From the NCBI GenBank assembly GCA_945872355.1, contig CAMBZU010000026.1, positions 1 through 39,441 on the forward strand: 39,441 nucleotides of DNA, in the 5' to 3' direction. The notes beneath the pieces are model-generated. The model had not been told where the DNA came from, did not search any database, and was given only the letters and a program-made list of their open reading frames with translations. The translations under genes and the position numbers were made by a program. This DNA comes from Chitinophaga pinensis (GTDB taxonomy: Bacteria > Bacteroidota > Bacteroidia > UBA4408). The number at the start of each line of letters is the position of its first letter. The first letter of the stretch is position 1. Shown one piece after another: positions 1 to 39,441 of the stretch.

Positions 1-936
1 GTCTCTCCAAAAACAAAAATCGGCATGAAGGTATTTGTGATCATTTTGTTTGAATGCCTCTGCCACAATTAAATTTTCGAATAAACTGCCTTTTAATGGG
101 TGAAGCTGTATGGATTGGGGGTTGGTTATTTTAAGTAAATGGCATAAAAGACCAGTATCGTAAAAATAGAGTTTAGGCGTTTTTACAATGCGTTTATTAA
201 AGTTAACATGGTAGGGCTGCAGCAAAAAAACAATATAACTGCTTTCTAAAACCGAAAGCCAAGCCTTAGCGGTGGGCTGCGATATACCGCATTCATTACC
301 CAATGAATTTAAATTAACTAATTGCCCACTGCGCGCAGCGCATAAACTAATAAAATTTCTAAATTGTCTTAAATCTCTCACATCAATTAATTGCTTAAGA
401 TCTTTTTCTACATAGGTTTGAAGATAATTGGCATAAAAAACTTTTGAGCTTAATGCCCTATCAAAAATAGCAGGATAGCTCCCCTTTACAAGAATTTCTT
501 CATAATTGTCAGGTAGTAAATTAGCCTGCTGCAACTCCTCAAAATCAAATGGAAGTAACTTAAATAATGCTACTCTGCCAGCTAGACTTTGCGTAATATG
601 CTGCATCAAATGAAAATTTTGTGAACCGGATAAGATAAATTGTCCCATCTTTCCTGAAGCATCTACAAGTGTTTGAATGTATGAAAAAAGAGCTGGTGTT
701 TGTTGTATTTCATCGAGTATTAAATTGCCCGAATAGTATTTAAAGAATCCATTAGGATCAGTAGTAGCAAATTCGCGCAAATCGGGGTTTTCTAAACTAA
801 TGTAAGTATACTTAGGAAACATGGTCTTTAGCATAGTGGTTTTACCCGATTGCCTGGGTCCAGTGACCGCCAAAACTGGATATTTTTTGGCGTAATACTT
901 AATGGACGATTCAATTGTTCTTTTAACAGCACTCAT
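1..936 (-). CDS. AAA ATPase with DUF4143 domain (5' part; 3' end beyond window)
   Basis: Reading the minus strand from an ATG at 936 gives 312 open codons that run off the left edge. Residues 26-33 (GPRQSGKT) are a Walker A loop, 72-76 (LILDE) a Walker B, and FILSGSQ near residue 100 a sensor-1-like motif. From about residue 195 comes the DUF4143 part, with a winged-helix-like stretch (about 215-245), and the last residues visible (FWRD) resemble the start of the nuclease-like motif of this family. These proteins are widespread in Bacteroidota; their cellular role is not firmly known, and some are discussed as defence- or toxin-antitoxin-related. The gene is divergent from the transketolase gene and its upstream region carries six 22-bp tandem repeats. 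Family assignment is secure, function is not. Confidence 0.9.
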   Translation of the reverse strand, partial: MSAVKRTIESSIKYYAKKYPVLAVTGPRQSGKTTMLKTMFPKYTYISLENPDLREFATTDPNGFFKYYSGNLILDEIQQTPALFSYIQTLVDASGKMGQFILSGSQNFHLMQHITQSLAGRVALFKLLPFDFEELQQANLLPDNYEEILVKGSYPAIFDRALSSKVFYANYLQTYVEKDLKQLIDVRDLRQFRNFISLCAARSGQLVNLNSLGNECGISQPTAKAWLSVLESSYIVFLLQPYHVNFNKRIVKTPKLYFYDTGLLCHLLKITNPQSIQLHPLKGSLFENLIVAEAFKQNDHKYLHADFCFWRD

Positions 937-972
937 TTTTATAAATTATTTAACGCACAAAAATAAGCATTA

Positions 973-1104
973 ATTTTGAATTTGCAGACATATAATTTTG
1001 AAATTGCAGATATCTTATTTTGAAATTTCAGACATTCTATTTTGAATTTGCAGACATTCTATTTTGAAATTGCAGACATATTATTTTGAAATTGCAGACA
1101 TTTA
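973..1104. repeat. Six tandem 22-bp repeats upstream of the DUF4143 ATPase
   Basis: Six head-to-tail units of exactly 22 bp start at 973, 995, 1017, 1039, 1061 and 1083. The shared core is ATTTTGAAATTGCAGACAT with one or two changes per unit and a variable 3-4 base end. A seventh, decayed unit may begin at 1105 (ATTTCAATTTCATTGC). There are no spacers, so this is not a CRISPR array. The array ends 37 bp before the ATPase start codon, which places it where operator or iteron-like binding sites would sit. A 22-bp period is close to two helical turns, so all units would face the same side of the DNA (inference). Confidence 0.95.
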
Positions 1105-1320
1105 ATTTCAATTTCATTGCATTAATAATTCATATATATTATCCCTAAAGTCGCTTTAAATTAAAATTGAAACAATTCTATAATATTTGAATGGTGGCTT
1201 GCAAGTGATGCTAATAAAAATCTTCACTAACTCGGTAAAGCTTTTAAAAAAGATATTTACACTCGTTTAAATAGTATTCTGAGATGAATTGAGTTGAAGG
1301 CTTAAAATTTAAACTCCCAA

Positions 1321-1424
1321 GTCGCAAAAGGGATAGGAACAATCCCGCCATGCGGGAGTGGATAGCCCGACCACAGCGCCTACGAAAGCTGTAAATTATC
1401 GAGAATAGCGCTGTGGATTTGCCC
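1321..1424 (-). repeat. Dispersed two-hairpin intergenic element, copy 1
   Basis: Read on the minus strand this begins GGGC, then a hairpin with perfect 9-bp arms (1408-1416 with 1371-1379), then the island TCGGGCTATCC, then a second hairpin (CCCGC / GCGGG, 1344-1356), then CCTATCCCTTTTGCG. The order and the islands match the elements at 18798-18926 and 27718-27850, while the hairpin sequences differ between copies. It lies between two divergent genes. It could be a structured RNA, a REP/MITE-like element or a known Bacteroidota motif; I suspect but cannot confirm a match to an Rfam family such as Flavo-1. Confidence 0.65.
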
Positions 1425-1502
1425 AATTGAAGACAATTTTTAGGTTTACCAACTGCACTTATTTTGTTAGCAATTTGCCAATAACTCAATCCTTGCTTTT
1501 TA

Positions 1503-1510
1503 TACTTTTG
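1503..1510 (+). promoter_or_regulatory. Putative -7 element of the transketolase gene
   Basis: TACTTTTG fits the Bacteroidota -7 consensus TAnnTTTG and lies 16 bp before the start codon at 1527. No well-spaced -33 TTTG was found (the nearest, 1474-1477, is 25 bp away), so support rests on the -7 box and its position. Confidence 0.4.
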
Positions 1511-1526
1511 ACAAAAATTATTTGCT

Positions 1527-2486
1527 ATGCCTTTATTTCCTGTTTTAGACAAAAAAGATACGCGTTCGGGCTTTGGTGCCGGTTTATTGGAGTTAGGAAA
1601 AACCAATCCTAATGTAGTGGCCTTATGTGCCGACCTTACGGGCTCCCTTAAAATGGATGCTTTTGCCAAAGAATTTCCTGATAGATTTATACAAGTGGGT
1701 ATTGCCGAAGCCAATATGATGGGTATTGCGGCAGGTTTAACCATTGGTGGAAAAATACCCTTTACGGGAACTTTTGCTAACTTTTCTACTGGTAGGGTTT
1801 ATGATCAAATTAGACAAAGTATAGCCTACTCGGGTAAAAATGTAAAAATATGTGCCTCGCATGCTGGCCTTACCTTAGGCGAAGATGGTGCTACACATCA
1901 AATATTAGAAGATTTAGGCTTAATGAAAATGTTGCCTGGAATGGTCGTAATTAACCCTTGTGATTATAACCAAACAAAGGCAGCTACCATTGCTATTGCT
2001 GATTATGACGGTCCAGTTTATTTGCGATTTGGTCGTCCGGTGGTGCCAAATTTTATTCCAGCCGATCAGAAATTTGAAATTGGAAAGGCTTTAACATTAT
2101 GTGAAGGTGCGGCTGTAAGTATTTTTGCTACTGGTCATTTAGTTTGGCAAGCGCTAATTGCACAAGAGATTTTGAACGAAAAAGGAATTGATGCAGAAAT
2201 AATAAATATACATACCATTAAACCATTTGATTTGGAGGCAGTCATAGCTTCGGTTAAGAAAACAGGATGTGCTGTAAGTGCCGAAGAGCATCAATACAAT
2301 GGAGGTTTGGGAGACAGCGTAGCACAGGCATTAGCACGCAATTACCCTGCACCTTTGGAGTATGTTGGTGTAAATGATTCGTTTGGAGAAAGCGGCACAC
2401 CTGAACAATTAATGATTAAGTACGGTTTAAGCAGCAATAATATTGTGGATGCCGCATTAAAAGTTATTGCAAGAAAAAAAGCATAA
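1527..2486 (+). CDS. Transketolase, C-terminal subunit
   Basis: The 319-residue protein corresponds to the pyrimidine-binding and C-terminal domains of transketolase. It starts with the motif DTRSGFGAGLLELG, has the TPP-activating glutamate in GIAEANM (about residues 57-63), and ends with the transketolase C domain (about 190-310, with HTIKPFD and EEHQYNGGLGD). Many bacteria encode transketolase as two chains; the N-terminal TPP/Mg-binding chain, needed for the sugar-phosphate two-carbon transfer of the pentose phosphate pathway, is usually the gene just before. Here the DNA upstream is non-coding and the ATPase is divergent, so the partner must be elsewhere. ATG at 1527 agrees with the family start and follows a -7 box closely. 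Confidence 0.93.
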   Translation: MPLFPVLDKKDTRSGFGAGLLELGKTNPNVVALCADLTGSLKMDAFAKEFPDRFIQVGIAEANMMGIAAGLTIGGKIPFTGTFANFSTGRVYDQIRQSIAYSGKNVKICASHAGLTLGEDGATHQILEDLGLMKMLPGMVVINPCDYNQTKAATIAIADYDGPVYLRFGRPVVPNFIPADQKFEIGKALTLCEGAAVSIFATGHLVWQALIAQEILNEKGIDAEIINIHTIKPFDLEAVIASVKKTGCAVSAEEHQYNGGLGDSVAQALARNYPAPLEYVGVNDSFGESGTPEQLMIKYGLSSNNIVDAALKVIARKKA

Positions 2487-2535
2487 GAAATTAAAATATC
2501 TTTATTGCTTGATTTTTGCTTTTAAAATGTAGACG

Positions 2536-3084
2536 ATGCAAGAATATAGTGATAAAGAGTTGTTGGTAATGTTTAAAGAGGAAAGTTCTAAAAACTTTGC
2601 CTTTAATTTGATTATTAAAAAGCATCAAAAGAAACTGTACAGCATCATTAGAAGAATGATCATCAGCCATGATGATACTGATGATGTATTGCAAAATACT
2701 TTTATTAAAATGTGGCATCACTTGGATAGTTTCAAGGAAGACTCACAATTATTTACATGGCTATATCGCATTGCCACCAACGAATCGCTGACCTTTTTAA
2801 AGAAAAAAAGGACTAAGTTTTTTGTGCCAATGGTAGATGTGGAATATAAACTTTCTCAAAGTTTAGAATCTGACCAATACTTTAAAGGCGATGAAATACA
2901 ATTGCGTTTGCAAAAAGCAATTTTAAAATTACCCGAAAAGCAGCGCCTGGTATTTAACATGAAGTATTTTGAAGAAATGAAATACGAAGACATGAGCGAA
3001 ATTTTGGGCACCTCGGTGGGTGCGTTAAAAGCATCGTACCATATTGCCGTAAAAAAAATTGAAGAATATGTATTGGCTTATTAA
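2536..3084 (+). CDS. ECF-type RNA polymerase sigma factor
   Basis: A 182-residue sigma-70 family protein with only regions 2 and 4. Region 2 covers about residues 20-95, including DDVLQNTFIKMWHHLDSF and TWLYRIATNESL. Region 4 covers about 125-178, with LPEKQRLVFNMKYFEEMKYEDMSEILG and the helix-turn-helix ending TSVGALKASYHIA. It lies 49 bp after the transketolase gene and 42 bp before a protein with one membrane segment, the usual place for a cognate regulator. It probably directs transcription of its own operon (2536-5545) in answer to an envelope signal; the signal itself is not visible. Confidence 0.95.
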   Translation: MQEYSDKELLVMFKEESSKNFAFNLIIKKHQKKLYSIIRRMIISHDDTDDVLQNTFIKMWHHLDSFKEDSQLFTWLYRIATNESLTFLKKKRTKFFVPMVDVEYKLSQSLESDQYFKGDEIQLRLQKAILKLPEKQRLVFNMKYFEEMKYEDMSEILGTSVGALKASYHIAVKKIEEYVLAY

Positions 3085-3126
3085 ACCTTTTTTAATATAA
3101 AGTATCATAAACAGCATATCAACAAA

Positions 3127-3870
3127 ATGAACACTAATCAATATAATAGCAATGAAGAAGACTTGAGGCAAATTGCCCCAAGACTTGCTGCTATCCCAAT
3201 ATTGAGTATTGAAGAAAGTTTTGTATTGCCTGCAGGTTATTTTGATAAAATGTATGAGGCTGTTTTGAATCATCCATTTGTAAAAGTAGTGCCCGATTTT
3301 ATAGTACCCAATTTATATTTTGAAACTTTACCTGAGGCTATTGCGCAGCATGCTTTAATTGCCAAGCAAAGTCCATTTGATGTTCCCTCAACTTATTTTG
3401 AGCAGATGGCTTTGCAGGTGAGTCAAAAAGTTGAAAGTGCTGCCATTGTCTCAAATATAGAAGTGCCAGAAGGATATTTTGAAAACTTACCAATTAGGAT
3501 TCAAGATAAATTGTATAAAACCAAAAAAGAAGCCAATGTATATTGGTTGCCTCAACAGCCACAATATCGTTTAGCATTAGTTGCCGCCGCGATAGCATTA
3601 ATTTTAGTGATGGTGTTTTACCTAAAACTATTTGAAAACCCTATTTCGAAGAACGCTCAATTAGCTATGAATAAAATTACTGAAAGCACCATGAATGAAG
3701 CTACAGAAGACTTACATAGTTACGATGAAAGTATGTTGATAGAGGCTATTGACCAGCCTGAGCAAATAGCAATTGCTAATGATGTTAATACTCAAAATTC
3801 AAGTTTAGAAATTACAGAATACCTCATAGAAAACGATATTAGCATAGATAATATAGCCGAAGAAATATAA
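3127..3870 (+). CDS. Single-pass membrane protein, probable anti-sigma or sigma-operon partner
   Basis: 247 residues with one clear transmembrane segment at about 152-170 (LALVAAAIALILVMVFYL). The cytosolic N-terminal part holds three loosely repeated units around YFDKMYEAV, YFETLP and YFEQMAL / YFENLPIRI. The C-terminal part is acidic and predicted periplasmic. No zinc-binding HxxxCxxC motif of ZAS anti-sigma factors is present. Position directly after an ECF sigma gene and the cytosolic-membrane-periplasm layout suggest it holds the sigma factor at the membrane; this is inference. The next gene starts 10 bp after its stop, so the genes are probably cotranscribed. Confidence 0.7.
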   Translation: MNTNQYNSNEEDLRQIAPRLAAIPILSIEESFVLPAGYFDKMYEAVLNHPFVKVVPDFIVPNLYFETLPEAIAQHALIAKQSPFDVPSTYFEQMALQVSQKVESAAIVSNIEVPEGYFENLPIRIQDKLYKTKKEANVYWLPQQPQYRLALVAAAIALILVMVFYLKLFENPISKNAQLAMNKITESTMNEATEDLHSYDESMLIEAIDQPEQIAIANDVNTQNSSLEITEYLIENDISIDNIAEEI

Positions 3871-3880
3871 AATTATAATA

Positions 3881-4321
3881 ATGAAGAACTCACTATATAA
3901 ATATTTAATACTACCTACTTTAATATTGCTTAACAGCTTTGTATCAGCCCAAACTAAAGCTGATAAAAAAGAACAGATTGCAGCTTTTAGGGTAGCCTTT
4001 ATTACCAAAGAACTTAATTTAAACAGTAAAGAAGCACAACTTTTTTGGCCAGTGTATAACGAATACCAAGACAAGTTAGAAGGACTCAGAATATCCCGAA
4101 GAAAGCAAAATAAAAAGCTTGCACCAGAGGCAATGACTGATCAAGAAGCTGAACAATTTATTGAAAGCGAAACTGACTTTAGAGTTAACGAAGCCAATTT
4201 ACAAAAACAATATTACACAAGATTTAAACAGAGTTTACCGTTAAAAAAAGTAGCCTTGCTTATAAAAGCTGAAGAAGATTTTAAACGCGAATTATTAAAA
4301 CAGTTAAAAGATAAAAACTAA
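3881..4321 (+). CDS. Periplasmic helical protein of the Spy/CpxP-like type, ECF operon sensor candidate
   Basis: 146 residues with a signal peptide (about 1-23, ending VSAQ). The mature part is charged and helical, with AAFRVAFITKELNLNSKEAQLFWPVYNEY, a pattern seen in Bacteroidota proteins annotated as sensors of ECF sigma factors and related to Spy/CpxP. Such proteins bind misfolded envelope proteins in Enterobacteria. The gene sits third in the sigma operon, 10 bp after the membrane partner and 9 bp before the next gene. A role in sensing or buffering envelope stress fits the context but is not shown by the sequence. Confidence 0.7.
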   Translation: MKNSLYKYLILPTLILLNSFVSAQTKADKKEQIAAFRVAFITKELNLNSKEAQLFWPVYNEYQDKLEGLRISRRKQNKKLAPEAMTDQEAEQFIESETDFRVNEANLQKQYYTRFKQSLPLKKVALLIKAEEDFKRELLKQLKDKN

Positions 4322-4330
4322 AATTGTTTT

Positions 4331-5545
4331 ATGATAAAACTAAAATTGATGTTGCTGAAAAATTATTTTAACTATAAAAATTCTATTTATCATATGATGT
4401 TATGCATCATGTTAGCTCCATTGGTGCAGGCTAGTAGCGTAAATGATAGCATTAAGAAAAATGAACCTAAAACGCCAAAGCACTATATTAAGCCATGTTT
4501 ATATATTTCTTGGTATGGAATACCAGATAGAAAAATAGTTCCCAGAATAGATAGTTTACCCATGAATGGCAGGTATTATCAATTTACACAACGCAACATA
4601 GGTCTGAATGCCCCACTTTACACTACTACTTGGTTAAATAGCGATAGTTCTAAAATTAAAAGTTTTCAACTAATTACAACCGTAAATTCAACAAAAGAAC
4701 GCATTGAATCTTCATTTTTAAATGAACCAAGAGTTTTCAGAAGAACCTCAATTGCTTTAAAAGGTATTTATAGCGATGGTGGTAAAAACAGTTACTTTTT
4801 TGCTGTAGCACCATTTTCGTCATTCGATCAATACACTAGTGCTAGAGCGGGAAGCAGATTAGCTACTGTATTTATTTATAATAGAACTGTAAACGAAAAG
4901 TTTAGTTACAGATTAGGTTTTATGCGCACTTTTGTTTTTGGAAAAAAACTGGCATTACCCATTATTGGCTTTAGATACGGGCGATTAGATGGTGTAAATT
5001 TTAACATGCAATTACTAAGAAACATGTCGCTAAACATACCTATGGGCAAACATTTTTATTATAGTTTATTTACAAAACCTATAGGAAGTGCTTATAGTTT
5101 TAAAAACGATTTTAATACAGGATTTTTGAATAAAGGAACTACTGTAGAATTGCGCAGATGGGAATTACTTACAGGAATGACTCTCACTTATAGGGCTAAT
5201 TCAAATTTTAGTATGTTTTTATCGAGTGGTTTTAGCAGAGGGTATGTAGCCTTTGCAGAAAGTTCAAAAAAGATAGCTATCAGGCGAGATAGCTATCAGG
5301 AATACAAGTTAAGCCAAGGAGGATTTTTAAATATTGGGCTTAATTTTTATTTCGGCAAGAGCAAACAAATAAATGGTAATTATAGCATGTATGATGTATT
5401 AGATTTGAACAGCACTTATGGCAATGATGATAACAATATCAATATTGGCAACACACAAATACCAGCACAAAACAAGGCCATGCAAGTTAAGAACTTGCAA
5501 TATAATGATGTGAAGGATTTGATGAGTGAGACGGACATTTATTAG
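4331..5545 (+). CDS. Hypothetical outer-membrane-barrel-like protein
   Basis: 404 residues. The N terminus contains a hydrophobic stretch (about 21-36, MMLCIMLAPLVQASS) that works as a signal peptide; translation could begin at 4331 (9 bp after the previous stop) or at the ATG pair 4394/4397, which gives a shorter, more typical signal sequence. The middle alternates short strands rich in aromatic residues (for example FSYRLGFMRTFVFG, NIGLNFYFG), as in outer-membrane barrels. The asparagine-rich C-terminal tail is not barrel-like. I do not recognise the family. As the last gene of the ECF operon it may be an envelope target or part of the sensory pathway. Confidence 0.6.
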   Translation: MIKLKLMLLKNYFNYKNSIYHMMLCIMLAPLVQASSVNDSIKKNEPKTPKHYIKPCLYISWYGIPDRKIVPRIDSLPMNGRYYQFTQRNIGLNAPLYTTTWLNSDSSKIKSFQLITTVNSTKERIESSFLNEPRVFRRTSIALKGIYSDGGKNSYFFAVAPFSSFDQYTSARAGSRLATVFIYNRTVNEKFSYRLGFMRTFVFGKKLALPIIGFRYGRLDGVNFNMQLLRNMSLNIPMGKHFYYSLFTKPIGSAYSFKNDFNTGFLNKGTTVELRRWELLTGMTLTYRANSNFSMFLSSGFSRGYVAFAESSKKIAIRRDSYQEYKLSQGGFLNIGLNFYFGKSKQINGNYSMYDVLDLNSTYGNDDNNINIGNTQIPAQNKAMQVKNLQYNDVKDLMSETDIY

Positions 5546-5626
5546 TTAGTTTCAATACCTTGTATGCGGCTCCATAAAAGGCTTTTTCGGTTACACTACA
5601 AAATGATAATTAATGTGCCAATCAAG

Positions 5627-8600
5627 TTACAAAATACTTTCCACAAAGTACATTTCTATTTCACCTTTTCCTTTTGCGAATACTTTCCCACGACGGGAAC
5701 AAATAATTTTATCCTTAATTAACTCATAGGTTGCTCCGCTAATATTTATTTTCCCGACTTCACCACTACTTTCCATTCGGCTGGCGGTGTTTACAGTATC
5801 TCCCCAGATATCATATGCAAATTTTTTCACTCCAACAATTCCCGCAACCACCGGACCGCTGTGCACCCCAATTCTGATTTCAAATAACAATTTACCTTCT
5901 GCCGCTTTTTTTGTGTTGTATTCATACATGTAGCGCTGAATAGCAATTGCAGCATTAAGTACATCAATGGCATGGGTGGTATTGGAGGTTGGTAAACCGC
6001 CCGCAGCCATATAAGCATCTCCAATTGTTTTTATTTTCTCCACACCATATTTTCCCATAATGTGATCAAATGCAGAAAAACATTCATTGATTTCTCCCAC
6101 CAATTCTTTTGGTGTGAGCTTATCAGAAAGTTGGGTAAACCCTTTAAAATCGGTAAATAAAATGGTGACCTCGTCTATTAATCGTGCTTCTGCACTTCCT
6201 TTTTCTTTTAGTTCATCGGCCACTTCTTGCGGTAAAATATTGAGAAGCAAATCATCACTTCGCTTTTTTTCTTTTTCAACAACAGCTTTCTGTTTTTCTA
6301 CTTCTTTCTTTTCAGCAACTACTTCAGCTGTCCTCTCCTCCACAGTGATTTCTAATTCAGCTTGTCTTTGTATGAGTGCCTTTTCTCTCCATTTTATATA
6401 ATAAAGTGCACTGCTTAATATTGATATGAAATACAACCCATAAGCCCACCAAGTTTTCCACCAAGGCGGTCTTATTGTAAACGAATATTCAAAGGGCTTG
6501 CTCCAAAATCCTTCACTGTTCATTGCTTTTACTTTAAAGGTATAGGTACCCTGCGGTAAGTTGCCATAAGCTGCTTCGGTGCGGCTAGTAAGTGCACTCC
6601 AGTTTTCATCTAAACCCTCTAATTTATAGTGGTATTTTACTTTTTTACTTTGTTTTTGTGTGATTCCAATAAAATTAAAAGTGAGGTAATTGTTGTTGTA
6701 GGCCAAACTTAAATGCTCAGGCAGTCCGTACCATTTTGTAATGCCATCAAACTCAAAATCACCAACGCTCATACCATTGCCAAGTAGGATATTTGTATCT
6801 TTTTTATTTTCTAAATTTACCCAAGGGATATTTTCATTAAACAATGCAATGCTTGTGAGCTGAATGTTTGGAGGCAGGGTATCTGTTTCATCGCCTTTGG
6901 GATGAAAAGCGGTTAATCTGTCATTGGCTCCTATCCATATGGTGCCATCTTGGGTTTGGCAAATACTATTTCCATTACAACCTATTCCATAGAAACCATC
7001 TTCATACAGATAGTTTTTAAAAAGAATTGGATCTTCATCTATTTTTCCATACTTAACGTTGTCAGAAAGAACGACTAAACTCGACATTGTCAATTTTGCA
7101 AGACCAAAACGAGTGCCGAACCAAAGGTTTCCGGATTTATCTTCTAAGATGCTCAAAACAAAATTATTGCTCAGGCCTTGTTGTTCGGTAAAATGGGTAA
7201 AACGTCCCACTTGACCTTCTATTTTGGAAGGTTCGTATTTCGAGACCCCGCCGCCATTAGTGCCGAACCAAAGGTTTCCTGATTTATCTTCTAGGATGCT
7301 CCTAACATCATTATGGCTGAGGCCTTGCTTAACGGTAAATTGTGTAAAACGTCCCACTTGACCTTCTATTTTGGAAGGTTCGTATTTCGTGACCCCACCG
7401 CCAACTGTGCCGAACCAAAGGTTTCCAGATTTATCTTCTAAGATGCTATAAACATCATTATGGCTCATGCCTTGCTTAACGGTAAATTGTGTAAAACGTC
7501 CCGCTTGACCTTCTATTTTGGAAGGTTCGTATTTCGATACTCCACCGCCATTAGTGCCGAACCAAAGGTTTCCATATTTATCTTCTAAGATGCTCCTAAC
7601 ATCATTATTGCTCAGGCCTTGTTGATCTGTAAAATGAGTAAAACGTCCCACTTGACCTTCTATTTTGGAAGGTTCGTATTTCGATACTCCACCACCCCTG
7701 GTGCCGAACCAAATGTTTCCGGATTTATCTTCTAAAATGCTCCTAACATCATTATGGCTCAGACCTTGTTTGTCGGTAAAATGAGTAAAACGCTGCCCAT
7801 CGTATTTCGAGACACCACCACCCCAAGTGCCGAACCAAAGGTTTCCAGATTTATCTTTTAATATGCTCAAAACAACATTATTGCAAAGGCCTTGTTGATC
7901 GGTAAAATGAGTAAAACGCTGTCCATCGTATTTCGATACTCCACCGCCATTAGTGCCGAACCAAAGGTTTCCTGATTTATCTTCTAAGATGTTCAAAACA
8001 ACATTATTGCTCAGACCTTGTAGGTCTGTAAAATGAGTAAAACGTCCCACTTGACCTTCTATTTTGGAAGGTTCGTATTTTGTGACGCCACCGCCCCATG
8101 CGCCGAACCAAAGGTTTCCTTTTTTATCCTCTAAGATGCTACTAACGAAATTATTGCTCAGGCCTTGCTTATCGGTAAAATGAGTAAAACGTCCCACTTG
8201 ACCTTCTATTTTGGAAGGTTCGTATTTCGATAATCCACCGCCATTAGTACCGAACCAAATGTTTCCAGATTTATCTTCTATGATGCTACTAACATTATTA
8301 TTACTGAGGCCTTGCTTATCGGTAAAATGAGTAAAACGCTGTCCATCGTATTTCGATACCCCACCGCCTTCTGTGCCGAACCAAAGGTTTCCGGATTTAT
8401 CTTCTAAAATGCTCAAAACAACATTATTACTGAGGCCTTGTTTATCGGTAAAATGAGTAAAACGCTGCCCATCATATTTCGATACCCCACCGCCTGCTGT
8501 ACCGAACCAAATGTTTCCGAATTTATCTTCTAAGATGCACCTAACAAAATTATTGCTCAGGCCTTGTTTATCGGTAAAATGAGTAAAACGCTGCCCATCG

Positions 8601-9145
8601 TATTTCGAGACCCCACCGCCTGTTGTGCCGAACCAAAGGTTTCCGGATTTGTCTTCTAAGATGCATGATATATTTCCTTGCTGTAAGCCCTGTAGTTTAC
8701 TAAAAGAAGAAAAAGACTGAGGATTGTTGTCGTTTATGTGTGGATCTTTGGCAAGGGTTACTTCGGGTATCCCTGCCACAAAAGGGCTGTCAATGGCAGG
8801 TACTATTTTGGGTAAGGAAAACGTATCGGTTCCGGGTGTGATCATGCGGAGCTTTGTTTCATCTAACATCACCACCATGCCTTGCCCTACCGGATGCACA
8901 TTGGTATTGGTTGGAACTACCTTAGGTTTAACAACAGGTATCTTTTTTAGTTTGCTTTCGTCAACCAAAATTACCTTTGGCTCAGCCATACTATCTTTGG
9001 GTACCATATAACCTTTGGCTTCTACTAATTTGGGTGCCAAGGTGTTTCTATTGGTTTGGTTTTGTGGTTTGTTACATGCTGCAACAAATAAAAGTATCAA
9101 ACAAAGTACGAAGTAATATTTTTTGATTTTATTTAATTTTTTCAT
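5627..9145 (-). CDS. Lipoprotein-type receptor: beta-propeller, Y_Y_Y domain, membrane segment, adenylate cyclase
   Basis: Numbering from a TTG at 9148, residues 1-25 form a lipoprotein-like signal (lipobox near VAAC at 22-25). I prefer the ATG at 9145, which gives the charged start MKKLNK. Residues 160-688 hold twelve propeller units with GNLWFG motifs, about 760-890 a further unit and a Y_Y_Y domain, 899-917 a membrane segment, 920-965 a coiled coil, and 990-1170 a class III cyclase domain. Both metal aspartates are present (D1000 in FTDFKGF, D1044 in TIGDAYM), with K1040 and D1113 that select ATP, and the transition-state pair N1120 and R1124 (VNTASR). It should therefore make cAMP as a homodimer in answer to an external or periplasmic ligand bound by the propeller. 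A lipid anchor plus an inner-membrane helix is unusual. The ligand is unknown. Confidence 0.93.
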   Translation of the reverse strand: MKKLNKIKKYYFVLCLILLFVAACNKPQNQTNRNTLAPKLVEAKGYMVPKDSMAEPKVILVDESKLKKIPVVKPKVVPTNTNVHPVGQGMVVMLDETKLRMITPGTDTFSLPKIVPAIDSPFVAGIPEVTLAKDPHINDNNPQSFSSFSKLQGLQQGNISCILEDKSGNLWFGTTGGGVSKYDGQRFTHFTDKQGLSNNFVRCILEDKFGNIWFGTAGGGVSKYDGQRFTHFTDKQGLSNNVVLSILEDKSGNLWFGTEGGGVSKYDGQRFTHFTDKQGLSNNNVSSIIEDKSGNIWFGTNGGGLSKYEPSKIEGQVGRFTHFTDKQGLSNNFVSSILEDKKGNLWFGAWGGGVTKYEPSKIEGQVGRFTHFTDLQGLSNNVVLNILEDKSGNLWFGTNGGGVSKYDGQRFTHFTDQQGLCNNVVLSILKDKSGNLWFGTWGGGVSKYDGQRFTHFTDKQGLSHNDVRSILEDKSGNIWFGTRGGGVSKYEPSKIEGQVGRFTHFTDQQGLSNNDVRSILEDKYGNLWFGTNGGGVSKYEPSKIEGQAGRFTQFTVKQGMSHNDVYSILEDKSGNLWFGTVGGGVTKYEPSKIEGQVGRFTQFTVKQGLSHNDVRSILEDKSGNLWFGTNGGGVSKYEPSKIEGQVGRFTHFTEQQGLSNNFVLSILEDKSGNLWFGTRFGLAKLTMSSLVVLSDNVKYGKIDEDPILFKNYLYEDGFYGIGCNGNSICQTQDGTIWIGANDRLTAFHPKGDETDTLPPNIQLTSIALFNENIPWVNLENKKDTNILLGNGMSVGDFEFDGITKWYGLPEHLSLAYNNNYLTFNFIGITQKQSKKVKYHYKLEGLDENWSALTSRTEAAYGNLPQGTYTFKVKAMNSEGFWSKPFEYSFTIRPPWWKTWWAYGLYFISILSSALYYIKWREKALIQRQAELEITVEERTAEVVAEKKEVEKQKAVVEKEKKRSDDLLLNILPQEVADELKEKGSAEARLIDEVTILFTDFKGFTQLSDKLTPKELVGEINECFSAFDHIMGKYGVEKIKTIGDAYMAAGGLPTSNTTHAIDVLNAAIAIQRYMYEYNTKKAAEGKLLFEIRIGVHSGPVVAGIVGVKKFAYDIWGDTVNTASRMESSGEVGKINISGATYELIKDKIICSRRGKVFAKGKGEIEMYFVESIL
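7085..8671 (-). repeat. Near-identical propeller blade repeats, 126-bp and 147-bp types
   Basis: Inside the cyclase receptor gene eleven full units and one partial unit follow each other without linkers. Units 1-3, 6 and 7 are 42 residues (126 bp) with KYDGQRFTHFT; units 4, 5 and 8-11 are 49 residues (147 bp) with KYEPSKIEGQVGRFT, an in-frame 7-residue expansion. Units differ by only a few residues, and DNA identity between them is visibly high (for example CCGAACCAAAGGTTTCC recurs). Such identity implies recent duplication or ongoing gene conversion, and makes the copy number liable to change or to be mis-assembled from short reads. Confidence 0.95.
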
Positions 9146-9159
9146 CAACCAAATTTAGA

Positions 9160-9167
9160 CAAATATA
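9160..9167 (-). promoter_or_regulatory. Putative -7 element of the cyclase receptor gene
   Basis: On the minus strand 9167-9160 reads TATATTTG, a full match to TAnnTTTG, 14 bp before the ATG at 9145. A second match (TAAATTTG, 9157-9150) overlaps the leader. No clear -33 box was seen. If used, the mRNA would have a very short leader, which also argues against a start upstream of 9148. Confidence 0.4.
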
Positions 9168-9659
9168 AGCAGTCTGGAATTTTAGAATCATCACTTTAGC
9201 TTTGCTGCTAAGATAAATATTTTTCATGAATTGCAAATGCTCATTACGAGGCATTGAAGCATGCCACGCCAGGTAAATTCGCCACAAAAAAACACTCAAC
9301 AGCTTGGTTGTTATTCAGCAAACTTATATGTGTTAGGTTACACCAGCTATAATAGAACCAATTCAAAATGGCTTAAGTGCTTAAGATTGAAGTAAAATGA
9401 TTTGAGTAAGTTTCTAATGCGATTGGGGTTTAATTGTTGACTATACATATTCATGCCTAGATGTCAATTTTTTAGTATATTTGGTGCGAACGCTTTTAAT
9501 ATAATTTAGATTTATGGCCTACATTAGCTATGCCTGCTATTGTTGTGGGCGAGTTTAAGAAAAAAAACGAAATAACGGAATTACACATAAGCGAGCAAAA
9601 GCAACTTTAAATGCATCTTGACAGTTCCTTTTATTGGTAACAAAAATTATTGCCAGAAA
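9168..9659. other. Intergenic stretch before the accessory small-gene region
   Basis: About 490 bp with no convincing gene. It holds phrases such as ACTCAACAGCTTGG (9295-9308) followed about 30 bp on by GTGTTAGGT, which loosely resemble the R-box pair RYYYAAC/GTTRRRY of integron attC sites. It also holds TTGACAGTTCCTTTTA at 9618-9633, repeated almost exactly at 10969-10984. No tRNA or protein family was recognised. Confidence 0.3.
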
Positions 9660-9679
9660 AGTGGAGTCCAGAACCCACT
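9660..9679 (+). repeat. Small hairpin repeat, copy A
   Basis: AGTGGAGTCCAGAACCCACT: arms AGTGG/CCACT with a 10-base loop, flanked by A-runs. The same arms and nearly the same loop recur at 10262-10281. Each copy lies about 50-60 bp before the start of a small gene (9728 and 10339), so it would sit in the leader of each mRNA. Confidence 0.6.
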
Positions 9680-9727
9680 CAAAAAAACGGGATATAACTA
9701 AAAAAAGTGGCGACTACGCAAAACAAA

Positions 9728-10234
9728 ATGAAAAAAACAATGACAATCCTAAGAGCAATGGTAATATTTGCTCTATTCTTTACCTCTTGTAAAACAGTTC
9801 AAGTAGCAAAATTTACTTCTGTAGAAAACTTGTATCAACTTAAACTCAATTCTTCGTTAGAAGAAGTTATTTCATTGTTAGGCTCAAAACCGTACAATAT
9901 TTTAAGTAATCAAATGGATGGCTATACAATTTTTACATACAAATACAAGTTTGTTGAAAGAAATGTTAATCCAAAATTAATTAACTCAAGAGGCGGAGAA
10001 ACAACTGGTACAGAAGTTTACAATGGAAAGGAACAGACAGTATTTATGTTTTTTAAAGCAAATAAGCTTGAATCATTTGTTACAACTGATGGCAGAAAAG
10101 ATAGCCCAGCATTGATTGTCTTAAATAACACATTATACTCAATAACTAAAGACAAAGAAAAATATATAATTGTTCCAACAACATCTGAAGAGCCTAAAGA
10201 AAGTTTAAATCCTTTTAGTAAAAAGAAGAAATAA
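9728..10234 (+). CDS. Hypothetical lipoprotein, possibly BamE/SmpA-like fold
   Basis: From the ATG at 9728 the protein has 168 residues and begins with a lipoprotein signal (MKKTMTILRAMVIFALFFTSC, lipobox FTSC with Cys at about residue 21). An upstream in-frame GTG at 9707 would add seven residues before the signal and is less likely. After the lipid anchor, VENLYQLKLNSSLEEVISLLGSKPYNI resembles the leading motif of BamE/SmpA-type domains (short helix pair before a small sheet), followed by strands. The C terminus is basic (NPFSKKKK). Family membership is tentative and the role unknown. It lies between two copies of a small hairpin repeat. Confidence 0.7.
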   Translation: MKKTMTILRAMVIFALFFTSCKTVQVAKFTSVENLYQLKLNSSLEEVISLLGSKPYNILSNQMDGYTIFTYKYKFVERNVNPKLINSRGGETTGTEVYNGKEQTVFMFFKANKLESFVTTDGRKDSPALIVLNNTLYSITKDKEKYIIVPTTSEEPKESLNPFSKKKK

Positions 10235-10261
10235 AACTAAAACAGGAATAAAAGTAAAAAA

Positions 10262-10281
10262 AGTGGAGCCCAGCAACCACT
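10262..10281 (+). repeat. Small hairpin repeat, copy B
   Basis: AGTGGAGCCCAGCAACCACT: same 5-bp arms as the element at 9660-9679, loop changed at a few positions, again preceded by a run of A. It lies 57 bp before the DUF805 start at 10339. The conservation of arms and length suggests a shared cassette boundary or leader structure. Confidence 0.6.
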
Positions 10282-10338
10282 CAAAAACTTAGAGAGATGA
10301 AAAGCCATAAGAGTGAGAAAAAAATAAAAATAAAAATT

Positions 10339-10710
10339 ATGAATTGGTATTTACAAGTGTAAAAAAAGTACGCTGAATTTGGCGGAAGAGCAAGAAGAAA
10401 AGAATATTGGATGTTCGCTTTATTCAATATTATTTTTTTTATTGTAGCAATGATTTTGGATAATGTTTTTGGTACTACCATAGGAGCGCTTCCTTATGGT
10501 GTATTTTATTATCTTTATGTACTTGCCGTATTATTACCAGGTTTAGCTGTTGCAGTAAGGCGCTTGCACGATGTTGGCAAAAGTGGTTGGATGATGCTGA
10601 TTGTTTTAATCCCTATAATTGGAGCAATTTGGCTATTAGTTTTAATATGTACTGACAGCCAAGCGGGAAGTAATAAATGGGGTGCAAATCCGAAGGAGGT
10701 TACACTTTAA
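10339..10710 (+). pseudogene. DUF805 membrane protein interrupted by an in-frame TAA at codon 8
   Basis: ATG at 10339 gives MNWYLQV, then TAA (10360-10362), then in the same frame KKYAEFGGRARRKEYWMFALFN and the rest of a DUF805 protein with several membrane segments and the family signature RRLHDVGKSGWW-like (RRLHDVGKSGWM). The family start is typically MNWYLxVLKKYxxFxGRARRxEYW, so TAA stands where TTA (Leu) is expected: a single-base change. The reading frame from the ATG at 10411 is open to 10710 (99 residues) but would lack the conserved GRARRxEYW start. It may be a fresh pseudogene, a gene rescued by re-initiation, or a base-call error. Confidence 0.85.
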
Positions 10711-10729
10711 ATAAAACCAGCCAATAACA

Positions 10730-10841
10730 GCGGGTTTAAGAAATTGAAGGCGAAGTACTTAAATGAACATTTGTGCTTCGTATCAAGTGCATTGATGGGG
10801 TACATTTTTGTGCCTATTAATTGCCAACTTCTTAAACCCGC
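10730..10841. repeat. 112-bp imperfect palindrome after the DUF805 gene
   Basis: Arms GCGGGTTTAAGAAATTG (10730-10746) and CAACTTCTTAAACCCGC (10825-10841) pair over 17 bp with one mismatch. The 78-base centre holds a further pair, CGAAGTAC / GTGCTTCG. Size and position, directly after a small gene, recall integron attC sites, but the R-box GTTRRRY was not found at the end. Two competing short hairpins follow (AGAGCTT/AAGCTCT, 10857-10881; GCTCT/AGAGC, 10877-10891). Confidence 0.75.
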
Positions 10842-10930
10842 AAAAGGCAGGACAAAAGAGCTTTAAACAGAAGTAAGCTCTGCTGGAGAGCAACTTGCTA
10901 AGATTACACTTGATGAACTTTAAAAATGTC

Positions 10931-10967
10931 ATATCAATGGATTATAAACAATATAATCCATTGATAT
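10931..10967. repeat. Perfect 16-bp hairpin
   Basis: ATATCAATGGATTATA (10931-10946) pairs perfectly with TATAATCCATTGATAT (10952-10967) around a 5-base loop. It is followed by TTTGACAGTTC, not by a clean T-tract, so an ordinary terminator is possible but not compelling. The region 10711-11017 has no gene. Confidence 0.85.
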
Positions 10968-11078
10968 TTTGACAGTTCTTTATACCTCAAAAACTTACAC
11001 CTAGTAAATCAAAAACAATGACATTAATTAAGAAATTTAACTGCCAAAAAATAGACAACCTATTTCAGTACAATACAT

Positions 11079-11276
11079 TTGGAAAATAATTCATTCTTGA
11101 ATCAAAAAATAATCAAGATAATTGATATCAGAAATGAAAATGGATTTATAATGGCGAAAACAAATCTTATGGGAGAAGATACTGAAGAGTATAGAGTTAC
11201 TTATTTTGATGATCAGAAAATAATTCTTATGTACAGAGATAAGCACAAAATATACAACTTTATTTTGAAAAGATAA
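11079..11276 (+). CDS. Small hypothetical protein, start and frame uncertain
   Basis: A 65-codon frame begins with TTG at 11079. TACATTTG at 11074-11081 is a -7-like box that would overlap this start; if it is a promoter, the ATG at 11151 (41 residues) is the more likely start. An ATG at 11018 opens another frame (MTLIKKFNCQKIDNLFQYNTF) that ends at 11089; joining it to this frame by one base near 11080 would give about 86 residues, so a frameshifted gene is possible. The C-terminal half (EEYRVTYFDDQKIILMYRDKHKIYNFILKR) has strand-like composition. No family recognised. Confidence 0.35.
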   Translation: MENNSFLNQKIIKIIDIRNENGFIMAKTNLMGEDTEEYRVTYFDDQKIILMYRDKHKIYNFILKR

Positions 11277-11402
11277 ATTTGTGAAACAAAGAGAATAAAC
11301 CTTACCACAACAGCGTGCAAGTGCCAACTAAAGTTATACTATACTTTAAATGCAACCGCTAGCTGCCAGTTTAGTGCAAATTTTGAAAGTTGTTTTTCTT
11401 TT

Positions 11403-12500
11403 TTAAGCTGCCAAAATGGGTGGCTGTCCTAGCACTTTTAATCTTCTTATATGAGAAGAAAGCGCCTTTGCAAATGATGGTTTTAAATTATAGGTATAAC
11501 CAAATTCTTTTGCTGTCCTTTCTACTATTGGTGCTATTTTCTGATAATGAACGTGAGAAATGTTAGGAAACAGATGATGTTCAATCTGAAAATTTAATCC
11601 GCCAACATACCAGTTCAAAAAACGATTGTTTCTTGCAAAGTCTGAGGTAGTGTGCAGTTGATGAACAGCCCATTCATTATTAATTACCCCTTGTGCATTT
11701 GGCATTGGCTCTTCAGCACCTTCAACTACGTGAGCCATTTGGAATATCGTACTCAAAATAAATCCTGCTGTCCAATGCATCATTAAAAATCCAATTACAA
11801 CTTGCAACCAGCTAAAGCCTGTAAATAGTATAGGTAACCCTATAATCACAAATAGATAAATGAGCTTAAAAACAACCATTTTAATATATTCAAAGCTTGG
11901 GTTGAAATTAAATCTTCGAGTAATTCCTTCTTTATTATAAAATACTAATTGTGTAAAATCCTTAACTAATTTAGAAAGTGTCATTAATCCGTAAAAGAAA
12001 AATGCGTGAATGTATTGATAATGATGTATTTTTCGAAGTGGGGCATTTTCGGACAATCTAATTGGTCCTCGAGATTCAATATCTTGGTCGTATCCCTCAA
12101 TATTGGTATAGGTGTGATGCAAAATATTATGTTGTATTTCCCAGTTAAAAACATTAGCACCTATTAAGTATAATGTTCCACCAAATAATTTATTTACCCA
12201 TTCTTTGTTGGAAAAAGAATGATGCACAGCATCGTGCATTGTACACATACCAATGCCAGCAGAACCAATGCCCATTATTACTGCAAGCACAAAACCTAAC
12301 AATCCAGTTATCGGCACTATGAAAATAATTATAAAAGGAACAATATATAAGATAAGCATTACTGTGGTTTGAATTGCTAATTCCAAATTACCTTTAGTAG
12401 AAAGTCCTCTTTCTTTGAAATAATTGTTTACGTTTTTCCTTACTGCTAGTGCAAATTCCTGTTGGTTTTTATCATTAGAAACAAATTTTATTGTTTTCAT
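11403..12500 (-). CDS. Membrane fatty acid desaturase (acyl-lipid / linoleoyl-CoA desaturase type)
   Basis: 365 residues with the three histidine boxes of membrane di-iron desaturases: HDAVHH (89-94), HNILHH (124-129) and QIEHH (305-309). Hydrophobic pairs lie at about 45-85 and 205-255. The QxxHH third box is typical of front-end and delta-5/6 type enzymes, which add double bonds to acyl chains of membrane lipids using oxygen and reduced ferredoxin or cytochrome b5; no cytochrome b5 domain is fused here. The gene is alone on its strand, followed by a hairpin-rich region, and its own -7 box lies 20 bp upstream. Probably involved in membrane fluidity, as in cold response (inference). Confidence 0.93.
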   Translation of the reverse strand: MKTIKFVSNDKNQQEFALAVRKNVNNYFKERGLSTKGNLELAIQTTVMLILYIVPFIIIFIVPITGLLGFVLAVIMGIGSAGIGMCTMHDAVHHSFSNKEWVNKLFGGTLYLIGANVFNWEIQHNILHHTYTNIEGYDQDIESRGPIRLSENAPLRKIHHYQYIHAFFFYGLMTLSKLVKDFTQLVFYNKEGITRRFNFNPSFEYIKMVVFKLIYLFVIIGLPILFTGFSWLQVVIGFLMMHWTAGFILSTIFQMAHVVEGAEEPMPNAQGVINNEWAVHQLHTTSDFARNNRFLNWYVGGLNFQIEHHLFPNISHVHYQKIAPIVERTAKEFGYTYNLKPSFAKALSSHIRRLKVLGQPPILAA

Positions 12501-12520
12501 ATTAATTAATATTTTTTTGA

Positions 12521-12528
12521 CAAAAGTA
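12521..12528 (-). promoter_or_regulatory. Putative -7 element of the desaturase gene
   Basis: The minus strand reads TACTTTTG (12528-12521), a full match to TAnnTTTG, 20 bp before the ATG at 12500. Confidence 0.45.
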
Positions 12529-12629
12529 GTTACCAGCTTACAAAGTTTATATGACGCTAATCATAATGAAAAAAAGAATGTATTGAACGTTTCATCTAAA
12601 AATTAAAAGCCCCAAAACTAAATATTAGT

Positions 12630-12637
12630 TATGTTTG
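12630..12637 (+). promoter_or_regulatory. Putative -7 element of the hydrolase gene
   Basis: TATGTTTG fits TAnnTTTG and is 37 bp before the ATG at 12675. A transcription start near 12644 would fall after the TTG at 12639, which supports the ATG start. Confidence 0.45.
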
Positions 12638-12674
12638 CTTGTACTTTGACAATTACTTTAAAACGATAAATAAA

Positions 12675-13697
12675 ATGAAAAAATATATTTTTTACTTAGC
12701 CATTTCTTTAATAACATCTTTTACACTTCATTCATGTTCAAACAAAGCTGATAAGACTTCAACAGCAACATCCTACTATACAAACTTGGATAGAGGTATT
12801 CAAACAGGAGGAATTAAAATTATTCCGATTACAACACCAAAAGGCAAATTTAATGTGTGGACAAAACGCATTGGCAATAACCCTTCCATGAAAGTCTTAA
12901 TTTTACATGGTGGACCAGGTTTGTCACATGAAGCTTATGAATGTTTTGAAAGTTTTTTACCAAAAGAGGGTATTGAGTTCATTTATTACGACCAGCTTGC
13001 AAGCGGCAATTCAGACAATCCGAAAGACACCTCTTTATATGACCTATCACGTTTTGTTGAGGAAGTAGAACAAGTTCGTATTGCCTTAAATTTGGATAAA
13101 AGCAATTTCTACTTGTATGGGCATTCTTGGGGTGGAATTCTAGCTATGCAATATGCCCTAAAATATCAATCAAATATTAAAGGATTAATTATTTCGAACA
13201 TGATGGCAAGTTGTCCGGAATATGGAAAATATGCTAATGAAGTTTTGGCAAAACAAATGCCACCTGCCGTTTTAGATACAATAAGGATGTTAGAGAAAAA
13301 GGGGGATTTTCAGAATCCAAAATATATGGGATTGTTACTTCCAAATTTTTATGCAAAACATATAATACGATTAGCTGAATGGCCAGAACCACTTAATAGA
13401 ATGTTCGGAAAATTAAACAATGAACTTTACGTAAATATGCAAGGCCCAAGTGAATTTGGTGTTGCAGGAAAATTAGCAAATTGGGACTTTAGCAATGAAT
13501 TGAAAAATATTAAAGTTCCAACGCTAACAATTGGTGCAACCTATGATACAATGGATCCCAAGCATATGGAGTGGATGAGTAAACAAATGCCAAGTGGCCA
13601 ATTTTTGCTTTGTGCAAACGGTAGCCATTTAAGTATGTATGACGACCAAGAAGCTTATTTTACAGGACTAATAAAATTTATCAAAAGTATAAATTGA
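12675..13697 (+). CDS. Proline-iminopeptidase-like alpha/beta hydrolase, lipoprotein
   Basis: 340 residues from the ATG at 12675; the lipoprotein signal MKKYIFYLAISLITSFTLHSC ends with lipobox LHSC (Cys21). HGGPG at 78-82 is the oxyanion-hole motif of proline iminopeptidases, GHSWGG at 149-154 holds nucleophile Ser151, and Asp291 (or Asp294) and His318 (NGSH) complete the triad. Family members of this type release N-terminal proline or other residues from peptides. Being a lipoprotein, it would act on the outer face of the inner membrane or on the outer membrane. An in-frame TTG at 12639 was rejected because it precedes the signal sequence and lies at the promoter. Confidence 0.9.
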   Translation: MKKYIFYLAISLITSFTLHSCSNKADKTSTATSYYTNLDRGIQTGGIKIIPITTPKGKFNVWTKRIGNNPSMKVLILHGGPGLSHEAYECFESFLPKEGIEFIYYDQLASGNSDNPKDTSLYDLSRFVEEVEQVRIALNLDKSNFYLYGHSWGGILAMQYALKYQSNIKGLIISNMMASCPEYGKYANEVLAKQMPPAVLDTIRMLEKKGDFQNPKYMGLLLPNFYAKHIIRLAEWPEPLNRMFGKLNNELYVNMQGPSEFGVAGKLANWDFSNELKNIKVPTLTIGATYDTMDPKHMEWMSKQMPSGQFLLCANGSHLSMYDDQEAYFTGLIKFIKSIN

Positions 13698-13731
13698 CAA
13701 ATATAGTTGGACATTACCATTATAAGTTTGA

Positions 13732-13971
13732 AACAAGTTTGAATTTTTAGCTACGCTTTCTCAGCCAGCGCAACATTATTTTGAGTTACAATCAAATAAT
13801 GATATCATCAACCAAGTTTTAATTTATGACATCAATGGAGCGCTTATTAATCAATATCAAATCAATAATCAACATGCACAAATTGATATTCAATTGTTGA
13901 GCGCAGGGATATATTTCATTCAAGCTATTTGTAATTCAAAAACTGAACATTTTAAGCTTGTTAAACAATAA
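13732..13971 (+). pseudogene. Orphan T9SS C-terminal sorting domain, gene remnant
   Basis: A frame open from 13732 to the TAA at 13969-13971 encodes a Por secretion-system tail: SQPAQHYFELQS (where YPNPA... is expected), IYDINGALINQYQ, then LLSAGIYFIQA and a basic end HFKLVKQ. There is no start codon or signal peptide, and stops occur just before (13723, 13729). T9SS tails are always at the end of a large exported protein, so this is what remains after the body was deleted or decayed. It lies 34 bp after the hydrolase gene and before the next gene. Confidence 0.85.
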
Positions 13972-14039
13972 TTGATTTTGGTTCTTTTCAATTTTGTGAA
14001 TTAACTTGCGTTATTTCAATTAATCAAACCTATTATTAA

Positions 14040-15236
14040 TTGAAGAAGACATTCATCTTAAGCCTTTTGTTTTGCATTGCATACAACATCAAAGCGCAAG
14101 TTACATCAAATCTCTATTTAAAAGATGGTACCAATTTTAAAATACAAAAAGGCTTTGATTTAGACAATGACTCTATTAGTTTTCAGTTGCAAAATAAATC
14201 CTGCATTAGAATTGCTTTTACAGATTTATACAAAATAGTTTTGTGTGAAAATAGTGCAAAAATACCAGATACTTTGCATACAGTGACTTTAGTTACAGGT
14301 TTTAAGTATGCTGCCACCTACGCTGTTAATTTTAATAATGGAACAGTAAATTTAAAACTATCCAATGGAGAAGTTAAAAACGTGCCCATTGAAATGATTA
14401 GCAGTATCCAGCCTATTGAAAGTAGGTATTTTACTAAAGAATATAATAAGCCAGGATTTAGTATTGGCGCAAATGCTTTATTTTTAAGTCCATTTGATAA
14501 CCATGCCGTTGGTTTTGAATTGAGTGCTTATCAGAGATTGAATGATCTTTTAGATCTTAATTTATACACAGGCATCTATTTAACAAAGGTGAATTCAAGC
14601 GCTTTTCCAGAACTTGAACATTTAGAGAATAATAATTATATCCCTAAAACAAAACATCAATACAGATATAGTAGGACACTATTCTTTGACGACTATGATA
14701 AAATTGTTCGTACAGGGAATTTATATAAGAATTTGTATTTTGCAGGTGCTAAAACGCATTTTTATCTATTCGGTTATAATATAAAAAATTACCTTGGATT
14801 GGGTTTAAATTATTATTTTGGGGAAGGGAAAACCTCTTTGCATACTGAAACTAAATCTTTAGAATTTAATAGGATGATTAGCGTATACGACTCATTAAGT
14901 AATACTGAGGCCATATTGGATGAACCTGTAATTGCAAAGTCTATACAGACCAGCACTTTTACACGAAAACCATTTAGTGTATTGAATGTATCTTATAAAA
15001 TTAAGTACTGGATAAATGATAAATGTTTTTTAACCAATGAAATAGGTTTACTTTATGGAAGCATGAAAATTAAAATTGATTACTATCAAGACACATATTA
15101 TACCTATACACAAGGTAATTACTATCAAGATGAAACAAGCAGCAACTCAAAATATAATTACGATACTAAAATACCCTTTAACCAGATTTACTTGAGCATT
15201 GGCGTATATTTTGTAAATAAAAAAAATAAGCAGTAA
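14040..15236 (+). CDS. Hypothetical outer-membrane-like protein with TTG start
   Basis: 398 residues with a signal peptide (about 1-19, ending IKAQ). The first half has short beta repeats (LYLKDGTNFKIQKGF, NFNNGTVNLKLSNGEVKNVPIEMISSIQP), the second half amphipathic strands such as LGLGLNYYFGEG and IYLSIGVYFV, as expected of an outer-membrane barrel. The start must be TTG at 14040: the codon before it is TAA and the signal peptide begins immediately (KKTFILSLLF). Family not recognised. It is transcribed towards the ribosomal operon, which is on the other strand. Confidence 0.7.
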   Translation: MKKTFILSLLFCIAYNIKAQVTSNLYLKDGTNFKIQKGFDLDNDSISFQLQNKSCIRIAFTDLYKIVLCENSAKIPDTLHTVTLVTGFKYAATYAVNFNNGTVNLKLSNGEVKNVPIEMISSIQPIESRYFTKEYNKPGFSIGANALFLSPFDNHAVGFELSAYQRLNDLLDLNLYTGIYLTKVNSSAFPELEHLENNNYIPKTKHQYRYSRTLFFDDYDKIVRTGNLYKNLYFAGAKTHFYLFGYNIKNYLGLGLNYYFGEGKTSLHTETKSLEFNRMISVYDSLSNTEAILDEPVIAKSIQTSTFTRKPFSVLNVSYKIKYWINDKCFLTNEIGLLYGSMKIKIDYYQDTYYTYTQGNYYQDETSSNSKYNYDTKIPFNQIYLSIGVYFVNKKNKQ

Positions 15237-15420
15237 CTATAATCACGAATTGAATTGTAGTTTTACCAATGATAAATTACAAGGATTAAAAACAAACGCT
15301 CATGCTTAATTTGCGGGAGTATTTGTTTTAAAAATAAATATTTTAGATATGTTTCAGTCGTAAATAATTTGGCAAAAGTAAGCCAAGTTTAGCTTAGCGA
15401 TGCTTTCCTTTATTTCATAA

Positions 15421-15449
15421 AAAAAGCCCCCTTATTCAGGAGGCTTTTT
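15421..15449 (-). terminator. Terminator of the thrS-infC-rpmI-rplT operon
   Basis: AAAAAGCC pairs with GGCTTTTT around CCC TTATTCA GGA, 26 bp after the rplT stop on the minus strand. Symmetric A/T flanks mean it could also end transcription from the plus-strand gene at 14040. Confidence 0.8.
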
Positions 15450-15474
15450 AACCAATTATTAACTTGTTTAGAAT

Positions 15475-15819
15475 TTATTTTACAGAGTCAACTACTGCTT
15501 TAAAAGCAGCTGGGTGGTTCATCGCTAAATCGGCTAAAACCTTACGGTTTAATTGCACATTATTAGCATGAATTTTACCCATAAATTGTGAGTAGCTTAA
15601 TCCATGCGCGCGAACGCCTGCATTAATTCTTTGTACCCATAATGCACGGAAGTTGCGCTTCTTAGTTTTTCTATCGCGATAAGCGTAAGTTAAACCTTTT
15701 TCTAAAATATTTTTTGCGATGGTAAACACGTTTTTACGTGCTCCCCAATATCCTTTTGTTTGCTTAAGGATTTTCTTTCTGCGGGCTTTTGAAGCCACAT
15801 GGTTGACCGATCTTGGCAT
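15475..15819 (-). CDS. rplT: Ribosomal protein bL20
   Basis: 114 residues, full length. [20 protein letters not shown] is the typical basic N-terminal extension that reaches into the 50S subunit, followed by [16 protein letters not shown] and a globular C-terminal part ending [14 protein letters not shown]. bL20 is needed early in 50S assembly, and in several bacteria it represses its own operon by binding an mRNA structure. Last gene of the minus-strand operon thrS-infC-rpmI-rplT, 90 bp after rpmI with a hairpin between them. Confidence 0.98.
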
Positions 15820-15837
15820 GTTTTGTTTTGTTTTGAC

Positions 15838-15872
15838 AATCAGTGCTCTGTAAGAGTCTTGTAGTACTGATT
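15838..15872 (-). promoter_or_regulatory. Hairpin between rpmI and rplT, possible L20 control site
   Basis: On the minus strand AATCAGTAC pairs with GCACTGATT (one G-T wobble), enclosing CTCT/AGAG. No T-tract follows. L20 autoregulation through mRNA structures near rpmI-rplT is known in E. coli and Firmicutes; whether this structure plays that part here is inference. Confidence 0.4.
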
Positions 15873-15909
15873 TTCGGGTTAATACTTAAATTACCTGTTG
15901 TTTTAATTG

Positions 15910-16110
15910 TTATTTACCAACACACAACATTCTTTTCACATTACCTGAATCAGGCTTGCTTACTAAGGTTGCGTGTGTTAATGCGCGCTTACGCTTGGTT
16001 GATTTTTTAGTCAAAATATGACTTTTGAAAGCATGCTTTCTTTTAATTTTACCTGTTCCTGTGAAAGAAAAGCGCTTCTTTGCACTGGAGTTGGTTTTCA
16101 TTTTTGGCAT
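15910..16110 (-). CDS. rpmI: Ribosomal protein bL35
   Basis: 66 residues, [31 protein letters not shown] and onward, matching bL35 along its length, including the basic [10 protein letters not shown] block. It is a component of the large ribosomal subunit. It lies 37 bp after infC and before rplT in the conserved order infC-rpmI-rplT. Confidence 0.98.
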
Positions 16111-16147
16111 TCTTGTTTGTGTTTTATGGTGTTAATAATTGGTTTTC

Positions 16148-16747
16148 TTATTTCTTTGGCTTTGGAGCTAAGGTCATCATCATTTTTTTACCTTCCAACA
16201 AAGGTAACTGTTCAACTTTACCAAACTCAGCAAGGTCTTGTGCAAAACGCAACAACATCAACTCCCCTTTTTCTTTAAATAAAATAGTTCTTCCCTTGAA
16301 CAGTACAAATGCTTTTACCTTTGAGCCTTCTTCCAAAAACTTTTGCGCATGATTCTTTTTAAATACAAAATCATGTTCATCGGTATTAGGTCCAAATCTA
16401 ATTTCCTTTATGGTAATTTTTGACGATTTAGCCTTAATTTCCTTTTGCTTCTTGCGGTGTTCGTATAAGAACTTTTTATAATCAATAATTTTACAAACCG
16501 GTGGATCTGCATTTGGCGCAATTTCCACCAGATCTAATCCTGCGTCTTTAGCCATCAACAATGCTTGTTGTATTGGATAAATTGCTGGCTCAACATCATC
16601 TGCAACCACCCTTACGCGAGGCGCTCTAATGTTTTCATTGATATTATGTTCGTCCTGACGTTGAACTTTTCCCTTAATAATTTTTGGGATCCGCGGATCA
16701 AATTTTCTTTCGCCTAATGTTGTAGGCTTGGTAACATCTGTTGCTAT
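16148..16747 (-). CDS. infC: Translation initiation factor IF-3 with apparent AUA start
   Basis: IF-3 keeps ribosomal subunits apart and checks initiator tRNA pairing. The core runs through [24 protein letters not shown] (linker) to the C-terminal domain ending [14 protein letters not shown] at 16609 would omit the conserved N-terminal domain beginning ([15 protein letters not shown] ... [14 protein letters not shown]), which is open upstream in the same frame back to a TAA about 15 bp before 16747. No ATG, GTG or TTG occurs there; ATA at 16747-16745 is preceded by AGGAAACCC, a good ribosome binding site, giving 199 residues. Rare start codons (AUU in E. coli) are the known basis of infC autoregulation. 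Confidence 0.9.
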
Positions 16748-16780
16748 GGGTTTCCTGTTTTTTTAAGTTAATAAATATAT

Positions 16781-18712
16781 TTATGCTATAATCTCTAAAT
16801 CTGTGTTTATTAGCGTTGCAAACTCCGCTATTGTAAATGTTCCTAAATCACCAACGCTTTGTTTTCTTACTGATAATGTGCCTTCCTCAGCTTCTTTCTC
16901 ACCAACAATAATCATAAAAGGTACTTTATTTAACTCGGTATCCCTTATTTTTTTGCCAATTTTTTCGTTCCTATCGTCAACAAGTCCGCGAATATCGTAA
17001 TTTTTTAGTAATTCTAAAACTTTTTTTGCGTAATCGTTATACTTCTCGCTAATTGGCAAAATACTTACCTGCTCTGGTGCTAACCATAGAGGAAATTTAC
17101 CTGCACAATGTTCAATTAAAACTGCCACAAAACGCTCTAAAGAGCCAAAAGGCGCTCTATGTATCATCACTGGGCGATGCTTTTGATTATCACTTCCTGT
17201 ATACTCTAATTCAAAACGCTCAGGCAAATTATAATCTACCTGAATAGTTCCCAATTGCCATTTACGCCCAATAGCATCACGCACCATAAAGTCTAATTTA
17301 GGTCCATAAAATGCTGCTTCGCCCAATTCAACCACAGTATTTAAACCTTTTTCCGCGGCTGATTCAATGATTGCACTTTCGGCCAAGGCCCAATTTTCAT
17401 CAGTACCAATATACTTTGCTTTATTATTAGGATCACGCAAAGATATTTGAGCGGTATAGTCTTTAAAATCGAGCGCTCTAAAAACATACAATACCAAATC
17501 AATCACTTTACAAAACTCTTCTTTCACTTGATCTGGACGGCAAAATAAATGTGCATCATCTTGCGTAAATCCGCGCACGCGCGTTAAACCATGTAATTCA
17601 CCCGCTTGCTCATAACGGTAAACAGTGCCAAACTCCGCCAAACGCACAGGCAAATCCTTGTATGATTTTGGCGTAGCCTTATATATTTCACAATGGTGCG
17701 GGCAATTCATAGGCTTCAAGAAAAACTCTTCACCTTCATGTGGCGTCTTTATAGGTTGAAAAGAATCTGCTCCATATTTTTCGTAATGACCAGAAGTAAT
17801 GTATAAATTTTTATTCCCAATATGGGGCGTAATTACAGGCAAATAGCCAGCTTTCATTTGCGCTTTCTTCAAAAAGTTTTCGAGACGTTCGCGCAAAGCA
17901 GCACCTTTGGGTAACCATAAAGGCAAACCCATGCCCACTTTTTCAGAAAAAGTAAACAACTCCAATTCCTTTCCAAGCTTACGATGGTCACGCTTTTTGG
18001 CTTCCTCCAGCATGAGCAAATAATCACTTAAATCTTTGGCTTTGGTAAATGTAATTCCATAAATACGGGTCAGCTGCTTATTTTTTTCATCGCCACGCCA
18101 GTAGGCGCCAGCAATATTCATCAATTTAATGGCCTTAATAAAACTTGTATCAGGAATGTGTGGGCCACGACACAAATCAGTAAAATCACCTTGTGTATAA
18201 AAAGTAATTTTACCATCTTCTAAGTCTTTCAACAAATCTAATTTATACTCATCTTGCTTCTCTGTAAAATAAGCTACAGCATCAGCTTTCGAAACCTCTT
18301 TGCGCGAAAATGAAACATTTCTTTTAGCCAATGCCATCATTTTATCTTCAATGGCTTTCAAATCCTCAAGAGCAATGGCTTTGCCACCTAAATCAATATC
18401 ATAATAAAAGCCATTTTCAATAGCAGGACCAATCCCAAACTTGGTTCCCGGATATATCGCTTCAATAGCTTCGGCCATTAAATGCGCTGAGGAATGCCAT
18501 AATGTAGCCTTTCCTTCTGTGTCTTCAGCTTTTAATAACACTAAATGAGCGTCGGTAGTTATAGCACGCGTGGCATCCCAAACCTCGCCATTTACTTTAG
18601 CAGCCACCACATTGCGGGCCAAGCCTTCGCTAATACTTTTTGCAACACCAAGCGCAGTAGTGCCTGCCTCGTATTGTCTTACCGAACCATCAGGTAATGT
18701 AATGTTAATCAT
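16781..18712 (-). CDS. thrS: Threonyl-tRNA synthetase
   Basis: 643 residues with the full class II layout: TGS domain (1-60), editing domain with [10 protein letters not shown] (about 74-83) and the second-half cysteine motif around FTDLCRGPH, catalytic core with the zinc ligand Cys in KPMNCPHH and motif 2 ([23 protein letters not shown]), motif 3 ([11 protein letters not shown]), and an anticodon-binding domain from about 545. It charges tRNA-Thr and edits Ser-tRNA-Thr. First gene of the operon; infC begins 33 bp after its stop. In E. coli thrS autoregulates by its leader; only 60-80 bp of plain leader are seen here before the dispersed repeat at 18798. Confidence 0.98.
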
Positions 18713-18797
18713 AAACTGTTTTTTAATTTAAGGAGCGCGAAGTTAAGCATTTAGGCTTTAAAATTTGTATTTTGAATTAAATAATGTTTGAATATTT

Positions 18798-18926
18798 GGG
18801 CGCAACCCTCCTGAAGTAGGGTCAGGCCATCCGCTTTATCTTTTTTAGGCCATTTCCTTTTCGTTTTCAATTTTAAGTTGAGATGGCCCAAAAAAGGATG
18901 CCGCTGCTGTCCTTTGCGCGGGATGG
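18798..18926 (+). repeat. Dispersed two-hairpin intergenic element, copy 2
   Basis: Begins GGGCGC, then ACCCT/AGGGT arms (18805-18822), then the island GTCAGGCCATCCGCTTTATC, a second hairpin with GGCCAT (18848-18853) and ATGGCC (18883-18888) flanked by T- and A-runs, then GGATGCCGCTGCTGTCCTTTGCGCG. The islands align with copies at 1321-1424 and 27718-27850 while the stems are rewritten. It lies upstream of thrS on the opposite strand. Confidence 0.75.
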
Positions 18927-18940
18927 AGCCTTGCTGGTAA

Positions 18941-19102
18941 TAACACCAACAATGAGTATATTATACCAATGTGATTTCTAAATTATGCCAATAATTTAAA
19001 ATCTTACATTGGTAAATGCCGGTCGGAAAAAAGTTTGGGACAAATGAAGTGAAACAAATTTGGTCCATTACTTATTTCACATCGGTATTATAACACCAAC
19101 AA
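18941..19102. mobile_element. Possible MITE flanked by 12-bp direct repeats
   Basis: TAACACCAACAA occurs at 18941-18952 and 19091-19102. Between them, near each end, lie inverted copies of ATACCAATGTGA (left, about 18963) and, on the opposite strand, ATACCGATGTGA (right, about 19078-19089); a third inverted TACATTGGTA lies inside at about 19005-19014. Short length (138 bp inside), no coding capacity, terminal inverted motifs and flanking direct repeats fit a miniature element, but the target duplication would be unusually long. Confidence 0.4.
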
Positions 19103-19121
19103 AGAAAAATTGAAACCGCAG

Positions 19122-19263
19122 TTAAACCCAAATTAATCAATAGGAGATTTAAAAAATCGAACTACTTGATTTAGTTGGGTTAATCCCGATATAGAAAATG
19201 TTATCAGATTTGTAAAAATCTGATTTACAATTTCTTTATCGTTTACGCATTTCTGATGCGTAA
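19122..19263. other. Hairpin-rich non-coding patch
   Basis: Three inverted repeats follow each other: TTAAACCCAA with TTGGGTTAA (about 19125-19183), ATCAGATTT/AAATCTGAT (19203-19224, perfect 9 bp, overlapped by a competing TTGTAAA/TTTACAA pair), and TTACGCAT/ATGCGTAA (19243-19263, perfect 8 bp). It lies downstream of thrS' divergent region and 113 bp beyond the 3' end of the SPOR gene on the minus strand. It may be a structured RNA or the decayed end of an insertion sequence. No gene seen from 19264 to 19375. Confidence 0.4.
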
Positions 19264-19375
19264 TCTGGGTTAAAACGTGACGAACAAGAAAAAAGAGTTT
19301 ACTCCAACATGAAGAATTCAACAGTTGTTATACAAAATTACATTCCTTGTGGTAAGGCTATAATTTAACCAACAT

Positions 19376-19813
19376 TTACTCAATAATTAACTTAGGATAT
19401 TTAATGTTATCATTAACAATAAAAGAACTTGGGAAAGCTGCACTAATTTGTTTTAAATATTTTGTGGCTTCCAATTTACTTCTATAATCACCTACACGCA
19501 CTCTAAAATTAGGGCTTTGGTAACTATCATATGCAGGCACGTCTGGAAATGCTTGTAAAAATTTTGTTTTAATGTCTCTCGCTTTTTCGCGCTCATTGCC
19601 AAAATGAATTTGTATTCTGTAACCACTGCTGGTTTGCTTCAACTTGTTCAATTCAATATATTTATCTTGCAGTGTTGTAATTCTAGTATCTGCATTCAAT
19701 TTTAATGAATCGCTACCAATAGGCATTGTTTGTGCCACCAATAATTTTGACACTAATACCAGGAACAAAAATGCAATACTTTTTATAATTTTATTGTGTT
19801 GAATTACTTTCAT
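19376..19813 (-). CDS. Exported SPOR-domain protein
   Basis: 145 residues with a signal peptide (about 1-28, ending LLVAQ). Residues about 62-135 form a SPOR domain: SGYRIQIHFGNEREKARDIKTKFLQAFPDVPAY, then NFRVRVGDYRSKLEATKYLKQI and FPSSFIV. SPOR domains bind peptidoglycan strands stripped of stem peptides, often at division sites. The gene follows purN by 11 bp and is probably cotranscribed, a pairing also seen in other Bacteroidota genomes to my recollection. The role is likely cell-wall association in the periplasm. Confidence 0.9.
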   Translation of the reverse strand: MKVIQHNKIIKSIAFLFLVLVSKLLVAQTMPIGSDSLKLNADTRITTLQDKYIELNKLKQTSSGYRIQIHFGNEREKARDIKTKFLQAFPDVPAYDSYQSPNFRVRVGDYRSKLEATKYLKQISAAFPSSFIVNDNIKYPKLIIE

Positions 19814-19824
19814 TTTATATTTTC

Positions 19825-20412
19825 TTATTGTTGTTTAATGCGCTCTTTTTGCAACAACTGTTCCAATATCAATGGAAAGTGTTTTTGTTCTAACTGATGT
19901 ATTTTGGCCGCCAATGAAACCGAAGTTTCGTCATGCGCTAATTCACATTTAGCTTGAAAAATGATGGCACCTTCATCATAATTTTGATTAACATAATGAA
20001 TTGTAATGCCACTTTCTTTTTCTTTAGCAGCAACAATAGCTTGGTGCACATGATGCCCATACATACCTTTTCCTCCATATTTTGGCAATAATGCAGGATG
20101 AATATTAATGATCCGATTTGAAAAATTGTCAATTAAAATTGGACTTATCTTTCTTAAAAAACCAGCTAAAATAATCCAATTGATATTATTCTTTTGCAGA
20201 AAATTTAAAAGTGCCATTGGATGATCAAAACTGGCATTATTAAGTATAAAAACAGGTATTGCTAAACGCTTGCATCTATTAATTACACCAGCTTGTGCAT
20301 TGTTGGTAACCACAAAAGCTATTTTTGCTACTTCAGTTTTATCTTTAAAATAACTGATAATATTCTCGGCATTGGTACCACCTCCAGAGGCAAATATGGC
20401 TATTTTGTTCAA
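19825..20412 (-). CDS. purN: Phosphoribosylglycinamide formyltransferase
   Basis: 195 residues with the formyltransferase fold: FASGGGTNAENI (nucleotide/phosphate loop, 7-18), NIHPALLPKYGGKGMYG with Asn103 and His105, and the catalytic Asp146 in YDEGAIIFQ. It transfers the formyl group from 10-formyl-THF to GAR, the third step of purine synthesis. The start codon must be TTG (20412-20410), since TAA precedes it directly and no ATG lies upstream; the protein begins exactly at the family start (NKIAIFASGGGTN). It is the first gene of a pair with the SPOR protein; 175 bp of non-coding DNA separate it from the polysaccharide operon. Confidence 0.95.
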   Translation of the reverse strand: MNKIAIFASGGGTNAENIISYFKDKTEVAKIAFVVTNNAQAGVINRCKRLAIPVFILNNASFDHPMALLNFLQKNNINWIILAGFLRKISPILIDNFSNRIINIHPALLPKYGGKGMYGHHVHQAIVAAKEKESGITIHYVNQNYDEGAIIFQAKCELAHDETSVSLAAKIHQLEQKHFPLILEQLLQKERIKQQ

Positions 20413-20587
20413 TTACTTTGATGTATTAATGTGCAATATTAAGTATATATTTTCAAATAAGTTTACGAACCATCTATTGCATTTTATTTCTTTGAATATT
20501 AATATTAACGTTTATTAGTTTAATATTCAACCTGTATTTTTTTATCGAATTTTAAAGCTATAATTATCTAATAAAAAATAGCTAAGT

Positions 20588-21865
20588 CTAATATAAATAA
20601 TCAAGTTTAGCTGCAGAATCGTAACGTTTCATATCAGCAAAATTTAATACAATATGTTTATCATTTACATATTTTAAAACCTCTGGCATGTATCGTTTTG
20701 TTACAATTACCAATTCAGTATTTGCAATTGCTTTTTGTAAATCTATTTCAATATATTTTACAATATTAGAATTTTCAATGCGTAAGCTAATTAAATTAAT
20801 ATCCTCATCGTAAACAGCAAATTCTACTTTTGAATTATCAATAATATCATTAGCCAATCTTAACATAGGACTTTCTCTAACATCATCAGTAAAATTTTTA
20901 AAGGTAACGCCAACCAACAGTATTTTACTTTTTTGATGGCTTAGCACTTTTTGCAAAATTCTTTCTTGAAATTTTTCATTGCTTTCAGTGAGACTATTCA
21001 TGAGTGGAGCCTCAATATTATGCAAGCGTGAGAAATAACGCATTGCCCTTAAATCTTTGGGCAAACAAGAACCTCCAAAAGGCAAACCTGGACGAAGGTA
21101 ACGAGCAGAAATATTTAAATGTTTATCCATTAAAAATATATTATTGGCAAGTTCAATATTAATATTAAAGCATTTGCCTATACTATATACTTCATTTGCA
21201 AAAGCCACTTTTATAGCATGAAAACAATTGTCGACATATTTTACAAATTCTGCAGTATGCGTATCTGTAATAACAACTGGGCTATTTTGGTTATAACTTA
21301 ATAATGTTTGAAGTTCAGAAATATCACTCTCTTTAGTACCAATTACAATACGCGGTGCTTCCATAAAGTCCTTTACTGCAGTTCCTTCACGCAAAAACTC
21401 TGGGTAAAATGCCAATTTTAGTTTACCAGTGTAATTTTGAAGATACTTATCAAACAAAGGACGAAAAGTTCCTTCCACAGAATGCGGTGGAATAGTGCTA
21501 CGATAAGCAATCGTAATATCTTTATTTGTTCCACTTAAAATTTGTGCAATTTCAATAGTAGTATTGATGGTATAATCTAAATTTACTGTACCATCAGACA
21601 TACTTGGAGTTCCAACACAAACAAGAATTATTTCGGCATGCTGAACCACTTCGGCAGCATTTGAAGTAGCTTTAATATTTCCTGAAGCCAACTGTTTTTG
21701 CAAAATATCATCAACCAATGGCTCCCAAACTGGGCTTTTACCAGATAATAAGCTACTTACTTTTTGTGATTTGATATCGCATCCAATTACTTGATGACCA
21801 AGTTCTGCAAAACACACTGTGTTTACTACACCTACATAACCAAGTCCAAAAATACCTAATTTCAT
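20588..21865 (-). CDS. Nucleotide-sugar 6-dehydrogenase, AlgD/GDP-mannose dehydrogenase-like
   Basis: 425 residues of the UDP-glucose/GDP-mannose dehydrogenase family: NAD-binding GLGYVGVV (7-14), VCVGTPS (82-88), FYPEFLREG (153-161), the helix TAEFVKYVDNCFHAIKVAFANE, catalytic Cys267 in FGGSCLPKD, and the C-terminal UDP/GDP-binding domain (VTFKNFTDDVRESP). GGSCLPKDLRA and PEFLREG are closer to AlgD-type GDP-mannose dehydrogenases than to UDP-glucose dehydrogenase (usually GGSCFPKD), so the product is probably GDP-mannuronate or another uronate; the substrate is not proven. Start overlaps the glycosyltransferase stop by 4 bp: last gene of a tight operon. Confidence 0.9.
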   Translation of the reverse strand: MKLGIFGLGYVGVVNTVCFAELGHQVIGCDIKSQKVSSLLSGKSPVWEPLVDDILQKQLASGNIKATSNAAEVVQHAEIILVCVGTPSMSDGTVNLDYTINTTIEIAQILSGTNKDITIAYRSTIPPHSVEGTFRPLFDKYLQNYTGKLKLAFYPEFLREGTAVKDFMEAPRIVIGTKESDISELQTLLSYNQNSPVVITDTHTAEFVKYVDNCFHAIKVAFANEVYSIGKCFNINIELANNIFLMDKHLNISARYLRPGLPFGGSCLPKDLRAMRYFSRLHNIEAPLMNSLTESNEKFQERILQKVLSHQKSKILLVGVTFKNFTDDVRESPMLRLANDIIDNSKVEFAVYDEDINLISLRIENSNIVKYIEIDLQKAIANTELVIVTKRYMPEVLKYVNDKHIVLNFADMKRYDSAAKLDYLY

Positions 21866-22911
21866 ATTACGCTATTATAAATTTCTAAAGTTTTATTTGA
21901 AATACCCTTCCAATCAAAATCACTGACAGAATTATTGGCAAGTTGGGAAATATTTATTAATTTTTCTATTGATTGGCTGGTAAAAAATTTACATGAAGAA
22001 GCAAAACCCTCTAATGTATAATCTTTACACACCATTATAATCTCATCTTTATGCCTATAATTTGCACCTATAACATTGGTAACTACAGGGCAACCTAGTG
22101 CTAAACTTTCATTAATTGAGTTGTTACCAGCAGCTGATTTAAATGGCAATAATTGCAAAATAGAAGCCTTGTAAAGCGTGTATAGTTTCAAATCATCTAC
22201 CTCATCAAAATAAGTTAGATTCTTTAATTTAGCTACTTCTTTTTTGTAAATCTCATTCAATTTCCGATTTACCAACACGAATTTCCAATCAGCATAATTC
22301 ACCTCGCAATAAGCAACAAATTTGAAATAAAAATCCCAATCACGCTGCCATTCTCCTACAGTTATAATTTGATTAACCTGTTTCGCCACTTGAATACTGT
22401 TTGATAGCGCTGTTAAAGTTTCCAAATCGGCACCTAAAGGTAAAACGTGTATCTTCTCGGGTGAAACCGCTTGAGATAGTACTTCTTTTTGAGCATCAGT
22501 CATCACTATAGCCGCCGCCAGTTTTTCAAATCTATTTCTATTCAATTGGTGAGCCCAGGCTGCTATCCTTCCCATATAATCACCAGTAGTAATTTCTTGT
22601 TGCAATATAGCAGGTGGTTGATGATAAGTAACCACTATAGGAACTTTTACTAATCTTGCTGAAAAGCGATAATATTCTTCTCCATATAAAATATGTAATA
22701 ATTGAATATCATTTTTATTAATAAATTTAGCTGCTTTCCATTCATTTAAAAATAAATATTTTGCATAAATTGTTCCTAAATGATCCTTTGAGTTCTCATC
22801 AATTCCAAATACTACCTTGGGTTGCGTGAATTTCAAAATTTGCTTGTACCCTGCATTTTGGGCATGGTGATAGTATGAAGAACGTATGGCTACAGATTTA
22901 GGAATATTCAT
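21862..22911 (-). CDS. Glycosyltransferase, GT4-like (GT-B fold)
   Basis: 349 residues. The C-terminal half shows the GT4 pattern: IHVLPLGADLETL (about 155-170), a middle strand-helix part, and NNSINESLALGCPVVTNVIGANYRHKDE with the E of the nucleotide-sugar-binding ExnnA-like motif (about 265-290). The N-terminal half has IQLLHILYGEEYYRFSARLVKVPIVVTYHQPP, an acceptor-domain feature of this family. No signal peptide or membrane segment, so it works at the cytosolic face of the membrane. It overlaps its neighbours by 4 bp on each side (ATGA), so its product is probably made with theirs. Donor and acceptor cannot be told. Confidence 0.88.
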   Translation of the reverse strand: MNIPKSVAIRSSYYHHAQNAGYKQILKFTQPKVVFGIDENSKDHLGTIYAKYLFLNEWKAAKFINKNDIQLLHILYGEEYYRFSARLVKVPIVVTYHQPPAILQQEITTGDYMGRIAAWAHQLNRNRFEKLAAAIVMTDAQKEVLSQAVSPEKIHVLPLGADLETLTALSNSIQVAKQVNQIITVGEWQRDWDFYFKFVAYCEVNYADWKFVLVNRKLNEIYKKEVAKLKNLTYFDEVDDLKLYTLYKASILQLLPFKSAAGNNSINESLALGCPVVTNVIGANYRHKDEIIMVCKDYTLEGFASSCKFFTSQSIEKLINISQLANNSVSDFDWKGISNKTLEIYNSVI

Positions 22912-23855
22912 TTAGCTAATTTAATTATGGGAGCAAGGCTTTGTGCAAGATGAAGAGAAAAACGATCAGCACCCAAGCCATTCAAATGTCTTTTATCAGC
23001 AAAGTTCTTTGCTGTATAAATACTGTCTAAATTATCAAAACGTAAAATATCTAAATGATGAATTTTGGCTATGCTATCAATGGTAAATAAAGATTTATTA
23101 ATTGGATAATTACCTGCATGCAATTCAGGCGCAAAAACAAATATAAGTTTAATTCCTTTTTGAGTACATGTATTTAAAATTTCTACTAAATGATTTATGC
23201 CTTCATTGGTTACCAAATTATCAAATTCTAATTTATCATCCGATTTTAAGTGAAAAACTTTTGTTTTAGCTAGTGACATAAAACCATGATAATAAGTATT
23301 TTCAACATTTATTTCATTCTTATTTTTATGCCCTTGAATGCCGATATTTCTCATATAATCATCATATTCAAATAACTGAACAAATGGCATGTAGCGGTAT
23401 AAATATGTTTTTATTCCAATTTCCTTCAACGTGCTGTCAATAACAACATTGTTAAGATAAGGATAATAAATAGTGTTGTTATAAAACTTTTGGAGGTTGC
23501 TTAAAGTTCTTCTATCGATGTTTAAAACTACAAACTCAGGAGCTGTTTTGCGCACATTTAGATAGGCATTAAAAACTGTTTTTATTTCATAAATATTAGC
23601 GCCCGCAATACCAGCGTTATAGGTCTTTATTTTAAGTACAGAATCTAAAACTGCTGGATTAACGTGAGAAAGTGAGCGTGATGAACCTAGTGTAATTAAT
23701 TTATATTCGGTTGGCTTAACTAACATTTCAGTTAGCTTCTCATTTGTAAAACAATTAAATTTTAATAGTCCGCTATCTAATTGCACAAAAACCAGCTGAC
23801 TTAATGCGCAAGAAATAATTATAATAATTAAAACTCTATAAAATGGGTTATTCAT
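22908..23855 (-). CDS. SGNH-type protein anchored in the membrane, probable O-acetylation partner of the MBOAT
   Basis: 315 residues with an N-terminal membrane anchor (about 8-27). LITLGSSRSLSHVNP (54-68) holds a serine motif like block I of SGNH/DltD/AlgX-type proteins, and FADKRHLNGLGADRFS near the C terminus holds an Asp-x-x-His pair (D287, H290) typical of block V. The segment KLIFVFAPELH is the usual core strand. Such proteins, placed next to MBOAT acyltransferases, pass acetyl groups to polysaccharide outside the membrane (AlgJ/AlgX, PatB, DltD). The gene starts 5 bp after the MBOAT stop and overlaps the glycosyltransferase by 4 bp. Confidence 0.85.
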   Translation of the reverse strand: MNNPFYRVLIIIIISCALSQLVFVQLDSGLLKFNCFTNEKLTEMLVKPTEYKLITLGSSRSLSHVNPAVLDSVLKIKTYNAGIAGANIYEIKTVFNAYLNVRKTAPEFVVLNIDRRTLSNLQKFYNNTIYYPYLNNVVIDSTLKEIGIKTYLYRYMPFVQLFEYDDYMRNIGIQGHKNKNEINVENTYYHGFMSLAKTKVFHLKSDDKLEFDNLVTNEGINHLVEILNTCTQKGIKLIFVFAPELHAGNYPINKSLFTIDSIAKIHHLDILRFDNLDSIYTAKNFADKRHLNGLGADRFSLHLAQSLAPIIKLAK

Positions 23856-23860
23856 TACAT

Positions 23861-25297
23861 TTAAAATTGAAAATAAATGAAACTTGATTGCTTAAAAACT
23901 CCCAAACAAATTATTAGGGTTAAAATTCCAATACTAAAAAATAAATCACGATAGATATACTTGCTATTATTGATCATATCTGGAGGGTAAATAAGCTCTA
24001 CAATTCCCATCAACAATATAGAAAAAGCGACTACAGCAAGACTAAATTTATTAAAAATAAAACCTAAATCATTGTTTTTTACATAAAATGTAAATGCTGA
24101 TGGTTCGTTAAATTTAAACATGTGTGATAAAAATGAATTAGCCGCTGACACACTTTCGGCCCTAAAATAAACCCAAGCAAGCGTAACCATTATAAAAGTT
24201 GTAATTATCGCTATCGTATTGCTGATCCAATTATTATTAAACTTAATTTTAGCATATTGCTTATACAACATAAACAAAATTATAAAAACAGCATGAATGG
24301 CACCCCAAATTAAAAATGTCCAATTTGCACCATGCCAAAAACCACTTATAATAAAAACAATGGCCACATTCAAATACATTCTTTTTACAGGAACTCTGTT
24401 TCCACCAAGTGAAATATATAAATAATCTCTAAACCAAGTAGAAAGCGAAATATGCCACTTGGACCAAAACTCTTGTATATTTTTTGAAAAATAAGGTCTA
24501 TTGAAATTAGTCATTAAATTAAACCCCATTGTACGCGCTGCACCAATTGCGATATCAGAATAACCAGAAAAATCACAATAAATTTGAATAGAAAAAAACA
24601 CAGCTGCCAGCACCAAATTAAAATAGTGGTATTGATCAGGTTGTTCAAAAATGATGTTTACATAAATTGATAAACGGTCGGCAATTACAACTTTTTTAAA
24701 CATTCCCCAAAGCATTAGTCTAAATCCATCCAAAAATTGTTGCCCATTGAATGTATGTTTTTCATGAAACTGATGGAGCACATTTTGCGGTCGTTCAATT
24801 GGCCCTGCAACTAATTGTGGGTAAAACATAACGTATAAAGCATAAATACCAAAGTGTCGCTCAGCTTTTTGATTTCCTCTATAAACTTCAATGGTATAGC
24901 TCATTGCCTGAAAGGTATGAAATGAGAGACCTATCGGCAAGGCAATTTTTAGCAGTCGGGCATTCAAAGTAATGTCAATACCAAGAAATAACTCATTTAA
25001 ATTATCAATAAAAAAATTGTAATACTTAAATACAGCCAGAATGCCGATATTGGCTACTAAACTTAAAATGAGATAGTTTCTTTTTTTTTTACCTCCCGAT
25101 TTTTCAATTACAATTCCAGCAACATAATCAATGATAATAGTGAAAAACAATATTAATATGTAAACAGGAATAAAGGCTGCATAAAAAATACAACTTGCAA
25201 TGAGCAAATGTAGCCATCTAAATTTATGAGGTAACAGAAAATATAAAAGCGTTACAACAGGAAAAAAAATTAGAAATTCAAATGAATTAAATAACAT
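23861..25297 (-). CDS. MBOAT O-acetyltransferase, AlgI/DltB type
   Basis: 478 residues with about ten to twelve membrane segments. The two MBOAT histidines are present: His282 in EFWSKWHISLSTWFRDYLYI and His322 in SGFWHGANWTF; FYPQLVAGPIERP (158-170) and IYCDFSGYSDIAIG (239-252) are AlgI signatures. It should carry acetyl groups across the membrane for O-acetylation of an extracellular polymer. First gene of a four-gene operon with the SGNH protein, glycosyltransferase and AlgD-like dehydrogenase. The leader (25298-25360) holds GATTAATA/TATTAATC arms (25331-25359) and no clear -7 box. Confidence 0.95.
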   Translation of the reverse strand: MLFNSFEFLIFFPVVTLLYFLLPHKFRWLHLLIASCIFYAAFIPVYILILFFTIIIDYVAGIVIEKSGGKKKRNYLILSLVANIGILAVFKYYNFFIDNLNELFLGIDITLNARLLKIALPIGLSFHTFQAMSYTIEVYRGNQKAERHFGIYALYVMFYPQLVAGPIERPQNVLHQFHEKHTFNGQQFLDGFRLMLWGMFKKVVIADRLSIYVNIIFEQPDQYHYFNLVLAAVFFSIQIYCDFSGYSDIAIGAARTMGFNLMTNFNRPYFSKNIQEFWSKWHISLSTWFRDYLYISLGGNRVPVKRMYLNVAIVFIISGFWHGANWTFLIWGAIHAVFIILFMLYKQYAKIKFNNNWISNTIAIITTFIMVTLAWVYFRAESVSAANSFLSHMFKFNEPSAFTFYVKNNDLGFIFNKFSLAVVAFSILLMGIVELIYPPDMINNSKYIYRDLFFSIGILTLIICLGVFKQSSFIYFQF

Positions 25298-25681
25298 ATT
25301 TTTAATTACTCAAAATAATTGAGTTTATCGGATTAATAAAACCATTTTCTATATTAATCTATCATGTTTTTTTCTTGATAGCTGCTTTTATGTTATTAAT
25401 ATTTTGCAAAGTTATTCTTTTTAAAGACATAAAAAAGTGATTGATTGAAATACAAATGGCTTACTTGGCTCAATTAAAATTGGTTTATATTGTATATTAA
25501 TGTGGTTATAATACACTTAAATATTCTGCCCATATGTCAGCAATTATGTCAAACACGTTGCAATTATCTTATTCTGACTGAAAAAATGTCAATTATACTA
25601 TTGATTTCTCTATTGGCATGTTTTGTGTCAACTGGCAATCAGTCTAAAAAAATAATTGTTTAACCATAAAATAGTTTTAAA
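25298..25681. promoter_or_regulatory. Divergent promoter region of the polysaccharide operon and groESL
   Basis: 384 bp without genes. Four TGTCA words occur before groES (25535, 25547, 25587, 25626), the first two 12 bp apart. At 25613-25628 TTGGCATG-TTTT-GTGT matches the -24 half of a sigma-54 promoter fully (TTGGCATG) and the -12 half partly (GT in place of GC). No CIRCE inverted repeat (TTAGCACTC-N9-GAGTGCTAA) is present, so HrcA control looks absent. Which motif drives the heat-shock response is not determined. Confidence 0.4.
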
Positions 25682-25960
25682 ATGTCAAAAGTAAAAGTAC
25701 AACCTTTAGCCGACCGTGTATTGGTAGAAGCAGCAGCTGCAGAAGAAAAAACTGCAGGAGGAATTATTATACCAGATACGGCAAAAGAAAAACCACAACG
25801 TGGAAAAGTAATAGCTGTAGGAGCAGGTAAAAAAGATGAGCCAATGACTGTAAAAGTTGGAGATACCGTATTATATGGTAAATATGCAGGAACTGAGTTA
25901 AACGTAGAAGGTATTGATTACCTTATTATGCGTGAAAGCGACATTTTTGCGATTATCTAA
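25682..25960 (+). CDS. groES: Co-chaperonin GroES
   Basis: 92 residues with the full GroES sequence: [11 protein letters not shown], mobile loop around [27 protein letters not shown], and the roof and C-terminal strand ending [13 protein letters not shown]. It caps the GroEL ring as a heptamer and forms the folding chamber. 45 bp separate its stop from groEL, so the two are surely one operon. Confidence 0.98.
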
Positions 25961-25999
25961 ACTAATTAAAAAATTAAATTTAACAACCTAAAATAATAA

Positions 26000-27643
<1,644 letters not shown>

Positions 27644-27668
27644 GCTATCTTCAACCAAATTAAAAGAA

Positions 27669-27699
27669 AGGAGTACTCGAAAAGGGTGCTCCTTTTTTT
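27669..27699 (+). terminator. Terminator of groESL
   Basis: AGGAGTAC (27669-27676) pairs with GTGCTCCT (27686-27693, one G-T pair) and is followed by a T-run to 27699. A related but less perfect copy of this stretch lies at 29643-29675. Confidence 0.85.
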
Positions 27700-27717
27700 G
27701 TGCGATATATTTCTTTT

Positions 27718-27850
27718 GGGCACCTCCCTCCGTCCCGATTCCGAAGCTTCGGAATCGGGACGGAGGGACTGGGCCATTCGCTGTATCTTTTTTATTGTAC
27801 TGCTATGGTAGCAAAACAAAAAAGGATGTCGCTGTTGTCCCTTGTGCGGG
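27718..27850 (+). repeat. Dispersed two-hairpin intergenic element, copy 3, with a 44-bp perfect palindrome
   Basis: Begins GGGCAC, followed by a perfect palindrome at 27725-27768 (22-base halves meeting at AAGCTT), then ACTGGGCCATTCGCTGTATC, a second A/T-stemmed hairpin (TTTTTT...AAAAAA around GTACTGCTATGGTAGC), then GGATGTCGCTGTTGTCCCTTGTGCG. The islands are the same as in copies 1 and 2. It lies 19 bp after the groEL terminator in the same direction. Confidence 0.8.
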
Positions 27851-27953
27851 TTTCTATCATCTTTGTCTTTCAGTGGGATACTTGTTTCGTTGAATGGCAT
27901 ACCTTCTAAATTTTGCTTTCCGCGATATTATTGCTCTTTACTTTAAAATTTAA

Positions 27954-28086
27954 TCTCGAACACTTCCTTTTAAAAGTTACCTGCTGTATGGTAATTTATT
28001 GCGATGTGTTTACTTGCAACTTATAAGCTTGAAATTCAATTCCAAACTCAGTTTTTATGCAACTAATTCGCTGGGAGTGTTCGAGA
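27954..28086. mobile_element. 133-bp MITE-like element with 14-bp terminal inverted repeats and flanking TAA
   Basis: TCTCGAACACTTCC at 27954-27967 and GGGAGTGTTCGAGA at 28073-28086 are inverted repeats with one mismatch. Both are flanked by TAA (27951-27953 and 28087-28089), as a 3-bp target duplication would be. The interior holds no gene. This fits a miniature inverted-repeat element moved by a full-length transposon elsewhere; no transposase is in the window. Confidence 0.6.
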
Positions 28087-28169
28087 TAATCTAATTAATT
28101 TTACTATCAAGGCAACATATATTTTCATTCAGCGTCTTTATTTAATATCACAGTTAAAGTCTTTTTTTA

Positions 28170-28694
28170 ATGAAAATAATTAAAACTCTTACAATAGCCA
28201 TTTTCTTCCTTGGTCAAACAATAATATCAAATGCACAATCAATGCAAGTTAATTTTGTTGATCAAACCCACACCCAATACAACTTGAGTGACATTGTTAG
28301 AATTAACTACCAGAATGACAGTATTAAATTGACTTTGGTTGATGAAAGCACTTACATCTGGAGTTTTATCTCTGCACGATCTTTTCAATTTTTTCATGGG
28401 AATGTTAGTATGGATAAAATCTTAAATGAAATCAACAGCATAAATATTCAAATCTTTCCTAATCCAACTAATGATATGATTTATGTGACTTTTAAATCAA
28501 ATAAAACTGAATTTATTGAAATTGACATTTTTGATATGCAAGGAAGGTATGTCATGAGCGCATTTAACGGACCATTTGATGAACGATCGAATCCAATCAT
28601 TATACATACCAATAACTTAAGAAATGGCCAATACCAGTTTACCTTTAAAACAAGTAAATTCTTAAAAACAAAAAGCCTAATTATAAATCATTAA
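28170..28694 (+). CDS. Small exported protein with T9SS C-terminal sorting domain
   Basis: 174 residues with a signal peptide (about 1-22, ending SNAQ). Residues about 25-80 form a short beta-rich domain (MQVNFVDQTHTQYNLSDIVRINY). The rest is a T9SS type A tail: IQIFPNPTNDMIYVTF, IDIFDMQGRYVM, LRNGQYQFTFKTSKFLKTKSLIIN. Cargo this small carries hardly any domain besides the export signal. The same N-terminal theme (a quantity compared with a line) reappears at the start of the next gene (VRMNLFTQSGYVWQFPTDSIDSLNF), 12 bp further, so the two are probably cotranscribed and related. Function unknown. Confidence 0.8.
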   Translation: MKIIKTLTIAIFFLGQTIISNAQSMQVNFVDQTHTQYNLSDIVRINYQNDSIKLTLVDESTYIWSFISARSFQFFHGNVSMDKILNEINSINIQIFPNPTNDMIYVTFKSNKTEFIEIDIFDMQGRYVMSAFNGPFDERSNPIIIHTNNLRNGQYQFTFKTSKFLKTKSLIINH

Positions 28695-28706
28695 AAAAAG
28701 ATACAA

Positions 28707-29552
28707 ATGAAATTTGCAATAATTTGCCTAATGCCATTGTTTTTTTTAAAGACAAATGCACAAGTAAGAATGAACTTATTTACCCAATCTGGTTATGTAT
28801 GGCAGTTTCCAACTGATAGTATTGATAGCTTGAATTTTTCGCTTGATACAAACAATAGTCTATTAAATATTCATAAACATAATGGAAATATAGCTCAATT
28901 TCCTTTAAATCTTATTGATAGTATAAATCATAGATTTGGTTTTTACAGTGTTGGAAATGGTATTTCCGATTCTGAAGGAAACCATTATAATTCAATAATA
29001 TTAAATAATGGACAAGAATGGACGACTGAAAACTTAAGAACAAGCACCTATTCGAATGGAGATAGCATTTTAAATTTAATTGATTCAATGTCATGGGAAA
29101 ACTCAACGGTTGGATTATGGTGCTATTATAATAATGATGTTCAATTTAATATTCCATATGGCAAATTATATAATTGGTACACTGCAGCAGATGTGCGCAA
29201 TGCATGTCCTATTGGATGGCACGTTGCAACTAATTGGGACTGGCAACTTTTGACAAATTATTTGGGAACAATAAATCTTGGAGGTTTAATGAAATCGATA
29301 GATTCAACTTATTGGCAAAGCCCAAATTTAAATGCAACTAATGAGAGTGGTTTTTCTGGATTACCTGGTGGCACTCGATCTGGCACAAGCAACAATTTTT
29401 ATTATTTAGGGCAAACTGGAATTTGGTGGTCATCAACACAAGCTACCACTCTAACTGGTTGGTATAGACTACTCAGTTTCAATTCAAACAATTTACATGG
29501 TAGTTGTTTCAATAAGAACTTGGGGTTATCAATTCGTTGCGTAAAAGATTAA
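28707..29552 (+). CDS. FISUMP-domain exported protein
   Basis: 281 residues with a signal peptide (about 1-19). After a short beta-rich N-terminal part, residues about 95-280 match the Fibrobacter succinogenes major paralogous (FISUMP) domain: QEWTTENLRTSTYSNGDSI, YGKLYNWYTAADVRNACPIGWHVATNWDWQLL, FSGLPGGTRSG, GIWWSSTQ and the end LGLSIRCVKD. The family is common in secreted or surface proteins of Fibrobacter and Bacteroidota; its molecular role is not known, and it resembles the formylglycine-enzyme/C-type lectin fold family. There is no sorting tail, unlike its neighbour. Confidence 0.88.
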   Translation: MKFAIICLMPLFFLKTNAQVRMNLFTQSGYVWQFPTDSIDSLNFSLDTNNSLLNIHKHNGNIAQFPLNLIDSINHRFGFYSVGNGISDSEGNHYNSIILNNGQEWTTENLRTSTYSNGDSILNLIDSMSWENSTVGLWCYYNNDVQFNIPYGKLYNWYTAADVRNACPIGWHVATNWDWQLLTNYLGTINLGGLMKSIDSTYWQSPNLNATNESGFSGLPGGTRSGTSNNFYYLGQTGIWWSSTQATTLTGWYRLLSFNSNNLHGSCFNKNLGLSIRCVKD

Positions 29553-29642
29553 ACTAATTTTAATAAATCATTGAATACTGTTTTATTCGTCAATGCCAAT
29601 CAAAAAATAATTTGATGAAAGTAAATTTGTACACATAATCAG

Positions 29643-29675
29643 AAAGGCAGTATCCGAGAAGGCACTCCTTTTTTT
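29643..29675 (+). terminator. Weak terminator after the FISUMP gene
   Basis: AAAGG...CCTTT with internal AGT/ACT and CC/GG pairs, followed by seven T. It is bulged, but sequence and layout are very like the groEL terminator at 27669-27699. Confidence 0.5.
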
Positions 29676-29807
29676 GTGTAATAAACCGATGATAGACCTT
29701 TATGCAGTTATTAAGAATTTCTTGTTCAAAATGATTTTATTTTATTGAAATTAAAACATTTTTCAATTGCTTTTTTTCATACTATTACAACATATTTAAA
29801 AGCAGAA

Positions 29808-29945
29808 ATGAGTTCAATTAAAATTAAGTCATCTTTAATTATTGTTGTTGCCTTAATAGCGCTATGCAGCATTTCTTCTTGTAGAACACATGGCAAGGGC
29901 TGCCCAAGTTATGGCAGTGTTGCTAAAACAAAAAAGCAAGCTTAA
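29808..29945 (+). CDS. Tiny lipoprotein with C-terminal CPSYG motif
   Basis: 45 residues from the ATG at 29808: SSIKIKSSLIIVVALIALCSISSC is a lipoprotein signal with lipobox ISSC (Cys24), followed by the mature stretch RTHGKGCPSYGSVAKTKKQA. Small Bacteroidota lipoproteins ending in C-P-x-Y-G are common in my experience; their role is unknown. An upstream in-frame TTG at 29745 would put 21 residues before the signal and is rejected. The stretch 29676-29807 is otherwise non-coding. Confidence 0.65.
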   Translation: MSSIKIKSSLIIVVALIALCSISSCRTHGKGCPSYGSVAKTKKQA

Positions 29946-30389
29946 AAACCTGCTATTCATTTTTCTATTCCTTAATATTTTCATCTAAATCCAGCTTTAA
30001 TTTATTTTAGCATCTTGCTATGTGCCAAAAGTTGACCTCTTTTATGGCAATTCGAAAATATAGGTTTATTAGTTTTACCATATTAATGCAACAAATTAGA
30101 GAACAGATTGAAATATTTATGCTGGTTTACAGGATAAAATATTTACTTAAGCATGTTGGTAATTTCTAATTATTAGGTTTGGATAATGGAAAGAATAACT
30201 GAGCAAAACAAGTGTGTTATTGATCATTAACTTTATATATGCAAGCCAATTTATTGATCTTGCTTGGTTCAAATTTGTAATAAATTACAAATAATAAAGT
30301 AGCGCTTACAATAGCGATAGATTAAAAAATAAAAACATTTTTAATACTTTTACAAAATCAATGAGCTACTGAATCAAAACAATTAGCAT
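29946..30389. other. Non-coding stretch
   Basis: About 440 AT-rich bases with stops in all frames. No tRNA, hairpin of note or clear promoter box was found. A GGTTCAAAT at about 30266 resembles a tRNA T-loop, but no pairing stems surround it. Confidence 0.4.
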
Positions 30390-30479
30390 ATGAATGTAAA
30401 TTTTACACCAGTTTTAATTGTATCAATGGCATTGGCATTGTTAAATTACAAATTCAAATTAAAAATTATTTTTAGATGA
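30390..30479 (+). CDS. Possible 29-residue hydrophobic leader peptide, coupled to the next gene
   Basis: ATG at 30390 opens MNVNFTPVLIVSMALALLNY, then a basic end, stopping with TGA at 30477-30479, which overlaps the next ATG (30476) as ATGA. Such a 4-bp overlap is typical of translational coupling. It might be a real small membrane protein, a leader, or the leftover C-terminal end of a lost membrane protein; the AT-rich DNA can also give such a frame by chance. Confidence 0.3.
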   Translation: MNVNFTPVLIVSMALALLNYKFKLKIIFR

Positions 30480-31009
30480 AAATTATTAAAATTACGCTTT
30501 TAATTATCGTTGCTATAAGTGCGCTATTGCTTATTATAGCCTTATTTTTACCAAAAGATTATAACGTAAGCCGAAGCATCGTAATCCATCGTGGGCAGGC
30601 GGAAGTTTTTAATTACGTTAAAATCATCGACAACCAAAAATACTATAGCATTTGGGTAATGGAAGATCCAAAATCACTAATGTCATTCAAAGGCGTAGAT
30701 GGCACCATTGGCTATATTTCTGCTTGGGATAGTCAAAATAAAAATGTTGGAAAAGGGGAACAAGAAATTATGAAAATTAGTGCCGAACGCATAGATGTAG
30801 ATTTAAGATTTGTAAGACCATTTAAAAGTGAATCAAAAGCCGCAACTATATGCAAAGCAATTGATGCCAATAATACACAAGTAACTAATGAATTTTACGG
30901 GCATTCGAGCTACCCAATGAACTTAATGACCGTATTTATGAAAGGCATGTTGGGTGATGCAATGCAAAAAAACCTAACTAATTTAAAAGGGATATTAGAG
31001 AAAAAATAA
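30476..31009 (+). CDS. Membrane-anchored SRPBCC (START/polyketide-cyclase-like) protein
   Basis: 177 residues with an N-terminal membrane anchor (about 5-25, LLIIVAISALLLIIALFL), then a SRPBCC fold: YNVSRSIVIHRGQAEVFNYVKIIDNQKYYSIWVMEDP (first strand and the helix pair), strands around GTIGYISAWDSQNKNVGKGEQEI, and the long C-terminal helix GDAMQKNLTNLKGILEKK. Such proteins bind hydrophobic ligands in a deep pocket; the ligand is unknown. Its start overlaps a 29-codon frame by 4 bp. Confidence 0.88.
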   Translation: MKIIKITLLIIVAISALLLIIALFLPKDYNVSRSIVIHRGQAEVFNYVKIIDNQKYYSIWVMEDPKSLMSFKGVDGTIGYISAWDSQNKNVGKGEQEIMKISAERIDVDLRFVRPFKSESKAATICKAIDANNTQVTNEFYGHSSYPMNLMTVFMKGMLGDAMQKNLTNLKGILEKK

Positions 31010-31028
31010 ACTTCTGATAAATGTAAAA

Positions 31029-31244
31029 TCAATCAGGAATTACTCCAGTATTTTTGAACACTTCTGTTCCAATACTATAAGCAGTGAATTTCTTATTTTT
31101 TTTAATGATCCTGAATTTATTAACTGCTTTCCCTAGTTTGATAGCAGTCCAATTTTTACCGCCATCAATAGTTTGGTAAGCGTTGTTCATACCTCCTACC
31201 CAACCATAATCATTCGTAACAAAACCTTTTTTTTTGCTTGCATC
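31029..31244 (-). pseudogene. Remnant of a BNR/Asp-box repeat protein (C-terminal part)
   Basis: On the minus strand a frame open from 31244 (just after TAA) to TGA at 31029 encodes 71 residues: KKGFVTNDYGWVGGMNNAYQ, then TIDGGKNWTAIKLGKAVNKF. GWVGG plus the Asp-box-like TIDGGKNWT is typical of Ycf48/BNR propeller repeats. There is no start codon or signal peptide in frame; an ATG at about 31243 is in another frame, across a run of nine A. A leftover end of a larger gene is the best reading. It lies just 27 bp beyond the end of the redoxin gene, in the same direction. Confidence 0.75.
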
Positions 31245-31271
31245 TTAATAAGTTTAAAATGCAAATTAAAG

Positions 31272-31883
31272 CTATTTTCTAAAATGTATTTGACAACCTA
31301 TTGATTTAGTTTCTGCAATTTGGGGGCTATTGCCTTTTAACTGTGCTTCTACTGCCAAGGATAAATAAGGATTTTGAACTTTATCTGGTTCGGCGCCATT
31401 ATCATCAATAGCACCATTATACTTCACAACCCATTTATTATTTTCTTTCCAAATTAGATAAGCATGTGGCGTTTTATCGGCTTTAAATTGTTTAGCTACT
31501 TTTTGGCTGCCATCATACAAATAAGGGAAATTAAATTTTTCATTTTGCGCCTTTTCAACCATATTTAAATAGCTGTCTGTTTCATATTGAATTGTATCTG
31601 TTGAACTAATTGCGATAAGAGCTACACCTATTGCCGCATATTTTTCATTAAGTGCGTTCAACCTTTCTGGATATAATTTTGCAAATGGACAATGATTACA
31701 GGTAAATACTATCATAAACCCTTTGGCATTTGGATATTCTTTTAAAGAAACAAATTTACCATCAGTGTTTTTCAAACTAAAATCATTCACCGTTTTCTCT
31801 ACTGTTTTCTTAGGTAAAAAATTGGTAAAACTTGTAATTAATAAGAATGAAAATAAGCTTGTGATTCCTAAAAATAATTTCAT
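31272..31883 (-). CDS. Exported peroxiredoxin/thioredoxin-like protein with CNHC motif
   Basis: 203 residues, signal peptide about 1-22. The AhpC/TSA-type thioredoxin fold starts at VNDFSLKNTDGKFVSL (32-47); the motif TCNHCPF places cysteines at 62 and 65, a CxxC with Asn-His between. DKTPHAYLIW supplies the cis-proline loop. It is usually annotated as a redoxin/thioredoxin-family protein; it might act as a periplasmic thiol reductase or peroxidase. ATG overlaps the stop of the upstream TlpA-like gene by 4 bp, so they form one operon with the protein at 32364. Partner unknown. Confidence 0.88.
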   Translation of the reverse strand: MKLFLGITSLFSFLLITSFTNFLPKKTVEKTVNDFSLKNTDGKFVSLKEYPNAKGFMIVFTCNHCPFAKLYPERLNALNEKYAAIGVALIAISSTDTIQYETDSYLNMVEKAQNEKFNFPYLYDGSQKVAKQFKADKTPHAYLIWKENNKWVVKYNGAIDDNGAEPDKVQNPYLSLAVEAQLKGNSPQIAETKSIGCQIHFRK

Positions 31884-32374
31884 GGCAAATATTTTTTTAA
31901 TGTTGAATTGGAAAGGCTATTGGATATAAATTTATTGTATTTTTTTTGTTGATTCACAATTAATGTTGCAGGTATGGCACCGCTCCATTCTTTATTAATT
32001 TTATTCATCCAATTGTTTGGATCCGATTCATTCAATAGATAAATTTTTTGTGTAAGTTTTAAATTATTCACCAACGGAACTAAACTTTGTTGATAGGTAT
32101 TTACCATATCTAAACTTACATAAATCACCTTTACTTTTTGATTGCTTTGCTCTTTCGCAAACAATTCAAAATCTGGCAATTCTTTGATACACGGGGCACA
32201 CCATGAAGCAAAAAAATTGATATAATAAGTTGTATCGCTCTTATTTAAAAAAACTTGTTGCAATTTATTGAAATCAACAATTTCAATATTACTTTGTGCG
32301 TGGGCAATATCAGCGCAACTGAATATAGCTGCGCTGAAGAACATGATATATTTATTAAACAATTTACTCAACAA
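31880..32374 (-). CDS. TlpA-like periplasmic thioredoxin
   Basis: 164 residues with a signal sequence (about 1-26, ending AHAQ) and a thioredoxin fold: YYINFFASWCAPCIKELPDF with Cys59 and Cys62. Family members keep cysteines of exported proteins reduced, for example during cytochrome c or copper-centre assembly. The long form begins at TTG (32374 or 32371) and overlaps the preceding gene's end by up to 11 bp; it supplies a basic n-region (LSKLFNKYI). The ATG at 32344 gives a signal without basic residues, so the TTG start is preferred. The sheet-terminal cis-Pro is in GAIPATLIV. Confidence 0.88.
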   Translation of the reverse strand: MLSKLFNKYIMFFSAAIFSCADIAHAQSNIEIVDFNKLQQVFLNKSDTTYYINFFASWCAPCIKELPDFELFAKEQSNQKVKVIYVSLDMVNTYQQSLVPLVNNLKLTQKIYLLNESDPNNWMNKINKEWSGAIPATLIVNQQKKYNKFISNSLSNSTLKKYLP

Positions 32375-33248
32375 CTATTTTCTTTACACTTGTTTGGCCT
32401 GTTTGTGCTTCAATAATTTTACAATAATAAATTCCGGCATTCAAAGTTTCAATAGCAATGCCATTCATCAAATTTTGATTTTGAACCAGCATAACCAATT
32501 CGCCTAAAGCATTATAAATTGCAACATTTGCAATTATTGAACTTGCATTTGAAAAATATAATTTTTCGTTGGCAGGATTTGGATAAAGATTTATTTCACT
32601 TTGATTATTCGACTTTATTCCACTGGTTGTGTTGGTAACAAAAGCCAAATCATCCACCAATAACACAGAGCCTAATATGGCAGCAGCAGGAGGAATTAGG
32701 TTGGTATTTGACAACTCAATCACAGCCGAATCTGGTATTGCATTCGAGTTATAACTAATAGGTAAACTAAAACGCGTGTAATTATTAGCTGCAGCCCCAG
32801 TGAGTATAGCGCTTCCAATATTTTCGCGCACATTATTTGTAATATCCCATCTTGAAATATCTACTTTTATGATAAAACTATCATTTAAATTTGGTGCGTA
32901 TTTAAACCAACCGGTAATACTATCGGGACGATCTGTAAAAGCATAACCTTTTACACCCGGATTGCCAGGCCCCATGCCTTGCGTGCCTGTATAGCAAATA
33001 CCTGGCAGTGTATCTAAAGTTTGTAATTGAGGATTTGTGAAAGTATCAGTAACCAATTTAATGGCAAAGGCACCACTATGCATATCGGTACTTTTACTTA
33101 CACTTGGTGGCCCACCCCATCCATTGGCTGACTCAAAAGGTCCAACCACACTCCAGCTTTCAAAACCAGCATTGGGTATATTTTGGGCATTTACTTGAAG
33201 CTTTAGCAGCGATAAAAGCATTAAAGAAGTAAGGAGATTTTTTGTCAT
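32364..33248 (-). CDS. Secreted beta-sandwich protein (PCMD/carbohydrate-binding-like) with T9SS tail
   Basis: 294 residues. Signal peptide about 1-21 (ending VNAQ); then IPNAGFESWSVVGPFESANGW, a start seen in PCMD and other galactose-binding-like domains, with DRPDSITGWFKY and VLLVDDLAFV as closing strands (residues about 22-205). T9SS sorting tail from about 220: NLYPNPANEKLYFSNA, IYNALGELVML, LNAGIYYCKII. It would be exported to the surface and bind glycans or glycoconjugates (inference). It has a TATATTTG box of its own 24 bp upstream and leads the three-gene unit with the two thioredoxin-fold proteins. Confidence 0.85.
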   Translation of the reverse strand: MTKNLLTSLMLLSLLKLQVNAQNIPNAGFESWSVVGPFESANGWGGPPSVSKSTDMHSGAFAIKLVTDTFTNPQLQTLDTLPGICYTGTQGMGPGNPGVKGYAFTDRPDSITGWFKYAPNLNDSFIIKVDISRWDITNNVRENIGSAILTGAAANNYTRFSLPISYNSNAIPDSAVIELSNTNLIPPAAAILGSVLLVDDLAFVTNTTSGIKSNNQSEINLYPNPANEKLYFSNASSIIANVAIYNALGELVMLVQNQNLMNGIAIETLNAGIYYCKIIEAQTGQTSVKKIVVE

Positions 33249-33272
33249 TTTAAATTTATTTTTTATTTAATG

Positions 33273-33280
33273 CAAATATA
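33273..33280 (-). promoter_or_regulatory. Putative -7 element of the T9SS/TlpA/redoxin unit
   Basis: TATATTTG on the minus strand (33280-33273), followed by C as in the extended consensus TAnnTTTGC, 24 bp before the ATG at 33248. Confidence 0.5.
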
Positions 33281-33354
33281 AGGAGACTAAAACTGTAAAT
33301 ATAATTAAGCGATAAAATGCTTTACAATAGCGGTAAATATGCTTTAATGCAAAA

Positions 33355-33390
33355 AAAATCGCTGATTTCTATCAAGAAATCAGCGATTTT
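33355..33390 (-). terminator. Terminator of the YHYH gene (bidirectional hairpin)
   Basis: AAAATCGCTGATTTCT (33355-33370) pairs perfectly over 16 bp with AGAAATCAGCGATTTT (33375-33390), with a four-base loop. It is 20 bp after the stop of the YHYH gene (33410) on the minus strand, with A- and T-runs either side. Confidence 0.85.
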
Positions 33391-33409
33391 TCACATCCAT
33401 TAATTTTAA

Positions 33410-34786
33410 TTATTTCACAATCGTAATTTTTTTAGTGATGTTTTTTTCATCAGCAATTACTTTAACTAAATATTGACCTTGATACATGGCTCTTGTATCA
33501 AAATAAGCGATGGTGCTACCTTGATAGATGGTTGTTGTTTGAATCAACTTTCCAAGCATGTCATACAATTCAACATTTACATTTTTTTTGCTTAAATTGC
33601 TTACTTGCACAGCAATAAATTCAGCTGCTGGATTGGGATAAACATTTAAATTTAGTTCTTGATTAGCGATTGATTTGATGCTTGTTGCAGCAGGTGTATA
33701 AGTAGTAACTGTTTCTGTGATACTGGTTACTTTAGCTGCAGTTTTTACGCCATAAAATGTAGGCCCAACAACATAGGGATATGCAGAATGCCAGTTGGCA
33801 TCTACAGTTGCAAAATAACAATAAATACCATTAGGATATTCGGGTGTTACGCAAAATCTCCCGTTGTGCTCATCTAAATAATCAGGTGTAGCAGCTGATG
33901 TAGTATTGTATTGATAATCTTCTCTAAAATAACCTAAAGGATAAGTTGTACTAATAGCTGGCCCTGAAGTAACAGCAGCTCCTGTAGGGCTTGTTGTGCG
34001 TGTAGTTATATTGCGTAATGAATAACTTGATTTAATTCTTGTAATTCCTCCAGTGCCATCGGCATTTTTGTATCCATAGGCGCCATAAATTGGGAAGCCA
34101 TCATAAGCAAATCCAATAAGCGGTGAGTGCACTATGCTATCAATAGCATACATACCATCGGCAGGATATAAATCACAAACATTAGAAATAGTAACCAAAT
34201 CTAAATTAAAGGCACTTGGATTTTGATGATGATGATAATTACCCATGGCAGGATGAGCCTTAGAACAATCAAATCCTGGTCTTTCAGCAGGAATAGCATC
34301 ACGATTCCAATCGTTTACAGCTCCCATTCCACCTGGACATGGAGGATTTCCCGGACCACCGCAAAGTGCATTGGTTGTAGCATTCCATGCAACTCCATCA
34401 CGATAATCAAATAAAGCTACGCCATTAATAAATACACCAATGTTTCCTCCTGTTGTGGCCGTTATTGTTCCTGTATTTTGAACCGGATTTAAAGGAAACT
34501 TAAATATAGCATTTTGATCTGTAGCTAAAGAAGGATTACCATCTAAAAATGGCCCAGTTACATAAGTTGGAATACCATGTGTATTCACATAAACCCAATT
34601 GGTTGAATATTGTACTGTTTGACAATTTGCAATAACTGCGTCAACAACTGGTGTTGAATTACCACTTACATAATGACGGCCCGTAATAGTATTATTTTGT
34701 AACCAACTTAAAATGGCTGGATTAGTTTGTGCCATAGCACATGAGCCACTTAGTATAATTGCTAAAAGTGATGTTTTTAATTTCAT
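33410..34786 (-). CDS. YHYH-domain secreted protein with T9SS tail
   Basis: 458 residues; signal peptide about 1-20 (SGSCAMAQ). The region 115-340 is a YHYH domain: NIGVFINGVALFDYRDG, the His cluster MGNYHHHQNP (about 181-190), SPLIGFAYDGFPIYGAYGY, and HNGRFCVTPEYPNGIYCYFATVD. A T9SS sorting tail begins about residue 380 (NVYPNPAAEFIAV, LYDMLGKLIQ). The family name comes from its conserved histidine-tyrosine residues, which look made for metal binding; no established function is known to me. It has its own -7 box and terminator, next to multicopper oxidase and sulfatase genes. Confidence 0.93.
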   Translation of the reverse strand: MKLKTSLLAIILSGSCAMAQTNPAILSWLQNNTITGRHYVSGNSTPVVDAVIANCQTVQYSTNWVYVNTHGIPTYVTGPFLDGNPSLATDQNAIFKFPLNPVQNTGTITATTGGNIGVFINGVALFDYRDGVAWNATTNALCGGPGNPPCPGGMGAVNDWNRDAIPAERPGFDCSKAHPAMGNYHHHQNPSAFNLDLVTISNVCDLYPADGMYAIDSIVHSPLIGFAYDGFPIYGAYGYKNADGTGGITRIKSSYSLRNITTRTTSPTGAAVTSGPAISTTYPLGYFREDYQYNTTSAATPDYLDEHNGRFCVTPEYPNGIYCYFATVDANWHSAYPYVVGPTFYGVKTAAKVTSITETVTTYTPAATSIKSIANQELNLNVYPNPAAEFIAVQVSNLSKKNVNVELYDMLGKLIQTTTIYQGSTIAYFDTRAMYQGQYLVKVIADEKNITKKITIVK

Positions 34787-34806
34787 GTAATATTTATTTA
34801 AAGTTT

Positions 34807-34814
34807 CAAATATA
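34807..34814 (-). promoter_or_regulatory. Putative -7 element of the YHYH gene
   Basis: TATATTTG on the minus strand (34814-34807), 20 bp before the ATG at 34786, in the 33-bp gap after the sulfatase gene. It suggests separate transcription from the upstream pair. Confidence 0.5.
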
Positions 34815-34819
34815 AGTTA

Positions 34820-36409
34820 TTATTCTTTTTTAATTAATTTGATAGTTGGTTCATTCAATTGATTTGTTTTTAAGAAATACATACCCGTGGAAAGCTTACT
34901 AAAATCTTGATTTGAAATATCATTCCCTTCATAAATTATAGTACCAAATACATTGTAAAGCACAGTATGCTTATTATCGTTTTGATCATTAAAATTAATA
35001 GTTTTTGTGAATGGATTAGGATAAACTTGGTGTAGATTTGATAAGCGGTTAGGCGCTCCAATAGCCAAATTACAATAACTTCCATTGCCGACTAAATTAG
35101 TCATTTCTAAACATAAATAATTATAGTTAATTAAATCAACAGAGCTTAAAGTTCCTAATAATAGGTTGTTTAATTCTAATGGATCAGCAGTAAGATTATA
35201 AAATTGCTCTTCACCATAATCAAATTTCATCAATTTGTAATCCACGTTTCTCATCGTTTTTCCATCGGCAGAATCTGTGGTGAGTTTAAAAATTTCGCTG
35301 AATGCCCAAGGTCTAATAGTGCTGTTTGTGTTCTTTATTATTGGCAATAAACTATGCGTATCAACAGGTTTATTAGCAGGAATTTGTGCACTCCAATTAT
35401 AATATGCAAAAAGTTCGAGTACAGTAGAAAATATATCAACAGTATTTACTAATGCATCGCTGCTGCGGTTTGGATCCACAACACTGGGTCCTGCAATAAT
35501 CATAGGAACATGAATCCCATATTGATAAATTGTTCCCTTTGCTCTCGACAAATCAGCAGTTTGAGCAGTGCGCTGTGTACTTGCATTATCACCAATAAAT
35601 ATTACATCTGTACTATCCAACTTATTCATCACTTGCAAAGAATCAAACAATCTCCCAATTTCGTGATCCATAGCTTGTATCATAGCTTTAAAATAGGACT
35701 TAGGATTTGTATTAATATCTTGAGTTGTACCAGTTAAATTTGTGAAATTATGCAAGCCTGCTGGCGGCAAATGCAAAGGCTCATGAGGTGCATTAAAAGC
35801 AAGCCATAAAAAAAATGGATCCGATGGATTTAAAGTTTTCAACCAAGTAACAGCGTTATTTACATTCTCAGTTGTGGCATAAGTTGTAACGGTACTTGAA
35901 ACTCCATTGGTGTATTTTGTCCAATTGGTAAAACTTGGCAATTGGCCAATAAAAGGACCTTCAAAATGATCATAGCCCATGTGATTGGGATTTAATAAAT
36001 TGCCTATTGGATTTGCTTGGTGTAAATGCCATTTTCCAATATCTGCTGTATTTATATTTGGATTGAATTCTTTTAACAAACGAGGGATAGTAATCTCTGA
36101 AGTATCCAATTGAAGTGAACCACCCATGCCGCCTACAATACCTCCAACACCTGTTCTAAAACTATATCTCCCTGTTAAAATACCTGATCTTGTTGAAGAA
36201 CATACTGGGTTAGCGGTGGCATTTTTAAAACGGACACCCCTGGCAAGTAAAGCTCTAATATTTGGAACAGCAACCGTATCTAAATAACCTTCATAAAAAG
36301 CAAAAAAATCAGGACTTAAATCATCTGCAATAATAAGCACAACATTGCGCTGTGCCTTAACTGTTAGCCCGGTAATTATTATGCAAAACAGCAAGATTAT
36401 TTTTTTCAT
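34820..36409 (-). CDS. Sulfatase with T9SS tail
   Basis: 529 residues. Signal peptide 1-19 (ending KAQ); sulfatase domain about 20-430: NVVLIIADDLSPD (metal ligands D29, D30), NPVCSSTRSG with Cys70 as the predicted formylglycine residue (C-x-S-x-R), GKWHLH, and TDVIFIGDNAS with the C-terminal metal ligands. The tail from about 460 (VYPNPFTKTINF, LYNVFGTI) sends it to T9SS. It needs an anaerobic or FGE-type maturase, not in the window. Probably removes sulfate from extracellular glycans or other esters. It starts 6 bp after the multicopper oxidase stop, so both are cotranscribed. Confidence 0.95.
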   Translation of the reverse strand: MKKIILLFCIIITGLTVKAQRNVVLIIADDLSPDFFAFYEGYLDTVAVPNIRALLARGVRFKNATANPVCSSTRSGILTGRYSFRTGVGGIVGGMGGSLQLDTSEITIPRLLKEFNPNINTADIGKWHLHQANPIGNLLNPNHMGYDHFEGPFIGQLPSFTNWTKYTNGVSSTVTTYATTENVNNAVTWLKTLNPSDPFFLWLAFNAPHEPLHLPPAGLHNFTNLTGTTQDINTNPKSYFKAMIQAMDHEIGRLFDSLQVMNKLDSTDVIFIGDNASTQRTAQTADLSRAKGTIYQYGIHVPMIIAGPSVVDPNRSSDALVNTVDIFSTVLELFAYYNWSAQIPANKPVDTHSLLPIIKNTNSTIRPWAFSEIFKLTTDSADGKTMRNVDYKLMKFDYGEEQFYNLTADPLELNNLLLGTLSSVDLINYNYLCLEMTNLVGNGSYCNLAIGAPNRLSNLHQVYPNPFTKTINFNDQNDNKHTVLYNVFGTIIYEGNDISNQDFSKLSTGMYFLKTNQLNEPTIKLIKKE

Positions 36410-36414
36410 TTAAT

Positions 36415-38139
36415 TTATTCTTTTATAAATTTCTTGGTAGTTACAGCTTTCGTTTTTTGATCTGTAAACTCTAAAGCATATACGCCAGGGGTTAAGTTAC
36501 TTATATCAATGCCTTGCTGCAATTGTGGTTTTGGCAGCATCAATACAGTTTTACCAAGCACATTAATAATTTTTACATAATAGGCTTGCGTGTTTGGATC
36601 ATCAAATGAAAGATATAATTTACTGTTTGCAGGATTAGGATATAAATTAAATGAAGCCGTTTGATTGTTTGTCTTAACAGCTGTGGCAAAAGGATCAACA
36701 ACAACAAATTGGCCCATCATTCCTTCATCTTCATGCAATGAAATATGACAGTGATACATGAAAGGATGCAGGATATCAGCATAATCTTCAAATTTTGCAA
36801 TAAACTTTACTACCGTATTTGTAGTTCCAGTTCTCCCTGGAATAAATACAACATCTTTCCAACCTGCTTGCGCTGCCACAGGGGCAACACCATTTACTGA
36901 AATGATATTAAATTCTACATCATGTATATGAAATGGATGTCCAAAAATTGAGGAACTTGTAATTTGCCATATTTCAGTATTCCCAATAGGCACTTCATAT
37001 TCATTTTGGTTGATATCAAACAATTGGTGATTTATAATGAAGGCATTAGGCCCTAAAATTACAGGATTTGTAACGCCTGCACTATCACTTAGCGTAAGCA
37101 GTCGAGTTACATTTGCATTGGCTTGATTTAATAACACATTATTGGTTAATGTTGCAGGAATACTTGTAATTGGATTACTTGTTTGCGGCCCAATATTTAC
37201 ATGTAACATTCTAAAATCCTTATGACCTAAATAATTTCCAAAAGGGCCATTTAAAAAATTTTCGCCACCGGCAATAAAGTTCCCTAGTGAAGCGTTAAAG
37301 GCCATTAAATCAACTGAAGTTCCCGATTGCCCACTAAAATCTATTAATATTTCAATACGTTCACCAGCATGCAATAAATACCTGTTAACAGTAACAGGTG
37401 CATTAAGCAATCCGCCATCTGATGTAATCACTGAAAAATTTCTATTATCTCTAAACCCTAAATTGAATGATCTTTCAATGGCAGCATTTAAGATACGAAA
37501 GCGAACAATTTGTGAAGGCACAGTATGCTGAGGACTCAGTGTTCCATTTACTACAGAACTATCACCATAAGGCACAATTGCAAACTGGTTGCCGCTTGTA
37601 AAATCACAATCCGTTAACACCAATGGAATATCATCAATGCCATAGCTTCTTGGCAATGCCAATGCACTTTCAATAGGATCTCTCACAATAATTAAACCTC
37701 CTAAACCTTTGGTAATTTGATCCATTGTCATTTCATGTAAATGTGGATGATACCAGTATGTTGCAGCGTTGTTGGTTACTTTCCAATATGGCTGCCAAAC
37801 AGTGCCTGGAGGTATCATTTGGTGCGGCCCTCCATCCATCACAGCAGGTAAATGAAATCCATGCCAATGAAGAGTTGTAGCATCATTTAGTAAATTTTGC
37901 ACATTCATATGAACGGTATCACCTTGATTAAAAAACAAAGTTGGCCCCCAAAATTTCCCATTGATACCTGCAGTGATTGTTTGATTGCCTGGAATAATTT
38001 GAGAAAAAGTATCTCTCATTGCAAGGTTAAAAGTAGTTCCTGATAAGGTATCAGGTATCCATAAATTATTATAATTTTGAGATTTTGCATTAAAGCCCAG
38101 TGCTAAAAAAAGAATAAAGAGGAGTGCGTTTTTTTTCAT
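36415..38139 (-). CDS. Multicopper oxidase with T9SS tail
   Basis: 574 residues with signal peptide (1-20). Three cupredoxin domains carry all copper ligands: HWHGF (H91, H93), YHPHLHE (H131, H133), HPFHIHDVEF (H401, H404, H406), and HCHISLHEDEGMM (H463, C464, H465, H469, M474), so type 1 and the type 2/3 cluster are complete. The T9SS tail from about 497 (NLYPNPANSKLYL, IINVLGKTVLML) exports it. No Met-rich insert typical of CueO is seen. It could oxidise metals, phenols or other reduced substrates at the surface. It is first in the operon with the sulfatase. The gap 38140-38277 shows no other gene. Confidence 0.95.
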   Translation of the reverse strand: MKKNALLFILFLALGFNAKSQNYNNLWIPDTLSGTTFNLAMRDTFSQIIPGNQTITAGINGKFWGPTLFFNQGDTVHMNVQNLLNDATTLHWHGFHLPAVMDGGPHQMIPPGTVWQPYWKVTNNAATYWYHPHLHEMTMDQITKGLGGLIIVRDPIESALALPRSYGIDDIPLVLTDCDFTSGNQFAIVPYGDSSVVNGTLSPQHTVPSQIVRFRILNAAIERSFNLGFRDNRNFSVITSDGGLLNAPVTVNRYLLHAGERIEILIDFSGQSGTSVDLMAFNASLGNFIAGGENFLNGPFGNYLGHKDFRMLHVNIGPQTSNPITSIPATLTNNVLLNQANANVTRLLTLSDSAGVTNPVILGPNAFIINHQLFDINQNEYEVPIGNTEIWQITSSSIFGHPFHIHDVEFNIISVNGVAPVAAQAGWKDVVFIPGRTGTTNTVVKFIAKFEDYADILHPFMYHCHISLHEDEGMMGQFVVVDPFATAVKTNNQTASFNLYPNPANSKLYLSFDDPNTQAYYVKIINVLGKTVLMLPKPQLQQGIDISNLTPGVYALEFTDQKTKAVTTKKFIKE

Positions 38140-38277
38140 ACTTGTTTATTTATGATGGTAAATATGTTATTAATAAAAGCTAAGAAAATAAAATTAAGGT
38201 AAATAGCTACAATTTGTCGGAGAATTTATGCTGTGCATATCAAAACACTTATAGTCTTTCCTATTTGAATCTTTCCT

Positions 38278-38285
38278 TATATTTG
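38278..38285 (+). promoter_or_regulatory. Putative -7 element of the aminopeptidase gene
   Basis: TATATTTG, a full TAnnTTTG match, 30 bp before the ATG at 38316. The stretch 38140-38315 otherwise holds no gene. Confidence 0.5.
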
Positions 38286-38315
38286 GATGCCTAAATTTAA
38301 GAAAATAAATTCACA

Positions 38316-39441
38316 ATGAAATATAATGCTATTCATCCAGAACTTTTTATAGATAATAGAAATCGTTTTGTAAAACATTTGTTGCCTAAGTCGGTAGCCA
38401 TTTTTAACTCTAACGATGTGATGCCTACCAATGCCGATGGGCACATGGGATTTAAACAAAATACGGATTTATTTCACCTTTGCGGGATTGATCAGGAAGA
38501 TAGTATTTTAGTGATTGCACCAGATGCTCGAGACGTTGCACACAAACAAATTTTATTTTTAAAAGAAACCAACGAAACCATTGCAATATGGGAGGGACAT
38601 AAATATACCAAAGATGAAGCATTTCAAACTTCAGGTATCAAAACAGTATATTGGTTGTCGCAGTTTGAAACTATTTTAAATACTTTGGTATATGAAGCTG
38701 AACATATTTATTTAAATACCAACGAGCACCTTCGCGCTGTAATTGAAGTGGAAAGCCGAGATGCTCGTTTTATTAAATGGTGTAAGGATAAATATCCGTT
38801 ACATATTTTTATGCGCGCTGCACCCATCATGAAAACTATACGTGCCATTAAAAATGAATACGAAGTGGCGCTAATACAAGAAGCTTGTAACATCACAGCT
38901 AAAGGTTTTGATAGATTATTACACTTTATAAAACCTGGCGTTACCGAATATGAAATTGAAGCGGAATTAATACATGAATTTGTTCGCAACCGTTCAAATG
39001 GTTTTGCCTACGGCCCAATTATAGCAAGTGGTGCAAGTGCTTGTGTTTTACATTATGTTGATAATAATAAAGCTTGCAATGCAGGTGAAGTTATTTTGTT
39101 AGATGTAGCGGCCGAATATGCAAACTATGCTAGTGATTTAACAAGATGCGTGCCTGTAAGTGGTAAATTTACAACACGTCAAAAAGAGGTTTATAATGCT
39201 GTACTGCGCGTTTTGAAAGCTGCTACAAAAATGTTGGTGGTTGGCAATTACGTTGAACAATATCATAAAGAAGTTGGAAAATTAATGGAGCAAGAATTAA
39301 TAGGTTTAGGTTTGTTAGATGCAAACGCGGTCGCAAATCAAAATCCCAATGCCCCATTATATAAAAAGTACTTTATGCATGGCACTTCTCACTTTTTAGG
39401 ATTAGATGTACATGATATTGGCGATTTTAAAAAACCTATTG
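38316..39441 (+). CDS. M24-family aminopeptidase P-type (3' end beyond window)
   Basis: 375 codons are visible from the ATG at 38316. An N-terminal creatinase-like domain (1-165, with HPELFIDNRNRF and QNTDLFHLCGI) precedes an M24 domain. Metal ligands D263 and D274 (LLDVAAEYANYASDLTR) and H359 in HGTSHFLGLDVHD are present; the two C-terminal glutamates are past the edge. The enzyme removes N-terminal residues before proline in the cytosol. The window cuts it inside the metal-site domain. Confidence 0.95.
   Translation, partial: MKYNAIHPELFIDNRNRFVKHLLPKSVAIFNSNDVMPTNADGHMGFKQNTDLFHLCGIDQEDSILVIAPDARDVAHKQILFLKETNETIAIWEGHKYTKDEAFQTSGIKTVYWLSQFETILNTLVYEAEHIYLNTNEHLRAVIEVESRDARFIKWCKDKYPLHIFMRAAPIMKTIRAIKNEYEVALIQEACNITAKGFDRLLHFIKPGVTEYEIEAELIHEFVRNRSNGFAYGPIIASGASACVLHYVDNNKACNAGEVILLDVAAEYANYASDLTRCVPVSGKFTTRQKEVYNAVLRVLKAATKMLVVGNYVEQYHKEVGKLMEQELIGLGLLDANAVANQNPNAPLYKKYFMHGTSHFLGLDVHDIGDFKKPI

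Follow-up and report, generated by a model that had tools for sequence, protein, structure and literature searches.

A multicopper oxidase, a YHYH protein and two redoxins in a candidate dispersed copper-handling module of Bacteroidota

Six genes of Chitinophaga pinensis, lying at 31272-38139 of the window (the whole 39,441-nucleotide stretch of DNA that was analysed), are found together again in many relatives, mostly next to mbnP and mbnH, indicating that they belong to a real but undescribed module. The linkage of these genes is well supported. The mechanism is one that we infer, and the reading preferred here, for which the chances appear evenly balanced, is that the island is one piece of a dispersed Bacteroidota copper-handling module in which a CNHC redoxin matures a multicopper oxidase (MCO) before export. 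The module probably serves to assemble copper proteins at the cell surface or to put them to use there, and in the window genome it is spread over several contigs.

Gene content and transcription units

Each of the six ORFs is encoded on the minus strand, and they were assigned from the ORF list and Pfam/NCBIfam profiles. The features are:

38140..38315, no strand: intergenic region between the aminopeptidase P and MCO genes (alignment with a close relative)
36415..38139, minus strand: multicopper oxidase, CueO-like and three-domain, with signal peptide and T9SS type A tail (Pfam/NCBIfam, ligand motifs)
34820..36409, minus strand: sulfatase-like protein (S1 fold, SGSH_C) with T9SS tail and CSSTR for CxPxR (profiles)
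34807..34814, minus strand: TATATTTG element 5′ of the YHYH gene, candidate Bacteroidota -7 box (consensus match only)
33410..34786, minus strand: YHYH protein (PF14240) with T9SS tail (profile, invariant residues, model with pLDDT 92.5)
33352..33391, minus strand: hairpin and U-run between the YHYH and PCMD genes, probable intrinsic terminator (-27.3 kcal/mol, z -7.5)
33273..33280, minus strand: TATATTTG element 5′ of the PCMD gene, candidate Bacteroidota -7 box (consensus match only)
32364..33248, minus strand: PCMD-like protein, weak PF13201, with T9SS tail (profiles, neighbourhoods of relatives)
31880..32374, minus strand: TlpA-like thioredoxin, WCAPC (profile, motif)
31272..31883, minus strand: CNHC redoxin, AhpC/TSA (PF00578, invariant cysteines)

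The six-gene set proposed in an earlier note on this DNA is thus present in full, as is the 4-bp overlap that it described between the TlpA-like and redoxin genes (ATGA at 31880-31883), with the TlpA-like gene starting either at a TTG overlapping the PCMD stop or at an in-frame ATG slightly downstream. Its proposal of four consecutive T9SS cargo proteins was confirmed by TIGR04183, which scored over cut-off in the MCO (45 bits), sulfatase-like (32 bits), YHYH (51 bits) and PCMD-like (49 bits) proteins, while the tail is absent from both redoxins. T9SS genes are present in the window genome, with SprA scoring 2647 bits alongside ORFs predicted to encode GldK, GldJ, PorM-like and PorP-like proteins. 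The description of the PCMD-like protein as glycan-binding-like survives only as a weak label, since the PF13201 match exists but falls below its cut-off (20.6 vs 28 bits). Relatives of PCMD adjoin YHYH, MCO or yhyh2 genes in L042/L127, L088, L142 and L119.

The strong hairpin between the YHYH and PCMD genes, together with the TATATTTG elements upstream of both, suggests that the set is probably two transcription units, not one, with TAnnTTTG-type words being at chance frequency across the window as a whole. A shared operon for all six genes is disfavoured by this hairpin and by sister genomes, in which YHYH alone adjoins the aminopeptidase gene, without MCO, sulfatase or redoxin genes there. 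A scan for E. coli consensus promoters was dropped, as it returned fewer sites than in shuffles. At the upstream end, 38140-38315 aligns with the stretch between the aminopeptidase and YHYH genes in a close relative (77% column identity, AT-rich), such that the MCO and sulfatase-like genes here sit between a shared leader and YHYH.

Linkage of the oxidase, redoxin and YHYH genes among relatives

The MCO contains Cu-oxidase_3, _2 and _1 domains (Pfam/NCBIfam) and keeps the four copper-binding His/Cys motifs and axial Met of CueO-type enzymes, with HWHG, WxHPHLH, HxFHxHD and HCHxxxHEDxGMM invariant in 15 relatives. Placed by profile only, it has CueO as its best solved-structure match (6evg, 328 bits) and reaches 364 of the 525 bits set for the NCBIfam CueO equivalog, so that it is filed as a CueO-like MCO and not as CueO. 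No second MCO was seen in the window genome. The CNHC redoxin matches PF00578 (63 bits) with invariant C62-N-H-C65 and C197, having 2ywi, 3u5r and 2cvb as its nearest solved structures and no match to PF02630 (SCO1/SenC) in the profile search. Among 295 Bacteroidia genomes, the MCO and CNHC-redoxin subfamilies occur in an identical 13, close together in 13/13, at an MCO threshold chosen after the scores were seen, the next-best MCO (726 bits) being in G047 without a redoxin. No such redoxin was found within 15 kb of any of the 41 other MCO genes. The protein distances of MCO and redoxin correlate (Mantel r 0.50, p 1e-4, 21 pairs) and full-length YHYH is found in 12 of the 13 genomes vs a background of 98/295 (Fisher 1e-5), these P values overstating independence as the genomes are related. 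In other genomes the MCO keeps most steadily to the redoxin from the far end of the set rather than to the genes that adjoin it here, and the tie between redoxins and copper oxidase drawn in the earlier note is its best-supported part. This strict pairing would offer a way into how cuproenzymes get loaded before type IX export.

Across the class, the main partner of YHYH is MbnP with the di-heme enzyme MbnH. MbnH lies at most 6 kb from YHYH at 60 of 106 YHYH loci, on the same strand in all 60. The partner families are MbnH-like (TIGR04039, 1e-64) and MbnP (PF20243, 144 bits for the G000 C8 protein vs a cut-off of 27), and the proteins are called MbnP/MbnH-like because representatives from L095/L055 miss the TIGR04039/TIGR04052 equivalog cut-offs (218.8 of 362.9/34.7 of 140 bits). 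In the window genome MbnP stands next to MbnH at C8 and C37, outside the window. MbnP relatives share an invariant WxW motif, and a sequence search with their profile brought up no protein of solved structure. Of 80 YHYH loci, 22 have one or more of MCO, sulfatase, TlpA and redoxin alongside, in every case on the YHYH strand, and L088 unites both gene sets in a one-strand array (sigma factor, Spy/CnrX-like, MbnP, MbnH, PCMD, MCO, sulfatase, YHYH and redoxin).

Gene order is shuffled from genome to genome. In distant YHYH lineages, too, MbnP-MbnH is a neighbour, with the genes arranged differently (L162-L164, L169, L188), a second lineage of short proteins forms YHYH-MORN-SCO1/SenC arrays, and metallophosphatase-like and Lcl_C T9SS proteins are added in L137, L123 and L047. 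In many relatives a sigma factor and a Spy/CnrX-like gene head the operon, the best solved match of the Spy/CnrX-like profile being Spy (3oeo, E 6e-4), with one member lacking a credible Pfam match. In G168, YHYH and the MCO-redoxin pair lie on different contigs. Co-occurrence of these families elsewhere, on which the earlier note had made its proposal depend, was found in the 295 Bacteroidia genomes, and its view of the gene set as a unit holds in that their association extends to other genomes, while it missed MbnP-MbnH. Its picture of one exported enzyme system in one place is not borne out as stated, with redoxins free of T9SS tails, two transcription units likely, and MCO-redoxin and YHYH separable.

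The YHYH and sulfatase-like proteins

The YHYH protein matches PF14240 (4.4e-57, 193.6 bits vs a cut-off of 25), a domain that occurs in 113/295 Bacteroidia genomes and also in phages and diatoms. Its invariant residues are H178, H185, H187, D229, D290, D305, N308 and R310. A first model, for which just close relatives were aligned, was of low quality (pLDDT 60), while a broader alignment gave pLDDT 92.5. Foldseek of the latter against the PDB returned no match with E < 1 and a second structural comparison none with Z > 2.5, an absence that does not prove a new fold. The model does match viral YHYH proteins, and the profile against PDB sequences found matches limited to T9SS tails and chance antibody ones. 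Searches of the literature found no YHYH function backed by experiment and no paper joining YHYH with a multicopper oxidase or, relevantly, copper; a study of a Flavobacterium psychrophilum MCO and T9SS did not concern this cluster. The linkage of YHYH to MbnP-MbnH, SCO1/SenC and copper oxidase provides a concrete and cheap functional hypothesis for a widespread domain.

The sulfatase-like protein matches PF00884 (4.8e-38) plus SGSH_C, with the S1 fold and catalytic residues (DD, GKWH, PHxP, DN, K) present. Its formylglycine motif is CSSTR, neither CxPxR nor CxAxR, and no maturase was recognised in the 96.5% complete genome, with no anSME over cut-off and the PF03781 matches being GldK and GldJ; the protein is for these reasons called sulfatase-like. 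The subfamily occurs in 14/295 genomes and adjoins MbnH, YHYH or MCO in 8 of the 14. Carrageenan sulfatases are among its closest solved relatives. Copper does not explain the presence of this gene.

Proposed copper-handling route and its alternatives

In the preferred reading, the module elsewhere would have as its core one operon encoding an ECF sigma factor, the product of a small ORF (probably an anti-sigma factor), a periplasmic protein of Spy/CnrX-like type, MbnP, MbnH and YHYH. The MCO with its CNHC redoxin, TlpA, PCMD and the sulfatase-like protein would be optional additions. In the periplasm the CNHC redoxin, aided by TlpA where present, would hold the type-1 copper cysteine of the MCO reduced, and may also hand over copper, during the time in which the MCO folds and acquires its copper. 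The folded MCO would then be exported via T9SS to the cell surface, where, like CueO, it would oxidise Cu(I) or else an organic or metal substrate. MbnH would make a kynurenine copper site on MbnP, as it reportedly does, and YHYH would be a surface metal-binding partner of MbnP-MbnH through three His and one Asp, with copper as its putative metal. Counted against this reading are the probable terminator between the halves, the YHYH-only sister loci, the placing of the MCO by profile alone and below the CueO cut-off, the MCO of G047 that lacks a redoxin, the sulfatase and a published prediction of YHYH as a zinc hydrolase (PMC7824862). A bolder form, less likely than not, would make YHYH an unrecognised class of extracytoplasmic copper protein, third partner of MbnP-MbnH (or of SCO1/SenC, for the short YHYH proteins), and would give the CNHC redoxin the dedicated task of maturing MCOs that leave through T9SS.

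Copper detoxification, in which the MCO would be a surface cuprous oxidase, MbnP and YHYH copper sinks, and excess copper the inducer, sensed by a CnrX-like protein and relayed by an ECF sigma factor, is on the unlikely side. It fits the closeness of the MCO to CueO and the Spy/CnrX-like protein and sigma factor leading the operon in many relatives (Spy match 6e-4), but CueO acts in the periplasm and not at the surface, MbnP-MbnH pairs are known also from methanobactin operons, which serve copper uptake, and the families that recur in the cluster included no recognised copper efflux pump. An exported hydrolase set scavenging sulfate, phosphate or algal polymers, with the sulfatase, PCMD as binder of carbohydrate, YHYH as metal hydrolase, the MCO as a lignin- or phenol-type oxidase and the redoxins as general helpers, seems improbable. 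The absence of a glycoside hydrolase or SusCD pair among the identified cluster genes, the CSSTR motif with no maturase recognised, and the occurrence of the sulfatase in just 14 genomes vs 60 linkages of MbnH and YHYH weigh against it, although the sulfatase subfamily is linked to the cluster in eight of its 14 genomes, and has carrageenan sulfatases among its closest solved relatives, and although L137, L123 and L047 add metallophosphatase-like and Lcl_C T9SS proteins. Strongly disfavoured, and very improbable, is a chance grouping of unrelated T9SS cargo genes with redoxins as general thiol chaperones for many exported proteins: the shuffled gene order, the terminator and separate promoter-like elements, and the parts missing in sister genomes would suit it, but not the 13 shared genomes with linkage in all, the 0/41 other MCOs with a redoxin, or the repeated one-strand linkage of YHYH to MbnP-MbnH.

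Several described systems resemble parts of the copper-handling module. The MbnP/MbnH pair (GenProp0940; TIGR04052/TIGR04039), known from copper operons including those for methanobactin, is shared in that YHYH relatives adjoin MbnH-like enzymes and WxW MbnP, with a same-subfamily pair elsewhere in the window genome, though outside the window; YHYH, MCO and CNHC redoxin were not found described as its partners in the literature search. CueO is the best profile and solved-structure match with the same copper ligands including the axial Met, but the present MCO is below the equivalog cut-off, carries a T9SS tail (surface vs periplasm) and is paired with a redoxin. TlpA reduces ScoI and CoxB ahead of copper insertion (PMC6696091), and here too a TlpA-like WCxPC protein stands by a second thiol protein and a cuproenzyme, although a CNHC AhpC/TSA redoxin takes the place of SCO and the putative target is an MCO type-1 site. 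The DUF2946/CruR copper operons join MbnPH-like, SCO and AhpC/TSA genes (PMC9426467, which also cites the kynurenine work on MbnP), whereas no DUF2946 or TonB receptor was identified here and T9SS cargo, YHYH and MCO are found instead. The jumbo-phage YHYH domain, for which a role as zinc-dependent hydrolase in phage tails has been predicted (PMC7824862), differs in setting from the protein here, which is predicted to be surface-exported and is linked to copper genes, and the two have three conserved His and an Asp in common.

Genes of the cluster

The earlier note placed six genes at 31272-38139, and their positions, common minus strand and named families were borne out, although the PCMD label is weak:

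36415..38139 (-), CueO-like multicopper oxidase (MCO)
34820..36409 (-), sulfatase-like protein
33410..34786 (-), YHYH protein
32364..33248 (-), PCMD-like protein
31880..32374 (-), TlpA-like protein
31272..31883 (-), CNHC redoxin

The four proteins taken as cargo of type IX secretion (T9SS) each carry a T9SS type A tail scoring above the curated cut-off, and the TlpA-like and redoxin genes do overlap (ATGA). A T9SS is present in the window's own genome (G000; 3.4 Mb, 133 contigs, 96.5% complete), which encodes SprA (2647 bits), with GldK, GldJ and PorP/PorM-like ORFs also seen. Between the YHYH and PCMD genes lies a hairpin with a U-run (-27.3 kcal/mol, z -7.5), which probably splits the set into two transcription units, MCO-sulfatase-YHYH followed by PCMD-TlpA-redoxin. 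A TATATTTG element is found upstream of both YHYH and PCMD, words of that type not being enriched in the window. At 28170-29552 (+) a DUF3244-like T9SS-tail protein stands in tandem with a Fib_succ_major protein.

A proposed dispersed module around YHYH

At 80 fetched loci (L numbers) with YHYH relatives at 62-80% identity, at least one of MCO, sulfatase (SULF), TlpA (TLPA) or redoxin (RDX) lay in the fetched stretch in 22; their order varied, and their strand was that of YHYH every time.

Table. Gene orders at loci of close YHYH relatives
L040: SULF-MCO-YHYH-TLPA-RDX
L047: MCO-SULF-YHYH-MCO-TLPA-RDX
L075, L096, L099: MbnP-MbnH-MCO-YHYH-RDX
L088: sigma, small ORF, CnrX-like, MbnP, MbnH, PCMD, MCO, SULF, YHYH, RDX (one array, TlpA alone missing)

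Clustering of neighbouring ORFs gave as commonest neighbours a di-heme enzyme (64 loci) matching MbnH (TIGR04039, 1e-64) and a 230-residue protein (58 loci) matching MbnP (TIGR04052 weakly; PF20243 at 144 bits for the G000 copy), neither being in the window. Often upstream of MbnP/MbnH are a sigma factor of ECF type, a small ORF that is probably an anti-sigma factor, and a Spy/CnrX-like protein whose best solved match is Spy. Kynurenine formation on MbnP has reportedly been described in one paper. Metallophosphatase-like T9SS proteins, often tandem, occur alongside redoxin and second-type YHYH genes (L123, L137, L041, L047, L049). A 246-residue family, at first guess a kynurenine formamidase, adjoins YHYH on the opposite strand at seven loci (L059, L070, L072, L086, L093, L100, L104).

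YHYH is present in 113 of 295 Bacteroidia genomes, with an MbnH match within 6 kb of 60 of the 106 strong YHYH loci, on the same strand in all 60; MbnP-MbnH also accompanies more distant YHYH lineages in differing gene orders. The MCO subfamily (above 770 bits, a threshold picked after scores were seen) occurs in 13 of the 295 genomes, and the CNHC-redoxin subfamily (at least 266 bits, plus one contig-edge partial at 247) is confined to the same 13, the two genes being close together in every neighbourhood read (13/13). Contig-edge fragments in genomes G050 and G181 were left out of this comparison. The next-best MCO (G047, 726 bits) is without the redoxin, and no CNHC-type redoxin lay within 15 kb of 41 lower-scoring MCO genes. 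Identical genome sets would arise by chance at ~6e-23 with relatedness ignored, and the Mantel correlation is 0.50 (21 pairs, p 1e-4), relatedness inflating significance. The sulfatase subfamily, found in 14 genomes, is beside MbnH, YHYH or MCO in eight (G000, G224, G118, G287, G068, G271, G264, G094). The earlier note named a lack of co-occurrence in other genomes as refuting its reading, and this refutation fails; the island was rightly observed, but appears to be part of a dispersed module centred on MbnP-MbnH-YHYH, with an MCO-CNHC-redoxin pair.

Copper and the proposed mechanism

Phage YHYH domains have a predicted three-His-plus-Asp metal site and were read as zinc hydrolases (PMC7824862), a site consistent with the residues invariant among diverse members here (H178, H185, H187, D229, D290, D305, N308, R310). 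The model of the mature domain (pLDDT 92.5, pTM 0.91) matched viral YHYH proteins in Foldseek, with no credible match in the PDB. Short YHYH genes form arrays with MORN-repeat and SCO1/SenC genes (L179, L183, L185, L193, L194; SCO1 confirmed by Pfam in all except L183). Three different YHYH gene contexts therefore point to copper, linking YHYH to it by association only. At L194 a sulfatase-like gene of the same family is next to the array.

The MCO, whose closest solved relative is CueO, keeps all copper motifs including the axial Met, and the redoxin keeps C62-N-H-C65 and C197. The redoxin is an AhpC/TSA-group protein, lying near 2ywi, 3u5r and 2cvb, and is not a SCO. Proteins exported by T9SS are understood to have folded in the periplasm beforehand, so copper would enter the MCO there, ahead of export. 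The constant redoxin partner may hold the type-1 cysteine of the MCO in its reduced state or supply the copper, by analogy with TlpA acting on ScoI and CoxB (PMC6696091). Copper operons elsewhere also bring together MbnPH-like, SCO and AhpC_TSA genes (PMC9426467). The cluster adds a new form to the known copper-handling gene clusters, with this putative mechanism.

Sulfatase-like protein and sister genomes

The sulfatase-like protein has its catalytic residues. In the window and in most cluster members its formylglycine motif reads CSSTR; others have CSATR or CTVTR, and some CSPTR/CSPAR. The drift at +2 (CSSTR, CSATR, CTVTR) is seen at window 34820-36409, L146, L151, L147, L136 and others. PF03781 matches in G000 are GldK and GldJ only, and no anSME passed the cut-off there, an absence weakened by the genome being not quite complete. 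Several +2-drift genomes have sole strong PF03781 matches of GldK/GldJ frame length (identity checked in G000 only). G166 has an extra 285-bit match and CSPTR; exceptions exist, e.g. G118.

Both the congener G168 and L032, with its seemingly identical contig, have YHYH directly beside the aminopeptidase gene that MCO adjoins in the window. Since the aminopeptidase-side intergenic regions are also alignable (77%), MCO and sulfatase lie between a common leader and YHYH in the window, through either gain in its lineage or loss in the sister. The MCO-redoxin pair of G168 is found on a different contig (L138), and a third contig (L154) has MbnP-MbnH. In G224, a member of the same family, one contig carries sigma, CnrX-like, MbnP, MbnH and a sulfatase cut by the contig end, while another starts with a T9SS tail ending ~10 bases before the first YHYH start codon, so the two may adjoin. 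G000 itself has MbnP-MbnH on contig C8. On C6 (L119, 38000-52000) a second YHYH protein, of the short type, neighbours SprA, ~2 kb from this translocon gene, and is accompanied by Lcl_C, other T9SS cargo and a PCMD fragment.
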